Shown here in pieces: positions 1-64,000 of a stretch of 64,000 nt of DNA. This DNA comes from Bacteroidota bacterium. GTDB lineage: Bacteria > Bacteroidota > Bacteroidia > UBA8524. The notes beneath the pieces were generated by a model that saw only the letters and a list, made by a program, of their open reading frames with translations, was not told the DNA's origin and searched no databases. Numbering within the stretch: position 1 is the first letter of the stretch; each line of letters opens with the position of its first letter. The position numbers were made by a program, and so were the translations under genes. Location: assembly GCA_008933805.1 (NCBI GenBank), contig WBUH01000006.1, forward strand, positions 1 to 64,000. Direction: 5' to 3'.

Positions 1-1408
1 CGTTTACACAAGGAGTACTGGTGCGAAGGGTCAAAAACAAACGGTTTCTGCCCGGTTGCATACGGATGGTGTCTTTCTTTTTAGTGCTCGAAGCAATGGT
101 AGCATCGGTACTGTCTTTTACCGACCAGGTATGAGTCAAACCGGGGTAGTTGTTTTTAGCAGGGGTGTAATCTATTGCAACTTTACCGCAGGTTAGTTTT
201 GTTGCTTGAATAGTACCTTTAGGGCTCTCACGCACCGTGATACTGAACGAACGGATAGCCTGACCGGGACGGGGGCAAGCGTCGTCTTTAGCGGTGATGG
301 TAAAGGTATAAGGAATGTTACTTACATCGCTCTCGGCAGGAGTCCAGCATACGGAACCGCCCGCACGTTTGGTAGCACCGTTGTTGTTGCTGAAGGTAGC
401 ACGGGGAATACCGCGGTTCCATGAGATACGCACCGTATCATCAGCATCGGCATCGTCGGTAGTTACCGTTACGCACACTTGCTGACCTGAACAGGCTGTT
501 TGGCTTTGTCCGCTGATTTTAGGAACTTTATTATCCGGACAGGGAGTTACGATAATCTGCATATCCCGTCGGGTTACCCCTACAACCGTAGGTGTGCCGT
601 TAATGGTACGCCATTCGGTTACTTCAATTACCATTACGGTAACTTCGTTTTGTTTGGTAGGACGGAAGCTCAAGTCACCGGTAACACTATCCAAACGGAA
701 ACCGGCTGGGAAACCCAAACTTGCATTAGGGAAACCTAGGAAGGTAATAGGTTTTTGAGCACTCCATGAACCGCTGTAGGCAATGGTTGTACCTTCAGCA
801 CTTAGCGGAGTAATCAATTTATACGACAATGAGTCGCCCACATCAATAGTATCAGAAGCACCGTTGTTAAACACAAAATCCTGACCTACGCAAATAATAC
901 CGGCAGGAGAAGATGTGAACTTGGGTGAACTGTTACAAGGAGTAACACATTTGTTGATTTTTGCACTGGTATAAAAGTTTGCACCTGACGCACCGGTGGT
1001 AATCGCACCGTTACGGCAACATTGCTCCCAACCAAGGATAACCTCGCAGCAGTTTAGTGAGTTAAGGTTAATAACGCCTTCCCAAACGTGCTCTTCAATA
1101 CCGTAGGTATAACTACCGCTGCAACGGCTTTGAGTAGGGCAGTTTGAACCGATACCCGTTACATCCGTTACTTTGATTTTGGTAAGGTTGAAAGACGTTG
1201 AACCAGAGCCTGAGGCACATTTTGCAGTTAAAGGAGAACTGCTCAACTGAATACCGTTGCAATCGCGGTAAACTGTAACTGTAACCTTGTATAGGCCATT
1301 ACCCAAGCACTCATAGGTAATATCGCTACCCATTACGTGGGAAGCATCTGCCTCCTTAACAGAAAATAATGCAATGAGTAAAAAAGTTAATAGTAAAAGT
1401 TTTTTCAT
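1..1408 (-). CDS. Large secreted Bacteroidota cell-surface protein, C-terminus outside window
   Basis: The frame is open from an ATG at 1408 to the window edge, so about 469 N-terminal residues are visible and the C-terminus is missing. It starts with a Sec signal peptide (MKKLLLLTFLLIALFS, ending near ADA). Next comes SHVMGSDITYECLGNGLYKV and a YRDCNG motif, an N-terminal block I recognise from large Bacteroidota surface proteins that often end in a gliding-motility-associated or T9SS C-terminal domain. The rest is Thr/Ser/Gly-rich beta-sandwich-like sequence with many cysteines, and includes cadherin- or Ig-like stretches around residues 170-400. A structural role at the cell surface or in adhesion is inferred; no catalytic motif is seen. 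The missing C-terminus would decide whether it is T9SS cargo. Confidence 0.85.
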   Translation of the reverse strand, partial: MKKLLLLTFLLIALFSVKEADASHVMGSDITYECLGNGLYKVTVTVYRDCNGIQLSSSPLTAKCASGSGSTSFNLTKIKVTDVTGIGSNCPTQSRCSGSYTYGIEEHVWEGVINLNSLNCCEVILGWEQCCRNGAITTGASGANFYTSAKINKCVTPCNSSPKFTSSPAGIICVGQDFVFNNGASDTIDVGDSLSYKLITPLSAEGTTIAYSGSWSAQKPITFLGFPNASLGFPAGFRLDSVTGDLSFRPTKQNEVTVMVIEVTEWRTINGTPTVVGVTRRDMQIIVTPCPDNKVPKISGQSQTACSGQQVCVTVTTDDADADDTVRISWNRGIPRATFSNNNGATKRAGGSVCWTPAESDVSNIPYTFTITAKDDACPRPGQAIRSFSITVRESPKGTIQATKLTCGKVAIDYTPAKNNYPGLTHTWSVKDSTDATIASSTKKKDTIRMQPGRNRLFLTLRTSTPCVN

Positions 1409-1535
1409 TCCTAATCAGTTTTTTAGAATAGAGAACAATGTTAATTAATTTGTTGCCTCGATTTCCTTTTTTGTGTTTGAATTATACCAAACCCCGAAAA
1501 TAGAATTTAAAACCCAAAAAAACAACATATTAACA

Positions 1536-2555
1536 TTAATTCCACACCTGAGTCCCCTCAGTGCAATTTTTGCAGATATCTATGTTTTGGCGGCCGCCAA
1601 GAATTTGATTTCTAAACTGATGATACTTTTCACCCCTCCATATCTCACTGAAAGTGTTATACTTAAGATCACCTAAACGGTGTGTTGCATCTTTATCAAA
1701 GCAACAGGGCACTATCAAGCCATCCCAAGTAATCACGCAACTGTGCCATAACTTCCAGCAATGGTTTATTAATTTATTCTTAATAGAAAACCGTGAGCCC
1801 TCTTTTTTATAACGACTGTATTCTTCGTTTTGAGGTATTAAATCATGACCATTTTCGTAGTCATAAATCTGGGCTGTTTTAATACCTAATTCGTCAACGC
1901 CGTATTCTTTTGCCAGTCGTTTCACCTCGGGTATCTCGTGTTCGTTGTGGCTAAACACAATAAACTGCCAGATAATGTGCGGGGTGGGACTGTTCAACTC
2001 TTTTTTGGCTTTGGCAAGATTGCGCGTACCTTCTAAAACTTTGTCCAACTTACCTCCAATACGGTACTTTTTATACGTTTCTTCTGTTACCCCATCAATC
2101 GAAATGATGATGCGATCAAGACCGCTTTCAACTGTTTTGCGGGCGTTTTCTTCGGTTAGATAGTGGGCATTGGTGCTGGTGGCCGTGTAAATGTTTTTAT
2201 CGTGAGCATACTTTACCATGTTTAAAAAATCAGGGTTCAAGTAAGGCTCGCCTTGAAAGTAAAGAATAAGATACGTAAGGTCTTTGCCCAAATCGTCTAA
2301 AATGCCTTTGTACAAATCGCCCTGCAACATTCCCGTAGGGCGACTGAACGAACGCAGTCCGCTGGGGCATTGCGGGCAACGCAAGTTACACGATGTAGTA
2401 GGCTCTACCGATATGCTGATGGGGTTGCCCCAGTGCACGGGGCGCTTAGTAATTTTAGCGACAAAATACGAGGCTACAATTTTAGCAGCGTTCCAAAGTC
2501 TCCGTAGGGTGAGCTTTGATACAAAGTTTAATCCGTCTCTAACGCTGCGATTCAT
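1536..2555 (-). CDS. Radical SAM/SPASM domain protein
   Basis: A 339-residue protein with the radical SAM cluster motif CNLRCPQC (CX3CX2C) near residue 56, which binds the [4Fe-4S] cluster that cleaves S-adenosylmethionine. The TIM-barrel core follows, with FQGEPYLNP and IIISIDGVTEETYKKYR. The C-terminus (about residues 265-339) is SPASM-like: WKLWHSCVITWDGLIVPCC, then CKNCTEG, with cysteines for an auxiliary cluster. Family members modify peptides or small molecules; the substrate cannot be told here. Only 6 nt separate it from the upstream reductase gene on the same strand, so the two are probably co-transcribed and the reductase may supply electrons (inference). No precursor peptide gene is apparent nearby. 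Confidence 0.9.
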   Translation of the reverse strand: MNRSVRDGLNFVSKLTLRRLWNAAKIVASYFVAKITKRPVHWGNPISISVEPTTSCNLRCPQCPSGLRSFSRPTGMLQGDLYKGILDDLGKDLTYLILYFQGEPYLNPDFLNMVKYAHDKNIYTATSTNAHYLTEENARKTVESGLDRIIISIDGVTEETYKKYRIGGKLDKVLEGTRNLAKAKKELNSPTPHIIWQFIVFSHNEHEIPEVKRLAKEYGVDELGIKTAQIYDYENGHDLIPQNEEYSRYKKEGSRFSIKNKLINHCWKLWHSCVITWDGLIVPCCFDKDATHRLGDLKYNTFSEIWRGEKYHQFRNQILGGRQNIDICKNCTEGTQVWN

Positions 2556-2561
2556 TCTTAA

Positions 2562-3281
2562 TTAGTCGTATAGTTCAAAGTTAATCTGCTTGCGGCCATA
2601 GCCCATCTCTTTCAAACTGTTTTTGGCTTCGCGCACCATATTGCTCCAGCCGCAAATGTAAAAGGTTGCGGGCCTAACATCGGCAAATAATTGTTTGTAT
2701 ATAGGGTGCACATACCCTTTAGCCCCTTTCCAGTCTGCACTTTCCTCTCTTGATAATACAGGGTGAAAATGAAAATCTGAATGTTTGGCGGCCAGTTGCT
2801 CAAACTCGCTGCGGTACAAAATATCCTGTTGCGTACGGTTACCAAACACAAGGTGCAGGTTTTTGTGCGGCAGGTTGTTATCGTAAATATATTTCACCAT
2901 GCTGCGCAATGGCGCTACGCCTGTGCCTGTGGCTATAAAGCAAACGTCGGTATCAATCGTTTCGTTCAGCACAAAACGGCCTTGTGCGGGAGAAACCTGC
3001 AAAACACTACCCTCTTTAATATCTTTAAACAAGTACGGTGTGCCTGCGCCATCTTCTTTAAGCACCACGCACAACTCTATCAGGTTACTGCCGTCGGGTG
3101 CCGAAGCAATGGAATAACTGCGCGTGGTAAACTCATGCCTGATGGGCAGGTTAAGCATTACAAATTGCCCGGGGGCATAGGTAAAGGATTCTTCACCCTC
3201 AAACAGCAAAAAATATCTTTTTACAATGGGGGATTCGTTTACGATACGAACTACGCGGGCTGAAAGAAAGTCATCGGCCAT
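2562..3281 (-). CDS. Ferredoxin--NADP+ reductase family flavoprotein
   Basis: A 239-residue oxidoreductase of the ferredoxin-NADP reductase fold. The FAD-binding motif TRSYSIAS lies near residue 49, the NAD(P)-binding motif GTGVAPLRSM near 110, and a CGWSNMVREA motif near 205, with the C-terminal ELYD ending usual for small Fpr-type enzymes. The ATG at 3281 (MADDFLSARVV) is preferred over an upstream TTG because a TATCTTTG box ends 8 nt before it and the family begins there. It would pass electrons between NADPH and a ferredoxin or flavodoxin. It lies 6 nt upstream of the radical SAM gene, so supply of reducing power to that enzyme is a reasonable inference. Confidence 0.88.
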   Translation of the reverse strand: MADDFLSARVVRIVNESPIVKRYFLLFEGEESFTYAPGQFVMLNLPIRHEFTTRSYSIASAPDGSNLIELCVVLKEDGAGTPYLFKDIKEGSVLQVSPAQGRFVLNETIDTDVCFIATGTGVAPLRSMVKYIYDNNLPHKNLHLVFGNRTQQDILYRSEFEQLAAKHSDFHFHPVLSREESADWKGAKGYVHPIYKQLFADVRPATFYICGWSNMVREAKNSLKEMGYGRKQINFELYD

Positions 3282-3289
3282 AGCGGGCA

Positions 3290-3297
3290 CAAAGATA
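3290..3297 (-). promoter_or_regulatory. Candidate -7 box (TATCTTTG) for reductase-radical SAM operon
   Basis: The minus strand carries TATCTTTG, matching the Bacteroidota -7 consensus TAnnTTTG, ending 8 nt before the chosen ATG at 3281. Transcription would start almost at the start codon, giving a nearly leaderless mRNA. No convincing -33 TTG was located. Confidence 0.5.
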
Positions 3298-3399
3298 GCT
3301 ACCCAAGTGTATAAAAACCGTGTATTGCACAAGTACTGTTAATATTGTTCTTAAAACGCATTGTGTAAAGGGCTAAATTTGTAAAAAATTTCTTTATTT

Positions 3400-3924
3400 A
3401 TGAAAACACGCATTTTACTCCCCGCCCTTGTTTTGCTATTAGTTCTATCCTCTTGCTCAAATATGCGTTTTGGTCATGTACCTAAAGTAAAAGCAAAGAA
3501 ACAAGAAACTGTAGCCCAAAAACCGACTAAAAAGCAAAAGGTTGCCCAATTGCCGGCCCTTGACGTTAAGCAAGACGGTTTACAAGCAGTTGAACCTGAT
3601 TACAGCATACAACACCCTGTTGTGGCTTCGCCAATGACTGTTTCTCCTGAAAAAACAACTACGGTGACTACTGAACAAGCCCCCGTAAAGAGCGACAATA
3701 CAACAACCGTACTTTCGCCCAAAATTCAAAAGAAAATAAAGAAGATTGAAAGCCTAACTGCTACCAAAAAAGTAGAAAAAGGCAGCTGGTTGTGGTTTGT
3801 AATTGTGGGTCTTGTGCTGGTACTGCTTGGGGTAATAATACCTTGGGTACTTGGCTGGCTGTTTTATGTAATAGGCGTCATCTGCATCATTTATGGTTTG
3901 CTGATGTTCCTGGGCGTCTTCTAA
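3400..3924 (+). CDS. Lipoprotein with two C-terminal membrane helices
   Basis: A 174-residue protein starting with a type II signal peptide; the lipobox LSSC puts the lipidated cysteine near residue 19. A Lys/Thr/Pro-rich low-complexity linker fills about residues 28-125. Residues about 128-174 hold two adjacent hydrophobic segments (WFVIVGLVLVLLGVIIPW and FYVIGVICIIYGLLMFLGVF). The combination of a lipid anchor and membrane hairpin is unusual. No known enzyme motif is seen and function is unknown. A TAAATTTG box at 3374-3381 is a plausible -7 promoter element. The stop codon lies in the first copy of a 20-bp tandem duplication. Confidence 0.75.
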   Translation: MKTRILLPALVLLLVLSSCSNMRFGHVPKVKAKKQETVAQKPTKKQKVAQLPALDVKQDGLQAVEPDYSIQHPVVASPMTVSPEKTTTVTTEQAPVKSDNTTTVLSPKIQKKIKKIESLTATKKVEKGSWLWFVIVGLVLVLLGVIIPWVLGWLFYVIGVICIIYGLLMFLGVF

Positions 3925-3945
3925 CGTTCCTGGGCGTCTTCTAAC
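3906..3945. repeat. Perfect 20-bp tandem duplication holding both convergent stop codons
   Basis: GTTCCTGGGCGTCTTCTAAC occurs twice in direct tandem (3906-3925 and 3926-3945). The plus-strand lipoprotein gene ends with TAA in the first copy; the minus-strand gene ends with TAG, read from the second copy. In a single copy the two stop codons would overlap on opposite strands, so the duplication has separated two genes that once overlapped at their ends (inference). Confidence 0.9.
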
Positions 3946-4837
3946 GATAGTAATAATACAACGTAACCAATAAAAACTGCTCATCAAAGTAATCGGCGGT
4001 TTCTAACAACCCCTTTTCATTGTACTTAAACATGGTGAGCAGTTTGCTATTGGGCGTGTCTTTACTTTTTTGTGTAAGGTTACCCTTTTCATCGTAAAAG
4101 TACTTTCCCGTCTCTACAATTTTATCGGTAGTATCCTGCTCGTTCCAATATTCGCCAACCTCGGCATCTCGTTGTCCTTTTGCATTGTACACCGTTGTTA
4201 TTAAATACTTGTATTCGCCGCCTGTATAATCAACGCCCACTTGCGCGGTAATCCTTCCGTGTTTATCCCTTTCATATTCCGCAGTGTACAATATCAACTC
4301 ACTTGAGTTTCGGTTCACCACCTTTTGCAACACACCACCCTTAAAATAAATCTCATCCAAAAACGATAACGACTCTGATATTAGCAAGCGTTCTTCGTCG
4401 GCTTTATAAACCACTGTTTTTGCCAAAATATACTCGCTGGTATTGGTTATTGCCGTTATCCTCCCCTTTTTATCGTACTTAATCAGCAGTTTCATCAGCA
4501 CATTGCCTTCGTTTATCTGCGTTTCGGTGTATTCAATCACACGGTCTTTATCGTCGTATTTATACTGCAATTTTTGGCCTGCTGTAAACTCATAATGCTC
4601 AACCAATCTGCCTTTATCATCAAATGTTTTTACGTCTTCAAGGCAATTTGCCGAGTCTCCGGGCTGCAAGGTCACAAGGTCGCAAGTCATTACCACTACC
4701 GTTTTTTGTGGCGAGTTTTTAAGCATTGCCCCTTCACCGTTTCGGTTAGGGTCAAACACTTTAAAATAATTACGCGCTTGGGCTTGGGCGGCAACGGTTA
4801 CTACAAACAGTAACAGGGTGGCAAGAATGTGTTTCAT
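3941..4837 (-). CDS. Secreted protein with YD/RHS-like repeats
   Basis: A 298-residue protein starting at the ATG at 4837 (MKHILATLLLFVVTVAAQAQ), a clear Sec signal peptide; an upstream TTG is less likely. The mature part has repeated strands of the form FDDKGRLVEHYEF, YDDKDRVIEYTET and YDKKGRITAITN, like the YD repeats of RHS/WapA proteins. Bacteroidota often encode such short YD proteins of unknown function. No C-terminal toxin, T9SS domain or catalytic motif is seen. It is convergent with the preceding lipoprotein gene. An outer-surface or periplasmic location is inferred from the signal peptide. Confidence 0.75.
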   Translation of the reverse strand: MKHILATLLLFVVTVAAQAQARNYFKVFDPNRNGEGAMLKNSPQKTVVVMTCDLVTLQPGDSANCLEDVKTFDDKGRLVEHYEFTAGQKLQYKYDDKDRVIEYTETQINEGNVLMKLLIKYDKKGRITAITNTSEYILAKTVVYKADEERLLISESLSFLDEIYFKGGVLQKVVNRNSSELILYTAEYERDKHGRITAQVGVDYTGGEYKYLITTVYNAKGQRDAEVGEYWNEQDTTDKIVETGKYFYDEKGNLTQKSKDTPNSKLLTMFKYNEKGLLETADYFDEQFLLVTLYYYYR

Positions 4838-4897
4838 AAAGTATTGCACCAAATATAAAAAACCTGAATGCCCTAACAAGCAAAAAAGTAAAAGGGC

Positions 4898-4905
4898 TAC
4901 TTTTG
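4898..4905 (+). promoter_or_regulatory. Candidate -7 box (TACTTTTG) for folA
   Basis: TACTTTTG matches TAnnTTTG and ends 4 nt before the folA ATG, so transcription would start at or very near the start codon (leaderless mRNA, inferred). Confidence 0.5.
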
Positions 4906-4909
4906 TTGT

Positions 4910-5410
4910 ATGATTATTAGCCTGATTGCCGCTGCGGGATTGAACAATGAAATTGGCCGAGATAATGACCTACCGTGGAATATGCCCAACGACATGAAGT
5001 TTTTTAAAGAAACTACTACAGGGCACTGGGTGCTGATGGGGCGCAATACGTTTGAATCGTTTGGGAAACGACCGCTTAAAAACAGGACTAATATTGTGGT
5101 AACCCGCCAAAACGGTTATGTGGCCGAAGGTTGCACCGTGGTAGCTACTATTGAAGCTGGTATTGAGCTGGCAAAACAAGCGGGAGAAACCGAGTTGTTT
5201 GTAATTGGAGGCGGTGAGATATACAAACACGCTATACATTTAGCCAACAGGGTGTACCTTACCCGAATTTACCACTCGTTTGATGCTACGGTGCATTTTC
5301 CTGCAATGAATGAAACTGAGTGGAAAGTGGTGCATGAGGATAAGAGAGCGGCTGATGAACGCCACGCCTACGATTATACATTTTATACGTTTGACAGAGT
5401 AACCGTTTAA
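4910..5410 (+). CDS. folA: Dihydrofolate reductase
   Basis: A 166-residue protein of the usual DHFR length. It reduces dihydrofolate to tetrahydrofolate with NADPH in the cytoplasm. Visible family signatures are the N-terminal MIISLIAAAGLNNEIGRDND followed by LPWNMPNDM (substrate-binding Trp and Asp region), GHWVLMGRNTFES (NADPH-binding Gly-Arg), and FVIGGGEIY near residue 103 with the conserved GG pair. No thymidylate synthase gene lies next to it in this window. The start is fixed by the family N-terminus and by the TACTTTTG box just upstream. Confidence 0.97.
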   Translation: MIISLIAAAGLNNEIGRDNDLPWNMPNDMKFFKETTTGHWVLMGRNTFESFGKRPLKNRTNIVVTRQNGYVAEGCTVVATIEAGIELAKQAGETELFVIGGGEIYKHAIHLANRVYLTRIYHSFDATVHFPAMNETEWKVVHEDKRAADERHAYDYTFYTFDRVTV

Positions 5411-5431
5411 TGCGGTTTTAATTGATACCCT

Positions 5432-6301
5432 ATGATGGTTTTTACCCGTTTAACCGCTGTTTTTATTTTGATGTTGGCCGCTTTGGGCGGACAAGCTCAA
5501 ACTTGGCAAACCATAACTACGGATGCCGTCGGCGACGGTGCATCGAACACCACATTGGATGCTACGTTGTTTGAACACGCTTACGATAGTATTGTTGATT
5601 CTGTTTATTTCAGGCTGACGGTGAACGAAATGCCCGAAAATCAACAGCAAAACTTTGGGGTACACGTAATGATACGCATGGCAGGCAAACCTGAGTTTAC
5701 GTTTTGGGGTAATGAAAACAACCTGCGATGGACAAAACTGATAACCGTTAGGGTGAGCGGCACGCCGCCCTCAAACTATGCAGGTACTATAGGCATTTCA
5801 GACATTATAGGCATCAATAACAGCGATTACCAAAACCTAAGCAGTAATAAGATAAACATTACTGTAGACACTACTGCTAAAACCATTACCCTTAGCATGA
5901 AGCGGGTGGAGTTGGTAACTGATGTTGAAATGTGGGCAGGTTCATCCATGAATATGAAAGTGGCTGCGGCTGTGGGTTCAAGCTCATCATGGAACGATGA
6001 TATTTTTGATACCACCAAAACCATCACCTTGCGCAAAGTATTGGTTTCTGTGGCTGAGCAAACGAAAAACGCAGTTAATGTATATCCTAACCCTGCCGCT
6101 ACTGATTTGATTATAGAATTACCCGAAGGCAGGGAAGAAATTACTGCGATAACCCTTATTAATCCTATAGGACAACAAGTAACTATCCCCGTTGTTAGGG
6201 AAGGTAATATCGCCCGACTGAACGTAGCAGGACTACCCGAAGGTGTTTATACCGTTTCGGCTGGCGAAATGGGCTACAAACGAGTAGTAATAGCCCGATA
6301 A
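5432..6301 (+). CDS. T9SS type A sorting-domain secreted protein
   Basis: A 289-residue protein with a signal peptide (MVFTRLTAVFILMLAALGGQ, start at the first or second of two adjacent ATGs). The C-terminal about 75 residues form a type A T9SS sorting domain: NVYPNPAATDLIIELPEG, then LINPIGQQV, LNVAGLPEGVYTVS and a terminal KRVVIAR. Such domains direct export across the outer membrane by the Por machinery and are removed on secretion. The middle (residues about 25-210) is beta-rich and may be a carbohydrate-binding-like or DOMON-like sandwich, but I cannot assign a family. It follows folA by 21 nt, which need not mean shared function. Confidence 0.85.
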   Translation: MMVFTRLTAVFILMLAALGGQAQTWQTITTDAVGDGASNTTLDATLFEHAYDSIVDSVYFRLTVNEMPENQQQNFGVHVMIRMAGKPEFTFWGNENNLRWTKLITVRVSGTPPSNYAGTIGISDIIGINNSDYQNLSSNKINITVDTTAKTITLSMKRVELVTDVEMWAGSSMNMKVAAAVGSSSSWNDDIFDTTKTITLRKVLVSVAEQTKNAVNVYPNPAATDLIIELPEGREEITAITLINPIGQQVTIPVVREGNIARLNVAGLPEGVYTVSAGEMGYKRVVIAR

Positions 6302-6315
6302 TCCTACAATTTTTC

Positions 6316-6723
6316 TTAAAACTGCGACCCCGGCAAACGTATGGGGCTACTATCCAATAACCTTACCCCGTTGTAATAATAGGCCGTTCCTGACGGTCTT
6401 GCCCCTTTTATTGAAGGGGTACTGCCGTCTGTGCTTAAAATCCCCGGTTTCATATTGGCCGTGCGATGAACATCAGCATAGGGCTTATTCTCTCGGTAAT
6501 ACGGGGTTACATGGTTATTGTTTACCTCTTCTTGCGGTAAAGTACAGGTAGGACAAAATGGATTGACCCTTCCTGTATCATACGCGGGTGATTTTGCAAC
6601 CACCGTTGTATCAGGTGAGACGGCTTGTTTTGCAAGGGTATCGGTTTGCAGAGTTTGGGCAATACTGGTGGTATGCACCAACAACACCCATACTGCGATT
6701 GATATGTAATGGGCTGCTTTCAT
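6316..6723 (-). CDS. Small secreted hypothetical protein
   Basis: A 135-residue protein with a Sec signal peptide (MKAAHYISIAVWVLLVHTTS, then IAQ). The mature part is Pro/Thr-rich with a CPTC motif (NPFCPTCTLPQEE), possibly a metal or disulfide site. It ends in RPSGTAYYYNGVRLLDSSPIR followed by LPGSQF, which resembles a carboxypeptidase-regulatory or plug-like YYxNG turn. No family recognised. It converges with the upstream T9SS gene with a 14-nt gap. Confidence 0.6.
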   Translation of the reverse strand: MKAAHYISIAVWVLLVHTTSIAQTLQTDTLAKQAVSPDTTVVAKSPAYDTGRVNPFCPTCTLPQEEVNNNHVTPYYRENKPYADVHRTANMKPGILSTDGSTPSIKGARPSGTAYYYNGVRLLDSSPIRLPGSQF

Positions 6724-6830
6724 ACTATAAAGTTACACCTTATAGTGTTTTGAAAATCAACCCATTGCCAAATTTCGACCAATGTTTGCATACAGGCTAC
6801 TAACCCGTAAATCACTCATACAAATTCTCT

Positions 6831-7182
6831 TACGTCTCCATCGTAATCACAACGCCTTCGCTATGGCTGATGGATTAATTATGGTATTAATAGTAACTCA
6901 ACAATAAACACAGTAAGCCAAACGAATTTTTCATTTTGCCGCAAAGGCACGAAGCCGCTACTATGTTTTGCGACTTCGCGCCTTTGTAGCATTAAATCTT
7001 ACGTTTTACGGTTCCACGGTAATCACAACGCCTTCGCTGTGGCTGATAGATTAATTTTCCGATTAATAGTAACTCAACAATAAACAAAGTAAGCCAAACG
7101 AGTTTTTCATTTTGCCGCAAAGGCACTGAGCCGCTACTATGTTTTGCGTCTTCGTGCCTTTGTAGCATTTACTCTTATGTTT
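6831..7182 (-). repeat. Two decayed tandem copies of the alpha-2-macroglobulin 3' end plus spacer
   Basis: Two units of 176-177 bp lie directly downstream of the 7183-13398 gene. Each repeats that gene's last codons and 3' flank. Read on the minus strand the gene ends SHSEGVIITVAP-stop, the nearer copy SHSEGVVITVEP-stop and the farther copy SHSEGVVITMET-stop. Both copies carry the same flank with GCCGCAAAGGCAC and GTGCCTTTGTAGCATT arms, a hairpin-like element. The stretch 6724-6830 shows nothing else recognisable. Confidence 0.85.
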
Positions 7183-10100
7183 TTACGGTGCTACCGTAAT
7201 TATAACACCTTCGCTGTGGCTGGTGTATTCAGGAGCGTACATACTTTGCACGGTCGCAATTCCGTTTTGGAAAGTACCTGCTTGCGATACACGTAAGCTG
7301 TACTCAAACATCCACTGGCCTTTGGGCAAACGGTCGAAGAAGAAATTCATGCTGGCATCGCGGATGCTTTGGTAATATCCTACCCCGTTTTGCCATTGGT
7401 AGCCCGATATAGCCGTAACAGGCTCAAGAGCCGCCGCACGCATATCTTTCAAATACACGTACTCCATATCGTTGTTTGCCTTTAAGAAAATACGAACGGT
7501 AAGTTTATCCCCTGCTTTTAATACCGTACCTGCAACAAGCGGAATTTGCACCACACCGCTATCGGTATTTTTTTCAATAAACAGTTGTTTAATCAGCGAT
7601 AACGGAGTTTGTGCGCGGGTAATTTTATCCAGTTTTTCAAAGTATTGCCAATACAAACCTCCCCAGGCCATCGGCAGGTTTTGGCCTGCTTGAGGTGCTA
7701 CGGTTACCTTACCCATATCAGCAGTAATTTCATCACCTGTGAACGACTTTTTAAAGTAGCCTGTACCTGCCTCTGTCTTTATTTCCGGGTCGTTTTCAGT
7801 ATCCAGCGTTTTAGAACCTATTTGTATTGCAGGTGCTTGCGTTTCTTCCAGCCACTCGCTGCCTTTAATCAGCAGGGCATAGCAAGCATCGGCGGTAGAG
7901 CGGGTTGTACCCCAGTCGTTCAGTTGTTTTTGCTTTAATAACCATTTTTGGGTTTGCAACAACGCAAAGGTGTCGTTGCCAATATTGCTAAACGCTTCAA
8001 TAATCAATGACTGGGTTTCGATAGGAGCATCAGTCCAGCCGTAACCGCCCGTCATTTCTTTCCAGTACATTCCGTTGTCTTTGTTCACCAGTGCATTTTG
8101 GCGCAAGGCATACAAAATTTTAAACGGCACAACGTCTTCCCCCAAACGATAAAGGGCAAGAGCAATCATCGCTTGTTCCATGCGGCTGCGACCTTTCCAG
8201 TATTTGGTAGCTTGCTCGCGCCAGTAATCAAAAGTAGCTTCATAATCAGCCCTGTTTTCGTCCTCGTCCACATCAAAAAAGCTCGTGGCGTATAAATACT
8301 GTACTTGGGTAAAACCAAGCTGGTTCTTGCTAAGGTCGGCTTTGTTGCGCACCAGCATATCATAATCGTTTTTAGCCTCACGGTGCAGGTAGGCCAACGA
8401 AGGTTGAATTTCTAATTCATACAATTGGTCCCAACTGCCCGTAACAGTTTTTAGCTTACCCATCCCCGCTACAATGTATTGGGTAATGTTGCGATTGGGG
8501 TTCATTCCGCCAAACCACGGATATGCACCGTTTTCTTTACGCATGGTCAGCAACTTTTCCCGCGCCTGCTTTTGCGAGTTTGCCATCGTGTTTTCATCAA
8601 ACAAAAGACCTAACCGTTGTTTGCGCGCGGTTTCGTCTTTGCCTTCGCTCAACCAAGGACTTTCTGTCAACAGAAGAGATTTTAATTCTTCGTTCTTCTC
8701 AAGGTTAGACACAAAAGAGCCTTCCTCGCCTTGAGCCGCCGCATTTTTCCACGATTCAAATACATCTTTTATCAGCGGGTTACTGTTGGCTATGTGGCTG
8801 GCTAATGCGTTAGCGTAATAACGGTTAAACAATTGCTCTGCACACTCGTGCGGAAACTCCATCATATAAGGTAATGCTTGTATGGCATACCAAGCGGGGT
8901 TGCCTGTGAACTCAAAAGTAAGTTTATGGTTTTTAAGGGTGGTTGAAGGTTTGCTTTGCACCAATTTCTTCAACTCGTAGGTTTGTGGGGTACTGCCGCT
9001 AAACGCAATGGGCAATGCTTCGGTTACCAAAATCTCGTCGCTCAATACGGGTAAGGTATTGGCTTCGGCATCGCTGTAATTACCGTCGTAGGCTTTTATA
9101 ATCACTTTTAAAGCACCGTACCCTGAGGGTACGGTTACCTTCCATTTAACCGCCTCGGTACTGCCTGCTGCCATTTGAGTTATTTGTAGGGCATTTATAT
9201 TGTTAAACTCTTTTATGTTTTTACCGGTGGTAGCATCGTAAACCTCTAGCACAGCGGTTGGATTAAGCGCTTTATCCGAAAGGTTTACCACTTTTGCCGA
9301 AATGTATATTTCATCCCCCTGACGCAAGAAACGGGGCATATTGGTTTGCACCATCAGTGGTTTTTGGGTGATGGATGAAAGAGTTACCATACCGCTTTGG
9401 GCATCTTCAGTGTGTGCAAACGCTCTGAAATTCCAACCTGTAAGGGCTTCGGGGGCAACAAACTTAACTATTACTGCGCCGCTATCGTCGGTTTGGAAGT
9501 GAGGGTAAAAGAACGCCATTTCGCTAAGGTTACGGCGTATTTTTACAAATTGGGGTGCCGTCATACTATTTGCCATAGCCTGCGTAGTGGTCATGTCTTC
9601 AGCTTTTTCGACAGCTGCTGCAGGGGCTGCCATATCAAACGCCATGGGGCTTTCTTTGGCCGATGCGTCGCCAAAAGCATAATTTGTTTTGTTACTTCTA
9701 AACTCGTAAACGCCGCCACTTCCGCCTGAGCCACCGCCACCGGAACCATATCCTGAGCCTCCTAAACCATGTCCAGAGCCAAAGCCATCTCCGTCCATCC
9801 AACCAAACTCACCGTATGTAGTTAAGGGGTCGACAATCCATTTAAAGAATCGCAAACTACCGGGTTTAATGGTTGAAAAAGTTCCGCTGTAAGAAGGGAA
9901 TAGTTTGAGGTCGATTGAGCTTTGTATATTAGTACTACGTGATGATGGGGACACGTAATTGGGTAGCATATAGTAATTGTTACCCATAAAACTATGCCAT
10001 GTGTTATCTGTAAATGCATCCAGTGAAGCATCATACATGGATGCCACTACCTCAGCCGATACTTTTTGAGCGTTAGGCCCCGTAATTTTCAGCACCCATT

Positions 10101-13100
10101 CTTCTTTGCTGCCGGGTATCATTTTATCGCGGTAACTGCTTATTTGTATATCCAGTTCCTTTTTCTCGTAAGGCACCTGTATGTATCTTCTTGCCGAATA
10201 AAAACGGTTGTTATGAACAGCGGCGGCAATAATATACATACCACCCCTGTCTGTTTCGACAACAGGTATCTTCACCCTTAACAAACTATTGTTCAGCTTC
10301 TCCCACTGCACTTCGGTGGTTTTTCCGCCGCGTTCGATAAAATAGGCCACGTGGGTTTGGGGCATTCGGCAGCTTATCAGTACCTCTATGGTTTCACCGG
10401 GTTTTGCAAAGGGTTTCCTAAATTCAATCTCAAGGTTTTTGTGTAAAAAGGCTTTCTTGCCTTTCGGGTCAGCCACCGATAGGATTCTTTCTTCCCTGTA
10501 CACAATACCTTTTTTATCTGCATACTCAAACAAAACTTGGTATTGACCTTGTTTTAGTTTGGCCGTGTTCCATTGTATCGTTTCTTCGCCTTTGGCAATA
10601 TTTATTTGTGCTGAGTACACCTCCTGCCCTTTTTGCGGTGCGGAATAGCTGTATGGATATTTACGGTTTGAGAAATAACGTTTTAGTGTTTTGGCATCAA
10701 TCAGTTGGGTATCGGGCTTGTCCCATAGCATTTCGGTAATAAACTCCGACTCACTTATCTGTTCTGTAATCGTAAGCTTGCCTTGCAGCGGTATGTCAAT
10801 ACCGTTGGCATTTCTTGCAAAAACAGTAATGGTGGCCGGTTCATCAGTATAGGCAACTGAAGGAGTTGTAAGGGTAGCATATACGTTGCGCGGCCCCACG
10901 GTTATGGCTTGATATGTGGCTTGGGTTTCACCGGCAATATCGGTTACTGCAATATTTACCGTAAATGAGTAATTACTGTTTGTATCATTATCAGGTATTG
11001 CAGCAAACTTTATGGTAAAGTTCCCTTCATCGTCCAACGTTAGCTTGCCTGATGCAAAGGTTTCTTCCTGTGTCCTTTCTTTCCACCAGTAATCGTAGTA
11101 AAAATAATCTTGCTGGCGCAATACCGAATATTCAAGGGTTGCCCCGCTGATGGCGTTTCCGGCATACGCCGTTGCATTGCCTGTAACCGTAATTGTGTCG
11201 TAAAAGTCAAACGAGGTTTTAATGGTATCGGTTTGTACTTTAAACTTAGGTCGCTTGTATTCTTCTACCAAAAAGCCGAAGTCCCCGTATTGGTCGTGCA
11301 GGGTATAATAGCCGGTAAGCCTTCCGTAAGGAATTACAAAGCTGCCCGAGAATGTTCCGTATTGGTTGGTAGTATATTCCTGCGATGCAATTTCTTCGCC
11401 GTTGGCATCGTCAAATTTTACAGTGGCTGCTGAGTTTTTAAGTATTTCCGTACGCCCTTCTTTGGGGTACTCTTTTACGCGGTAGCCTTTAAAATAAACG
11501 GTTTGGCCGGGGCGGTAGATGCTCCTGTCGGTAACAAAGCGGGTTTGGGGCAATACTTGTGCCGTGCCCTCTTCAAAATAATACATCCCTGCATAAAACG
11601 AGTAGCTGCTGCTAATCAGCTGTTCATCGTTTTTGTAGGCGTCAATCTCAATTCCGTAGGAGGTTTCAGAAAGTGTTATTTCAATACTTCCCGTATTATC
11701 GGTAATTCCCTCACCTATTATTTTTTTGTTGAGGATTGTAGAACGATCGTTATATGTAGGGGTACTTGCTACCAGTTTCACTCCTTTTACAGGCTTTCCG
11801 GTCAGCATATCCGTAATAAAAAAACGATGTGTTTTAGGCCCTGTAGGAGTGGTGTACAACGCATAATCAGTTGACCAAAATGCTACATAGCCTGCCACGT
11901 TAGTATCAGCATCAAAGTTTTCGTTGGCTGAGTACAGCAACACATAATGCCCTGCCGCCAGCCCTTTGTGGTACCACTCGGTGCGGTGCTGCATAAAGTT
12001 GGTATCAATGGGCAAACTAACGGTTTGGGGGTCTATGTAAGGTTGTTTCAGCAACTCACGCAGTTTGTATATTTGCGCACTATCAGTATTGCTGTATTTG
12101 TGGTTGTTAATTGCCTCTAAGGCTTCTTGGCCAATAGGTATATAGCGCAGGTATAATTTCCCGGTATTTTTATAATTGATGCTGAACCTGAACGGCTGTT
12201 TCGACTTTACACTATACTCTGTATATACACGAAGAGATTGACTAAGTATTTCGCTTTTTAGCTGACGGCAGTTTATGGTTGCATTTTCCTTGGGATATTT
12301 TTCAATGGCCGCATTTAGGTATCGTATAGCTTCAGCGTTTTGGCACAGTTGATTATCCCAACCTACGCCATAGCTGTAATTGTCTGTACAACTCAATAGC
12401 TTTGCCAACTTATAAACCGCCTCGTTTACAATGGGGTAATTGCCGTACAGTGCTAATTGGTTTTTGTACCAGTTTATGTGTAATTGCTTATCATACACAT
12501 CGCCGTATGCAATGGCCGCAAATTCTATCCGCTCAATATCGGTTAGTAGCTGGGCTTCTTTTTTTCCTGTATTAATAAAGCGTTGCAGTAATAATTTAAG
12601 GGTATTAAGCCCCTTTAATCGATATGCATATTCGTTATCGGTAAGCAACGGAGTATTCACAAAAATAGTAGCATCAGCAAACAAGGTTTCCGCCTCAAGT
12701 ACGTCAGTATCTTTTGCAATATTTATTGAGTAATAATTATTGTAGAAACTGTACAAACGCCACATAAGCACATCATACAATGCAGGAAAGTACTCAGCAC
12801 TCTTTTTTGAAGCATATACCAGTGCCGTATAGTTGCCGATGGGGCTACCGGTAAGTATCTCTGTATTTTGTACTGAAGCTAAAAAATAGCTTTCCGCACG
12901 TTTCAAAATAAGGTCTTCGGGCCAAAAAACAGGGTCGTTAGTATCGGGCTCTTCTTCGCCGTCGTAGTAATAACTTTTTTGGTTCAATACCTCCAGCCAT
13001 GCACTACCGGCTATGCTTTGCAACACGCTTTTATGCGGCTCAGGCATCACTGCTATTTCAGCATCTATTTTCTTTAATTGTTGCCACAGGTTAGTTTCGG

Positions 13101-13398
13101 CAAGCTGCTTTTCAAGGGTAAGCTTGCGTATTATCACCTTTATTACCTGCGAATGATTTTTGTGTTTTCGTGCCAGCGTTTCAATACTATTCAATTGTTC
13201 ATTGGCATCTTGGGTAAGCTCTTCGTTTAGCAAGCTGTCTGCTTTTAGCCAAAGTGCCTTGTAACTGGTATCTTTATCCATCGACGAAAACGGGAAGTCT
13301 CCCAAATCGAGCCAGCTACTCCAAGAAGTGGTGTCTTGCGCCGCAGCACTTTTAAGACCCAACAAAGCAAACAAAACAATAAGCAGTTTAATTTTCAT
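7183..13398 (-). CDS. Bacterial alpha-2-macroglobulin family protein
   Basis: A giant secreted protein of about 2071 residues. Start ATG at 13398 (MKIKLLIVLFALLGLKSAAAQ) gives a Sec signal peptide with no lipobox; an upstream GTG is unlikely. Macroglobulin-like beta domains are visible, for example RSIYRPGQTVYFKGYRVKEY near residue 630 (typical MG2) and PRFLRQGDEIYISAKVVNLS near 1365. A Gly-rich stretch lies near residue 1220. Around residue 1519 is PHECAEQLFNRYYANALA, containing CxEQ, the thioester motif that covalently traps proteases. Family members are thought to guard the cell envelope against proteases, often together with penicillin-binding protein 1C; no pbpC neighbour is seen here. 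The 3' end has been copied twice downstream. Confidence 0.95.
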   Translation of the reverse strand: MKIKLLIVLFALLGLKSAAAQDTTSWSSWLDLGDFPFSSMDKDTSYKALWLKADSLLNEELTQDANEQLNSIETLARKHKNHSQVIKVIIRKLTLEKQLAETNLWQQLKKIDAEIAVMPEPHKSVLQSIAGSAWLEVLNQKSYYYDGEEEPDTNDPVFWPEDLILKRAESYFLASVQNTEILTGSPIGNYTALVYASKKSAEYFPALYDVLMWRLYSFYNNYYSINIAKDTDVLEAETLFADATIFVNTPLLTDNEYAYRLKGLNTLKLLLQRFINTGKKEAQLLTDIERIEFAAIAYGDVYDKQLHINWYKNQLALYGNYPIVNEAVYKLAKLLSCTDNYSYGVGWDNQLCQNAEAIRYLNAAIEKYPKENATINCRQLKSEILSQSLRVYTEYSVKSKQPFRFSINYKNTGKLYLRYIPIGQEALEAINNHKYSNTDSAQIYKLRELLKQPYIDPQTVSLPIDTNFMQHRTEWYHKGLAAGHYVLLYSANENFDADTNVAGYVAFWSTDYALYTTPTGPKTHRFFITDMLTGKPVKGVKLVASTPTYNDRSTILNKKIIGEGITDNTGSIEITLSETSYGIEIDAYKNDEQLISSSYSFYAGMYYFEEGTAQVLPQTRFVTDRSIYRPGQTVYFKGYRVKEYPKEGRTEILKNSAATVKFDDANGEEIASQEYTTNQYGTFSGSFVIPYGRLTGYYTLHDQYGDFGFLVEEYKRPKFKVQTDTIKTSFDFYDTITVTGNATAYAGNAISGATLEYSVLRQQDYFYYDYWWKERTQEETFASGKLTLDDEGNFTIKFAAIPDNDTNSNYSFTVNIAVTDIAGETQATYQAITVGPRNVYATLTTPSVAYTDEPATITVFARNANGIDIPLQGKLTITEQISESEFITEMLWDKPDTQLIDAKTLKRYFSNRKYPYSYSAPQKGQEVYSAQINIAKGEETIQWNTAKLKQGQYQVLFEYADKKGIVYREERILSVADPKGKKAFLHKNLEIEFRKPFAKPGETIEVLISCRMPQTHVAYFIERGGKTTEVQWEKLNNSLLRVKIPVVETDRGGMYIIAAAVHNNRFYSARRYIQVPYEKKELDIQISSYRDKMIPGSKEEWVLKITGPNAQKVSAEVVASMYDASLDAFTDNTWHSFMGNNYYMLPNYVSPSSRSTNIQSSIDLKLFPSYSGTFSTIKPGSLRFFKWIVDPLTTYGEFGWMDGDGFGSGHGLGGSGYGSGGGGSGGSGGVYEFRSNKTNYAFGDASAKESPMAFDMAAPAAAVEKAEDMTTTQAMANSMTAPQFVKIRRNLSEMAFFYPHFQTDDSGAVIVKFVAPEALTGWNFRAFAHTEDAQSGMVTLSSITQKPLMVQTNMPRFLRQGDEIYISAKVVNLSDKALNPTAVLEVYDATTGKNIKEFNNINALQITQMAAGSTEAVKWKVTVPSGYGALKVIIKAYDGNYSDAEANTLPVLSDEILVTEALPIAFSGSTPQTYELKKLVQSKPSTTLKNHKLTFEFTGNPAWYAIQALPYMMEFPHECAEQLFNRYYANALASHIANSNPLIKDVFESWKNAAAQGEEGSFVSNLEKNEELKSLLLTESPWLSEGKDETARKQRLGLLFDENTMANSQKQAREKLLTMRKENGAYPWFGGMNPNRNITQYIVAGMGKLKTVTGSWDQLYELEIQPSLAYLHREAKNDYDMLVRNKADLSKNQLGFTQVQYLYATSFFDVDEDENRADYEATFDYWREQATKYWKGRSRMEQAMIALALYRLGEDVVPFKILYALRQNALVNKDNGMYWKEMTGGYGWTDAPIETQSLIIEAFSNIGNDTFALLQTQKWLLKQKQLNDWGTTRSTADACYALLIKGSEWLEETQAPAIQIGSKTLDTENDPEIKTEAGTGYFKKSFTGDEITADMGKVTVAPQAGQNLPMAWGGLYWQYFEKLDKITRAQTPLSLIKQLFIEKNTDSGVVQIPLVAGTVLKAGDKLTVRIFLKANNDMEYVYLKDMRAAALEPVTAISGYQWQNGVGYYQSIRDASMNFFFDRLPKGQWMFEYSLRVSQAGTFQNGIATVQSMYAPEYTSHSEGVIITVAP

Positions 13399-13550
13399 AA
13401 TCACAGGCACAAATTAAAAGTTGTAAGATAACCAATTTATCAAAGGTCAAAGTTAGGATAAAGGGCATTTTTCCTTATCCAAATGTTGCATACCCTGGTA
13501 AGAAAAAAAGTAAACGGTTAGCCGCTATTTTTTCAAAAAAATATTTCGCG

Positions 13551-13724
13551 CTAAACCAAATGGCGAAGTTTCATCTCCGCAAGCAGTTTCTCTGGAATGG
13601 GCCTGCATGAGCAATGCTCCCTGTGTTCAAGGTGCCATTGTATGCGTTGTTCCGAGGTGGGGTTTTTAGGCATGGGGTGCGCCTCGTGCCATTGCGCATT
13701 TAATTTTGAAACCTTTTTAGTCAT
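13551..13724 (-). CDS. 57-residue conserved-looking small protein
   Basis: An ATG at 13724 opens a 57-codon frame ending TAG at 13551. The protein is Lys/His/Pro-rich: MTKKVSKLNAQWHEAHPMPK, then a segment with WHLEHREHCSCRPIPEKL and a basic end. The HxxHCSC arrangement could bind metal. I recall similar short proteins in other Bacteroidota but cannot verify this here. It stands alone between the alpha-2-macroglobulin gene and nadC, divergent from nadC. Role unknown. Confidence 0.7.
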   Translation of the reverse strand: MTKKVSKLNAQWHEAHPMPKNPTSEQRIQWHLEHREHCSCRPIPEKLLAEMKLRHLV

Positions 13725-13780
13725 ACTCCAAAGTTAGGGAGTTATTAGGTTTCGGCTGCCGTTTACAATCAAAAATCGGG

Positions 13781-13788
13781 TACCTTTG
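13781..13788 (+). promoter_or_regulatory. Candidate -7 box (TACCTTTG) for nadC
   Basis: TACCTTTG matches TAnnTTTG and ends 20 nt before the nadC ATG at 13809. Confidence 0.5.
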
Positions 13789-13808
13789 CAAAAACGTTTA
13801 AACAGAAA

Positions 13809-14666
13809 ATGAACCCTCTTTTCACTTCGCCCCAGTGTATTGATTTTATAAAACACAGCTTGCAGGAAGACATAGGCAGCGGCGACCACTCGTCGTTGGC
13901 TTCTATCCCGCAAGGAACAATGGGCAAAGCACGTTTGCTGATAAAAGACGACGGCATTATTGCCGGACTGGATTTAGCCCGTGTTATTTTTAACGAAGTG
14001 GATAGCTCCTTGAAGGTAGAAGTATTGCTGGCAGACGGCGACCGTGTGAAAAAAGGAGATGTGGGATTGATAGTTGAAGGCAGTGTACATAGTATTTTGA
14101 AATCTGAGCGATTAGTGTTAAATTGTATGCAACGTTTTAGCGGTATTGCCACCACTACTAATAGTATGGTAAAGCTGCTTGAGGGGCTGAACACAAAAAT
14201 TTTAGATACGCGCAAAACCACACCCGGCTTGCGTTTTCTTGAAAAGTGGGCAGTTACCGTTGGCGGCGGTTACAACCATAGGATAGGTTTATACGATATG
14301 ATTATGCTGAAAGATAATCATGTGGACTATGCGGGGGGGATTTTAGCAGCAGTTGAACGAACCAAAAAGTATCTTGCTGATAATGAGCTTGATTTGAAAA
14401 TTGAGGTAGAAACCCGCAACCTTGACGAAGTAAAGCAAGTCCTAGATGCAGGCGGAGTGCACCGGGTGATGTTTGATAACTTTACCCCGCAACTGATGAA
14501 AGAAGCGGTAGAATTAGTAGCTGGAAGGATGGAAACAGAAGCATCGGGCGGCATTACCATGGAAACGGTGAGGACGTATGCAGAAACGGGTGTTGATTAC
14601 ATTTCCGTAGGGGCGTTAACCCACTCGGTAAAAAGTTTAGATATCAGTTTAAAAGAATTTGCCTGA
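13809..14666 (+). CDS. nadC: Nicotinate-nucleotide pyrophosphorylase (carboxylating), quinolinate phosphoribosyltransferase
   Basis: A 285-residue enzyme of normal family length. It converts quinolinate and phosphoribosyl pyrophosphate to nicotinate mononucleotide, CO2 and pyrophosphate in de novo NAD synthesis. Diagnostic motifs are LNCMQRFSGIATTT near residue 101, TRKTTPGLRFLEKWAVTVGG near 134, HRIGLYDMIMLKDNH near 158, IEVETRNLDEV near 199 and EASGGITMETV near 240. The catalytic Arg/Lys/Glu set of the type II phosphoribosyltransferase barrel is therefore intact. nadA and nadB are not in the window. Confidence 0.97.
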   Translation: MNPLFTSPQCIDFIKHSLQEDIGSGDHSSLASIPQGTMGKARLLIKDDGIIAGLDLARVIFNEVDSSLKVEVLLADGDRVKKGDVGLIVEGSVHSILKSERLVLNCMQRFSGIATTTNSMVKLLEGLNTKILDTRKTTPGLRFLEKWAVTVGGGYNHRIGLYDMIMLKDNHVDYAGGILAAVERTKKYLADNELDLKIEVETRNLDEVKQVLDAGGVHRVMFDNFTPQLMKEAVELVAGRMETEASGGITMETVRTYAETGVDYISVGALTHSVKSLDISLKEFA

Positions 14667-14722
14667 TATTTGCACGATTTTTGCGGTTGTTTCACAATCC
14701 ACTGATTTAAAAAGAATTTGAC

Positions 14723-15400
14723 ATGAAAAAATATATACTTACCCTTGTAACTATTGCCCTAGTAACTGCACTACAAGCGCAGTTTACAGTAAGCCCGTCA
14801 ACCAAACACGTTTACGGCCCATCTTCTGATTTTGAATTGATAGGCAAATCATACGTTAAAAATACAGGTTCTAGCAACAAAACATTTGTATGGCGCATGA
14901 CTGTTGGTAACACTCCTAACGGATGGACCGCTGCTTTGTGTGACAAAAACCTTTGCTGGGATGTAACCGTAACCCGCGCTACGTTTGAATTAGCCCCCGG
15001 CGATTCAGGCAATTTGGATGTACACCTTTACCCTGCAAGCAAAGGCGGCGCAGGTAATGTAGATATGTATGTTTTTGAAGAAGGCGATAGCGTAAACGGA
15101 AAAACTGCTGCTTTTACTTTTGATGCCTGGACACTTAGCAACGGCAAAGTAGCTAACAGAAGCAACAGCATGGAGATTTATCCAAACCCTGCTACCACCA
15201 AGCTTAACATTTCGTTAGAAACTACTAAGCCTGTGAGCATTGAAGTTTACAACGTATTGGGTCAAGTAAAAATGACTCACGTACACAACGGCGGCACCAG
15301 CACTTTAGATTTATCAGAGTTGCCTGCCGGTATTTACTTTGTTCGCTATACCAACAGCAACAACCAAATAGTATCAAAACAATTTAAGAAAATACAATAA
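14723..15400 (+). CDS. T9SS type A sorting-domain secreted protein
   Basis: A 225-residue secreted protein. It has an N-terminal signal peptide (MKKYILTLVTIALVTALQAQ), a central single beta-sandwich-like domain (about residues 22-140, with CDKNLCWDV as a possible disulfide) and a C-terminal T9SS type A domain: SMEIYPNPATTKLNISLETT, VYNVLGQVKM, LPAGIYFVRYTN and a terminal KQFKKIQ. Export by the Por system to the surface or medium is expected. Function of the central domain is unknown. It is followed by a strong terminator. Confidence 0.85.
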   Translation: MKKYILTLVTIALVTALQAQFTVSPSTKHVYGPSSDFELIGKSYVKNTGSSNKTFVWRMTVGNTPNGWTAALCDKNLCWDVTVTRATFELAPGDSGNLDVHLYPASKGGAGNVDMYVFEEGDSVNGKTAAFTFDAWTLSNGKVANRSNSMEIYPNPATTKLNISLETTKPVSIEVYNVLGQVKMTHVHNGGTSTLDLSELPAGIYFVRYTNSNNQIVSKQFKKIQ

Positions 15401-15420
15401 GCGGCACATTGCCCCTATAT

Positions 15421-15456
15421 AAAAAGCCTTGCTGACTATTCAGCAAGGCTTTTTTA
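15421..15456. terminator. Intrinsic terminator after the T9SS gene
   Basis: A near-perfect stem AAAAAGCCTTGCTGA / TCAGCAAGGCTTTTT with a 4-nt loop and T- and A-tracts on both sides. It could work in both directions. Confidence 0.88.
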
Positions 15457-15526
15457 TTGTTTTTTAATTGACTTTCAATTACTAAAACTCTTACATTTAC
15501 AAAAATAATACCCGCAAGTACAACGA

Positions 15527-16624
15527 ATGAAAATTGCCGTATTCAAGGAAACGCGCCCCGCCGAAACCCGCGTTGCCCTTACACCACAGGTAGCCCAACA
15601 ATACATAAAACAAGGACACGAAATACTGGTGGAAACCGGTGCAGGATTATCCTCATTTTTTAGTGACGAGGCTTATACACAAGCCGGCGCACTGGTTACC
15701 GATAAAACTCAACTGGCAAATGCTGATATTTTCTTAAAAGTAAACCAACCCACCGACGATGAAATAGCCTTGATACCGCAAGGCAAGGTGTTGGTTAGCT
15801 TTTTATACGCCACCCACAACCGTGAGCTGGCCGAAAAAATTGCAGCAAAAGGCATCAGCTGTTTTGCTATGGATGCTATACCGCGAATCTCACGCGCACA
15901 AAACATGGATGCACTAAGCTCACAAAGCAATTTGGCCGGTTACAAAGCCGTGCTGATGGGTGCCAATGCCATGGGCAAAATATTCCCGATGCTGATGACA
16001 GCTGCCGGAACGGTTACCCCCTCTAAAGTGTTAATTTTTGGAGTGGGTGTAGCAGGTTTGCAAGCCATTGCTACCGCCAAACGTTTGGGTGCAGTTGTAG
16101 AGGCTACAGACGTTCGTCCTGAAACCAAAGAACAGGTAGAATCGTTGGGGGGTAAGTTTGTAATGGTAGATGGTGGAGATGCGGTGAAAACTGAAGGCGG
16201 TTATGCCAAAGAGGTAAGCGAAGACTACCTGCGCCGCCAAAAAGAAACATTGCTTAAACACATTTCACAGGCTGATTTAGTAATTACCACCGCACTGGTA
16301 ATGGGTAAAAAAGCCCCGATATTGATAACTGAAGAAATGGTGAAAGCCATGAAGTTTGGCAGCGTGATAGTGGACATGGCCGTTGAACAAGGCGGTAACT
16401 GTGAAATGAGCGAGCTGGACCAAACAGTGGTGAAAAACGGGGTGAAAATTATAGGCCAAAGCAATATACCCGCTTTGCTGCCCCAAAACGCCAGCGATTT
16501 ATATGCTAAGAATATTTATAACCTGCTTACCCATTTGGCCACCAAAGACGGCCTGAAATGGGAAATGGAGGAGGAAATTACTGCGGGTACATTGGTAGTG
16601 CATGAGAATAAAGTATTAAAGTAA
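15527..16624 (+). CDS. pntAA: NAD(P) transhydrogenase subunit alpha part 1 (domain I)
   Basis: A 365-residue protein matching the NAD(H)-binding subunit of split proton-translocating transhydrogenase and the alanine dehydrogenase/PNT fold. The N-terminal FKETRPAETRVALTPQV is typical. The Rossmann motif VLIFGVGVAGLQAIATAKRL is near residue 168, followed by VEATDVRPETKEQVESLGGK. VIVDMAVEQGGNCE is near 282. With pntAB and pntB it transfers hydride from NADH to NADP+ driven by proton motive force, supplying NADPH. A four-helix-bundle element separates it from pntAB. Confidence 0.96.
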   Translation: MKIAVFKETRPAETRVALTPQVAQQYIKQGHEILVETGAGLSSFFSDEAYTQAGALVTDKTQLANADIFLKVNQPTDDEIALIPQGKVLVSFLYATHNRELAEKIAAKGISCFAMDAIPRISRAQNMDALSSQSNLAGYKAVLMGANAMGKIFPMLMTAAGTVTPSKVLIFGVGVAGLQAIATAKRLGAVVEATDVRPETKEQVESLGGKFVMVDGGDAVKTEGGYAKEVSEDYLRRQKETLLKHISQADLVITTALVMGKKAPILITEEMVKAMKFGSVIVDMAVEQGGNCEMSELDQTVVKNGVKIIGQSNIPALLPQNASDLYAKNIYNLLTHLATKDGLKWEMEEEITAGTLVVHENKVLK

Positions 16625-16636
16625 TTTATTAATTTT

Positions 16637-17045
16637 TTGACTTGTGGACTTGTTGATTTATGGATGCTGAGGTTCTAAAAAAACGCACAAAACAGTTTGC
16701 ACTCCGAAATATTCGACTTTTTCGGTCATTACCAAAAACCGAAGAAGCCAGAGTAATTGGCAAACAACTGTTACGTTCAGCTACATCTGTTGGGGCAAAT
16801 TACAGAGCCGCTTGTCGTGCAAGGTCAAACGAAGAGTTTTATTCAAAACTAAGCATCGTAGTAGAAGAAGCAGACGAAACTTTATTTTGGATGGAATTAC
16901 TTATCGAAGCTGAAATTATTAAACATGAAAAGATAAAAGACTTAATGAATGAAAATATTGAAATACTGTCAATAATGGCAGCCTCAAGAAAAACGGCTAA
17001 AAGGGTAACTAAGCAAGCAATAAAATCAACAAGTCTACAAGTCAA
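16637..17045. mobile_element. Four-helix-bundle gene module bounded by 23-bp inverted repeats inside the pnt operon
   Basis: The left end (16637-16659) reads TTGACTTGTGGACTTGTTGA plus TTT. The reverse complement of the right end (17023-17045) is the same except for one base. The inverted repeats bracket a single gene, and the right repeat lies inside the last codons of that gene. The insert sits exactly between pntAA and pntAB, which are normally adjacent. No transposase is present, so any mobility would be passive (inference). No obvious target-site duplication is seen. Confidence 0.65.
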
Positions 17046-17055
17046 TAAATCATAA
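16660..17055 (+). CDS. Four-helix bundle protein (23S rRNA intervening-sequence / bS23-like family)
   Basis: A 131-residue, Lys/Ala/Glu-rich all-helical protein. Sequence such as FALRNIRLFRSLPKTEEARV, then LLRSATSVGANYRAACRARS and FYSKLSIVVEEADETLFWME is characteristic of the four-helix-bundle family first found in 23S rRNA intervening sequences and related to Avd proteins of diversity-generating retroelements. Its biochemical role is not established; nucleic-acid binding is suspected. No reverse transcriptase or variable repeat is nearby, so it is not part of a visible retroelement. The last residues (SLQVNKS) are encoded in or beside the right inverted repeat. It interrupts the pnt operon but keeps its direction. 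Confidence 0.85.
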   Translation: MDAEVLKKRTKQFALRNIRLFRSLPKTEEARVIGKQLLRSATSVGANYRAACRARSNEEFYSKLSIVVEEADETLFWMELLIEAEIIKHEKIKDLMNENIEILSIMAASRKTAKRVTKQAIKSTSLQVNKS

Positions 17056-17059
17056 TAAT

Positions 17060-17362
17060 ATGGATTCTATACTGAATTTTATTTCCGAAAACCAGCAAAT
17101 GATATACATGGTTATCCTGATGATATTTGTTGGGATAGAGCTGATAGGTAAAGTACCCACCATATTGCACACCCCGCTGATGTCGGGTGCAAACGCAATA
17201 CACGGGGTGGTAATTATCGGGGCCATTATTGTAATGGGCGAAGCCGATACTATGGGAGCTAAAGTATTAGGCTTTTTAGCCGTGCTTTTAGGCACCCTGA
17301 ACGTAGTGGGCGGTTTTGTAGTAACCGACCGTATGCTGCAAATGTTTAAGAAGAAAAAATAA
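17060..17362 (+). CDS. pntAB: NAD(P) transhydrogenase subunit alpha part 2 (membrane domain)
   Basis: A 100-residue integral membrane subunit. It has hydrophobic segments IYMVILMIFVGIELIGKVP, VVIIGAIIVMGEAD and VLGFLAVLLGTLNVVGGFVV, and ends VTDRMLQMFKKKK, which is typical of the small alpha-2 subunit in split enzymes. It contributes part of the proton channel with PntB. It starts 4 nt after the four-helix-bundle gene, so it would rely on the same transcript. Confidence 0.95.
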   Translation: MDSILNFISENQQMIYMVILMIFVGIELIGKVPTILHTPLMSGANAIHGVVIIGAIIVMGEADTMGAKVLGFLAVLLGTLNVVGGFVVTDRMLQMFKKKK

Positions 17363-17363
17363 A

Positions 17364-17430
17364 GTCATTCCGAACTTGTTTCGGGATCTCACTTACAAAT
17401 ATACTGATGAGATACTGAAACAAGTTCAGC
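17364..17430. repeat. Dyad repeat between pntAB and pntB
   Basis: CGAACTTGTTTCGGGATCTC (17371-17390) faces an imperfect inverted copy TGAGATACTGAAACAAGTTC (17408-17427), forming a long imperfect hairpin in the 96-nt gap. It resembles the short dispersed hairpin repeats (cattcccaacttgattggga type) elsewhere in the window. It may tune the pntAB:pntB ratio (inference). Confidence 0.6.
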
Positions 17431-17458
17431 ATAACGTAACCATATTACAACGCATAAG

Positions 17459-18943
17459 ATGGAAAACAACTTATTAGTTTTAAGCTATTTAATAGGCTCA
17501 ATAACCTTTATCGTAGGGTTAAAAATGCTGGGCAAACCCGATAGTGCCCGCAAGGGAAACCTTGTGGCCGCCTTTGGTATGGCCGTAGCCATATTCGGTA
17601 CTATATTTTTATATAAAACCACAGACGGCAAACACCTGCACAACCTTGAATGGATTTTCGGCGGGCTTCTTTTAGGCTCGGTAATAGGTACATTGGCCGC
17701 AAAGCGCGTACAAATGACGGCGATGCCCCAAATGGTTTCGCTGTTCAACGGTATGGGTGGAGCGTGTGCCATGCTTATCTCAATCATAGAGTTTGGGCAT
17801 TTGGGCGAAATATTGAACGCAGCAAACACCCCAACCCAAGAAATTATGGGCGGTGCCATGAATGAGCTTGTACAAACCATTCAAGCGGCTTTAATGGCCT
17901 CTATGCGCATCAAACTGCTTATCATTTTTGCAGGATTGATAATCGGTGCTATTTCGTTTGCAGGAAGTATGATTGCCTGGGGCAAATTGGATGGCAAAGT
18001 AAAAGACTACGTATTACCTGCCCAGCAGGTAGTCAACATCGGCTTATTGCTGGTGATATTAGTATTGGCAGGGCTGTTTATAGCAGGTACCCTTAGCGGT
18101 GCATGGGTATTCTACCTTGTGTTGGCGCTCTCGTTACTATACGGGGTTTTGTTTGTACTCCCCATCGGTGGCGCAGATATGCCCGTGGTAATCTCACTAT
18201 TAAACTCATTTACTGGCGTTGCAGCCGCTTGCGGCGGTTTCTTGTACGATAACCAAGTAATGTTGTTGGGTGGTATTCTGGTGGGCTCGGCAGGTACAAT
18301 TCTTACCGTAGTAATGTGTAAGGCCATGAACCGCTCCCTAACCAACGTATTGATTGGCAACTTTGGCGGCAACAAAACAAGTGGCGGCGGTGATGCTAAA
18401 ACAGCACAGGGTACTATAAAAGAAGTTAATGCTGCTGATGCGGCCATGCTGATGAAATACAGCAAAAAAGTAATTATTGTGCCCGGTTACGGCCTTGCGG
18501 TTGCCCAAGCCCAACACACCTGCCACGAGCTGGAAGAATTGCTTGAAAAGGAAGGTGTGGAGGTGAAATATGCTATACATCCCGTTGCAGGACGTATGCC
18601 CGGCCACATGAACGTATTGCTGGCCGAAAGTAATGTGCCCTACGACAAGTTGCTGGAAATGGAGGAAATTAACCCTGAATTTTCCACTACAGATGTGGTG
18701 CTGGTAATTGGCGCGAACGATGTGGTAAACCCTGCCGCACGCACGGACAAGGACAGCCCGATATACGGTATGCCTATTTTGGACGTTGATAATGCCCAGC
18801 ATATTATTGTGATGAAACGCGGGATGAATGCCGGCTATGCGGGCATTGAAAACGAACTGTTTTTTGACCCTAAAACCAGTATGTTGTTTGGTGATGCCAA
18901 GAAAACCCTACTGGCTTTGGTAAGCGAAATGAAAAATAGTTAA
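17459..18943 (+). CDS. pntB: NAD(P) transhydrogenase subunit beta
   Basis: A 494-residue protein of normal length. The N-terminal about 290 residues contain around nine membrane helices (for example LSYLIGSITFIVGLKMLG and GLLLVILVLAGLFIAG). The C-terminal NADP(H)-binding domain has VIIVPGYGLAVAQAQHTCHE near residue 341, then VKYAIHPVAGRMPGHMNVLL, DVVLVIGANDVVNPAAR and the KRGMNAGYAGIENELFF loop. It binds NADP+ and forms the proton channel with PntAB in the inner membrane. Confidence 0.97.
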   Translation: MENNLLVLSYLIGSITFIVGLKMLGKPDSARKGNLVAAFGMAVAIFGTIFLYKTTDGKHLHNLEWIFGGLLLGSVIGTLAAKRVQMTAMPQMVSLFNGMGGACAMLISIIEFGHLGEILNAANTPTQEIMGGAMNELVQTIQAALMASMRIKLLIIFAGLIIGAISFAGSMIAWGKLDGKVKDYVLPAQQVVNIGLLLVILVLAGLFIAGTLSGAWVFYLVLALSLLYGVLFVLPIGGADMPVVISLLNSFTGVAAACGGFLYDNQVMLLGGILVGSAGTILTVVMCKAMNRSLTNVLIGNFGGNKTSGGGDAKTAQGTIKEVNAADAAMLMKYSKKVIIVPGYGLAVAQAQHTCHELEELLEKEGVEVKYAIHPVAGRMPGHMNVLLAESNVPYDKLLEMEEINPEFSTTDVVLVIGANDVVNPAARTDKDSPIYGMPILDVDNAQHIIVMKRGMNAGYAGIENELFFDPKTSMLFGDAKKTLLALVSEMKNS

Positions 18944-19039
18944 TCTCAGTTCAGGGTACTAATAGAGAATATAATCGAATCAATGTGTGGTTGAGAGTCA
19001 TTCTCAACTTGGTTGGGAATCTGTGCATTGAAAAGAATG

Positions 19040-19119
19040 AATAAGTTGCAAGCTTATATTCTCAGAGCACGACCTGCGCGACAGACTTGTGGGAGCAAGA
19101 GGGTAATATATTGTTGTAA
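19040..19119 (+). repeat. Junction repeat R0 with short coding tail
   Basis: Contains ACCTGCGCGACAGACTTG, matching the right edge of later copies. The frame reads TTCATDLWEQEGNILL then stops at 19117-19119, 16 nt before the ATG at 19136. The left edge is not recognisable. Confidence 0.55.
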
Positions 19120-19135
19120 CTACACTCTAAATATT

Positions 19136-19516
19136 ATGAGAATAAAAATATTATTTTTAATTCTTTCATGTATATGTTTTTCTTGTACAAAGTATGGAGA
19201 AATAACACGAATAGTGATTGCGGATTTAGAATCAAATGCATTTGAAATTAATGATCCAGACTCAATTTTAAATTTAAGGCGTATAATGGATAATCGGTCA
19301 AGTACAAAGCGTGTTCCGCTCCGTAATAAAGGACGGGTTGATATCTACCTTTATGATTCATCCGGTAATTATATAATGTGGTTATTTTGTAACACTCCAC
19401 AATACGGACCATTATTGGTAAAAGAGAATAGTAACAGCACAATATATAAAAATGCGGGATTGGATTCTTTCTTCAAAGAATTTAGAAAGCAAAATCCTAC
19501 TTTTAATTATTGGTAA
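19136..19516 (+). CDS. Small lipoprotein, first gene of the array
   Basis: A 126-residue protein. The ATG at 19136 gives MRIKILFLILSCICFSC, a lipoprotein signal with cysteine at residue 17; codons upstream of it lack coding character. The mature part is a small alpha/beta-looking protein ending FFKEFRKQNPTFNYW. No family recognised. Base composition is clearly more AT-rich than pntB upstream. A lipid-anchored immunity-type role is suggested only by its place in the array. Confidence 0.65.
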   Translation: MRIKILFLILSCICFSCTKYGEITRIVIADLESNAFEINDPDSILNLRRIMDNRSSTKRVPLRNKGRVDIYLYDSSGNYIMWLFCNTPQYGPLLVKENSNSTIYKNAGLDSFFKEFRKQNPTFNYW

Positions 19517-19542
19517 GGACGTGGAAAGTGGCTTAAAGGAGT

Positions 19543-19643
19543 AGTGTTACAATTATCCCTGCCACTCACCGTATACTACAGATTTGCAAGAGTGGGCAGA
19601 AGTTAAGTCAACAGCTACTCAAATTATTAATAAATATGAATAA
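19543..19643 (+). repeat. Junction repeat R1 with coding tail overlapping the next start codon
   Basis: Left edge GTGTTACAATTATCC, right edge CTACAGATTTGCAAGAGTGG. The frame reads SPYTTDLQEWAEVKSTATQ, then IINKYE, and stops at 19641-19643, overlapping the ATG at 19636 of the next gene by 8 nt. Confidence 0.65.
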
Positions 19644-20304
19644 TAGCATTAAGAAACTAAATATTATTCTTTTAATTTTACTTCCATATGTGCTTAATGC
19701 TCAAATAAGTCGAGATTCTATTTGTCGAGCAATTGATATTGACCTTGAGTGTGCAAGTAAACTTGAATCAATAAAGCTAAAAGAGTATGCTTCTTTTGTC
19801 AAAAGGGATGGAGATAGTTTGACACTTACAGAGGGGGGATATGAGAAAATAAAATTAATAAATAATAATAGTGACAATATAGATAGTACTATTTTGTATT
19901 ACTTCTTAAGTTTTATTGCGTCTAAACATATGTTTATGGTTTATTCCCAGTCTTATGAAGGGAGCTGTGTAATGCTAATAAAATCAGATAATAAAAAGAC
20001 AATAACTCTTCCTTCACTACCAATATTTTCACAGGATAGTTCGCTTATTGTGGCTTTTAATTTGGGCTTAGGAAATCTAAATGATGTGAACCAAATTGAA
20101 ATATGGAGAGTATCGGAGACAAAGTGGTTAAATGAGTTTAGCTATTCTAACACTAGCGATGTTGGACCTTTAAGTGTTAAGTGGGTTAATAATAAAACAA
20201 TTGAAGTAGAGTTGGGAAAATATAATGAGCAGCAATCCGAAGTCGTTTTTTTTAAGACATCAAAAATTATCAAAAGCAATGAGAAGTGGGTTTGGTATTG
20301 GTAG
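19636..20304 (+). CDS. Secreted hypothetical protein of the array
   Basis: A 222-residue protein with a signal peptide (MNNSIKKLNIILLILLPYVL, then NAQ). The mature part is beta-rich with paired aromatic strands (LSFIASKHMFMVYSQSYEGS; WLNEFSY; EKWVWYW end) and resembles a WD/propeller-like or jelly-roll fold. I cannot assign a family. Its ATG lies inside the end of the R1 tail frame, a translational-coupling arrangement usual for toxin-immunity pairs. Periplasmic or surface location inferred. Confidence 0.65.
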   Translation: MNNSIKKLNIILLILLPYVLNAQISRDSICRAIDIDLECASKLESIKLKEYASFVKRDGDSLTLTEGGYEKIKLINNNSDNIDSTILYYFLSFIASKHMFMVYSQSYEGSCVMLIKSDNKKTITLPSLPIFSQDSSLIVAFNLGLGNLNDVNQIEIWRVSETKWLNEFSYSNTSDVGPLSVKWVNNKTIEVELGKYNEQQSEVVFFKTSKIIKSNEKWVWYW

Positions 20305-20406
20305 CGTTCAAATTATCCCCGCAACTCAACATACACTAAAGACTTGCGAGAGAGCGGGAGCACTGAGAATAACTTAGCAACTACTTATCAAAAAATTAGA
20401 AAATGA
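20305..20406 (+). repeat. Junction repeat R2 with coding tail sharing ATGA with the next gene
   Basis: Directly after the TAG of the preceding gene the same frame continues RSNYPRNSTYTKDLRESGST and on to TTYQKIRK, stopping TGA at 20404-20406. The next gene's ATG is 20403-20405, so the two share ATGA, the classic coupling overlap. Left edge CGTTCAAATTATCC; right edge AAAGACTTGCGAGAGAGCGG. Confidence 0.65.
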
Positions 20407-21059
20407 GGAAAAATAGTATATTATTATTACTTGTTACATCACTGTCACTTTACAGTTGTTCTAATAAGAAAAACAAAGAAGACATCTATCTTGATGAAAG
20501 TGTTTTACGCACTCATATTAGACAATCACTTGGTGAAGATAGTACGGATTTATATTTTCTTATATTGAAATCCGATACACTTGAAATTACAAGTAATTTT
20601 GAATGGAGCTTTTTTCCATTTGGGATAAAAGAGTTTTCTATTAACAAAATTCAAGATATAAATCATTTTATTTTTCATATATCTTCAGCCACAAGTCAAA
20701 GAGGCATGATAACACATCGAATGACATTTAATGAGTCTTATCTTGATGTGGCTGAATTAAGTGATAGTGTAGTAAATGGAGGGTTTGAGAAGTTAGCAGA
20801 ACATAATTACTCTAAACCTGACAAGTTTTATTTAAGCTCTGCTTTGATTAAGGATAGCCAGATTAAACTAGCATCGAATGTTAAGATTGGAATTAATAAG
20901 AGTGATTTTTTCCGAAAAACAATAAAACACTATGATAAAACGATGGATAGTATTAGGGTTTTTATTAACAATGATGTTTTAGGTACAGAGTATGTTCAGG
21001 TCTTTATATTCGATGGAGATATTTTGAGCAATGTTTTGATATTCTATCCAGTAGAGTAG
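20403..21059 (+). CDS. Lipoprotein of the array
   Basis: A 218-residue lipoprotein: MRKNSILLLLVTSLSLYSC with the lipid cysteine at residue 19, then a Lys-rich linker. It contains SATSQRGMITHRMTFNESYL and a beta-rich C-terminus (EYVQVFIFDGDILSNVLIFY). Family not recognised. Start overlaps the stop of the R2 tail (ATGA). AT-rich like its array neighbours. Anchoring in the outer or inner membrane facing the periplasm is expected. Confidence 0.7.
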   Translation: MRKNSILLLLVTSLSLYSCSNKKNKEDIYLDESVLRTHIRQSLGEDSTDLYFLILKSDTLEITSNFEWSFFPFGIKEFSINKIQDINHFIFHISSATSQRGMITHRMTFNESYLDVAELSDSVVNGGFEKLAEHNYSKPDKFYLSSALIKDSQIKLASNVKIGINKSDFFRKTIKHYDKTMDSIRVFINNDVLGTEYVQVFIFDGDILSNVLIFYPVE

Positions 21060-21149
21060 TTCACCAATTGTTATTGCACTACGTTATCCACTACAGATTT
21101 GCGAGAACGGGGGAACACGAAATATTTAAATTATGAATATGCAGGATAG
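21060..21149 (+). repeat. Junction repeat R3 with short coding tail
   Basis: Right edge CCACTACAGATTTGCGAGAA. The frame reads LSTTDLRERGNTKYLNYEYA then G and a stop near 21149. A 21-codon frame (MNMQDRKIEVLTKK and so on) follows at 21133-21198 before the next gene at 21211; it may be a remnant. Confidence 0.5.
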
Positions 21150-21210
21150 AAAAATAGAAGTTTTGACAAAGAAGAGACTAAAAAATACCCAAAAATAAGT
21201 ACATATTTTT

Positions 21211-21669
21211 ATGAATCAAAACACTTATTTATTAACCATTTGGGGTATACTTATTACACCTTTATTTGGGTGCAATTGTTTCCAACAGAAAGATGCACCG
21301 CCAAATACTATGAGTGTAGAAATCAACTCCGCTGATAAAAAGGACACGTTGAATAGCGCTGCTCTCATTTCTTCATTGTCAGAATTTGTTTCTGAATATG
21401 GACCAGCTGTTTTTGGATACTCTAGAAATCGTGCTAAATTTATTCGACCTTATTGTTCGTCAAAATATGCCCATGACACATTAATAGTTACAACATTGCA
21501 AGCAGTAAATGAATGCGGGACTGAAATAGGAAAAATTGAATTCTCAAACGATTCGTTATTTTTATTAACTGAATTTGTAGACAGCGTTGGTTGCTCTTCT
21601 GAGGTTTTAAAAAAGTACACTTACTTTATTGTAAAGGAAGATATAAAAAAATATCATATTGTATATTAG
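21211..21669 (+). CDS. Lipoprotein of the array
   Basis: A 152-residue protein with the lipoprotein signal MNQNTYLLTIWGILITPLFG followed by C at residue 21. The mature part has several cysteines (FIRPYCSSKYAHDTL, AVNECGTEIG, SVGCSSEVL), so disulfides are likely in the periplasm. It ends KEDIKKYHIVY. No family recognised. The stop TAG at 21667 is followed at once by repeat R4. Confidence 0.65.
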   Translation: MNQNTYLLTIWGILITPLFGCNCFQQKDAPPNTMSVEINSADKKDTLNSAALISSLSEFVSEYGPAVFGYSRNRAKFIRPYCSSKYAHDTLIVTTLQAVNECGTEIGKIEFSNDSLFLLTEFVDSVGCSSEVLKKYTYFIVKEDIKKYHIVY

Positions 21670-21931
21670 AGTCGTGCTCCAAATTATCACCTTTGTATAA
21701 AAAAGTTATGGAAGTGCCCCGCTCTCGCAAATCTGTCGAATACTTAGTTCGGTAGGAACTTATGAGAGCAAATATCCTAAGTTTGTAGTTTATTATGAAT
21801 TCTCACAAGTCGCTGCCACACAACCTGCGCCACAGACTTGCGAGAGCGGGGGCAAAGACTTGCAGGAAGGGGGAAAGAAGAAATTACAAGAAGTATTAGA
21901 TGTTTTGAAGCCACCACCGCCAAAAAAATAG
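21670..21931 (+). repeat. Long junction repeat R4 with inverted arms and coding tail
   Basis: The repeat proper spans 21670-21852. It has inverted arms GCCCCGCTCTCGCAAATCTG and CAGACTTGCGAGAGCGGGGG about 120 bp apart. A tail frame then reads DLQEGGKKKLQEVLDVLKPP and PPKK, stopping TAG at 21929-21931, just 2 nt before the ATG at 21934. Confidence 0.7.
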
Positions 21932-21933
21932 TT

Positions 21934-22398
21934 ATGTTATCAGATATAAATAATTTAAGAGAATTTTTTAAAAACCTGAAAGAGGCAAGGAAGCCTGACA
22001 ATGGGCATGAGCTACTTAGTATGTGGCTTGGTGATTATACGGAATTTACTGATACTTATGAAACTGGAGCTGTAATTTTATTTTTTACGAGTATTCAATC
22101 CAATTTAATAATTGAATTTTGGTTTTATAACAATGAGCTACAAACTATTAAGATAGATTTCTCAGCTATTGATAAAACCAAGACTACATTGCTTGTAAAT
22201 CATAATATCGATGAGTTGAAGTTGAATAAACTAATTGATTATTCTTTTTACTCTAAACAGGAATTAACTATTGAGTCAAGAGATCCTAATGCTTTCCAGG
22301 TTACCCTTAATAGTAAATATATTTCGATACTATTTAATATTGATTATAATGATTGTGTAAAAATTCATTACTTATATATCAGAATGGTTGAGTGGTAG
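21934..22398 (+). CDS. Cytoplasmic immunity-like hypothetical protein
   Basis: A 154-residue protein from the ATG at 21934 (MLSDINNLREFFKNLKEARK). Unlike its array neighbours it has no signal peptide. It alternates hydrophobic and acidic strands (AVILFFTSIQSNLIIEFWFY, then LYIRMVEW at the end), the look of small immunity proteins against cytoplasmic toxins, but no named family is recognised. An in-frame extension upstream to 21838 runs through repeat R4 and is rejected, because another frame there encodes the tail that stops 2 nt before this ATG. Confidence 0.6.
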   Translation: MLSDINNLREFFKNLKEARKPDNGHELLSMWLGDYTEFTDTYETGAVILFFTSIQSNLIIEFWFYNNELQTIKIDFSAIDKTKTTLLVNHNIDELKLNKLIDYSFYSKQELTIESRDPNAFQVTLNSKYISILFNIDYNDCVKIHYLYIRMVEW

Positions 22399-22420
22399 TG
22401 TTCCAATTATCACCTGAACG

Positions 22421-22635
22421 GTCGTGTTCCAAATTATCACCTTTGTATAAAAAAGTTGTTGAAGAGCCCCTCGTTCTCAAATCTGTCGAATACTTGGTTC
22501 GGCAGGAACTTATGAGAGCAAATATCCTAAGTTTGTAGTTTATTATGAATTCTCACAAGTCGCTGCCACACAACCTACGCTACAGACTTGCGAGAGGGAG
22601 GACCCGCAAATAATCTTGAGAATCGATAGCTAACA
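22421..22635 (+). repeat. Long junction repeat R5 and flanking non-coding stretch
   Basis: Starts 22 nt after the preceding stop, which is itself followed by a separate partial left edge TGTTCCAATTATCACC. The core matches R4 and R6 closely; the inverted arm is more diverged. A short frame TDLREGGPANNLENR follows, then stops. No plus-strand gene follows; the rest up to 22719 shows nothing else recognisable. Confidence 0.65.
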
Positions 22636-22719
22636 CTTCTTCAAAATAGCTTTGTGCCTTTAAACAGAAGGTAAAAAGAGAAAGGAAAATCGCAATCAAT
22701 AATTTATTTTCATATAGTT

Positions 22720-23652
22720 TTAGTGTTTTATGATTTTTTGTCGATACGTAAGCTTTGTCTCATCCATAATTTCAATAAGATACCACCCTGACTTGTATTC
22801 AGACATTGAGATGTAAAGACTGTTTTCGTCTATACAAACTTGTTCATAAATAACTTTTCCGTATAGATCAATTATTTTTATTTCATACCGCGATGCGTCA
22901 TTAGTAATAATAAGGGTATTGCTTATAGGAACAAAATACAGGCTTGGGTTACTAAATTCTGGCTTTTGTACAGATAACGCAGTATCAAAATCACACGGAA
23001 AAGTATATATCAGAGTGTCACCCCTCATAACTTTTCCAATCCCAAAAAAATGGGGCTCACGTTTTATATTGTTAGGGAATCCAAAAGGAAATAGCTTAGC
23101 TGAAATAATATTGTTTAAAACCCCAACACTACTTCCTAAGCCGTCAACCCAATTTACAATGTGTTTTTTAAATTTCACCGAATTATTAAAGGTATAATTA
23201 CAGCAAACATTGGTTCTTTTCCTCCTACCCGGAATATTGAGAAAAACATAATCGACAGCAACAAAAAGATTATTACTACTATCTATATAATCGATCCACA
23301 GTGTATCTCCGGTAGTAGGGTCCGGAAATGAATAATCATACATCAAATATGCTGACGTATCACCGGAATAGAATCCATAAGCTACTTTTTTTGTACTATC
23401 CTCTTTTAATCCTCCCATAACAAAAGTGTCTACTGCTGTGTAGGCCATTAGTATCCTAAAGGTATCGTTTTTAAATACCGTGTCTTTATTAGAAAACCTG
23501 TACGTGATTGGTTTACCAGTTGATTTGCCGTTTTTGATGTAGTTAAAACATCCTTCCCATTCAAGCGTAGTATCAATCATTGGTATATATGATTGTGAAA
23601 ATGATTGAAATGGAATGATATAAAACAACAACACAATGATAAGGTTCTTCAT
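22720..23652 (-). CDS. T9SS sorting-domain secreted protein inserted in the array on the opposite strand
   Basis: A 310-residue secreted protein. Signal peptide MKNLIIVLLFYIIPFQSFSQ; a beta-rich body with CFNYIKNGKSTG near residue 35; C-terminal T9SS-like domain with NPSLYFVPISNTLIITNDAS, then YEIKIIDLYGKVIYEQV, YKSGWYLIEI and KIIKH. The YPNP motif is degenerate (SNPSLYFVP). It is the only gene in the array on the minus strand and lies between repeats R5 and R6, so it may have been inserted after the array formed (inference). Confidence 0.75.
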   Translation of the reverse strand: MKNLIIVLLFYIIPFQSFSQSYIPMIDTTLEWEGCFNYIKNGKSTGKPITYRFSNKDTVFKNDTFRILMAYTAVDTFVMGGLKEDSTKKVAYGFYSGDTSAYLMYDYSFPDPTTGDTLWIDYIDSSNNLFVAVDYVFLNIPGRRKRTNVCCNYTFNNSVKFKKHIVNWVDGLGSSVGVLNNIISAKLFPFGFPNNIKREPHFFGIGKVMRGDTLIYTFPCDFDTALSVQKPEFSNPSLYFVPISNTLIITNDASRYEIKIIDLYGKVIYEQVCIDENSLYISMSEYKSGWYLIEIMDETKLTYRQKIIKH

Positions 23653-23884
23653 ACTGTAAAATTATTTGTTTAAAGCTAGCTTGTAAGTTAAATCTTTTTG
23701 TTTTCGATTAACTACAAGACTAAATATACTACTTTAAAAACCTGTTATTTAAGGGCCAACGCTATAAATTTAGTTAATGTTAGAGCACTTAATTTGGAGT
23801 GAGTGGTGCTTATTTGGGTATAACCAGTAAAAAACCCAATCTTCCGATTGAGCTCTGAATAAAAATTACTCCTTTGCTCCATTG

Positions 23885-24066
23885 GTCGTGTCCCAAATTA
23901 TCCCCTTTGTATAAAAAAGTTATGGAAGTGCCCCGCTCTCGCAAATCTGTCGAATACTTGGTTCGGTAGGAACTTATGAGAGCAAATATCCTAAGTCTGT
24001 AGTTTATTATGAATTCTCACAAGTCGCTGCCACACAACCTACGCTACAGACTTGCGAGAGCGGGGG
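23885..24066 (+). repeat. Long junction repeat R6
   Basis: Nearly identical to R4, with inverted arms GCCCCGCTCTCGCAAATCTG and CAGACTTGCGAGAGCGGGGG. The upstream stretch 23653-23884 contains no gene I can support. Confidence 0.75.
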
Positions 24067-24248
24067 GAGCTTCCGAAGGATTTAGTATAGGTCCGTTCGG
24101 TCATTCTGAGTCTTTTAATGCAGATAGAGAGGTAAATTATTCTACGACAGATATTGTCTTTGGTCTTGGAGGAAAATCAATAGCACCATTAAATTATGGT
24201 AGGTCTGTAACTACTCCTACTTGGAGATTTATAAATTTAGAGGATTAA
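24067..24248 (+). pseudogene. Truncated tail fragment, possible toxin C-terminus remnant
   Basis: About 60 codons open from repeat R6 read ASEGFSIGPFGHSESFNADR, then EVNYSTTDIVFGLGG and VTTPTWRFINLED, stopping TAA at 24246-24248. The next lipoprotein ATG is at 24251, a 2-nt gap. The composition is protein-like and this is the longest tail in the array. An ATG at 24009 inside R6 would add repeat-encoded residues (MNSHKSLPHNLRYRLARAGG), but I doubt it is a real start. It is read as the C-terminal remnant of a larger exported or toxin protein. Confidence 0.5.
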
Positions 24249-24250
24249 TT

Positions 24251-24676
24251 ATGAATAGGAAATTTTATTTACGTGCACTTATAATTTTTGCATGTTTAAC
24301 CAGTGCTTGCGAGCGTCATGAAGAATATTGTTATTTGACTGAAGATGACGAAATAAGAAATTTAACACTTGAATTTAAGGGTGTTTTTTTGAAAAAATTT
24401 AAAGACAAAAACAATAGAGGTCTGTTGAGTATGGAAATACTAAATGGATCAAAGAAATTCATATTTACTCAATCATATTATTTAGATAGAGCTATTTATG
24501 AAGAAATTCAAAGCGGCGACTCTATATTTAAACACAGAGGGAGTATGAATATTCTCTTAAAGAAAAAGGACACACTAAAAGTTTATGAAAACTATTGCGA
24601 TAAGTTTAGATACAAGTTTGTAAACGGCAGACTAGTTAATATTAAGACTGGAGATACATTGCGGGATAGGTGGTAG
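24251..24676 (+). CDS. Lipoprotein of the array, last gene
   Basis: A 141-residue lipoprotein. The ATG at 24251 gives MNRKFYLRALIIFACLTSAC, lipid cysteine at residue 20; an upstream ATG at 24221 would spoil the signal peptide. The mature part is Lys/Asp-rich with NLTLEFKGVFLKKFKDKNNR and YCDKFRYKFVNGRLVNIKTG. No family recognised. It starts 2 nt after the stop of the preceding tail fragment, suggesting coupling. Confidence 0.68.
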   Translation: MNRKFYLRALIIFACLTSACERHEEYCYLTEDDEIRNLTLEFKGVFLKKFKDKNNRGLLSMEILNGSKKFIFTQSYYLDRAIYEEIQSGDSIFKHRGSMNILLKKKDTLKVYENYCDKFRYKFVNGRLVNIKTGDTLRDRW

Positions 24677-24684
24677 GGGTGGTG

Positions 24685-24726
24685 GGTCGTGTTCCAAATT
24701 ATCACCTGCGCATAAAAAAGTTATGG
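24685..24726 (+). repeat. Partial junction repeat R7 (left edge only)
   Basis: GTCGTGTTCCAAATTATCAC follows the last array gene by 8 nt, then AAAAAAGTTATGGAAGT as in R4 and R6. It breaks off into a terminator hairpin, marking the array end. Confidence 0.7.
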
Positions 24727-24753
24727 AAGTCCCGAGAAATCGGGACTTTTTTG
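24727..24753 (+). terminator. Intrinsic terminator closing the array
   Basis: AAGTCCCGA-GAAA-TCGGGACTT followed by a T-tract: a 9-bp stem with a GNRA-like loop. It lies directly downstream of the last lipoprotein gene and partial repeat R7. Confidence 0.88.
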
Positions 24754-24804
24754 TTTAGCGAGCAGCTACAGCCACTTTCCTGTTCAAATACCTACTGAAA
24801 ATGG

Positions 24805-25374
24805 TTACTCCCCATCACTAAAAGTGGAGGTAATATTACCCTCTGCTATTTTTATTAGCGTATCCACCCCAACAGGGCTGCCTTCCAGCGTCCATTCAAA
24901 GAGCATCCGCACAATACCGCCCGCAACCATCTGTGCCTTATAATTCAGTATTCTTTTTTGCTCCGTAGTTTTTGAATAATACTTTTTATTGTGCGTGATA
25001 ATTTTATCGGCTATTATTTCGGTTAATAAGTTCCTCAAATCATAACCTATTTTTAACCCGTTCAATTCTTTTGCAATTGCGTAATATTCAACAAGGTGGT
25101 TAAACAAGTATTGCAAATTAATCCCGTAAATAAAACCTTCAGCATCACTCTTAAATTCCACCAAATGTTGCTGAAAATTAATATTGTACAAACAAAGCTC
25201 GTCTTTACTCTCATAATGGGCATAAAATGTACTCCTGCCCACGTTTGCCCTGTCGGTTATATCCTGCACCGTTATCGCTTCATACCCTTTCTCAACAATC
25301 AACTCTGAAAGCGCCTGTGCCAGCGCTCGCTTAGTCCTTATAATTCGTCTGTCATCCTTTCGTAGTTCTCCCAT
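24805..25374 (-). CDS. TetR/AcrR family transcriptional regulator
   Basis: A 189-residue regulator from the ATG at 25374 (MGELRKDDRRIIRTKRALAQ); an upstream TTG is less likely. The N-terminal helix-turn-helix reads AITVQDITDRANVGRSTFYA, then HYESKDEL, a textbook TetR motif. The C-terminal ligand domain (residues about 60-189) is helical and resembles the TetR_C type found in many Firmicutes and Bacteroidota regulators. It diverges from a membrane-protein gene; the shared 142-bp gap holds a short palindrome that may be its operator. Ligand unknown. Confidence 0.92.
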   Translation of the reverse strand: MGELRKDDRRIIRTKRALAQALSELIVEKGYEAITVQDITDRANVGRSTFYAHYESKDELCLYNINFQQHLVEFKSDAEGFIYGINLQYLFNHLVEYYAIAKELNGLKIGYDLRNLLTEIIADKIITHNKKYYSKTTEQKRILNYKAQMVAGGIVRMLFEWTLEGSPVGVDTLIKIAEGNITSTFSDGE

Positions 25375-25454
25375 AATTCTGAACTTTTTTGCGGTTTTGT
25401 CCAATAACAGTCAAAGCCCCTTTCTGTGGCTTTTTTTAGAAAATACAGTCCCGA

Positions 25455-25462
25455 TACTTTTG
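25455..25462 (+). promoter_or_regulatory. Candidate -7 box (TACTTTTG) for the membrane-protein gene
   Basis: TACTTTTG matches TAnnTTTG, 54 nt before the ATG at 25517; the palindrome at 25486-25499 lies just downstream. Confidence 0.45.
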
Positions 25463-25485
25463 CAAAACAAATATCTGTATGTTTT

Positions 25486-25499
25486 TGAACAGGCGTTCA
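25486..25499. promoter_or_regulatory. Candidate TetR operator
   Basis: TGAAC-AGGC-GTTCA is a perfect 5-bp inverted repeat with a 4-bp spacer between the divergent regulator and membrane-protein genes, downstream of the candidate -7 box. Binding here would block transcription of the membrane protein (inference). Confidence 0.4.
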
Positions 25500-25516
25500 G
25501 CAATTATAATCAATCT

Positions 25517-25993
25517 ATGAAAAAGTACATGAAAAACTCGCTGCTGGCAGCATTAGCACTCTTACTACTTACCATATTTCACCATGTGTATGGCGCACGA
25601 ATTTTTGCAACACCGTGGCGCTTGCACATCATTACCCCATCGTTAATCACCTTGTCGGTAATAACACTGTTATACTACTTGTTTCTGCGCACCAAAAACA
25701 AAGTGTTCTTCACCTTGTACACCCTAAGCGTGGGAATAACCTTCGGAGTGCTTTTGGGCGGCTTTGAAGGCTTTTACAATCACTTAATCAAAAATCTGCT
25801 GTTTTTTTCAGGCACTGAAGAATCGACGATGGAAGTACTCTTCCCCCCTCCTGCCTATGAAATGCCCAGCGACTTCATTTTTGAATTTACAGGAATCATG
25901 CAGGCCATTCCGGGGGCCATTATCATTTACTCGCTTTGGAAGGCCGTTAAAATATTCCGTAAGAACACCAATGAGGTTGAACAAAACGGATAA
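25517..25993 (+). CDS. Four-helix integral membrane protein next to TetR
   Basis: A 158-residue protein from the ATG at 25517 (MKKYMKNSLLAALALLLLTI). It has four likely membrane helices: LLAALALLLLTIFHHVYG, IITPSLITLSVITLLYYLFL, VFFTLYTLSVGITFGVLLGG and IMQAIPGAIIIYSLWKAVKI. No catalytic motif. As the divergent partner of a TetR regulator it may act in efflux or membrane stress, but the family is not recognised. An upstream non-ATG extension in frame is rejected. Confidence 0.75.
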   Translation: MKKYMKNSLLAALALLLLTIFHHVYGARIFATPWRLHIITPSLITLSVITLLYYLFLRTKNKVFFTLYTLSVGITFGVLLGGFEGFYNHLIKNLLFFSGTEESTMEVLFPPPAYEMPSDFIFEFTGIMQAIPGAIIIYSLWKAVKIFRKNTNEVEQNG

Positions 25994-26178
25994 GTATCTT
26001 TTCACAACCTGCCTCTGCTTGCTGAAAAGTGAACCGGAATTATGCACCGCTAAGACAAATAATGCGATAGCTAAATGAAACCAACAGGAATCAGCCGACT
26101 TTTAACGATTGTAAATGAAGCCTTTAAATTAGATAAAGCTATCACAAAACTCCAAAAAAGTAAATCCCTCAAAATGCT

Positions 26179-26186
26179 TATTTTTG
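26179..26186 (+). promoter_or_regulatory. Candidate -7 box (TATTTTTG) for E1 dehydrogenase
   Basis: TATTTTTG fits TAnnTTTG and ends 4 nt before the ATG at 26191, giving a nearly leaderless transcript. Confidence 0.45.
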
Positions 26187-26190
26187 CGGC

Positions 26191-28599
26191 ATGGTAACAG
26201 CGCAAATGGCTGAGGAAACCCTTGCAGCATATAAGCAAGAGGTGATTAATGATTACAAAGTGGCTTTTCAAAGCCGTCAGGCCAGCTTAATTGGCCGGAA
26301 GGAAGTGCTAACAGGCAAGGCCAAGTTTGGCATCTTTGGCGACGGTAAGGAAGTAGCCCAACTGGCTATGGCCAAAGCCTTTAAGAAAGGTGATTTCCGT
26401 AGCGGTTACTACCGCGACCAAACGTTTATGTTTGCTTTGGGTATGAGTAATGTGCGCGAGTTTTTTGCGCAACTATATGCACACACCAGTGTTGAGGCTG
26501 AACCCTGCTCGGCAGGACGCAGTATGAACGGGCACTTTGGTACCCGTTTGTTAAACCCTGACGGAAGCTGGAAAAGCCAAACCGACCGCTATAATTCTTC
26601 TGCCGATATATCGCCAACGGGCGGGCAAATGCCCCGTTTGTTGGGCTTGGCAATGGCCTCAAAAGTATATCGCGAGAACAAAGAGTTACAATCGCATACT
26701 GATTTCTCTATCAACGGAAACGAAGTTGCCTTTGGTACAATTGGAAACGCCAGTACCAGTGAAGGTATGTTTTGGGAAGCCATCAACGCTGCTTGTGTAA
26801 TGCAAGTACCGATGGCAATGTCTATTTGGGACGACCAGTACGGCATTTCGGTACCCGCCAAATATCAAACTGCCAAAGAAAACCTTAGCAGCATATTAAG
26901 CGGTTTCCAAACCGATGAACACGGCAAAGGCTTGCAGCTATTTACGGCCAAAGGATGGGATTATGCAGAACTGTGCCTAACCTACCAAAAAGCGGTGGCT
27001 GTTTGCCGCGAAGAACATACACCCGTTGTAATACACGTAACCGAAGTTACCCAACCGCAAGGGCACTCAACTTCAGGCTCTCACGAGCGCTACAAAAGCA
27101 AGGAGCGTTTGGAGTGGGAACAAGAGTTTGATTGTATCAAAAAGATGCGCGAGTGGATGGAAGCCAATGCTATTGCTACGGCTGAGGAACTTGACACGCT
27201 TGAAAACGACTGGAAAAAAGAAGTTAATGCTGAGAAAAAAGCAGCATGGGAAGCCTATTTAGGCGATATAAAAGCCGATGTGGCCGAAGCAGGGGTATTG
27301 CTTGACGACCTTGCTGCACAAAGCAGCAACGGTGCTGCCATTGCCGAAGTGGCCGCCAATCTTCGCGCAATTAGCGAGCCTATGCGCAAAGATGTAGGCG
27401 TGGCTTTAAATACTGCTCTTCGTCTTACTTTGCACGAAAACGGGCCTGCCCGCCAAGCCGTTGCAGAGCATAAAAAACAGTTTACTGCCGATAATTACGA
27501 ACGTTACAGCACTTATTTGCACAGTGAATCGGAATGGAATGCGTTGAAGGTGCAAGAGGTGAAACCTATATACGGTGCCGATGCGAAGATGATGGACGGC
27601 CGCGAGGTTTTGCAAGCTTATTTTGACAGCGCCATCACCCGCGACCCCCGCGTATTTGCCTTTGGTGAAGACGTAGGAAAAATTGGTGATGTGAACCAAG
27701 GTTTTGCCGGATTGCAGGAAAAACATGGTGAAAACCGCGTGTTTGATACCGGTATCCGTGAGTGTACCATTATTGGGCAAGGTATTGGTGCAGCAATGCG
27801 CGGACTGCGTCCCATTGCTGAGATACAATACCTTGATTACCTATTGTACGCTATACAAATTATGAGCGACGACCTTGCTACCGTGCAGTGGCGTACCAAA
27901 GGCGGCCAAAAAGCCCCGCTTATTGTGCGTACACGCGGCCACAGGCTGGAAGGTATATGGCACAGCGGCTCGCCCATGGGTATGATTATTAACTCGCTGC
28001 GCGGAATGTATGTGTGCGTACCCCGCAATATGACACAAGCCGCAGGCATGTACAATACCTTGTTGCAAAGCGATGAACCCGGTTTGATAGTGGAATGTTT
28101 GAACGGTTACCGCTTGAAAGAGCAAATGCCTGATAACATTGCCGATATTACCGTGCCGTTGGGCGTGCCTGAAACCCTAATTGAGGGCGACGATGTAACG
28201 TTGGTTACTTATGGCTCTAGCACACGCATTGCGGAAGATGCCATTAAACAACTGAACGAAGTGGGCATTAGTGTAGAGCTGATTGACGTGCAAACCTTGT
28301 TGCCGTTTGATATTCACCATAAAATCATTGAATCGGTTAAGAAAACCAACCGTGTTGTTTTCTTGGACGAAGACGTACCCGGTGGTGCTTCGGCCTATAT
28401 GTTCCAACAAGTAATGGAAGGCCAACAAGCCTTTAAGTGGTTGGATAGTGAGCCCCGCACCATTAGTGCACAGCCTCACCGTCCCGCTTACGGAACCGAT
28501 GGTGATTATTTTAGCAAACCCGGTGCTGAAACCGTGTTTGAAGTAATTTATGAAATGATGCACGAGGTTGACCCCGGCAGCTATCCTAAGTTTGCTTGA
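26191..28599 (+). CDS. 2-oxoacid dehydrogenase E1, fused alpha and beta subunits
   Basis: An 802-residue fusion. Residues about 15-370 are the alpha part: SAGRSMNGHFGTRLLNPDGS, PTGGQMPRLLGLAMASKVYR and the thiamine diphosphate region GTIGNASTSEGMFWEAINAA, then DDQYGISVP. Residues about 470-802 are the beta part: FGEDVGKIGDVNQGFAGLQE, then FDTGIRECTIIGQGIGAAMR, RTRGHRLEGIWHSGSPMG and a transketolase-type C-terminal domain (LIDVQTLLPFDIHHKIIESV). It decarboxylates a 2-oxoacid (pyruvate or a branched-chain oxoacid) and passes the acyl group to lipoyl E2. Substrate cannot be decided by eye. E2 and E3 genes are not adjacent. Confidence 0.95.
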   Translation: MVTAQMAEETLAAYKQEVINDYKVAFQSRQASLIGRKEVLTGKAKFGIFGDGKEVAQLAMAKAFKKGDFRSGYYRDQTFMFALGMSNVREFFAQLYAHTSVEAEPCSAGRSMNGHFGTRLLNPDGSWKSQTDRYNSSADISPTGGQMPRLLGLAMASKVYRENKELQSHTDFSINGNEVAFGTIGNASTSEGMFWEAINAACVMQVPMAMSIWDDQYGISVPAKYQTAKENLSSILSGFQTDEHGKGLQLFTAKGWDYAELCLTYQKAVAVCREEHTPVVIHVTEVTQPQGHSTSGSHERYKSKERLEWEQEFDCIKKMREWMEANAIATAEELDTLENDWKKEVNAEKKAAWEAYLGDIKADVAEAGVLLDDLAAQSSNGAAIAEVAANLRAISEPMRKDVGVALNTALRLTLHENGPARQAVAEHKKQFTADNYERYSTYLHSESEWNALKVQEVKPIYGADAKMMDGREVLQAYFDSAITRDPRVFAFGEDVGKIGDVNQGFAGLQEKHGENRVFDTGIRECTIIGQGIGAAMRGLRPIAEIQYLDYLLYAIQIMSDDLATVQWRTKGGQKAPLIVRTRGHRLEGIWHSGSPMGMIINSLRGMYVCVPRNMTQAAGMYNTLLQSDEPGLIVECLNGYRLKEQMPDNIADITVPLGVPETLIEGDDVTLVTYGSSTRIAEDAIKQLNEVGISVELIDVQTLLPFDIHHKIIESVKKTNRVVFLDEDVPGGASAYMFQQVMEGQQAFKWLDSEPRTISAQPHRPAYGTDGDYFSKPGAETVFEVIYEMMHEVDPGSYPKFA

Positions 28600-28658
28600 T
28601 ACACCCCCCTTCGACAAACTCAGAGGAAGCTCAGGGCTTATCGAAGAAAACTATAAAC

Positions 28659-28705
28659 AGTAAGGCTCAAAATAACTAAAAGTATTAGTTATTTTGAGCC
28701 TTACT
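28659..28705. terminator. Perfect 20-bp hairpin after the E1 gene
   Basis: AGTAAGGCTCAAAATAACTA and its exact reverse complement flank a 7-nt loop. There is no long T-tract directly after the stem, so it could be a terminator or a small hairpin repeat. Confidence 0.6.
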
Positions 28706-28723
28706 TGCTTTATAAAATCTTGT

Positions 28724-28828
28724 ATGAAAACCGTAAAACCTGTGGGCAATCTTTCACCAAAAGCAAACAGATTGCTTCAAAACTCAAAAGCAGTTTTTAG
28801 CAATGACGAATTAAGTAGTTTTATTTAG
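28724..28828 (+). CDS. Putative 34-residue peptide
   Basis: An ATG at 28724 opens 34 codons: MKTVKPVGNLSPKANRLLQN then SKAVFSNDELSSFI. The composition is protein-like. It overlaps the end of the convergent proline dehydrogenase gene by 4 nt. No family recognised; it may be a chance frame. Confidence 0.35.
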   Translation: MKTVKPVGNLSPKANRLLQNSKAVFSNDELSSFI

Positions 28829-30027
28829 TTAAGCTTTCTGCGTTTCAATTCGCGCTCAATCAATGTCAATTCACGGCCTGCTTGTCCTGCTACCGATGAG
28901 TTTTCTTGTGCACGGCGGGTAAGGTATGGCAATACCGCTTTCACAGGACCATAGGGCACGTATTTAGCCACATTATACCCTGCATTAGAAAGGTTGAAGC
29001 TAATATGGTCGCTCATACCTAATAATTGCGAGAAATAGATACGCTCGTCGCTTGGAGCTATCTCGTTGGCTTCCATCAAACGGGCAAGGTAGTAGCAGCT
29101 CTCCTCGTTGTGAGTTCCTGCACAAATGCTCACACGGTCAATATGCTCCATGCAAATTTTCAGCGCAGCATTGTAATCTTTGTCCGCCGACTCTTTATCC
29201 GGCTGTATAGGTGATAAATACCCTTTTTCTTGGGCACGTTTGCGCTCTTTTTCCATATAAGCACCACGCACCAGTTTAAAACCTGCATGGCAATCGTGCC
29301 CAATGGCATTGGCAATACTGCGTTTCAAAAACTCCACACGATCGTGGCGGTATAGTTGCAGTGTGTTGTAAATTATTGCTCGCTCTTTGTTGTACTTGCA
29401 CATTGCATCCATTGTCATACGGTCAATGGCTTCTTGTATCCACGTTTCCTCAGCATCTACCAGCAAGCGCACCCCTTTTTCGTAGGCATGGGCGCATATT
29501 TTATCAAATCGTGCCTCAACACGTTGTTTTTCTGCCACTTCGTCAGGTGTCAAAGGGCGGCTAAAGTTAAGTTTCTCCAACAAAGCAAAACGCCCTATGC
29601 CTGTAACCTTAAACACACTGAACGATATATTTTCAGACTCAGCAGCCTTGTCAATCGTTTTTATAATTTCAGTAGCCGTTTGGTCAAACACAGCTTCCTC
29701 TTCCGCCCCTTCTACCGAATAATCCAAAATAGTGCTCACGTGTTGCTTCCACAATTGGTCGCTGGCATGTTTGCATTCATCGATATTCTCACCGCCGCAA
29801 AACTGAGCAAAAATGGTATTTTTGATAAGGGGTTTTATGGGCAGCCTAAGTGCAAAAGCCGCACTAGTTAGTATCGGTCCGGCAGCAATCAGCCATTTAA
29901 AACCAAAAAACCTGAACAATAAATGAGCTTTTTTAAGCTCGGCATCACTTTTAAGCTTAAAAGCAATTTGGGTGTCATCAAATGAAAAGGGCAGGGTTTT
30001 TGTCTCTGGCGATGGGTGCGTACTCAT
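28825..30027 (-). CDS. Proline dehydrogenase family protein
   Basis: A 400-residue enzyme of the monofunctional PRODH type. It oxidises proline to pyrroline-5-carboxylate with FAD and feeds electrons to the respiratory chain. Barrel motifs are visible: VRLLVDAEETWIQEAIDRM near residue 186, IGHDCHAGFKLVRGAYMEKE near 246 (FAD/substrate region), GTHNEESCYYLARLM near 300 and YVPYGPVKAVLPYLTRRAQE near 360 (the YxxYGxxxxxxxYLxRR signature). The pyrroline-5-carboxylate dehydrogenase partner is not in the window. Confidence 0.93.
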   Translation of the reverse strand: MSTHPSPETKTLPFSFDDTQIAFKLKSDAELKKAHLLFRFFGFKWLIAAGPILTSAAFALRLPIKPLIKNTIFAQFCGGENIDECKHASDQLWKQHVSTILDYSVEGAEEEAVFDQTATEIIKTIDKAAESENISFSVFKVTGIGRFALLEKLNFSRPLTPDEVAEKQRVEARFDKICAHAYEKGVRLLVDAEETWIQEAIDRMTMDAMCKYNKERAIIYNTLQLYRHDRVEFLKRSIANAIGHDCHAGFKLVRGAYMEKERKRAQEKGYLSPIQPDKESADKDYNAALKICMEHIDRVSICAGTHNEESCYYLARLMEANEIAPSDERIYFSQLLGMSDHISFNLSNAGYNVAKYVPYGPVKAVLPYLTRRAQENSSVAGQAGRELTLIERELKRRKLN

Positions 30028-30111
30028 ATTAAAGGCTAACCGTTTTTATATAACGTTGTTTTTTTAAACTACAGCATTAAACACAACCCTGCAAAAGTAA
30101 ATAACTGCTAC

Positions 30112-31422
30112 ATGCAAACAAACATCCTTCTTTTCCGCCTGCAATTAATTGGTATCCTGCTGGCAGTACTGCTTATAATCGATTTATACAGTTGGCGGGG
30201 CTTGCGGGCATTGCTAAAGAAAATGTCGCCCAAAAAAGTACGTGTAATAAAGTATGTTTTTTTTGGGTTGAGTGTAGTAGTACTACTGCAAGTGATTGCC
30301 GTTATGATGTTTCCCCAACTTGAGGAAATGCGCAGACTAAGAGCATTTTTCAGCACCTTTATGATTGCTGTAATTAGTGCAAAAGCCAGCTTCTTGTTGT
30401 TTGTGGTGATTGAAGACCTATTGCATACCGTACAATGGGTAATCCGCAAAATATGGGGCAAAAAACAACAATTAAAGCCCGCTCCGGTAACTGAAGAAAA
30501 CACTGACGAGGCTCCCAAGGCTAAAACCATGAGCCGCGCCAAATTCATCTACCAATCGGGATTGGTGGTGGCGGCATCACCCATTTATTTTTTCTCGCGC
30601 GGGGCGATGAAAGACGCATACAATTACAAAGTACACCGTATAAAACTTCCCTCGGCCAACTTACCCGATGCGTTTGACGGGCTAAAAATCGTGCAGGTTT
30701 CTGATATCCACTCGGGCTCATTTTTTGATAAAGATGCAGTGTACAAGGGGGTGAAAATGATTGTGGACGAAAAACCGGATGTATTCTTTTTTACGGGCGA
30801 CATGGTGAATGTGTTTGCCCGCGAAATGAACGACTACAAAGACATTTTCTCGCCGATTAAAGCCACCATGGGTAGTTATTCAACATTGGGCAACCACGAT
30901 TACGGCGATTACGCTCCTACTTGGAAAAGCAAGGAGGAAAAAGCCCAAAACATGGAGCTTTTATACAGCCACCACAAAGATTTGGGATGGAACTTGCTTC
31001 GCAACGAACACGTGGTGCTTGACCATAAGGGACAAAAGTTGGGAGTAATTGGAGTAGAAAATTGGGGCAGCAAGGCACGTTTCCCTAAATACGGCGATTT
31101 GGACAAGGCTCGTGCCGGTATGCCTGATACACCATTTAAAATACTGTTATCGCACGACCCTTCCCATTGGGACAGCAAGGTGCGCCCTGAACACGGCGAC
31201 ATAGACCTTACGCTTTCAGGTCATACACACGGTATGCAGTTTGGTATTGAAAACAGTCTGATAAAATTTAGTCCTGTGCAATGGATGTACAAACAATGGG
31301 CAGGTTTATATACTGAAGGCAACCAACATTTGTACGTGAACAGGGGTTACGGCTTCTTGGGCTATCCCGGCCGCGTGGGCATTTTACCCGAAATTACAGT
31401 AATAGAGTTGGTAAAGGCTTAG
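30112..31422 (+). CDS. Membrane-anchored calcineurin-like metallophosphoesterase
   Basis: A 436-residue protein. The N-terminal about 140 residues hold membrane helices (LQLIGILLAVLLIIDLYSW, YVFFGLSVVVLLQVIAVMMF, FMIAVISAKASFLLFVVIED). The phosphoesterase domain follows with the full metal-binding set: VSDIHSGSFFD (DxH), VFFFTGDMVN (GD), STLGNHDYGDY (GNHD), ILLSHDP (H) and LTLSGHTHGMQFG (GHxH). This is the YkuE/YaeI-like subgroup. Lipid-linked or cyclic substrates are possible; substrate unknown. The active site probably faces the periplasm. Confidence 0.9.
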   Translation: MQTNILLFRLQLIGILLAVLLIIDLYSWRGLRALLKKMSPKKVRVIKYVFFGLSVVVLLQVIAVMMFPQLEEMRRLRAFFSTFMIAVISAKASFLLFVVIEDLLHTVQWVIRKIWGKKQQLKPAPVTEENTDEAPKAKTMSRAKFIYQSGLVVAASPIYFFSRGAMKDAYNYKVHRIKLPSANLPDAFDGLKIVQVSDIHSGSFFDKDAVYKGVKMIVDEKPDVFFFTGDMVNVFAREMNDYKDIFSPIKATMGSYSTLGNHDYGDYAPTWKSKEEKAQNMELLYSHHKDLGWNLLRNEHVVLDHKGQKLGVIGVENWGSKARFPKYGDLDKARAGMPDTPFKILLSHDPSHWDSKVRPEHGDIDLTLSGHTHGMQFGIENSLIKFSPVQWMYKQWAGLYTEGNQHLYVNRGYGFLGYPGRVGILPEITVIELVKA

Positions 31423-31468
31423 TGCTGTATGCGGGTAGAGATACTGAAAAGAGTTTGGTAATACTTGC

Positions 31469-33109
31469 TTATCGCTTCATTAGTTTGGTAAATCGCCGTA
31501 TATCTTTCGTTTGAATGTCTACAATATAAACCCCATCATTTATGGCACTAATATCATATCCTACTGCATTTTCGGCAGCCTGATAAGAATGTATTAGTTG
31601 CCCGGTTAAGTTGTAAATATTAATTACATCAATCGGTTCTTGAGATTGAATGTAAAAGAAGTTGGCCGTGGGATTGGGATAGATAGTAAAGTCAGAGTTT
31701 CCCAATGGCAGTTCTTTGGCACTTGTGAGTAAATTGTCCGTTTTAGCTAAAAAGAAACCTTCAGCATTTGTAATAGAGTCGTTTCCAAAAAGGGCATAAT
31801 CGTATAAAATTCCTGCAATGAGTAAATTACCCTGTGGCAGTAGTTTCATTTCGCTAATATCCGCACCTTTTTCTCCGCTTGGTATCACGCTTAGGCCTGA
31901 TAAACTTCCATCGTCACCAATACTTCCTAAAAAGATATTCGGAGTATTAACAGCATCTCTTTTTATGTAAGGATAGATGATTTGGTTCTCAACTCGTAAA
32001 GAAGTATAAAATATTCCACTAATTATGAGCCTTCCATCGGGTGTGAAACTAACATTTTTTATACCCCCCACACCTGAATAGCGAATGTTCTTTGCCGAAA
32101 TAAAATCTCCATTTTCTCTAAGTTTTATTATCAAATAACCGTAATTATCAAACACAACAGAGTCAAACTTTATGGAGCCTCCATAATCTCCAAAGAGGTA
32201 AACATTATCATCAGCATCTTGCCCTACAGAAGTAAATCTCCCTGTGCCATTTAAGTTTATTGTGCTTTTTATCCATAGTGTGTTACCACTTCTATCAAAC
32301 TTTACGATATACCCCAAGTTATTTCCGTTATTGTTGAATACAAGAGAGCCGCTTATTAAAGAATCGTAGTACCCGCCACATATATAGATGTTGCCTTTTC
32401 TTTCAACAACTATGCTGCTTACTACGCAGCCCACTTTTCTACTCCAACTGATGTTACCATTCTTGTCATATTTCGCTAAAAATCCGGCTGGGCTTTTTTG
32501 AAAGTTCAGATTTCTAAGTGTATCAGCCCCAAAAGAGATTTTATTCCCGTTAAAATGTCCTCCAATATATATACCCCCAAGGTGATCTACCTTAATCGTT
32601 TCCAGTAGTATTGACCCATCATAACTTTCGGCTGTAGCCCATAACAAGTCTCCGTTAGTATTATATTTTGCAATAAACAGGCCTTTACTGGCAAAGCCAT
32701 TAGCAATGAGTGTTTTGGGTCCAAATTTTAAATACTTACCAAAAGTTCCCGCGATGTAAACATTTCCCGAAGAGTCTGTACAAAGGGCCTTTGTTTCACT
32801 GTGACTGTCCGAACTATCAGCTGCCCTGCCCCACAGTATATCACCATTGGGGCTGTATTTTGCCACGTATAAATGTGAAGTTCCGGAGTATGGTTTTTTC
32901 AACGTATCATTTCTCAATATTAATGCGCCATCAGAAAAGCACCCCCCCAGATAAATATTATCCGAAGCATCGGTATCCATTGTCGGGTATGCAAAGTTTG
33001 ATGTTTGCACTTGTGTAGGAATTTCCTTAGCCCATGCCCATGTAAGAGGTTGAGCCTTTGCAAACGATGAAATACAACAGAAAAGAAAAAGGATTAGTAA
33101 GTTTCTCAC
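31469..33109 (-). CDS. T9SS secreted protein with SBBP-like beta-propeller repeats
   Basis: A 546-residue protein. Signal peptide MRNLLILFLFCCISSFAKAQ; then repeats of about 50-60 residues of the form DASDNIYLGGCF, DSSGNVYIAGTFGK, KGNIYICGGYYD, alternating with LFIAKYNTNGDLLWATAES-type strands, as in SBBP/NHL-like propellers. The C-terminus is a T9SS type A domain: SDFTIYPNPTANFFYIQSQE, INIYNLTGQLIHSY, INDGVYIVDI and FTKLMKR. Secreted to the surface or medium by the Por system. Binding partner unknown. Confidence 0.88.
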   Translation of the reverse strand: MRNLLILFLFCCISSFAKAQPLTWAWAKEIPTQVQTSNFAYPTMDTDASDNIYLGGCFSDGALILRNDTLKKPYSGTSHLYVAKYSPNGDILWGRAADSSDSHSETKALCTDSSGNVYIAGTFGKYLKFGPKTLIANGFASKGLFIAKYNTNGDLLWATAESYDGSILLETIKVDHLGGIYIGGHFNGNKISFGADTLRNLNFQKSPAGFLAKYDKNGNISWSRKVGCVVSSIVVERKGNIYICGGYYDSLISGSLVFNNNGNNLGYIVKFDRSGNTLWIKSTINLNGTGRFTSVGQDADDNVYLFGDYGGSIKFDSVVFDNYGYLIIKLRENGDFISAKNIRYSGVGGIKNVSFTPDGRLIISGIFYTSLRVENQIIYPYIKRDAVNTPNIFLGSIGDDGSLSGLSVIPSGEKGADISEMKLLPQGNLLIAGILYDYALFGNDSITNAEGFFLAKTDNLLTSAKELPLGNSDFTIYPNPTANFFYIQSQEPIDVINIYNLTGQLIHSYQAAENAVGYDISAINDGVYIVDIQTKDIRRFTKLMKR

Positions 33110-33310
33110 AGGTCTTTAGTTAAACATCTATTACTAATGTTAATACGTTTATATCTTTAAGAGGGTTGGGGCTGTTTAGAGTATTTCTCTTTTATCTATA
33201 ACGCGATGTAAGGAATATAGGGACAATTAAACTGAACTTGTTTTTAGGGCTAATAGCGTAATCCAGAAGTTATTAATGTGTAGGAATAATTCAAGATAAC
33301 TCTTCTAATC

Positions 33311-33760
33311 CTATCCTGCCTGCTCTTTGCAGAAATTTTCTAGCAAAAACGATTTGATTTTAAACGAAAACACCGGAACAAAAACCGCAAGAAGTAAAAC
33401 TCGTCTATCTTTAAACATCGACTGAGGGATACAAATGAATGTTTTGTATGCGTAGAAAGCACTTGGTAATCCTACTAGGAATATTATTAGCGGTAGTATA
33501 GGCGAAATATTCAAATGAATTTCACCAAAAGGTAAAAACAAACACCCAATAATTTGGAAAACAAACAAATAATTGTATTCATTAGACCCCACTACATTAA
33601 CATAAATCAAGTAATGATAAAATAATCCAAAAGGTAATAGGAGATAATTAAAAATAGTAGGCTCTAAAAATTTAGATACTATAAAAATAATGCTAAATAA
33701 CCAAACTCCTATATTGTTCTTAACAACCTTACAGAATATAAATTTCAAATCAACTCCCAT
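33311..33760 (-). CDS. Hypothetical membrane protein
   Basis: A 149-residue protein with about four hydrophobic helices (NNIGVWLFSIIFIVSKFLEP, YLLLPFGLFYHYLIYVNVV, YLFVFQIIGCLFLPFGEI, LPLIIFLVGLPSAFYAYKTF). It is AT-rich and has no known motif. It lies 17 nt downstream of the MazG-like gene on the same strand and may be co-transcribed with it. Confidence 0.6.
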   Translation of the reverse strand: MGVDLKFIFCKVVKNNIGVWLFSIIFIVSKFLEPTIFNYLLLPFGLFYHYLIYVNVVGSNEYNYLFVFQIIGCLFLPFGEIHLNISPILPLIIFLVGLPSAFYAYKTFICIPQSMFKDRRVLLLAVFVPVFSFKIKSFLLENFCKEQAG

Positions 33761-33776
33761 TTATTTAAAGTGCCGT

Positions 33777-34103
33777 TTAGCCTAACTTCTCATTATTCTT
33801 GTGGCGTTCGCTGTCGCGGCGGGTTTTCTTTTCCATGTTTTTTGCAAATGCCTCGGTTAGGTTCACTCCTGTTTGATTGGCAAGGCAAATAAGCACCCAC
33901 ATCACATCGGCCATTTCATCGGCAAGGTCTTTATCCTTTTCGCTTTCTTTAAAGCTTTGCTCACCGTATTTGCGAGCCATGATGCGGGCCAGCTCGCCTA
34001 CCTCTTCCATCAAAATGGCAGTATTGGTAAGCTCATTAAAATATCGCACTCCTGTGGTAGTAATCCATTGGTGCACCTGTTGCTGGGCTTCTTCAATTGT
34101 CAT
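33777..34103 (-). CDS. MazG-like nucleotide pyrophosphohydrolase
   Basis: A 108-residue protein. The ATG at 34103 (MTIEEAQQQVHQWITTTGVR) is chosen because a TACCTTTG box ends 4 nt upstream and the in-frame extension is not MazG-like. The metal-binding signature is complete: EEVGELARIM followed about 24 residues later by DLADEMADVMWVL, i.e. ExxE and ExxD. The single-domain form is typical of the MazG/iMazG-type hydrolases of canonical or aberrant NTPs. Housekeeping nucleotide clean-up is the likely role. Confidence 0.88.
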   Translation of the reverse strand: MTIEEAQQQVHQWITTTGVRYFNELTNTAILMEEVGELARIMARKYGEQSFKESEKDKDLADEMADVMWVLICLANQTGVNLTEAFAKNMEKKTRRDSERHKNNEKLG

Positions 34104-34107
34104 ACAA

Positions 34108-34115
34108 CAAAGGTA
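34108..34115 (-). promoter_or_regulatory. -7 box (TACCTTTG) for the MazG-like gene
   Basis: Minus strand TACCTTTG ends 4 nt before the ATG at 34103, supporting that start and a nearly leaderless mRNA. Confidence 0.55.
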
Positions 34116-34275
34116 TGAATTTATGCCTCGAAGGAATGAAACCATCGTTGGTGATGGAACATTAAACAATCTATCCATACTGGTCTTCCAAAACCTCAAC
34201 CAGATTATCACTTAGCCCGACGTTCCCAAAATCTCACTACTCCAAAAGGGAAGGGAAATGGGTCCCGTCCAACAT

Positions 34276-34309
34276 CCCGTCATTCCCAACTTGATTGGGA
34301 ATGACAGGG
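34276..34309. repeat. Dispersed hairpin repeat
   Basis: CCCGTCATTCCCA-ACTTGAT-TGGGAATGACAGGG, an imperfect palindrome. The same core (gtcattcccaacttgattggga) recurs at 57047 and 57382 in the larger repeat family. The 34212-34461 gap holds nothing else recognisable. Confidence 0.75.
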
Positions 34310-34461
34310 TGCTTGCAGTGCATCAACTTTCACTTACCCTATTGTGGAGGGTAAGTGCCGGAGCATTGAGCCAATAAACAATCAGGTAAGGGTCTTTCAA
34401 CAAGCTTAAGAAGCTTGGGGGGTATGTCCGTTTGGTTTGTATAGTACTATAAACCAACACT

Positions 34462-35367
34462 ATGAAACCTTTTTTACTAACCGCAGCATTGCTGGGGGTA
34501 ATTGCTGCGACTGCACAAAAAGACACTGCGCGCATGCAATTACTGCCCGAGCCCTCAAAGGCTGATTTTAGCATCAGCCCTGATTTTCCCACCCTTCGCA
34601 TGAGCCTTTTTGACAGTCGCTGGTACAATATGCTGGGCGGTAACGTGCCTTTAGTTAGCTATAAAACCCCTTGGGGTGATGCCTGTGCAGCTACTTCGGG
34701 GTATATAGAGCTTCACGATGTGGCACAGCAACAGTTTATGTCGTGGCAGTTGTGGCGGGGTAATTTCGGCCTCGATGTGTATTTCCTGCCTACGTTTGAA
34801 AGCACCCGTCATAGTCTTCGGTTAGGTATTAGTGCCCACCACGAAAGCCAGCACGCTACTGATTTTGAATCCTTTTCGGCGTATTGTCTTAAACAACCCG
34901 ATACTGCTTTCGATAATGGTTCGGCACGGTCGTTTGAATATTACGGATTGGAGGCTCGTGATGAATATACTACGCTAAACGAGGGTTTGATTTTTTATAA
35001 CCGTGCGCAGTTGCGCTACTTTACTGAGCCGTTGCTATACAATGCCATCCGCCAGCAAACATGGGCTTTTGCGCTTGAGTGCGGCATACGTTTTAGGGTT
35101 GCTGAAGAGGACGGGGTTTGGATTTACGCACAAGGGTTTTATGAAGCTATTTATAACAATTTTGTAGGTAAAAACAGCCTGTATAAAAGTAATAGAAATA
35201 AAGAACCCTTTAAATACCTGATGTGTGAAGCGGGTTTGTGGTTACGTCCCAAGGACAATGCCCGCAGTTTTAATTTTTTTATTAAATGGGGCACGTTTAA
35301 CGGGCGAGGACTTGATTTTACCCAACAATACACGGGCACCGGCTTGGGAATACGGTTTACTATGTGA
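34462..35367 (+). CDS. Outer-membrane-type hypothetical protein
   Basis: A 301-residue protein with a signal peptide (MKPFLLTAALLGVIAATAQ). The body consists of alternating amphipathic strands rich in aromatics (MSWQLWRGNFGLDVYFLP, HSLRLGISAHHESQHATDF, WAFALECGIRFRV, FFIKWGTFNGRGLDF) and ends TGLGIRFTM with a C-terminal hydrophobic-aromatic strand. This is the look of an outer-membrane beta-barrel, perhaps of the DUF1207 kind, though I cannot confirm it. A strong terminator follows. Confidence 0.7.
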   Translation: MKPFLLTAALLGVIAATAQKDTARMQLLPEPSKADFSISPDFPTLRMSLFDSRWYNMLGGNVPLVSYKTPWGDACAATSGYIELHDVAQQQFMSWQLWRGNFGLDVYFLPTFESTRHSLRLGISAHHESQHATDFESFSAYCLKQPDTAFDNGSARSFEYYGLEARDEYTTLNEGLIFYNRAQLRYFTEPLLYNAIRQQTWAFALECGIRFRVAEEDGVWIYAQGFYEAIYNNFVGKNSLYKSNRNKEPFKYLMCEAGLWLRPKDNARSFNFFIKWGTFNGRGLDFTQQYTGTGLGIRFTM

Positions 35368-35381
35368 GGGGTGTTTATTAT

Positions 35382-35421
35382 TTTTAACTTCATGAGTAGC
35401 TGGCTACTCATGAGGTTAAAA
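35382..35421. terminator. Bidirectional terminator between convergent genes
   Basis: TTAACTTCATGAGTAGC and GCTACTCATGAGGTTAA form a long stem with T- and A-tracts outside. It serves the outer-membrane gene on the plus strand and the 1627-residue gene on the minus strand. Confidence 0.88.
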
Positions 35422-35427
35422 TAAAAC

Positions 35428-38400
35428 CTAATATTTTATCGCTTTTGAAATACCAAGCACCACGCCTTTATCTGATTTGAAAGTAAACAATATTAATCCG
35501 CTTGGAATGCCATCAAGAGAAATTTGAGTAAGATTATCCGATAACTGGACTTGTTTTAAGAGCACCCCGCCACTGCTATAAATTTCTAACAGGGCATTAG
35601 GGTAATCATTCTCAATAGTTATAACGTTTGACCTAATTGGATTTGGATATGTATTAATGCCTTTTACAGGGTCGTAAAGTCTATCATTTCCAAGATTTAT
35701 TATGCTAATGGTATCAGAGAATGATTCACACATATTATTTGAAACAATCACTTGGTAAAGACCATTACTTGTTGCTGAATAAAAGCTATCGGTTGCACCG
35801 TTAATTCTATTACCATCTAAAACCCATTGGTTGTTTTTGTTTGAACTACTGAAAAGTGTAAAACTTAGTCTTTGAATAGTTGGTTTTGCAGGGTATTGAT
35901 ATACATTAATTTGCTGAGGTTGAGTAGAAGTATCGCACCCTTCTGGTGTTTTAACAACTAACGAGTAGACTCCGCTTTGCCTAACAAAAATCCTAGAAGA
36001 GGATTCTTGTAATAACGTAGTATCCTTATACCAAAGGAACGAAACATTTGGGCTGGCTGTTGCAATAATTTCAGTGCTGTCGTCCTCACAAAAGGCTGTA
36101 TCAGAAGCAACAAAAGAAGCGGTCGGGTTCAAAAAAACTTTTACAGGCTTAATAGAGGAGTCCTTACACTGATGAATAGTGTTTACTAGTAATTTAACCG
36201 TATAATTTCCGGAAGTATTAAATCTTTTACTTGTTCTTACCCCTGCATCATTACTCCCGTCACTAAAACCCCATAGCCTGCTTGTGCTATCAACATGGGA
36301 AACTGTATCGGTAAAAATAAAATTGTTCTTATTGACACACTGTTCTTCTTTATTTATTGAAAATGAAGCCGATGGTGAGTTAAAAACATACACACTATCA
36401 TACGCAGTGTCTGAACAATATACTCTTCTTGCAATAAGGCCTATATGGTACTTACCCTCCTTTGTATAGCTTTTAGAATATAATGCTAAAGTATCCGTTA
36501 CCATTGAGTCCCCTGTAAGCCATAACCTTGAATACAAACTGTCTTGACTATCAGAAGAGTCGCTAAACAGAAAAAGATTATTGTTAAAACATTGGGTAGG
36601 AGTGTTATTGTTTATTGTTGCTGTCGGCGATTTTCCGAAATGAAATTGTCTTTCAAGTGAATCTTTGCAGCCATCAACAGAAACTACCAGCTGTATTTTA
36701 GTGCTCCCTTCTGTTAAATACGACTTTGCAGCATTCAAGGAGGTTGCTGTTGTTCCATCTGAAAACTTCCACAAACGGGATACAGAACCAACAGCATTTT
36801 TTATTTTAGAAGTATCTGATAATGTAACATTGTATGGTGTTTCGCAAAATAAAGTATCGTTTGCAGTAAAGCCTACTCCAAGCGTTACATTAGATATTCT
36901 TAATAACTGTCCATTATCATCGGCTATTAAGGCAGGATTACTACTTCGTACGCGAACTCTGTACTTGTTTCCGGCAGGTAGATTTGATGGCAATTTTGCA
37001 ACTATACTGCCACTCCTATTCTGATATGCACTACCAATAATTACCGGGTTAGAGAAACAACCATCAGCGTCACTTAGCTCAACTGTGAAAACATTACCAC
37101 CGTTAGCTCCATATCTAATACTGTATGGAACGGTTATAGATGTACCGGGACAGTTTAACGTTGTTGAAACATTATTTGTTTCTAATTTATTTTTGATATT
37201 AATCCTAAAAAAATTTTTATAGGTGTAATATGGATTAAATGTTGCTACGCCGCTTGTATAAACCTTATCGTCGCTAACAAAAACACTGGCCATATCGTAA
37301 TCGGGATGAAACTTCATTGGCTCCCATCCCGATAAAACTTTCCCTAGCCCGGTATCAACTGCCGCAAATCCTTTATACGTTTCTCCGCCAACAAAAACCT
37401 GAAGCCCAGCGATAAAGATAATACCTTCATATCCGTCAATACCGCGAACTAAAGCAGTTGTATTGGGATTCCAGCTTTTCAAGGCTCCTGTTTTGGTATC
37501 AAAGGCCGCAACGTTATTCCTTGTTTGCCCATTAATTGTATTAAATAAGCCACCTACGTATAACACTTCATTATGTATTTTAAGGCATTGTACTGTAGCA
37601 CTTGAACTCATATTTGCATTCCAGCCGGTAAGTGCTTTTGTGTTCAGATTTAAAGCGGCTATACAATTACGAGTTTGGCCGGCAACTGTTGTAAAACGAC
37701 CTCCGACATATAATGTGTTATTAAAAGAGGTTATAGCATTAATATAGTTGGAGAAAGATACGTTAAAGGAAGTGAGGCTACCCGAAGATAGATTTAACTC
37801 AGCCAAGCTTTTTCTGGAAATACCATTAATAGTAGTAAACCCACCACCCATAAAAAGAGAGTTTCCAATTTTATGCAGAGATGTTACAGTACCATCAAAT
37901 AAAAGATTCAGACTTTCTAGTTTACCACTGTTAAAATTTAGTGACGCAAAGCAGGTGCGTTTTTCGCCTGCAACTGTATCAAATGAACCTGAAATGTATA
38001 AGAAACTGTCATTAACTGCAATTGACGATAATCCATATTTATTTATATATGGACGTAGAGGTAGAACCGCACCCGTTTTAGTGTTAATTGCGGCAAGTTT
38101 AGTTCTTTTATACCCGCCAATAGCGGTGAAAAGCCCCCCAACATACACACCCTTTTTACTATCGGCAACAGTAAATGCCTTGTCTAGTACATCTGTCCCC
38201 CAATCGACTATTGCGTTTGTTTTAATATTAATAGCTGCCAGATAATTCTTTGTATTACCATTTACTTTATTGAAACTACCGGCAAAGTAAAGAGTGTCTC
38301 CATGCATTGCTATTTCTGATACAATATCATTAATGAGAGGTGGAGAAAAATTTGTTACTGCTGTGGTATTAATATTAATTGAAGCAATACTTCTTCTGCT

Positions 38401-40311
38401 TACACCCCCTACAAAACCGAACTTTCCGCATAGAAATAATGTATCTCCTACACCAAGCATATTATAAACAGTACCTGAAACTTGGGGATTCCATGAAGTT
38501 AACAAAGTTTTGGATGGAATATCAAAAGCTTTTAGCTTACCGGCATACTCTGCTACTATTAATTTGTCCTTGTTAACATAGAAAGTAGTAATCGAGCTTG
38601 AAAGCACCTCGGTCCAACCGGTTTCTTTTCCTGTAGAAATATCTACTTCGGTAAAGACATCGGAAGTACCGCCAGAAAAACCCTTTAACAGATATGCTCT
38701 ATTTCCACTAAGCTCTATCTGGCTTTTAACATTTAACGGATGCCAATCTAAGAGCTTGTTTTGTTTTAAATCAACCGAATAGGCACTATTTCTCGGAGCA
38801 CCGCCAACAGTAGTAAAACTACCGCCAATAGCAATTTTGCCGTTACCAACAATAACTTTGTAAACCCATGGAAAATCAGCTCCATATTCATGAGCTGTAA
38901 TATTCTTAGAGAAAAAATCGTATTGTGCTGTATAGGCATTTACGGATGCGACGCATCTCACTTTATTACTTCCTACACTATCAAAAAATCCACCGATGAT
39001 TAATGAGCTATCAACGAATGACATAGAAGAAACCGCTGCGTTATGACTTAAATTAGCATTCCATGGTAATAAAGCATAGGTTGTCGGGTCAAAAACTGCA
39101 ATGCCGTTTCTTATAGTGTTGAAGTTTGACCTAAGAAATTTTCCGCACACATAAATCTTATTATCCTTTACTGCAATATCATATACATCGTCGCTCAGTC
39201 CTAAAATAGCTACTCTATCCAGCATACCTGTGCTTAGGTCATAGCTTACTAAACGGTTAAAGTTGGTTGCGTAAACATATCTGAAAGCACCCCCAACATA
39301 TAACATATTATTCCAAACACATAAGGCATGAATGCTTTCTATCGGATCTGGAGTCCATGATGTTGCTGAACCGTTTGACAAACTAACTTGCGCCAAATAT
39401 TTTCTATTTTGTCCTCCTATGGCAGTAAAGCCTCCTGCAACAATAGCGGTGTTGTTGTAAAATGCAATTTGATTCACCGGAGCATTAGGGGCAGGATTCC
39501 ACGATTTTAATAATCCTGTGTTTAAATCAACCGCTACTAAGTATTTTCTGCTCTGTCCAAAAACTTTGCTAAACCAGCCACAGATGTATGCTGTATTATT
39601 ATGAATTTTAACAATATTTACTCCCGAATCTAATTGAGGGTCCCATGCTAATAAGTTCCCTTCACAGTCAAGTCGGGCAATGTATTTTTGCTCCTTTTCG
39701 CCCACCTTAGTAAATGAGCCAACTACAAACCAACCCCCATCAGGTTCAGGATATATATCATAAACTGGCCCATTAAATGTTGGCACATTTGCACTAATTT
39801 TCTTCGTTTGAGCATCAAAAAGAGCAAACCTATTTTGCTGGTACTGCCCTACTATAGAGAAATTTCCTGCAACATAAAGAGTATCATTTCTAAGCGCAAA
39901 ATCGGATATACTTCCATTTGTGCCATAGTTACTTAATAGCGATGTTACCTTTCCGGAACTATCAATGTGAGCGACATTATTTCTAACTGAATCCCCAACT
40001 TTGCTGAAAGATCCGCCTATAAAAAAGCCATCGTTTCCATCAGAAATAACTTTTGATACTGCTCCGTTTGGCTTGGGCCATGTTCCGTTTACTCCGGCAT
40101 TATTATGAGCGACTAATCCGCCAAAAGTACTGCTACTATCACCCCCATACACCTTTGAAAAATTTCCTCCAATAAAAAGAGTATCTCCCTTTTTTGCATA
40201 TGTTGAAATCGTCCCGTCAGTTTGAGTAAAATCAAGATCAACCGTTTGTGATTTTAAACTATTGCTAACTAAAGATATAAGAAAAACAAAAGGTAATAGG
40301 TATTTATTCAT
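35428..40311 (-). CDS. Giant T9SS protein with about 45-residue propeller repeats and PKD-like domains
   Basis: A 1627-residue secreted protein. Signal peptide MNKYLLPFVFLISLVSNSLK. Residues about 30-1080 are many copies of an about 45-residue unit of the form LYVGGRFTTVAGQTRNCIAA followed by LNLNTKALTGWN, a delta-60/PQQ-like propeller family. Residues about 1080-1500 include Ig/PKD-like units (SRLWKFSDGTTATSLNAAKS). The C-terminus is a T9SS type A domain: KGINTYPNPIRSNVITIEND, LEIYSSGGVLLKQV, IPSGLILFTF and SKAIKY. Structural or adhesive surface role inferred. Confidence 0.9.
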   Translation of the reverse strand: MNKYLLPFVFLISLVSNSLKSQTVDLDFTQTDGTISTYAKKGDTLFIGGNFSKVYGGDSSSTFGGLVAHNNAGVNGTWPKPNGAVSKVISDGNDGFFIGGSFSKVGDSVRNNVAHIDSSGKVTSLLSNYGTNGSISDFALRNDTLYVAGNFSIVGQYQQNRFALFDAQTKKISANVPTFNGPVYDIYPEPDGGWFVVGSFTKVGEKEQKYIARLDCEGNLLAWDPQLDSGVNIVKIHNNTAYICGWFSKVFGQSRKYLVAVDLNTGLLKSWNPAPNAPVNQIAFYNNTAIVAGGFTAIGGQNRKYLAQVSLSNGSATSWTPDPIESIHALCVWNNMLYVGGAFRYVYATNFNRLVSYDLSTGMLDRVAILGLSDDVYDIAVKDNKIYVCGKFLRSNFNTIRNGIAVFDPTTYALLPWNANLSHNAAVSSMSFVDSSLIIGGFFDSVGSNKVRCVASVNAYTAQYDFFSKNITAHEYGADFPWVYKVIVGNGKIAIGGSFTTVGGAPRNSAYSVDLKQNKLLDWHPLNVKSQIELSGNRAYLLKGFSGGTSDVFTEVDISTGKETGWTEVLSSSITTFYVNKDKLIVAEYAGKLKAFDIPSKTLLTSWNPQVSGTVYNMLGVGDTLFLCGKFGFVGGVSRRSIASININTTAVTNFSPPLINDIVSEIAMHGDTLYFAGSFNKVNGNTKNYLAAINIKTNAIVDWGTDVLDKAFTVADSKKGVYVGGLFTAIGGYKRTKLAAINTKTGAVLPLRPYINKYGLSSIAVNDSFLYISGSFDTVAGEKRTCFASLNFNSGKLESLNLLFDGTVTSLHKIGNSLFMGGGFTTINGISRKSLAELNLSSGSLTSFNVSFSNYINAITSFNNTLYVGGRFTTVAGQTRNCIAALNLNTKALTGWNANMSSSATVQCLKIHNEVLYVGGLFNTINGQTRNNVAAFDTKTGALKSWNPNTTALVRGIDGYEGIIFIAGLQVFVGGETYKGFAAVDTGLGKVLSGWEPMKFHPDYDMASVFVSDDKVYTSGVATFNPYYTYKNFFRINIKNKLETNNVSTTLNCPGTSITVPYSIRYGANGGNVFTVELSDADGCFSNPVIIGSAYQNRSGSIVAKLPSNLPAGNKYRVRVRSSNPALIADDNGQLLRISNVTLGVGFTANDTLFCETPYNVTLSDTSKIKNAVGSVSRLWKFSDGTTATSLNAAKSYLTEGSTKIQLVVSVDGCKDSLERQFHFGKSPTATINNNTPTQCFNNNLFLFSDSSDSQDSLYSRLWLTGDSMVTDTLALYSKSYTKEGKYHIGLIARRVYCSDTAYDSVYVFNSPSASFSINKEEQCVNKNNFIFTDTVSHVDSTSRLWGFSDGSNDAGVRTSKRFNTSGNYTVKLLVNTIHQCKDSSIKPVKVFLNPTASFVASDTAFCEDDSTEIIATASPNVSFLWYKDTTLLQESSSRIFVRQSGVYSLVVKTPEGCDTSTQPQQINVYQYPAKPTIQRLSFTLFSSSNKNNQWVLDGNRINGATDSFYSATSNGLYQVIVSNNMCESFSDTISIINLGNDRLYDPVKGINTYPNPIRSNVITIENDYPNALLEIYSSGGVLLKQVQLSDNLTQISLDGIPSGLILFTFKSDKGVVLGISKAIKY

Positions 40312-40496
40312 GTGTAATTTAAACCCGCAAATTAGCTAAATTCTTAAAAAGACTTTTCGTTTATCGATGAACGAACAGCATATGATGTGTTAAAGGATTG
40401 CCCAATTTTTCTAAACAATTAATGCCTGTTTTAATTGATACAAATAATAGCCATCTCTTAATAACGTAGGGTTTATATACCCGACGATGGGTACAG

Positions 40497-40614
40497 TTTA
40501 ACTCACCCCAAAGTGTTAGAAAGACAATAATTACCCAACTTTTCCCTCTCTACATTTTAGAGAGGGCCGACTATTGGCTTTGGTCAGAGTGCTGGTACTC
40601 GAGGGGAGTTAAAA
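40497..40614. mobile_element. MITE-like element, copy A
   Basis: 118 bp bounded by terminal inverted repeats TTTAACTCACCCC and GGGGAGTTAAAA, with an internal stem CCCTCTC / GAGAGGG. Shares most of its length with copies B and C. The stop codon of the DUF559 frame lies in its right terminal repeat. Confidence 0.8.
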
Positions 40615-40973
40615 CACGGCACTTAACTTCTCCAAAAACCCCCTTGTGTTTTTTACCTCCTCATTTTTAAAACGTACAATAGTCAATCCCATTTCGGCAA
40701 TTATTTTATCGCGGTGTTTATCATAATCTTTTTGAAAGTCATGGATAGTGCCATCTAACTCTATCACTAACTTTTTATCCGCACAATAAAAGTCAGCAAT
40801 GAAAAACAATTTACGGGTATCATAATTTCCGTATATGATAGGGTATTGTCTCAAAAACTTTAGCCCCATAAATTTACGGTTGCGCAATAATTCCCAAACA
40901 ATCTTTTCGGAAGGGGTGCTACGCTTTCTTAAATCCCGACAAAACTCTTTAATAGATTTCGCTTGCTATCCAT
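40609..40973 (-). pseudogene. DUF559 (Vsr-like) endonuclease gene with a 5' frameshift
   Basis: The frame is open from 40965 to 40609 and reads IKEFCRDLRKRSTPSEKIVW, then ELLRNRKFMGLKFLRQYPI, FFIADFYCADKKLVIELDG and IIAEMGLTIVRFKNEEV. This matches the DUF559 family of Vsr/restriction-like nucleases, with D, ELDG and the late RF strand. It has no ATG in frame near its beginning. An ATG at 40973 in another frame reads MDSKRNLLKS, the usual N-terminal look of the family, so one base is probably lost or gained near 40935-40950. ORF finders would start at an internal ATG or other codon at 40887. It sits between MITE copies A and B. Confidence 0.75.
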
Positions 40974-40997
40974 TGTGTTAATTGATAGCGTTAATTC

Positions 40998-41117
40998 TTT
41001 TAACTCACCCCAAAGTAAAAGTTAGCAAGACTCACCCAACATTCACCCTCTCTAAATTTTAGAGAGGGCCGACTATTGACTTTGGTTAGAGTGCTGGTAT
41101 TCGAGGGTGAGTTAAAA
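40998..41117. mobile_element. MITE-like element, copy B
   Basis: 120 bp with terminal repeats TTTTAACTCACCC and GGGTGAGTTAAAA, a perfect 13-bp match, and an internal stem CCCTCTCTAAA / TTTAGAGAGGG. Confidence 0.85.
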
Positions 41118-41141
41118 CAAGGATTAATATTTGGCAAAGAT

Positions 41142-41765
41142 TTAGTTTCCCGTTTCAGTATTATTAAATGTTGTATTACCAGACACGGTAGTGAAGTCAT
41201 CTGTTTGGGATTTATTACCGTCGTAAATTATTGATACACCTTTTTCAGAGATGATTCCACTGTGTTTTTTTGGAATATCTTTTATAAGAAAATACTCTTC
41301 TTCGCGCTTTGTTACTTTAACATTCTTAATATCTTTTTTCAATTTATGTACTGCCTTTTCAAATTCTTCAAAAAAACATTCTAATACTAATATTATTTTA
41401 CCGTCTCTCTCATTTAAATGATCTTTTTGAGAAGCATTACTTATCTGCATAGATGTTAAGTAAAACTTGTCACCGGGTCGATATTGATGAATTAAAGGGC
41501 AACGTAAATCGGCGTATAATAATTTATTATTTGTTTTATACCAGTTTTTATTAAAATATTTCAATCCATTTTTAAATCTTATTTCAGACATTCTTTCTTG
41601 ACTGAAATTCTCCGTATCTTTAAAGCTCCCTAAAAATTCTATCCCAATAACCAATACAATAAAAGCCACAAAATCGTTATTGCTTTCTAATAGTCCTTTA
41701 ATATCTGTAATAATTGTATCAAGATGTTCAGGGGAAATTGTGATAGAGGTGGTTTTACTTTTCAT
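41142..41765 (-). CDS. Hypothetical protein with possible HEPN-type RxxxxH motif
   Basis: A 207-residue, AT-rich, helical protein. Residues about 30-55 are hydrophobic (DFVAFIVLVIGIEFLGSF). LLYADLRCPLIHQYRPGD near residue 92 contains R-x4-H, the catalytic pattern of HEPN RNases, here inside a helix-like context. The C-terminus is Thr/Asn/Gly-rich (DDFTTVSGNTTFNNTETGN), similar in style to the amyloid-like tails seen in prokaryotic conflict proteins. HEPN assignment is inference from one motif. It lies between MITE copies B and C. Confidence 0.55.
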   Translation of the reverse strand: MKSKTTSITISPEHLDTIITDIKGLLESNNDFVAFIVLVIGIEFLGSFKDTENFSQERMSEIRFKNGLKYFNKNWYKTNNKLLYADLRCPLIHQYRPGDKFYLTSMQISNASQKDHLNERDGKIILVLECFFEEFEKAVHKLKKDIKNVKVTKREEEYFLIKDIPKKHSGIISEKGVSIIYDGNKSQTDDFTTVSGNTTFNNTETGN

Positions 41766-41838
41766 AGTAAAAATTAATTATCAAAGATAAATGTTAAAAA
41801 CAATTTCTGATATACAACCAAAAAGTACAATCAACTAT

Positions 41839-41956
41839 TTTTAACTCACCCCAAAGTAAAAGTTAGCAACCATTCCCCAACTTCCCCCTCTCTAAAATTT
41901 AGAGAGGGGCGACTGTAGGGCTAGGTTAGCGTACCGATAATCGAGGGTGAGTTAAA
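41839..41956. mobile_element. MITE-like element, copy C
   Basis: 118 bp with terminal repeats TTTTAACTCACCCC and GGGTGAGTTAAA and internal stem CCCTCTCTAAA / TTTAGAGAGGG. Same orientation as A and B. Confidence 0.85.
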
Positions 41957-42002
41957 CAAATCTCCAAATCAAAAATCTCAAATTCCCAATCCCCCAAATC
42001 CC

Positions 42003-42010
42003 TACCTTTG
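42003..42010 (+). promoter_or_regulatory. -7 box (TACCTTTG) for recR
   Basis: TACCTTTG ends 7 nt before the recR ATG at 42018: a nearly leaderless start. Confidence 0.55.
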
Positions 42011-42017
42011 CTTCATT

Positions 42018-42623
42018 ATGCAGTTTCCGTCGCAAACACTTGAGCAGTTGGTGAACCAGTTTGCAAAATTCCCCGGCATTGGCAAAAAAACAGCCCTGCG
42101 CATGGCGTTGTTTATGCTGAAGCAACCCGATAACGAGGTGCGGGAGATGGGCGAGGTAATCTCTACCCTGAAAGAAAATATTAAATACTGCCAAGAGTGC
42201 GGCAATGTGAGCGATAACGACATTTGCGAAATATGCGCCGACCACCGTCGCGATCATACAACCCTTTGTATTGTAGAAGACCTTCGCGACGTGATAGCCA
42301 TTGAAAACACAGGCCAGTACACAGGCATCTACCACGTGCTGGGCGGCATGATTGCCCCCGCTGACGGTATTGGTCCCGACGACCTAAACATGAATAGCCT
42401 GCCCGAACGTATTGCCAAAAACGACGTCAAAGAGATAGTGATGGCACTTAATGCAACCGTTGAAGGCGATACCACCGTGTTTTATCTAAGTAAAAAACTA
42501 AAAGGCACGGGTGTAAACATCAGTACGCTTTCCAAAGGCATTGCCGTGGGCGGCGAACTGGAATATGCCGATGAGATTACACTCGGTCGCTCTATACTTA
42601 ACCGTGTGCCTTACCAAATTTAG
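42018..42623 (+). CDS. recR: Recombination mediator protein RecR
   Basis: A 201-residue protein of standard length. It has an N-terminal helix-hairpin-helix (FAKFPGIGKKTALRMALFML), a zinc finger with CQECGNVSDNDICEIC near residue 56, and a Toprim domain starting TTLCIVEDLRDVIAIENTGQ near 80, with VLGGMIAPADGIGPDDLN. It ends in the usual EITLGRSILNRVPYQI. With RecO (and RecF) it loads RecA on gapped single-stranded DNA. It sits 12 nt upstream of the glycosyltransferase gene. Confidence 0.97.
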   Translation: MQFPSQTLEQLVNQFAKFPGIGKKTALRMALFMLKQPDNEVREMGEVISTLKENIKYCQECGNVSDNDICEICADHRRDHTTLCIVEDLRDVIAIENTGQYTGIYHVLGGMIAPADGIGPDDLNMNSLPERIAKNDVKEIVMALNATVEGDTTVFYLSKKLKGTGVNISTLSKGIAVGGELEYADEITLGRSILNRVPYQI

Positions 42624-42635
42624 TATCTTGCCTGC

Positions 42636-44594
42636 GTGAAGTTATCCGTTATCATCGTCAACTATAACGTAAAGGCGTTTTTAGAGCAGGCTTTGCTAAG
42701 TGCGCAAAAGGCTGCCCAAAAAGTGCCTACCGAAATATTTGTGGTGGATAACGACTCGGTGGATGGGAGCGTGGAGATGGTTCGCGAAAAATTTCCCGAT
42801 GTAAAACTCATCGCCAACAAAAAGAACGTAGGATTTTCAGCAGCTAATAACCAAGCCATAGTAGAAAGCACGGGCGAATACGTGCTGTTGTTAAACCCCG
42901 ATACCGTAGTAGAAGAAAGCACTTTTGAAAAGGTAGTGGCCTTTATGGATGCTACCCCCGATGCGGGTGGATTGGGTGTGCGCATGATTGACGGCAAAGG
43001 AAAATTTTTGCCTGAATCAAAACGCGGATTGCCAACTCCGGCAGTTGCATTTTATAAAATGTGCGGCTTATCGAAGATTTTTCCGAAATCGAAAGTTTTT
43101 GGCCGTTACCACCTGAAATACCTGAGCGAACACGAAACCAATGAGGTGGAAGTGCTGGCAGGGGCTTTTATGCTGATACGCAAAACCGTATTGGACAAAA
43201 TAGGCCTGCTGGATGAAACTTTTTTCATGTACGGCGAGGATATAGACCTTAGCTACCGCATCACGCTGGCGGGGTATAAAAACTACTACTTTGCCGATAC
43301 TACCATCATTCATTACAAAGGCGAAAGCACAAAAAAAACCAGTGTAAACTACGTGTTTGTGTTTTACAGGGCCATGGTAATCTTTGCCCAAAAACACTAC
43401 AAAGGCGGCAACGCACAGCTGTTTAGCTTGTTTATCAATGTAGCCATTTGGTTCCGTGCTGCACTGGCCTTGTGCTGGCGGTTTTGGCAACGCAGCAAGT
43501 ATGCTGTAATTGATGCCCTGATACTGTTTATAGGCCACTATTACGCCAAAGAGTATTGGGAAAACAACCACAAATACGTGCTGGGCGGCGAATACCCTTT
43601 AAAATACTTGTACTTTAACGGCGTGCTGTACGTTGCCCTGTTTGTGCTGGGTATGTACCTAAGCGGGGGATATCATCGCAAACACACGCTTAAAAACATC
43701 TTACAGGGCTTGTTTTGGGGCACCATCATGATAAGTGTGGTGTATGCCTTTTTGCCCGATTCATTGCGTTTCTCACGTGCGCTGATAATACTGGATGCCC
43801 TGTGGGGAGCAGTGTTCTTGTGCGGCTGGCGTTTGCTGCTGCATTCGGTACGGTTTCGCAACCTTAACTACGGGCAGCAATTTGCCTACAACACCATTAT
43901 TGCGGGCGAGGAGGAAGAAGCCTTGCGTGTGTACGACCTGCTTAAAGAAAGCAATGCGCCGCACACGTTTAAGGGTTTTGTGTCGGCCAACGGGCCGTTT
44001 AAAGATGGTAGCCGCTATTTGGGCAACATGAACCACCTGAAAGAAATTTGCGAGGTGTTTGATGTGACGGAAGTGATTTTTTGCGCCCGCGATATTTCTG
44101 CCGAGACCATTATGGGCTGGATGAGCCGCATGGACAATGAGCAGGTGAATTTTAAAATTGTGCCACGCAACAGCTTTTATATTATTGGCAGCAACAGCAA
44201 AAACACCAACGGCGAATTATACACCGTTGATTTGAAACTGAACATTGCCGAGCCGGCTTTGGCAGCCAACAAGCGGGTGTTTGATATTATTGCTTCCGTG
44301 GTGTTGGTGGCTTTGTTTCCGGTGTTGGGGTGGTTGATGAAAAAACCTGCCCGCGCTTTTGGCGGATTGCTAAACGTTATCGGGGGTACACGCTCGTTGG
44401 TGGGGTATGCTCCTGCCGAAAACATGAATACCTTGCCCACCATAAAGCCCGGTTTGCTTTCGCCGTTAGATGCGCTAAAGGGCAATACCCACTTTATTTC
44501 TGCCGAAAAACTGAATTTCTTTTACGCCAAAGACTACTCGATTGGCAACGACCTAAATATCTTGGTGAAGGGGTGGCGTAATCTTACTTTTTGA
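42636..44594 (+). CDS. GT2 glycosyltransferase fused to a degenerate sugar-transferase-like membrane region
   Basis: A 652-residue protein with a GTG start (MKLSVIIVNYNVKAFLEQAL). Residues 1-240 are GT2: VVDNDSVDGSVEM, LLNPDTVV (a DxD-like position), and LLDETFFMYGEDIDLSYRI (the ED catalytic base region). After that come about four membrane helices (residues 270-420), a Rossmann-like stretch (YNTIIAGEEEEALRVYDLLK; RYLGNMNHLKEICEVFDVTE) and an end that resembles polyprenyl-phosphate sugar transferases (KRVFDIIASVVLVALFPVLG, TRSLVGYAP) but lacks their long catalytic loop. Likely role is O-antigen or exopolysaccharide assembly. Confidence 0.85.
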   Translation: MKLSVIIVNYNVKAFLEQALLSAQKAAQKVPTEIFVVDNDSVDGSVEMVREKFPDVKLIANKKNVGFSAANNQAIVESTGEYVLLLNPDTVVEESTFEKVVAFMDATPDAGGLGVRMIDGKGKFLPESKRGLPTPAVAFYKMCGLSKIFPKSKVFGRYHLKYLSEHETNEVEVLAGAFMLIRKTVLDKIGLLDETFFMYGEDIDLSYRITLAGYKNYYFADTTIIHYKGESTKKTSVNYVFVFYRAMVIFAQKHYKGGNAQLFSLFINVAIWFRAALALCWRFWQRSKYAVIDALILFIGHYYAKEYWENNHKYVLGGEYPLKYLYFNGVLYVALFVLGMYLSGGYHRKHTLKNILQGLFWGTIMISVVYAFLPDSLRFSRALIILDALWGAVFLCGWRLLLHSVRFRNLNYGQQFAYNTIIAGEEEEALRVYDLLKESNAPHTFKGFVSANGPFKDGSRYLGNMNHLKEICEVFDVTEVIFCARDISAETIMGWMSRMDNEQVNFKIVPRNSFYIIGSNSKNTNGELYTVDLKLNIAEPALAANKRVFDIIASVVLVALFPVLGWLMKKPARAFGGLLNVIGGTRSLVGYAPAENMNTLPTIKPGLLSPLDALKGNTHFISAEKLNFFYAKDYSIGNDLNILVKGWRNLTF

Positions 44595-44652
44595 TTTGTT
44601 GATTTATTGATTGGGGGATTGTTGGGGTTATTTCTAATTTGTTTTGAATGCA

Positions 44653-46581
44653 CTACTTTGGAATATTCTTCAAGCTTGGGTTTTCTTTTGTATAATATTC
44701 TCCAACAACTAGGTTACTATTATTTAACTCCGCACTTATATATGAAGTTGTATAAATGATTTGGTAAGATTCTGGGGCATAATTAAGGACTCTATTAATA
44801 AGCAGGTTTTGAAAATTTTGTGCTCTTGGCATTTCAATTCCCTTATCCTCCATATTATCCGCAAAAATAAACCGTGGAAATCTCATACTATCTATAAATA
44901 GTGATGCTAAAAAAATTGAAAACCTCGCAGAAACTTTTAGGTAAAAATTTGAACTTGCTGAATATTTTGAAAATTTATTTGATAAGAAGGTCATGTTGTT
45001 AGAATAATCAATAAAAAAGTCGTTAGCATTTTTAAACTCATCTTGTCTATCAAGGTCATTGTTAAGTAAATAAACCCCTTCTTCCCTTACCTTTTTATTA
45101 ATTTCTTCTTTCAGTTTTTCCTGTTTACTTTCTGTATTAAAGATATAGGATTTTAAGAATTTTATTTCCTTCTCTAGTTGAGATTTTTTTTGAATAAGCT
45201 TATCATATAGCTCAGCTTTTTCAAGCATTGTTCTGTATTGAAGAATCTCCCCTTCGATAAATCCCTTCATACTATTCAGGTTGTCAACTGTTTCTTCATT
45301 AAATGACTTAACGTCATTTAATGCGTCATTTATACGCTTTTGGGTATCCTGTAGCTTACCAAGCTCAGCGGTGTATTTCGCCTCAAATTCTAAAAGAATT
45401 CGTTTATTCGTTTCCAGTAGCTTTTGTGATTCATTAATTTGAAAGCCAATTTCTAATTCCATTCTTCTAGCTTGAACCACACCAAAGGACTGATCGATTG
45501 GCTCTTTACAAAGCTTACATTTTGAGTGGTCTTCACTTTGTTTAATTTTGGTAAGGCATTCGGGACAATACTCTAAAGGAAGATTACCTAGAAATTCTCT
45601 AGTATTAATAGAGTTTTTCAGTGCTTTTATTTTCTTGTTTAAGGTTTCAATAAAAAAAGAAGAATCTTCAATTTCGTTGTTTAAAATATTAATATCCTTT
45701 TCTATGTTTAAAACTTTTTTCCTTTGCTCAATAGACTCATCTGTTAACTTTTGAAACAATAGTTTTGAATTCGTTTCATACTTAATTTCTTTTTCCTTAT
45801 TTCTAATTGAAACGATTTCATCCTGTATTTCAGAAATTTCTTTTTCCTTGTTTGCAATTACTGTAGCAATATGCTCTGGGTTTAAAAGATGTTCGTCTGA
45901 AAAAAAATGACTTGCGGCTTTTATTTCGGTTTTTATATCATCTAGTTCCTTTTCAGCAACTATTAATCGTTTTTTATTTTCATATAATTCTTCATTATAA
46001 ACGCCCAGTAGTAAATCAGAAACGGTTTCTCTAGTCAGTTGACTATCAAAATGTTCATAGTAGAACAATGAATTTGTCGGCGAATCTTGGTCAATATACA
46101 ACAGCCTTAGAATTTGATGAAAAGTAATATTACTATCACCTTTAACGATAGGCAAGCCTAGTAGTTCAAATAAAATATTTGAAAAACTCTTCTTGTTTTC
46201 TGTGGTTTTATAGCCAAATTTTTGCCACGTTTTATCCACAGGAGGGTTAAGACTTTCATCCATAGAGCCCCAAAAAAAGTATAGGGGTGCTTGGGCGATT
46301 ATTTTCCCTTCTCCATCTTTCTCTATGTACCGTTTAATGGTTAAAACCGCTGAATTTACTTCAACCTCCGCAGTAACGTGAGAGCATTTTCTTGCTTCAG
46401 GGACAAAGTCATTAAATGCTCCACCTAAAACAAAAAAAATGAAATGTGTAATCGTTGACTTCCCGCTACTATTATCCCCCCGAATGATGTTTACACCTTT
46501 ATGGAAAATCTCGTCATAAGCAATCCTGTCATTTTCTGCAATAATTCGCAGCCTTCTTAGAAACAAATTATTACGCGTCAT
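44653..46581 (-). CDS. SMC/Rad50-like ABC ATPase with zinc hook, ABC-3C ATPase component
   Basis: A 642-residue ATPase. Walker A GDNSSGKST is at residues 35-43. Two coiled-coil arms (about 190-330 and 365-510) flank a CPEC...CKLC zinc-ribbon hook at about 339-358. A C-terminal half (FPRFIFADNMEDKGIEMPRA near 570) carries a Walker-B-like strand with Asp-Asn rather than Asp-Glu, as in some conflict-system ABC ATPases. It overlaps the upstream gene by 11 nt. In ABC-3C systems (classified by Aravind and colleagues) this subunit is thought to sense nucleic-acid or nucleoprotein changes and license an effector. Assignment to ABC-3C rests on gene order and motifs seen by eye. Confidence 0.7.
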   Translation of the reverse strand: MTRNNLFLRRLRIIAENDRIAYDEIFHKGVNIIRGDNSSGKSTITHFIFFVLGGAFNDFVPEARKCSHVTAEVEVNSAVLTIKRYIEKDGEGKIIAQAPLYFFWGSMDESLNPPVDKTWQKFGYKTTENKKSFSNILFELLGLPIVKGDSNITFHQILRLLYIDQDSPTNSLFYYEHFDSQLTRETVSDLLLGVYNEELYENKKRLIVAEKELDDIKTEIKAASHFFSDEHLLNPEHIATVIANKEKEISEIQDEIVSIRNKEKEIKYETNSKLLFQKLTDESIEQRKKVLNIEKDINILNNEIEDSSFFIETLNKKIKALKNSINTREFLGNLPLEYCPECLTKIKQSEDHSKCKLCKEPIDQSFGVVQARRMELEIGFQINESQKLLETNKRILLEFEAKYTAELGKLQDTQKRINDALNDVKSFNEETVDNLNSMKGFIEGEILQYRTMLEKAELYDKLIQKKSQLEKEIKFLKSYIFNTESKQEKLKEEINKKVREEGVYLLNNDLDRQDEFKNANDFFIDYSNNMTFLSNKFSKYSASSNFYLKVSARFSIFLASLFIDSMRFPRFIFADNMEDKGIEMPRAQNFQNLLINRVLNYAPESYQIIYTTSYISAELNNSNLVVGEYYTKENPSLKNIPK

Positions 46582-47089
46582 ACTTGCTTTCCATTAAATT
46601 GGTTCTACTCTTTAGACCATCAGTTCCAAATAATGACATATTATTAAATTGCGAAGTCATTAATGCTATGACGTTTTTCTCTTTAGGGGACAAATCTCCA
46701 AGCTTATCAACAAAATCTACCAAAATATTTTTACTTATAATTAGTATTCTTTGTTGATTTAAAAAAGATTTTTCAATTATTTCATAAGAGGCAATACAGT
46801 TAAGCGCCGCTAATTGATAGGGCTTTATTTTTTCAAATATTTTTCTGTTCTCCGTAATCCTCTCATAAGGATTATTCGAATCCTTTATAAATTGTTTTCT
46901 TATTTTTCTTATATCAGACTCATTTTGTTTTAATCTTATTTCATGAATTTTACTTGGAAAAAGAAAATAGAAATCCCAAATTCTTATTCGTTCAATTTCA
47001 ATAATATCTTCATTATTAAATTTATTTAAAAAATGAAGCAATCTAAAAATTGTATGATATAGGTCAAAAGCTTGATTATATACTATCAT
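46571..47089 (-). CDS. Putative ABC-3C middle component
   Basis: A 172-residue helical protein without signal or membrane segment (MIVYNQAFDLYHTIFRLLHF). It contains winged-helix-like stretches (EDIIEIERIRIWDFYFLFPS) and ends NLMESKYDA. Its start overlaps the upstream gene by 14 nt and its stop overlaps the ATPase start by 11 nt, a tight operon. Size, position and the FxxDFYFxFP-like block fit the middle component of ABC three-component systems, which bridges the ATPase and the C-terminal-domain protein. Family identity not verified. Confidence 0.6.
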   Translation of the reverse strand: MIVYNQAFDLYHTIFRLLHFLNKFNNEDIIEIERIRIWDFYFLFPSKIHEIRLKQNESDIRKIRKQFIKDSNNPYERITENRKIFEKIKPYQLAALNCIASYEIIEKSFLNQQRILIISKNILVDFVDKLGDLSPKEKNVIALMTSQFNNMSLFGTDGLKSRTNLMESKYDA

Positions 47090-47648
47090 AATTTTTCCAG
47101 TTTAAATGACATTGGCCAGTGAGATAATAAACCATGCCAAAAATGTCATCTGCGTTATAGTTTAATACGTCGTCATTTTCGCCTTCAGTATTTATTAAAT
47201 CAAGTACAGGCTGAATAACTTTAATGGTTAGCTCTTTAAAAACCTCGTCCTTTAATGCCCCATTATTAATTAGAGGCATTACATGCGCCTCAAAGTCCAT
47301 TTTTATTTTACTAAATAATTGACTGTCTATCCATTGTGCCGATTCGTAAAATTTATTTAACTCTAAACGCTTAGCATATTTTTGCTTTTTTATAGTTGCC
47401 TCAATTATTTCACTTTCCTTAAATCCCCCATCTTTTAGTTTTGTAGGCATATCTATACCGTCTCTACTCGTAAGATATAGTTTTAGGGATTCCATTATAC
47501 CATTATATCTTGCATCACATGCAACCTCCTCATTTAATTTTGCAAACCTTTTTGCAAACCTTGTATTTTTAACCAAAAAAATTGCCCCCTCATTGTTTGC
47601 AATGTTTAATTGGTTAGTAATTTCGTTTTCCTTGTTTTCTACGTTCAT
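47076..47648 (-). CDS. Putative ABC-3C C-terminal-domain (CTD) component
   Basis: A 190-residue soluble protein. The start region MNVENKENEITNQLNIANNE GAIFLV carries a short Asn/Gly motif that repeats one at the end of the preceding gene product. The middle is helical; the end (DIFGMVYYLTGQCHLNW) has a YYLTGxCHxxW pattern that I associate with CTD proteins of ABC-3C systems. It overlaps the middle component by 14 nt and lies 8 nt after the 120-residue gene. It may link the ATPase complex to the small effector-like protein (inference). Confidence 0.6.
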   Translation of the reverse strand: MNVENKENEITNQLNIANNEGAIFLVKNTRFAKRFAKLNEEVACDARYNGIMESLKLYLTSRDGIDMPTKLKDGGFKESEIIEATIKKQKYAKRLELNKFYESAQWIDSQLFSKIKMDFEAHVMPLINNGALKDEVFKELTIKVIQPVLDLINTEGENDDVLNYNADDIFGMVYYLTGQCHLNWKNYDSI

Positions 47649-47656
47649 CTAACAAA

Positions 47657-48019
47657 TTACATTTGAATATTTCCTTTATTATCTTGAATATTTATTTGCT
47701 TTTGAATTTGTCCATTATTGTTAATGTTTTGTTGGTTTTGTGCATTTAGCGTTTGATGTGCATTATTAACAGCATTTTCAAGTTCTTGTTTAAATGTTGG
47801 ATCCTCATTTATTTTTTCCACTAACTTTTGAATAAGTTCTTGCTTTCTGATACTGTCAGTAATATCATGCACCAACTCTGATTCTTTCTGATTTACGAAT
47901 GGTCTCTTAATAAGCTTCCAAATATCTTCTCCAACATTCTCAGCTATTTTTTCTCCTGCTTTTAATATGTAGGGCATAACTAAAGTTATAGCTGCCGTTA
48001 TTAGCGTAACTGGTTCCAT
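47657..48019 (-). CDS. Small helical effector-like protein with C-terminal Asn/Gln/Gly motif
   Basis: A 120-residue protein opening the operon. The N-terminus MEPVTLITAAITLVMPYILK is hydrophobic without a cleavable signal, then AGEKIAENVGEDIWKLIKRP is amphipathic; this resembles N-terminal pore-forming helices of HeLo/Bell-type effectors. Residues about 55-95 are charged helix. The C-terminus NNNGQIQKQINIQDNKGNIQ M is Asn/Gln-rich and ends in an INIxDNKGNI motif of the kind seen in amyloid-signalling tails. The gene starts upstream of the ABC-3C genes on the same strand. Function as an effector is inference. Confidence 0.6.
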   Translation of the reverse strand: MEPVTLITAAITLVMPYILKAGEKIAENVGEDIWKLIKRPFVNQKESELVHDITDSIRKQELIQKLVEKINEDPTFKQELENAVNNAHQTLNAQNQQNINNNGQIQKQINIQDNKGNIQM

Positions 48020-48372
48020 ATAGATAGTATTATTTTCTAGCCGTAAATATAGTTAATACTTATTTAGATTACATAACCACTAATTCCAATTATATAACAC
48101 CCTTGTTTTTTGACACGCTGAAAGATTGTATTTGTAGATAAAAACCCGCAAACCCTTGTGCTGTGCGTAAAAAAATAACCGCATCACACAATAACAAGAT
48201 ACCACCGTAACAAGATGATACAACTGTCCCGCTTTGTCCCACATGTTTGGGACAGGGTTTTAATCAGTAAAAATTTAAAAACCAATGTTTTATAAGTAAA
48301 TTTTGTCTGTCCCACGTGTCCCACCTATCCTTCAACTAACTCAGGACTTCGCCTACGCGCAACCCCTTGAAC
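48020..48372. other. Intergenic stretch with no recognised feature
   Basis: AT-rich upstream region of the ABC-3C-like operon. It contains CTGTCCC/GGGACAG and GTCCCAC repeats but no clear promoter, gene or RNA that I can support. Confidence 0.4.
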
Positions 48373-49462
48373 GACGAACGAATTTTAATAACTGCTGCTA
48401 TTGTGGGTACATGAGCCCATGCGGTTGTTCCCCTCCTTAGCAAAGCGTCAATACTGAGCCTGTCGAAGTATGTGCGTAGGGCAAGGAGGGGTTAGGGGTG
48501 GTCGGCAATATTCAGCGACAGGTACGCAGACCTGCCGCTATGGATAGAGTGCCCAACCTTCTATCAATAGCATCGGGATTTATTCCCGATGTTAAGAAGC
48601 AAACACACCTCCCTCTGTCCATCCTTAGCTAGGAGGGAAGCCACGCGCATGGCCAATCACAGACGAACGAGTTTTAATAACTCTTCCTATTGTGGGTACA
48701 TGAGTCCGTGCGGTTGTTCCCCTCCTTAGCAAGGCATCAATACTGAGCCTGTCGAAGTAGGCGCGTGAGGCAAGGAGGGGTTAGGGGTGGTCGAAGTGCT
48801 CGGCGACAGGTACGCAGACCTGCCGCTATGGATAAAGTGCCCAATCTTCTATCCATAGCATCGGGATTTATTCCCGATGTTAAGAAGCAAACACACCTCC
48901 CTCTGTCCCTCCTTAGCTAAGAGGGAAGCCACGCGCATGGCCATCCACAGACGAACGAGTTTTAATAACTGCTGCTATTGTGGGTACATGAGCCTGTGCG
49001 GTTGTTCCCCTCCTTAGCAAGACAGCAATACTGGGCCTGTCGAAGTATGCGCGTAGGGCAAGGAGGGGTTAGGGGTGGTCGAAATGCTCGGCGACAGGTA
49101 TGCATACCTGCCGCTATGGATAAAGTACCCAACCGTCTATACATAGCATCGGGATTTATTCCCGATGTTAAGAAGCAAACACACCTCCCTCTGTCCCTCC
49201 TTAGCTAGGAGGGAAGCCACGCGCATGGCCATTCACAGACGAACGAATTTTAATAACTGCTGCTATTGTGGGTACATGAGCCCGTGCGGTTGTCCCCTCC
49301 TTAGCAAGGCATCAATACTGAGCCTGTCGAAGTATGTGCGTAGGGCAAGGAGGGGTTAGGGGTGGTCGAAGTGCTCGGCGACAGGTACGCAGACCTGCCG
49401 CTATGGATAGAGTGCCCAACCTTCTATCAATAGCATCGGGATTTATTCCCGATGGGTTTTGT
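48373..49462. repeat. 288-bp tandem repeat, about 3.8 copies
   Basis: Units begin near GACGAACGAATTTTAATAAC at 48373, 48662, 48950 and 49238, so the period is 288-289 bp; the last unit stops near 49455. Each unit contains a CCCCTCCTTAGC / GCAAGGAGGGG inverted pair, an ACAGGTACGCAGACCTG hairpin and the palindrome CATCGGGATTTATTCCCGAT. Open frames in the units are short, poorly conserved and not supported as genes. Related sequence in inverted orientation lies at 57000-57550. Confidence 0.9.
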
Positions 49463-49532
49463 GGAGGTCGGAAAGTGAGATTCCCAATCAAGTTGAGCAT
49501 GAGGTTAACCGAAACAAGCGTGACTTGATACA

Positions 49533-49570
49533 ACAAAAAAGCCGACCCCTAATTACATTAGAGTCGGCTT
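49533..49570 (-). terminator. Terminator of pgk
   Basis: AAGCCGAC and GTCGGCTT form a stem 22 nt after the pgk stop on the minus strand, followed in that direction by a T-tract (A-run at 49534-49540). Confidence 0.8.
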
Positions 49571-49591
49571 ATGTATTATTTGTTCAACGGC

Positions 49592-50800
49592 TTATGCGCC
49601 GGCGGCACTGTCGCCGTTAATAGCAGCAATACCGGGCAGCTGTTTGCCTTCAAAATATTCAAGCAAAGCACCCCCGCCGGTTGATACGTAGCTTACGTTA
49701 TCAGCAAGGTTAAACTTGTTAATAGCCGCAGCACTGTCTCCACCGCCAATAAGGGTAAACGCGCCGTTATCAGTAGCTTTTGCTACCGCATTGGCTACGG
49801 TTTTAGTTCCATTTTCAAAACTGCTCATTTCAAAAACACCCATCGGGCCGTTCCACAATACGGTTTTGCTGTTGGCAATCACCTCGGCAAATTTTGCAGC
49901 AGCATCTGGGCCGATATCTAACCCCATCCAGCCTGAAGGAATACTCTCGTTGGCAGCAGTTTGGGTAGCGGCATCGTTGGCAAATTTATCGGCAATAATG
50001 CTATCGGCAGGCAGGTACAAATTCACCCCTTTTTCTTTGGCTTTTGCCAAAATATCCAAGCAGGTTTGCAAACGGTCGGCTTCGCAAAGCGAGTTACCTA
50101 TATCCATTCCCTGGGCTTTGAAAAAGGTATAGGCCATACCACCGCCAATTATCATATTATCAACCTTGTCCATCAGGTTTTCAATAATCAGCAACTTGTC
50201 TGATACTTTTGCGCCGCCCATAATGGCCGTAAATGGTTTTTGAGCGTTGTTCATCACCTTTTCGGCATTGGCTACTTCGTTGGCCATTACATACCCAAAG
50301 TATTTTGCCGATGGGAAAAACTCAGCAATAATGGCGGTGCTGGCGTGTGCACGGTGTGCAGTACCAAATGCATCGTTTACGTATACATCGCCCAGTTGTG
50401 CCAATTTCTCAGCAAACTCGCGGTTTCCTTTTTCTTCTTCTTTGTAAAAACGCAGGTTTTCAAGCAATAACACCTCTCCGCTTTGCAACCCTGTACTTAG
50501 GGTTTTAGCATCTTCGCCAATACAATCAGCCGCAAACTTTACGGTGGTATTTAGCAAGGTACTTAGGTGGTTTACCAAGTGTTTTAGCGAGTACTTTTCA
50601 GTTGGACCTTCTTTTGGCCGACCCAAGTGCGACATCAATATCACGCTTCCGCCATCGTTCAAAATCTTTTTAAGCGTTGGCAAAGCGGCAGTAATGCGCG
50701 AGTCGTCGGTGATGTTATAATTCTCATCAAGAGGCACGTTAAAATCTACGCGCACAAGGGCACGTTTACCCGAAAAGTTCAGAAGGTCAATGGTTTTCAT
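49592..50800 (-). CDS. pgk: Phosphoglycerate kinase
   Basis: A 402-residue enzyme of standard length that interconverts 1,3-bisphosphoglycerate + ADP and 3-phosphoglycerate + ATP in glycolysis and gluconeogenesis. Diagnostic motifs are [20 protein letters not shown] near residue 12, [11 protein letters not shown] near 53, [20 protein letters not shown] near 113, [16 protein letters not shown] near 140, [13 protein letters not shown] near 222, the nucleotide-binding WNGPMGVFE near 314 and [14 protein letters not shown] near 350, and [19 protein letters not shown] at the end. Confidence 0.98.
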
Positions 50801-50816
50801 CAGCTAAAATTTGCCG

Positions 50817-50824
50817 CAAAGGTA
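50817..50824 (-). promoter_or_regulatory. -7 box (TACCTTTG) for pgk
   Basis: Minus strand TACCTTTG, 16 nt before the pgk ATG at 50800. Confidence 0.55.
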
Positions 50825-50859
50825 GGGTTTCATTCGGGTATTTTAAACATACCGTTTTG

Positions 50860-52347
50860 TTATTGTGCATCCTGTTTGGGCATAATCTTCCATAAAAAAC
50901 CTTTGTTGGTGCGCTCTTGCCAGTGCCCTATATTCATTGGCTGCGGCACAATGGGCGCAACGCAATACTCAAGCGAGGCAATGCTGTTTTTTTGTAGCAC
51001 AACCCCTCCTATTTTATCTGTGTAAAGAAAAAAGGTCCCGTCGACGGCTGTATTCATTTCGTTTTGCTTCACAAAGCAACTATTGCAATACCTGAAAAAG
51101 TTCATTTTTAACCCGCAATCAAACGGGTCTTTCTCAGCAAAAACAATTTTAGTGTTTTTATGAGTGTTATGAACGATGTAAAACGCTTTGAACAACGCCT
51201 CACGCTCACTGGCGGGCTTTATTAGCGAAATAGCCATTAATGCTATATTGAATGCAACAAGCCCTTTAACAGAGTACTTAATCACTGAAGGGCTGAGGTT
51301 AGAAAGTCTTGATTTAATTCCAAGCAATCCCTGCACACACAAGTAGGGCATAAGAGCAACCATAGGAAACATAAACCTGAACTCTTTGTGTGCTACTGCA
51401 CTGTGTGCCACCACAAAGGCAACCAACACCCATGTGTAGGGGCTCTTACGGCTTGTCCAAAGCCCGAAACACATCAGCACCAACAAAAGAAGGCTAAGGG
51501 GTGGTGCAGCTATCTCAATAAACATGGTTATATAGCTATAAAACGGGCTGGTACCGAAGCTTGATGCTTTATCGGCCACTATGTTTTGAAAGAAGTAATT
51601 ATAAGGTGTGCATACCCATTGATTGTATAACCAATAATCGGTTAGTGTGCCTATTGCTGCTGCGATAACCCCGCCCGACACTAGTAACGAAAAGGACGCA
51701 GGGGTAAATTTTTTATACCGAAAAGCCCATGCTACAAACCCTACAATGGCAAACGCCATTTGAAAGCGGAAATAAAACGACAACCCCATAAGCAAGCCGC
51801 CCAACAACCAAGAAAGGTTTACTTTGAGGATTTTCGGAGGATATAAAACCACATAAAGCCCCGCAAAAAACAATAAACCGCCCCAACTTTCGCTAGAATA
51901 ACGAACGTGTAAATAGGGCAAAAACCATAAGCAGGCACTAAACAGCAACAATGCTTTTTGCATAACTGTGTCTTTGTGTTCCTGCTTCCATTTGTTGTAA
52001 AAAGCCCACGTTAATACCCACCACAGTAAACCTGTTAACTGGCGCAAAATTGCCGTAAGCATAAACGGTGAATACGCATCAGCGGCAATCATGGTTTTGC
52101 CTACAATCCATCCCAGCATAATTTGCAACCCGGGTCGTATCTTATCCGTAAACTCCCAAGCAAGGTCGTTTGGCCCATAAAAGCCCAGTTTCCAACCCAA
52201 CGGCTCTAATAACTGGAAATGCTCGTCGGCATGGTGAAACCCTGTACTGGTAATAGCTGCAAGTATGTGCGTAAGCAAACTAAACAGCATAAAAGAGTTT
52301 GCATAGCCGTTTTGGGTAAAAAAACCCTTCGGTAATATTGTTTTCAT
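50860..52347 (-). CDS. GT22-type (Alg9/PIG-B-like) mannosyltransferase
   Basis: A 495-residue polytopic membrane protein with about 10 hydrophobic segments. The N-terminus has FHHADEHFQLLEPLGWKLGF (the acidic HxDExFQ loop of GT-C enzymes) and DLAWEFTDKIRPGLQ (the WE..IRP motif), which are the hallmarks of the Alg9/GPI-mannosyltransferase family GT22. Family enzymes transfer a sugar from a polyprenyl-phosphate donor on the outer side of the membrane. In bacteria these proteins act in glycolipid or glycan assembly; substrate unknown. It ends 59 nt upstream of pgk on the same strand. Confidence 0.88.
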   Translation of the reverse strand: MKTILPKGFFTQNGYANSFMLFSLLTHILAAITSTGFHHADEHFQLLEPLGWKLGFYGPNDLAWEFTDKIRPGLQIMLGWIVGKTMIAADAYSPFMLTAILRQLTGLLWWVLTWAFYNKWKQEHKDTVMQKALLLFSACLWFLPYLHVRYSSESWGGLLFFAGLYVVLYPPKILKVNLSWLLGGLLMGLSFYFRFQMAFAIVGFVAWAFRYKKFTPASFSLLVSGGVIAAAIGTLTDYWLYNQWVCTPYNYFFQNIVADKASSFGTSPFYSYITMFIEIAAPPLSLLLLVLMCFGLWTSRKSPYTWVLVAFVVAHSAVAHKEFRFMFPMVALMPYLCVQGLLGIKSRLSNLSPSVIKYSVKGLVAFNIALMAISLIKPASEREALFKAFYIVHNTHKNTKIVFAEKDPFDCGLKMNFFRYCNSCFVKQNEMNTAVDGTFFLYTDKIGGVVLQKNSIASLEYCVAPIVPQPMNIGHWQERTNKGFLWKIMPKQDAQ

Positions 52348-52452
52348 AGTTTGGACTTCAAAACTATTTCACCGCAAGGGATAGCCGTAATTGATTTTTG
52401 CAAGAACCAAAGATTGTTTTTGCAGATTTTGCAATACGTTTAACGGGATACC

Positions 52453-52460
52453 TATATTTG
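52453..52460 (+). promoter_or_regulatory. -7 box (TATATTTG) for the Rieske gene
   Basis: TATATTTG ends 5 nt before the ATG at 52466 and supports that start over an upstream in-frame codon. Confidence 0.5.
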
Positions 52461-52465
52461 AAACA

Positions 52466-52813
52466 ATGGCCGAAAAGTACACTTGGTATAAGATATACGA
52501 TTTTAAAACCCACGGTAACGAGCCGCAGGAACTGTTCTCATTGAGAGCCATTGAGGCCGACGGAAAACGATTGGTACTGGTGCGCAACCAAAAGGGATAT
52601 TATGCCGTGGATGATAAATGCCCGCACGCAGGCTATCCGCTCAGCCATGGCAAGTGCTTGCAAGACGGCACATTAATGTGTATTTACCACCGTTACCGTT
52701 TTGATTTGGAAACCGGTCAAAGTGGCTCGGACTTTGTACAAACTCATCCTGTGCGGGTGGATGATGTGGGTGTATTTATTGGATTAAAAAAGAAAAAATG
52801 GTGGTTGTGGTAA
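52466..52813 (+). CDS. Rieske [2Fe-2S] ferredoxin-type protein
   Basis: A 115-residue single-domain Rieske protein (start MAEKYTWYKIYDFKTHGNEP; the in-frame extension to 52391 is rejected). The cluster ligands are complete: CPHAGYPLSHGKC (CxH) and CIYHRYRFDLETG (CxxH). It probably shuttles electrons to an oxygenase or reductase in the cytoplasm. It is followed by a small membrane protein and a GNAT on the same strand. Confidence 0.93.
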   Translation: MAEKYTWYKIYDFKTHGNEPQELFSLRAIEADGKRLVLVRNQKGYYAVDDKCPHAGYPLSHGKCLQDGTLMCIYHRYRFDLETGQSGSDFVQTHPVRVDDVGVFIGLKKKKWWLW

Positions 52814-52839
52814 TACCTGCCTAACCGCTCATAAAACAA

Positions 52840-53118
52840 ATGCAGGCTGCTGAAACGATAAAATACCGACTGTTGGCCTTGAGTATTGTAGTGGATGTAT
52901 TGGGTATGCTTAGTTACTTAATCCCTGCCCTTGGCGAATGGACAGACATTGCAATGGCCGTGCTTACTGCCTTGGCAATTTTTAAAGGTTACCACAGTTA
53001 CGGATGGGCGGCATTTGGATTTTTGGAAGAGATTTTGCCGTTTACGGATATTATTCCCTCGGCCACACTGGTGTGGATTTATAGATTTGTTATTAGGAAG
53101 CAGACATACAAAGCATAA
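52840..53118 (+). CDS. Small membrane protein
   Basis: A 92-residue protein with two or three hydrophobic helices (YRLLALSIVVDVLGMLSYLI, IAMAVLTALAIFKGYHSYG, IIPSATLVWIYRFVI). No family recognised. It starts 27 nt after the Rieske gene and ends 6 nt before the GNAT gene, so the three probably form one transcript. Confidence 0.75.
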   Translation: MQAAETIKYRLLALSIVVDVLGMLSYLIPALGEWTDIAMAVLTALAIFKGYHSYGWAAFGFLEEILPFTDIIPSATLVWIYRFVIRKQTYKA

Positions 53119-53123
53119 TTGTT

Positions 53124-53405
53124 ATGGAAATTAAACATCATTTTGAAGGCAGCAAAGGCGAATTCTATATAGAAGAAAACGGCCACGTAGTGGCTCAATA
53201 TGCCTATACCATGACCGACGACACTACTATGCTGGCTACCCATACCGGAGTTTCACCGCGCCTGCGGGGACAAGGTATTGCCATGAAGTTGGTAGAGGCT
53301 GCCGTTGAGTACGCCCGCGCTCATAATTATAAAATTGCTCCTTCTTGCTCCTACGTGCGTTGGGCGCACGAAACCCGCCCTGATTTGGCCGACGTGATAC
53401 GTTGA
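53124..53405 (+). CDS. GNAT family N-acetyltransferase (YjdJ type)
   Basis: A 93-residue minimal GNAT. The acetyl-CoA loop VSPRLRGQGIAMKLVEAAVE (R/Q-x-x-G-x-G/A) is near residue 50 and the PSCSYVRWA strand near 73, characteristic of the short YjdJ/GCN5-related family. It would transfer an acetyl group from acetyl-CoA to an amine; substrate unknown. The stop codon abuts the stop of the next convergent gene with no gap. Confidence 0.9.
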   Translation: MEIKHHFEGSKGEFYIEENGHVVAQYAYTMTDDTTMLATHTGVSPRLRGQGIAMKLVEAAVEYARAHNYKIAPSCSYVRWAHETRPDLADVIR

Positions 53406-54690
53406 TTATTCTTTTAGCAGCAACCTGCTTTCAAAAACACCTTCATTATTAATTTTTACAAGGTAGGTACCGCTTTGTAAATAGCTAATATCAATATCTT
53501 GGTTAGGCAAAAACGGTTGATTAGTAATTACACAACGGCCTGTTAAGTCAAATACTTCAACAGTTGCTTTTTCAGCGGCATTTTTAAGTTTTATTTTAAA
53601 TGATCCGTTGGCGGGATTGGGATATAATACTAATCCAATTTCTTCACTTTCGGCAAATTCATTTTCTTGTACAGATAATAGCGGGCTTCCGCCTTGATTA
53701 GTGCTTCTGTATAAAAGAGAGCCTGTTAAAAACATCAAATCAGGTGTTATAATTTTTATAGCATTAAGAGAAGAAGGGGGTGGTCCTGGCAGTTCTTGAC
53801 TAAAAAATGTTCTACCACCGTCCACCGTTTTAAAAGGTTTTAACCGATCTTTTATTGTTATCCAACCAATTTTATTGGTTACAAAAGCTAAGCTTGTAAT
53901 AGACGCAACAGGTTGTCCATCATTTAAGCAAAACCATTTTTCCCAAGTTTGACCCCGATTAGTAGTTCTATACACGCAACTATTGTTGCTGCCAATAAAC
54001 CCTGTATCCTTTGATACAAAAAACAATGTTAATGGCTGCATATCCTGAATAGGAGCGCCCACAGAATCCCACGTTTTACCGCCATCAGTAGTAGAAAATA
54101 GTTTAGTGTTGTTATATATTGTTTCCCACCCGATAAAATAACCGTTCAAACTATCTATAAACTGAAAGGCATAATGTGCTCCAACAAAAAAATTATCTTG
54201 GCGTTGCCAGTTTTTACCCTCATCAATCGTTTTAAACAAATTGTTCGATAGCATAAAGCCACTGTCTTCAGTAAAGAAATGAGCTTCAGGTCTCCTGTAA
54301 GGAAGTTGAACATGCTGCGTACGATTTGCACCAATATCGAAAATGGTATCAACATCCAATGTTGAAGTATCAAGACGGCAAATGTGTGATGGAGCAAAAA
54401 GTAAAAGGGAGCCTTCTTTGTGATACTTTAACTGTTTAGGAGAGGTACTAAATTGTAAGTTAAAAAAACAACCGTTTAAGTCTCCAGTTTTGTCCGGCGT
54501 TGTAGGTAACAAACAGTTTTGGGTCGCCTTCAATATTCTCCATCAAAAAGCCCACGCCATTACCTTTTGAGAAAGTCACTAGCCCTGTATTGACAATCTG
54601 AGAAAACTGATCAACTGATTTACTTTCTTTCCATTGACAAAAGGTGAAGAAAGGAAAAAACAAAGAACATAAAACGAATACTGTTTTCAT
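53406..54690 (-). pseudogene. T9SS BNR-repeat protein, frameshifted at an A7 tract
   Basis: Two minus-strand frames join if one base of the A7 run at 54462-54468 is dropped. The upstream part (ATG at 54690) has signal peptide MKTVFVLCSLFFPFFTFC, then VTYNAGQNWRLKRLFF. The downstream part continues NLQFSTSPKQLKYHKEG, with Ycf48/BNR-like units (LFSTTDGGKTWDSVG, YRTTNRGQTWEKW, FKTVDGGRTFF), and ends in a T9SS domain (IGLVLYPNPANGSFKIKLKN, FDLTGRCVIT, LQSGTYLVKINN). The joined protein would be about 428 residues. Either a sequencing or assembly indel, a real disruption, or phase variation at the homopolymer. Confidence 0.85.
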
Positions 54691-54817
54691 TTTTTACTCT
54701 TGAGGCTAATTTAAACATATTATACGTCGTAGAGGCTCAAAAGGTTGCAATCCTTGCAGTCTTTAACACTATGGATATATTACGTATGTATATCATACTA
54801 ACAAAATTTCAAACCCT

Positions 54818-54825
54818 TACCTTTG
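54818..54825 (+). promoter_or_regulatory. -7 box (TACCTTTG) for the cytochrome c peroxidase gene
   Basis: TACCTTTG ends 10 nt before the ATG at 54836. Confidence 0.5.
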
Positions 54826-54835
54826 CGGGGTACTT

Positions 54836-55783
54836 ATGCCAAAAAAAGCCGTTATAGCCGCGCTAACTGCTTCAGTTATTTTATTTGCCGCCTTTTTACC
54901 GCAGGCTGAACCAACAGTTCCGCAAACGCCTGAGCAATTGGGCGAAATGCTGTTTAACGATAAAATACTTTCGGGCGATTATACCCTGAGCTGTGCAAGT
55001 TGTCATATTCCCCAGTTTGCCTTTGCCGATACCGTAAAATTTAGCAAAGGAGTTGGCGGTAAACTCACCGGACGCAATACACCAACGGTAATGAATGTAC
55101 TATCACGGGAATCGTTTTTTTGGGACGGCAGGGTGGCAACGCTGGAAGAACAAGCTTTGCACCCCATCAGCAATCCCGATGAAATGAACCTGCCGATTGA
55201 AGAAGCTGTGAAGCGGCTGAGCAACGACGAGAATTACCGCAATTATTTTACGACGATATACGGCCAGCTGCCAGACAAAACCACTTTGGGAAAGGCCATT
55301 GCAGCTTTTGAAAAAACACTGGAAACTGCTTCGACCCGTTTTGACCGCTACATGAACGATGAAGTAATGTTTACCGAAAGCGAAAAACGCGGGCAAACGC
55401 TGTTTAACAACAAAGCCAAATGTTTTGATTGCCACTTCTCGCCTGATTTTACGGGCGATGAGTTTAGAAACATCGGCTTGTTTGATGGTAAACAACTAAA
55501 CGATTCGGGCAGGTATAAAATCACCCAAAACCCTAAAGATTTAGGTAAGTTTAAGGTGCCCGGCTTGCGTAATGTGGCAATTACAGCCCCCTATATGCAC
55601 AACGGGATGTTTGCAACCCTTCGCGAGGTGATTGATTATTACGACAATCCCGCTGCAACAGTGAAGTATGCCCAAAACCGCGATGAGCTGTTAAGTAAGC
55701 CTTTAAACCTTACCGAAGAAGAGAAAAAGGATTTGGAAGCATTTTTGCTTACCCTTACCGACGATAATTTTGTAAAAAAGTAA
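54836..55783 (+). CDS. Di-heme cytochrome c peroxidase (MauG/CcpA family)
   Basis: A 315-residue protein with a signal peptide or N-terminal anchor (MPKKAVIAALTASVILFAAF). Two c-type heme sites are visible: CASCHIPQFAFAD near residue 53 and CFDCHFSPDFTG near 200, with the typical GRNTPTVMNV and AITAPYMHNGMFATLREV blocks (a Met/His ligand region). It reduces hydrogen peroxide in the periplasm using cytochrome electrons, or acts like MauG in oxidising a partner protein. Confidence 0.93.
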   Translation: MPKKAVIAALTASVILFAAFLPQAEPTVPQTPEQLGEMLFNDKILSGDYTLSCASCHIPQFAFADTVKFSKGVGGKLTGRNTPTVMNVLSRESFFWDGRVATLEEQALHPISNPDEMNLPIEEAVKRLSNDENYRNYFTTIYGQLPDKTTLGKAIAAFEKTLETASTRFDRYMNDEVMFTESEKRGQTLFNNKAKCFDCHFSPDFTGDEFRNIGLFDGKQLNDSGRYKITQNPKDLGKFKVPGLRNVAITAPYMHNGMFATLREVIDYYDNPAATVKYAQNRDELLSKPLNLTEEEKKDLEAFLLTLTDDNFVKK

Positions 55784-55843
55784 GCTTACATAACAAAACA
55801 TACTGATGGTATAAGTGTTGTAACTTACTGTAAACGATTGCAT

Positions 55844-55851
55844 TATTTTTG
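55844..55851 (+). promoter_or_regulatory. -7 box (TATTTTTG) for the RluA-type gene
   Basis: TATTTTTG fits TAnnTTTG; a TTG at 55818-55820 lies 23 nt upstream as a possible -33 element. The ATG at 55893 is 41 nt downstream. Confidence 0.45.
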
Positions 55852-55892
55852 CAGCACCCTGTGCTTAGTTTAATGGATTTTTGAACACACGA

Positions 55893-56954
55893 ATGATAGA
55901 GGAAGAAGATTTTAATTTAGAAGGTTTTATTGAAGACCAGCAAGACAGCGAGCTGTACGAACACCACCGCATAGTGGTTGACCCCGGACAATCGCTATTG
56001 CGAATTGACAAGTTTTTGATGCATCGGTTGCAGAATGTAAGTCGTAACAAAATACAATTGGCGGCAATTGCCAACAGTATTTTGGTGAACGACGACCCTG
56101 TGAAATCAAACTACAGGGTGAAGCCCTTGGATGTAATTACCGTTGTGCTGCCCACTCCGCCGAGGGATACGGCCATTTACCCTGAAAACATCCCCTTAAC
56201 CGTTGTTTACGAGGACGATGATTTGATTATCATCAATAAAAAACCCGGCATGGTGGTGCACCCCGGCTTTAATAACTACACGGGTACGTTGGTAAATGCT
56301 TTGGCCTGGCATTTTGAGGGGCAGAACATCGACCGTAAAGAACCTACCCCCTGTTTGGTGCACCGCATTGATAAAAACACCAGCGGGCTTATGGTGGTGG
56401 CTAAAAATGAAACCGCAATGGCCGGCCTTGCCCAGCAGTTTTTCGACCACAGTATAGAACGCACTTACAATGCCCTTGTGTGGGGTGATTTTGAAGAAGA
56501 CAGCGGCACCATACGCGGCAACTTGGCTCGTCACCCCAAAAACCGTTTAGAAATGACGGTGTTTGAAGACGGCAGCCACGGTAAAGAAGCCGTTACCCAC
56601 TACCGCGTTTTAGAGCGTTTTCACTACGTTACCCTTGTTGAGTGTAAGCTTGAAACAGGCCGCACCCACCAAATACGTGCCCACATGCGCTACATAGGTC
56701 ACCCCATTTTTAACGACGATACCTACGGAGGCGATAAAATTATAAAAGGCACTACGTTTAGCAAATACAAACAGTTTATTGATAACTGCTTTGAGCTGAT
56801 ACCCCGCCAAGCACTGCACGCAAAAACACTGGGTTTTATACACCCCGGCACCCAAGAAAAAGTGTTTTTCGACAGCAACCTGCCCGAAGATTTTATGAAT
56901 GTACTTGATAAATGGCGCAGGTACATTGCCCACAAAAAAGACTTTGAAGAATAG
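55893..56954 (+). CDS. RluA family rRNA pseudouridine synthase (RluD-like)
   Basis: A 353-residue protein from the ATG at 55893 (MIEEEDFNLEGFIEDQQDSE); an upstream TTG is unlikely. It has an N-terminal S4 RNA-binding domain (SLLRIDKFLMHRLQNVSRNK) and a pseudouridine synthase domain with PCLVHRIDKNTSGLMVVAKN near residue 153 (the HRLDxxTSG-type motif with the catalytic Asp), then ETGRTHQIRAHMRYIGHPI near 255. Family enzymes modify 23S rRNA uridines; which position cannot be told. Confidence 0.92.
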   Translation: MIEEEDFNLEGFIEDQQDSELYEHHRIVVDPGQSLLRIDKFLMHRLQNVSRNKIQLAAIANSILVNDDPVKSNYRVKPLDVITVVLPTPPRDTAIYPENIPLTVVYEDDDLIIINKKPGMVVHPGFNNYTGTLVNALAWHFEGQNIDRKEPTPCLVHRIDKNTSGLMVVAKNETAMAGLAQQFFDHSIERTYNALVWGDFEEDSGTIRGNLARHPKNRLEMTVFEDGSHGKEAVTHYRVLERFHYVTLVECKLETGRTHQIRAHMRYIGHPIFNDDTYGGDKIIKGTTFSKYKQFIDNCFELIPRQALHAKTLGFIHPGTQEKVFFDSNLPEDFMNVLDKWRRYIAHKKDFEE

Positions 56955-56999
56955 GCCGTCTTCAGCTGGACAACTTTAGTCTTTAATAACTTCCCGCAA

Positions 57000-57550
57000 G
57001 GCTTCCCGCCTCGTTAAGGAGGGTCTGATGGAGCTATGCCAGCACCCCGTCATTCCCAACTTGATTGGGAATCCCTTGTTTCGACCACTCACAAACCATC
57101 GGGAATAAATCCCGATGCTTTTGATAGAAGGTTGGGCACTCTATCCATAGCGGCAGGTCTGCGTACCTGTCGCCGAGCACTTCGACCACCCCTAACCCCT
57201 CCTTGCCGTACGCGCATACTTCGACAGGCTCAGTATTGATGCCTTGCAAAGGAGGGGAACAACCACACAGGCTCACCTGCCCAATAGCAGTAGCAGTTGC
57301 TAAAAACTGATTCGGCGCTCAATGGGTAGCGCGTGGTTCCCTCCTAGCTAAGGAGGGACTGAAGGAGCTATGCCAGCACCCCGTCATTCCCAACTTGATT
57401 GGGAGTCCCTTGTTTCGACCACTCACAAACCATCGGGAATAAATCCCGATGCTATTGATAGAAGGTTGGGCTCTCTATCCATAGCGGCAGGTCTATGCAC
57501 CTGCCGACCAAAGCCCCCCTTCCGTCATTCCTGCGCAGGCAGGAATCTCA
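57000..57550. repeat. Dispersed repeat cluster, inverted relative to the 48.4-49.5 kb array
   Basis: Two units begin near GGAGCTATGCCAGCACCCCG at 57030 and 57364 (spacing 334 bp); the second is truncated near 57545. They contain the reverse complement of the 288-bp repeat: CCCGATGCTTTTGATAGAAG, CTATCCATAGCGGCAGGTCT and CCCCTAACCCCTCCTTGCC. They also carry the CATTCCCAACTTGATTGGGA hairpin found at 34276. Short frames such as MPAPRHSQLDWESLV arise from the repeats and are not called as genes. Confidence 0.85.
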
Positions 57551-57584
57551 CCCCCCTTTATTTCTCAAACCCCCTCCAACGCCA

Positions 57585-59738
57585 TCACTTTTCTCCGTCA
57601 GTATCCCGTTTAAATATTTTAGTAATTGATTTTGCCCCTTGGGTAATTTGGTTCATACCCTTCTCAATCAGTGCACCGTCGTAATCCGTAGAAAATTCGC
57701 TAAATTCCTCGTGGGCGTTTACTTCAGGATGTACCAGCACAAAACTGTAGTCTGTAAAATGTTTGGCCATTTTTTGCGGAATACTGTTTTGCTGGCTTTG
57801 GAACGATACGCCCCCTTTACGCGGCAAAATCACCATCATCAAATCATTAGGTTCAATATCCCGCGATAAGATTAAGAAATCATCCCAATCACTAAACTCT
57901 TTATACTCAACGGCCGCAGTAAACTTATTTTTAGCAATGTATTGCTGCATCGCATCGCGGGTATTGGGTGTGGCGTACAACGTGCAGCTTAAACTAAGCC
58001 TTTCGGCCAACAGTAAAACACTGCCGGGCCATTTATCAAACCCGTATTCCTTCTCCACATACGGGGGGCATATCAGTACAATTTTACGGTGAATATTAAG
58101 CGGCAAAGGCAAGTTGCATACAAAAACGGTTTGGTGCGTTTGCTCCACAATGTTTTGCATGGTTTTGCCAAACAAAATATCCGTCCAGTTTTTGCGCTGC
58201 GAAAAGCCTACTACCACCTCGGTAGCAAACATTTCTTTCGATACCCGCTTAATACCGCTGGGCACATTTTGGTCGATAGTGGTAATCACCTCTGCCTTTT
58301 GGTCGGCTGCCGCAGCGTGGGTCAGTGCTTTTTCAAGCATTTTTTGCGCCTCAATCAGCTTGGTTTGTGAAGAAGCATCGTCTTCCACAACGGATAAACA
58401 CATCACGGGGAAATGGTTCTTCGGTTTCTTAATCGTAATGGCAAAATCCACCAGTTTCTCCATCAACGCCGGATTAGATATCGGCACCAGTATTTTTTGT
58501 TCGTTACCGTTCACCTTATCCACGTCAAGGGTGTCCTCGGCCAAGGCAACCTTCTTCGCAGCATTTTCGGTAACAAACGAAGCCACAAGGCAGGTAAACA
58601 AAATCAGTATAATGGTACCGTTCAGTATATTTTCGTCAATAATATTCATGCGGTAACCCACCAAAATCACCGCTAATGTGGCGGCAGCGTGCGCACTGCT
58701 CAGACCGAAAATAAGGTTACGAAACGATGGCGGGTATTTCAAAATCAACGCAGTAGTCCAAGCCGCCAACCATTTTCCGCCCAAGGCCACCCCTGTAAGC
58801 GTAAACGCCACAATAAGTGCCTGCGGACCGTTGGTAAGCACGCTCACGTCTATCAACATCCCCACACTTATCAAAAAGAAAGGGATAAATAGTGAGTTGC
58901 CCACAAACTCGATACGGTTCATGAGTGAGGAGGTGTGCGGGATAAGTTTATTTAGCGACAGTCCGGCGGCAAACGCCCCGATAATGGGTTCAAGTCCGGC
59001 CAGCTCGGCCATAAATGCGCAAAAGAACACTACCGAGAGTACAAAAATGAAATGCGAGTTTTTTTCGCCTTCAAGTTTCCTGAAAAACCATGCTGAAAAG
59101 CGGGGGATAACAACCACTACCACAAATAAAAACACAGCAATAGATATACCCAGCCGCGCCCAAAACTCATTGGTAAGCACCCCTTGTGCTGAGGCTGAAA
59201 TAACGGCCAATATTATCAGTACGGCGGTATCGGTTAGTATGGTGCCGCCCACAGTTATAGCAACTGCTTGGTTTTTTTGTATGCCCATACGGCTTACAAT
59301 GGGGTAGGCCACCAGTGTATGTGTAGCAAACATACTGGCAGTAAGCAAACTGGTATTAAAACTATAGCCCAGCAAATACATACAAACGGGCAAGCCAATG
59401 GCCAAAGGCAGCATAAACGTTAAGAAACCAAAAACAAAACTCTTGTATTTGTTTTTGGCAAACTCTTTCAAATCCAGCTCTAGGCCGGCAATAAACATAA
59501 TATACAGCAAGCCGATGGTTGAGAAAAGATTAACGGCGGAGTCTTTTTCGATAAGAAAAAACCCGTGCGGCCCTATGGCAACTCCGGCAATAATCAACCC
59601 GATAATGCTGGGTATTTTAAACCTTCGCAGAATAATGGGCGATAATAAAATGATAAATAATATAACAGAAAATATCAGCACCGAGTTGTGAAACGGTGTC
59701 TGAAATTCATGCGACAGTTTATTTAGGAATTCATTCAT
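57585..59738 (-). CDS. CPA2-family Na+(K+)/H+ antiporter with universal-stress-like C-terminus
   Basis: A 717-residue inner-membrane protein. Residues about 1-390 hold 12-13 helices of the Kef/NapA fold (IPSIIGLIIAGVAIGPHGFF, LLYIMFIAGLELDLKEFAKN, AITVGGTILTDTAVLIILAV, AELAGLEPIIGAFAAGLSLN), with TDTA and the helix-breaking Asp pairs usual for cation/proton antiporters. Residues about 400-717 are cytoplasmic with two universal-stress-protein-like units (KILVPISNPALMEKLVDFAI, EVVVGFSQRKNWTDILFGKT). pH or ion homeostasis is the likely role. No separate TrkA domain is seen. Confidence 0.9.
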   Translation of the reverse strand: MNEFLNKLSHEFQTPFHNSVLIFSVILFIILLSPIILRRFKIPSIIGLIIAGVAIGPHGFFLIEKDSAVNLFSTIGLLYIMFIAGLELDLKEFAKNKYKSFVFGFLTFMLPLAIGLPVCMYLLGYSFNTSLLTASMFATHTLVAYPIVSRMGIQKNQAVAITVGGTILTDTAVLIILAVISASAQGVLTNEFWARLGISIAVFLFVVVVVIPRFSAWFFRKLEGEKNSHFIFVLSVVFFCAFMAELAGLEPIIGAFAAGLSLNKLIPHTSSLMNRIEFVGNSLFIPFFLISVGMLIDVSVLTNGPQALIVAFTLTGVALGGKWLAAWTTALILKYPPSFRNLIFGLSSAHAAATLAVILVGYRMNIIDENILNGTIILILFTCLVASFVTENAAKKVALAEDTLDVDKVNGNEQKILVPISNPALMEKLVDFAITIKKPKNHFPVMCLSVVEDDASSQTKLIEAQKMLEKALTHAAAADQKAEVITTIDQNVPSGIKRVSKEMFATEVVVGFSQRKNWTDILFGKTMQNIVEQTHQTVFVCNLPLPLNIHRKIVLICPPYVEKEYGFDKWPGSVLLLAERLSLSCTLYATPNTRDAMQQYIAKNKFTAAVEYKEFSDWDDFLILSRDIEPNDLMMVILPRKGGVSFQSQQNSIPQKMAKHFTDYSFVLVHPEVNAHEEFSEFSTDYDGALIEKGMNQITQGAKSITKIFKRDTDGEK

Positions 59739-59866
59739 AGGCAGCTACCTCAATATAGCAATAATTGGGCAAAAAACCGTGCTTTTTGTATTAAGGTGTG
59801 CAGATTGACAGCATATTATGCTTTCAGCCCCTTGTTTTATAGCCCGTTACGGCAACTGAAATTCTT

Positions 59867-60799
59867 TTAATAAAAAGGCTGCGGTGGGCTTGATAACCCT
59901 TTCTTGCCAACCCGTTCTCCTCTTGGATTGAATTTGTAGCGTATCCCCAAATCCAAACCTTGGTAGCTGTTTGCCAAAGAATACCCGTTTGCAAAAAAGG
60001 TAGTTTGGCGGCAATAAATGTACTCTACAAACAAATTAATTCGGGGTGAAGCATTAATTTTTAAGCCCATAGGGAAATACCACCCAAAATTGAACGTGGG
60101 TTTATAAAAATCAGCATGCTCTTTATAATAAACCGAATCTGAGCCGAACTGTCCTATAAACCTTGTTTGTAAAGTGGATGACTTACTATTAAAATTAGTA
60201 CTGATAATCTTTCCTCCGTACAGACCAGCTCCAGCGTAAAATGAAAAAAAACTGAACAACGCCGGTGTTTGTAGTGTATACAGCAAATCTAAACCCACAA
60301 AGCTGTTTTGCAATTCATACCAAGTTATGTACATGGACTTAGCCATACCTGAATTAAAAGTACTATCACCGGTAATACAGTAGTCATTGTTATAGCTTCC
60401 TGCACGAGCTCCTGCCGAAAACTCACTGTGTCGGGGTATAAAACCCGCCGTTGTATCAGCTGTTTTAAAAGTAAACCTAAGTACAAAATCGTTTTTTTGG
60501 TCATCGATTGGCAAAAGGTAATAGGGTTTAAAACCACTGACGTGCTTATTATCAGCAGCAAACTTTTCTTTGGCGTACGTTGTTGAAGCGGTGTTTTCAA
60601 ACACCTTCCAATAATTTGTTTTATCCAACGTATAACTCTCACCAAAAGAGACACCAATCCCCGCAAGTTTCATTTGCCGGAACCATTTTTTGGGCGTTGG
60701 CACTGTATCGGTTACCTGCCCCTGAACAAATACAGGGATTAATAACAATACATTCCAAAAAACCCTAAAACAGTCACTTTTTTTCATACAATCCGGCAT
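59867..60799 (-). CDS. Outer-membrane-type protein, tandem paralog 2
   Basis: A 310-residue protein. N-terminus MPDCMKKSDCFRVFWNVLLL then IPVFVQGQ, a signal peptide (start could be the first or second Met). The body is beta-barrel-like (LDLLYTLQTPALFSFFSFYA; PTFNFGWYFPMGLKI; RINLFVEYIYCRQTTFFANG) and ends GIRYKFNPRGERVGKK, then a short tail. It shares nearly identical first about 40 and last about 30 residues with the next gene, while the middle is diverged. Function unknown; outer membrane location inferred. Confidence 0.75.
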   Translation of the reverse strand: MPDCMKKSDCFRVFWNVLLLIPVFVQGQVTDTVPTPKKWFRQMKLAGIGVSFGESYTLDKTNYWKVFENTASTTYAKEKFAADNKHVSGFKPYYLLPIDDQKNDFVLRFTFKTADTTAGFIPRHSEFSAGARAGSYNNDYCITGDSTFNSGMAKSMYITWYELQNSFVGLDLLYTLQTPALFSFFSFYAGAGLYGGKIISTNFNSKSSTLQTRFIGQFGSDSVYYKEHADFYKPTFNFGWYFPMGLKINASPRINLFVEYIYCRQTTFFANGYSLANSYQGLDLGIRYKFNPRGERVGKKGLSSPPQPFY

Positions 60800-60825
60800 A
60801 GATACTTGCTTACTTTCAAAATAAA

Positions 60826-61764
60826 TTAATAAAAAGGCTGCGGAGGGCTTGATAACCCTTTCTTGCCAACCCGTTCTCCTCTTGGATTGAATTTGTAGCG
60901 TATCCCAAATTCAAACCCGGTGTAATAATTTCCGAAGGAATAGTTATTTTTATAGAACGTAGTTTGGGCTAAGAAAATATACTCGGCAAACAGATTTATT
61001 TTAGGCGAAATATTCATTTTTAACCCAATGGGTACATATACCCCGAGCATATAGGCAGGCACATAGAATTGCCTATGCCCTAGCTGATAAACAGTATCAA
61101 AATCAGGAGGGATAAAGAAGTTAGACTCGGTGCTTATATAGTACCGGGAATCTCCTGTTGAAGTCCATTCTGTGAAACACACCCCGGCATTTAAAGTAGT
61201 CCCCGCATAGAACGAAAAGAAATCAAAAAAAGCAGGGGTTTGTATTGTATAAGAAACATCCAGTCCGGCAAAACCCATATCTTGACTACACGAAGCCCGA
61301 TATGCTGCTGATTTATTGTTAGCCATTGCGCTATCCCCGCACAACACATACTCGCTATGGTTGTACATTGTCCTTAAACCTACGCCAAATTCACCAAAAC
61401 GAACCCAATAAGGAGCTAAAGTATCTTCGGATTTAAGCGTAAACCTAAGGTTAAACGTTCCACCGCTATTATAGTCCACCCTCACTCTGTTGCTTTGCAT
61501 GGCTAACGTGTTTTTAATGTCTTCGTCGTATTTATGGGCTCCTTCTTTCTTCACAGTGTTTTTATATACGCGCCAATTTCTTGCATCGTCAATAGGTCTG
61601 TAACCTCCAAAAGCAACACCAATTCCTGCAAGTCTCATTTGCTTGAACCATTTTTTGGGCGTTGGCATTGTATCGGTTACCTGCCCCTGAACAAATACAG
61701 GGATTAATAACAACACGCTCCAAAAATCCCTAAAACAGTCGCTTTTTTTCATCCATTCGGGCAT
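60826..61764 (-). CDS. Outer-membrane-type protein, tandem paralog 1
   Basis: A 312-residue paralog of the adjacent gene. N-terminus MPEWMKKSDCFRDFWSVLLL then IPVFVQGQ; barrel-like strands (LDVSYTIQTPAFFDFFSFYA; PAYMLGVYVPIGLKMNISPK; INLFAEYIFLAQTTFYKNNY); same C-terminus GIRYKFNPRGERVGKK. The middle third differs in the loop regions from its twin. The two genes are 26 nt apart, head to tail, and probably co-transcribed. Confidence 0.75.
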   Translation of the reverse strand: MPEWMKKSDCFRDFWSVLLLIPVFVQGQVTDTMPTPKKWFKQMRLAGIGVAFGGYRPIDDARNWRVYKNTVKKEGAHKYDEDIKNTLAMQSNRVRVDYNSGGTFNLRFTLKSEDTLAPYWVRFGEFGVGLRTMYNHSEYVLCGDSAMANNKSAAYRASCSQDMGFAGLDVSYTIQTPAFFDFFSFYAGTTLNAGVCFTEWTSTGDSRYYISTESNFFIPPDFDTVYQLGHRQFYVPAYMLGVYVPIGLKMNISPKINLFAEYIFLAQTTFYKNNYSFGNYYTGFEFGIRYKFNPRGERVGKKGLSSPPQPFY

Positions 61765-61845
61765 ATAAACTACCTCCCTATCAATACGCTAAAATAGGCT
61801 TGTTTATGATGCTCGATGTTTAAACTTTTTTCCTTAAAATTTGAG

Positions 61846-61853
61846 TATCTTTG
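61846..61853 (+). promoter_or_regulatory. -7 box (TATCTTTG) for prfA
   Basis: TATCTTTG ends 20 nt before the prfA ATG at 61874. Confidence 0.5.
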
Positions 61854-61873
61854 CAGGCTTATTTTTCACAGTC

Positions 61874-62947
61874 ATGTTAGATAAATTAGAGGCCATAAAA
61901 ACCCGCTGGAAAGAAGTGGAGAACATGCTCAGCAGTCCTGATGCAATGACGGATATGAAACGTTTTGCTCAACTGAGTAAGGAGTACCGCGACCTTACCC
62001 CCATTGTGGAGAAGCTGGCTGACTATAAATTACTGCTGGGAAATATCTCAACGGCAAAACAAATATTAAACACCGAAAAAGACGACGAGCTACGCGAAAT
62101 GGCCAAAGAAGAACTTGCCACCCTTGAGGAGCAGCAAGAACCTTTGGAGGATGAAATTCGCTTGATGCTGATACCCAAAGACCCGCAGGACGATAAAAAT
62201 GCGATGGTGGAAATACGTGGCGGTGCAGGCGGAGACGAAGCCGCAATTTTTGCAGGTGATTTGTTCCGTATGTACCAAAAATTTTGCGACAGCAAAGGCT
62301 GGAAGATAGAGGTAATAGAGATGATGGACGGTACAGCGGGCGGTTACAGCAAAATTGTATTTAACGTATTGGGCGCAGGCGTTTACGGTATTTTGAAGTA
62401 CGAAAGCGGTGTACACCGTGTGCAGCGCGTACCGGCTACCGAAACCCAAGGCCGTGTGCATACCTCGGCGGCATCTGTTGTGGTATTGCCTGAAGCCGAT
62501 GATATTGACGTGGAATTGAAAGAAAGCGATATCCGCGTAGATACCTTCTGTTCATCAGGCCCCGGCGGTCAATCGGTAAACACTACCTATTCAGCCGTTC
62601 GCCTTACCCACGTTCCTACGGGTATCGTAGCACAGTGCCAAGACGAAAAATCGCAGATTAAAAACAAAGAAAAGGCTATGAAGGTGCTTCGCGCCCGCCT
62701 TTTTGAGTTGGAATATAATAAGTGGTTGGAAGAGGTGAGTAAAAAACGTAAAACAATGGTGAGCACGGGCGACCGTAGTGCCAAAGTTCGTACGTACAAT
62801 TTCCCTCAAAGCCGTTTGACCGACCATCGTATCGGCCTTACTCTTTACAGCTTAGATGCTGTAATGGATGGCGAAATAGAAAACATTATCGACCAGCTTC
62901 AGTTGGCCGAAAATGCCGAACGCCTTAAAGAAGGTATTGCGGCTTAA
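61874..62947 (+). CDS. prfA: Peptide chain release factor 1
   Basis: A 357-residue class I release factor, starting MLDKLEAIKTRWKEVENML; an upstream TTG in frame is rejected. GAGVYGILKYESGVHRVQRV is followed by PATETQGRVHTS, the PAT tripeptide that reads UAG/UAA in RF1. The catalytic loop SSGPGGQSVNTTYSAVRLTH holds the universal GGQ near residue 232 that triggers peptidyl-tRNA hydrolysis. The Gln of GGQ is usually methylated by PrmC, which is not in the window. Confidence 0.97.
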   Translation: MLDKLEAIKTRWKEVENMLSSPDAMTDMKRFAQLSKEYRDLTPIVEKLADYKLLLGNISTAKQILNTEKDDELREMAKEELATLEEQQEPLEDEIRLMLIPKDPQDDKNAMVEIRGGAGGDEAAIFAGDLFRMYQKFCDSKGWKIEVIEMMDGTAGGYSKIVFNVLGAGVYGILKYESGVHRVQRVPATETQGRVHTSAASVVVLPEADDIDVELKESDIRVDTFCSSGPGGQSVNTTYSAVRLTHVPTGIVAQCQDEKSQIKNKEKAMKVLRARLFELEYNKWLEEVSKKRKTMVSTGDRSAKVRTYNFPQSRLTDHRIGLTLYSLDAVMDGEIENIIDQLQLAENAERLKEGIAA

Positions 62948-63059
62948 TTACACTGCGTTTTAAACGCTCCCTATTTTCTTCTGTTTACTTCTTGCTTGCA
63001 TAGGGTATTTATTGCCTTAAGTTTTTTATTTTTGATATACCCTAACCGTCGGCAAGCCT

Positions 63060-64000
63060 ATGAAAAACTGTACTAAAATTTTTAGCGTGCTATTTTTTGC
63101 TCTATTAGCACTAAACACCTTTGCTACTACCAACAACGAGGACATTTTTAAAAAAGCCCTCGACGAGTACGATAACGTACTAAGCCAAAACAAGAAAATA
63201 AAGGGGGAAGGTGACAAGGCTGACGACATAAGAAAAATAACCCGCGAGCAATACAAAGAACTAAAAATACTGATAGATAAGGCTATTGACCTTTTTGACC
63301 AGTACACCAGAATAGGCACCAACGATGCCTCGAAAAAAGCATCCCGGCATTACATATTGGTGCTAAAGAAATATGATTTTACGTATAAAAACGATTTAGG
63401 CGAGTTCCGCGATAACTTTAATAAAATCAGTTCGCTGGAAAGTGAAATGGCTACATTAAATGGCTATTATTATCCCTTGCGATATTCTGCCGGCAGCAAA
63501 AACTACATTATTGAAGCCGATAAAAAAACCTCGCTCGAAAAAGGCCTTTTGGTAGAATTTGCCGAAGTATGTACCAATCTTAGCAAAGGTGCTGAAACCA
63601 TTAAATACAGCAAAAAAGCATACCCCATGTACGATTATGGCGACTATAATCTTTGGTGGTGCGCCCATCTGTGGTATTTTTATGCCAACAAACTGGGCTA
63701 TACGGGCTATGAAATGGTAGAGCCCGCGGAAAAGATTATCTACGCAATGGGCGGGCTAAAACGCAGTGATATTAAAAAGATAAAAGACAGCGGTTGGGTA
63801 AATTATACCCAAGCCTATAGCAAACTAAATACCCTATTGGCCTCTAACCCTTCGCTTAGCCGCAGTGGTGAAGTATGGGCAAAGGCCGGAGAAAACTTTG
63901 AAAAGCTTGACGAGGAAAAATGGGCGCTGGAGTATTATGACAAAGCGTTGAAAGACGGCTACGGCGACCGCAGTTTTTTGCTGAAAATGATGGAGAAAGG
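63060..64000 (+). CDS. Secreted TPR-like protein, C-terminus outside window
   Basis: An ATG at 63060 gives MKNCTKIFSVLFFALLALNT with cleavage near FAT, then an open frame to the window end (at least 313 residues). The sequence is rich in helix-turn-helix pairs of TPR type near the visible end (SRSGEVWAKAGENFEKLDEE then KWALEYYDKAL). An aromatic block (DYNLWWCAHLWYFYANKLGY) lies near residue 200. No further domain can be seen before the cut. Periplasmic or surface role inferred. Confidence 0.75.
   Translation, partial: MKNCTKIFSVLFFALLALNTFATTNNEDIFKKALDEYDNVLSQNKKIKGEGDKADDIRKITREQYKELKILIDKAIDLFDQYTRIGTNDASKKASRHYILVLKKYDFTYKNDLGEFRDNFNKISSLESEMATLNGYYYPLRYSAGSKNYIIEADKKTSLEKGLLVEFAEVCTNLSKGAETIKYSKKAYPMYDYGDYNLWWCAHLWYFYANKLGYTGYEMVEPAEKIIYAMGGLKRSDIKKIKDSGWVNYTQAYSKLNTLLASNPSLSRSGEVWAKAGENFEKLDEEKWALEYYDKALKDGYGDRSFLLKMMEK

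Follow-up and report, generated by a model that had tools for sequence, protein, structure and literature searches.

E. coli BoxC, PIT and triplex repeats have been known for decades and occur widely, and to our knowledge the mechanism by which they spread has so far been left unexplained. Rickettsia palindromic elements (RPE) are palindromes lying in frame in protein-coding genes, as do the DUF559 units described below; we know of no nuclease gene associated with RPE, whereas DUF559 travels with the palindromes here. In REP/REPIN sequences and their RAYT enzymes (TnpA-REP, 'REPtrons'), palindromes are likewise dispersed, the enzyme gene is flanked by two of them, and the type is specific to the enzyme lineage. 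The enzyme there, however, is an HUH Y1 (IS200-like) transposase rather than a PD-(D/E)XK/Vsr-like DUF559 protein; moreover, the DUF559 palindromes are longer and of the CCCTCTCC/TCACCCC type, and DUF559 units are also located in frame inside essential genes. BoxC/PIT/TMECO repeats have a hairpin and mirror-strand motif in common with the DUF559-flanking elements, but a mobility gene had not been linked to those repeats before (PMC4666352), and no mobility activity was found near triplex repeats by Holder et al. 2015 (PMC4666352).

Among nucleases, EDxHD homing endonucleases (I-Bth0305I) resemble DUF559 in fold and in a host-gene site that is occupied in some species and not in others, whereas DUF559 has palindromes on both sides that are specific to its lineage and are also dispersed without it. 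Unlike intein and intron homing endonucleases, DUF559 in-frame inserts are devoid of a Hint/intein domain, none being detected at E<=1e-5 in the seven in-frame proteins scanned. The Vsr fold is common to Vsr, Caulobacter VsrA and DUF559, and VsrA, itself a DUF559 protein, is needed for an SOS response, for which the authors of that study propose double-strand breaks as the possible cause (PMC12907096); Vsr and VsrA have, however, been interpreted as nucleases of mismatch repair that are linked to cytosine methylation, and palindromes are not described there. A literature search of open PMC papers found no connection between DUF559 and palindromic repeats.

Three palindromic elements around a DUF559 gene

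The window, that is, the whole 64-kb stretch of DNA that was analysed, belongs to contig C6 of a 4.29-Mb genome (G000), which its genes and the loci retrieved with its proteins would relate to Bacteroidota. Three alike elements with matching ends and an inner hairpin, as described in the sequence-only reading, were confirmed on its + strand: A (40497-40614, 118 bp, hairpin 40544-40566), B (40998-41117, 120 bp, hairpin 41046-41068) and C (41839-41956, 118 bp, hairpin 41886-41908). With B as the reference, identity is 85% for A (E 1.9e-31) and 83% for C (E 9.7e-29). The termini have the form (T)TTTAACTCACCCC / GGG(T)GAGTTAAA(A), with terminal inverted repeats of 12-13 bp, a feature that the elements share with a MITE of a known insertion sequence. 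The ends of A are TTTAACTCACCCC and an imperfect GGGGAGTTAAAA, those of B are TTTTAACTCACCC and GGGTGAGTTAAAA, and the inner palindrome CCCTCTCTA..TAGAGAGGG is present in each of the three. The coordinates also bear out the layout that had been reported: A and B flank the DUF559 frame, B being upstream of it, the nuclease stop codon (TAA, - strand, 40611-40609) is indeed supplied by the right end of A, and B and C flank a 207-aa ORF. C, a solo copy, is located immediately upstream of a recR-like ORF (42018-42623), and element A is adjoined by a gene for a probably secreted protein of 1627 aa that contains PKD domains and repeats of the beta-propeller type (35428-40311, - strand).

The genome-wide search proposed earlier was carried out with a model (R1) built from seven copies, namely A, B, C, three on contig C12 and one on contig C11, and returned approximately 17 separate places in the source genome at E<=0.05, no place in four genomes of the same family, and seven weak places in genome G011. 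In those copies of the source genome that were read, no adjoining transposase gene was seen, and inspection by eye of the sequence next to A, B and C gave no clear target-site duplication. On contigs C12 (~17.8-24.1 kb) and C11 (~100.4-101.5 kb), several different palindromic repeats form nests in which they adjoin one another; relatives of A-C are among them, as are palindromes of the GTCATTCCCGC..GCGGGAAT type.

The DUF559 (PF04480) frame consists of 115 codons and the TAA stop (40609-40956, - strand), and against a Pfam cut-off of 20.6 bits, the ATG-less short ORF 40609-40887 scores 74.3 bits and the whole frame (40624-40953) 97.9 bits. Because the frame, open to 40956, holds no in-frame ATG and the ATG at 40973-40971 is shifted out of frame by one base, the gene is probably a decayed copy (or mis-assembled). 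Its earlier description as a nuclease remnant is reasonable in this light, and its putative catalytic residues, E16, D54, E65, D67, H71 and D78, are still intact. These residues are kept in nearly all of 61 aligned standalone DUF559 proteins, whose invariant positions are T, E, W, Q, DF, E-x-DG, H and D. As modelled (pLDDT 89.6), the protein is a nuclease of the Vsr/EDxHD homing-endonuclease fold, with 3hrl as the best match (Z 14.1), I-Bth0305I as the second-best (Z 11.7, rmsd 2.2 over 89), and Vsr (1cw0) at Z 9.3 (rmsd 2.0 over 93). In the nuclease tree, it falls into a supported clade (99/92) marked by a short insertion after RQxPI, to which palindromes of the AACTCACCC/CCCTCTCT type are common across families. 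The motif ACTC[ACT]CCC / GGG[AGT]GAGT is found on both sides of the gene in four of seven members of this clade, in one of 54 other genes (p 3e-4), and at none of 2211 random places.

The 207-aa ORF between B and C (41142-41765, - strand) had been called HEPN-like, a description supported by an Rx4H motif conserved in the alignment of the protein with its homologs and by structure comparison. The best structural matches are HEPN or HEPN-related, with AbiV at Z 7.9 (rmsd 4.3 over 117 residues), although the model is modest (pLDDT 66.8) and a Z of ~7.9 is common among helical proteins; a Pfam search with the protein gave no match. Homologs are sparse (16 of 295 genomes, its own counted), and matching flanking repeats were found at none of eleven homologous loci (scores 18-33, none >=40). 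The notion that this gene is a mobilised passenger therefore finds no support and was discarded, and because its homologs elsewhere are free of flanking repeats, the gene is probably a bystander between B and C.

Palindromes beside DUF559 genes across phyla

All three DUF559 genes of the source genome are flanked by palindromic repeats, of three unrelated sequences, and a wider survey was therefore undertaken. PF04480 is present in 121 of 247 genomes of the class, with up to 11 matches per genome in some. The survey set comprised 60 small standalone DUF559 loci, the window locus not counted, and a two-sided repeat was scored when the 250-bp flanks aligned to each other at a score of >=40. Matching repeats on both sides were found at 42 of the 60 standalone DUF559 genes versus 10 of 496 among the remaining ORFs at these loci (Mann-Whitney p 8e-28). 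In a second, independent set of 80 named loci, they were present at 24 of 39 loci in Bacteroidota and at 7 of 12 in other phyla, the non-Bacteroidota loci belonging to Myxococcota, Acinetobacter, a cyanobacterium, a planctomycete, Patescibacteria and Chloroflexota. At the threshold used, about 30-38% of standalone DUF559 genes are without a two-sided repeat.

Earlier counts of perfect-stem and imperfect-stem hairpins gave an enrichment too, but the G+C filter applied to imperfect stems missed A-C, and flank-to-flank alignment together with a triplex-motif scan was adopted for this reason. DUF559 domains within large ORFs proved invalid as a negative control, in that they are in-frame insertions whose flanks had been taken at the ORF ends; the valid controls for the flank tests are the other ORFs of the loci surveyed.

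Within a genome, the flanks are unrelated (scores 18-39) in 26 pairs of DUF559 genes at <=54% identity, whereas two pairs at 65% and 85% identity have flanks in common. Between genomes, flanks are shared by 36% of pairs at >=60% identity and by 1% or less of pairs below 50%. As judged from these alignments, palindrome type follows nuclease lineage, not genome, and the survey shows lineage-specific palindromes flanking small DUF559 genes in many bacteria. Tandem arrangements also occur: two DUF559 genes lie ~570 bp apart in each of two genomes (G062 and G060), and on contig C5 of the source genome (~16.4-17.4 kb), ~140-bp units with GTCCTCCTCGGGAGGAGGA hairpins are arrayed in tandem after a DUF559 gene.

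A hairpin with a mirror third-strand motif is found within 300 bp of 72 of 116 standalone DUF559 genes versus 15 of 433 control ORFs (odds ratio 46, p 6e-44), and a triplex-type motif is near 2 of 137 control ORFs under 200 aa. The DUF559-flanking motif corresponds to the intrastrand-triplex repeat BoxC/PIT/TMECO. The published triplex pattern is matched exactly in five of ten DUF559-bearing genomes, with no matches for a reversed control, and in two Acinetobacter genomes the single exact copy sits in the flank of a DUF559 gene. The compact pattern CCCTCNCCC N3-6 GGGNGAGGG N3 GGGNGAGGG is present in many other DUF559-flanking elements and absent from A-C; because the spacers of A-C are ~35 nt, these are set apart from the compact motifs and classed as a spaced-out relative. 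A control search for PF04480 in 14 well-known genomes matched Caulobacter and Corynebacterium and no others, and some genomes may carry BoxC without DUF559.

In-frame units, solo copies and empty sites

The DUF559 domains of large ORFs are mostly palindrome-DUF559-palindrome units placed in frame within enzymes, and palindromes adjoin the domain in 16 of 20 and 18 of 25 cases in two sets. Hosts identified by Pfam are LeuS, MetH, IleS, acetyl-CoA synthetase and a methylmalonyl-CoA mutase, to which RecG, HisF, UvrA, MazG, ValS and others can be added as judged by eye from sequence. The palindromes are translated in these inserts, giving peptides such as PNPSPKERG and PLSLGEGQGER. In LeuS, the insert of ~160 aa, DUF559 included, maps between positions 236 and 240 of 1h3n. 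In distant taxa, inserts recur at one and the same position of a host gene, as in LeuS (~320), MetH (~1090) and RecG (~450). In a nuclease tree that is short (107 columns) and partly resolved, inserts of different hosts can be sister nucleases, namely LeuS with Mcm (99/95) and MetH with PP2C (100/83), which suggests that DUF559 units have changed host gene.

Evidence of duplication and dispersal comes from several genomes. In one of them (G138), two otherwise unrelated DUF559 loci share essentially a ~1.1 kb repeat-gene-repeat block together with further repeats. The link between copy number and nuclease is drawn from one genus of five species, in which the two species that carry the cognate DUF559 have 60 and 49 matches to the left element, and the three remaining ones have 9, 4 and 0; these searches show that solo copies abound in species with the cognate nuclease. 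Solo copies of full length in this genus measure ~170 bp, and their ends are constant (AAATCCTCC..GAGGGATTT) and their flanks unrelated. Two solo elements of the genome G093 have no counterpart at the orthologous sites of G147; another palindromic element occupies the first of these sites, and the second is complicated by a tandem gene copy. At the first (locus L206, 108-206), the element in G147 is unrelated (TCTGAACCTTGATTCACTTGATTAAAGGATT...), and the site has been used twice.

The metH site was followed in 31 congeners of the genome G198, of which seven have the full unit. Among the metH loci read, two have a short palindrome alone and eleven are without the unit, ten of the latter having 7-52 bp where the unit has ~460. 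The aligned loci show full, palindrome-only and empty alleles at one orthologous site, and losses could be included in this polymorphism. Presence/absence polymorphism, the lack of which had been set beforehand as the refutation of mobility, is therefore seen in homologous systems (G093/G147 and metH), evidence that pertains to related systems in other genomes, no second species of the window's genus having been found.

A proposed nuclease-driven element and its alternatives

The preferred reading, to which we assign a probability of roughly two in three, treats A, B and C as copies of one palindromic mobile element, a nuclease-driven selfish element whose full form is palindrome-DUF559-palindrome and whose gene-less copies are non-autonomous. 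Because palindromes flank DUF559 across phyla and palindrome type tracks nuclease lineage, DUF559 appears to be a gene belonging to the element itself; within palindrome-DUF559 units, no separate transposase gene was detected. The nuclease would nick or cut DNA at the palindromes, perhaps recognised when extruded as a hairpin or triplex, or at the target site, and host repair would then copy the element into the break without a transposase. We infer that DUF559 itself drives movement. In the window, A-DUF559-B would constitute one unit, its nuclease probably decayed, and C a further solo copy.

The main rival is homing, in which a free-standing DUF559 endonuclease would invade existing BoxC-like palindromes, these being its targets and not its own ends, and would spread by double-strand-break repair through the flanking repeats. 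Such a course fits the position of the homing endonuclease I-Bth0305I as the second-best fold match, the recurrence of LeuS, MetH and RecG inserts at fixed positions across distant taxa, and the two metH genes with a palindrome alone at the insertion site; yet these two stand against eleven empty sites, so that most nuclease-free metH sites are without any palindrome. In addition, different nuclease lineages in one genome have unrelated palindromes, where shared targets predict otherwise, and congeners without the cognate nuclease have few or no solo copies. Homing into palindromes is thus considered unlikely.

A lower probability still is given to the view that a recombinase or a host process moves the palindromes, the DUF559 gene being cargo as in the sequence-only reading. 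The action of DUF559 on palindromes is deduced indirectly, and palindromes occur also far from any DUF559 gene, both of which would suit a passenger; but a single gene family would then have to serve as cargo across phyla, with cargo lineage predicting palindrome type, and cargo would be expected to vary; at its homologous loci elsewhere, the 207-aa gene lacks flanking repeats. What stands of that view is a set of mobile, non-autonomous-looking elements with a nuclease in the arrangement, whereas the nuclease as a mere passenger does not agree with its being flanked across phyla by lineage-matched palindromes. That ordinary, terminator-like intergenic hairpins lie beside DUF559 by chance or owing to long intergenic regions is highly improbable, for although the elements lie mostly between genes, in genomes where short palindromes abound, the motif is rare at other ORFs of the same loci, units sit in frame within enzyme genes, and the palindromes are lineage-specific.

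Beyond the window, the nuclease-driven element may represent a cross-phylum selfish class, in which a Vsr/homing-like DUF559 protein mobilises BoxC/triplex palindromes without a transposase, both intergenically and in frame in essential enzymes, and of which E. coli BoxC/PIT would be relics; for this broader proposal, the odds appear even. A lineage-matched nuclease beside palindromes across phyla provides a direct, testable candidate for the spread of BoxC-type repeats. If the proposal is true, a transposase-free kind of mobile element would be added, DUF559 genes would gain a role, and in-frame inserts in tRNA synthetases, MetH and RecG, otherwise annotated as odd fusions, would be explained.

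The window also contains likely Lamassu/ABC-three-component defence genes (44653-47089, - strand), of which the AAA ATPase matches LmuB (1e-39) and the small protein matches MC5 (1.6e-42) and, weakly, LmuC.
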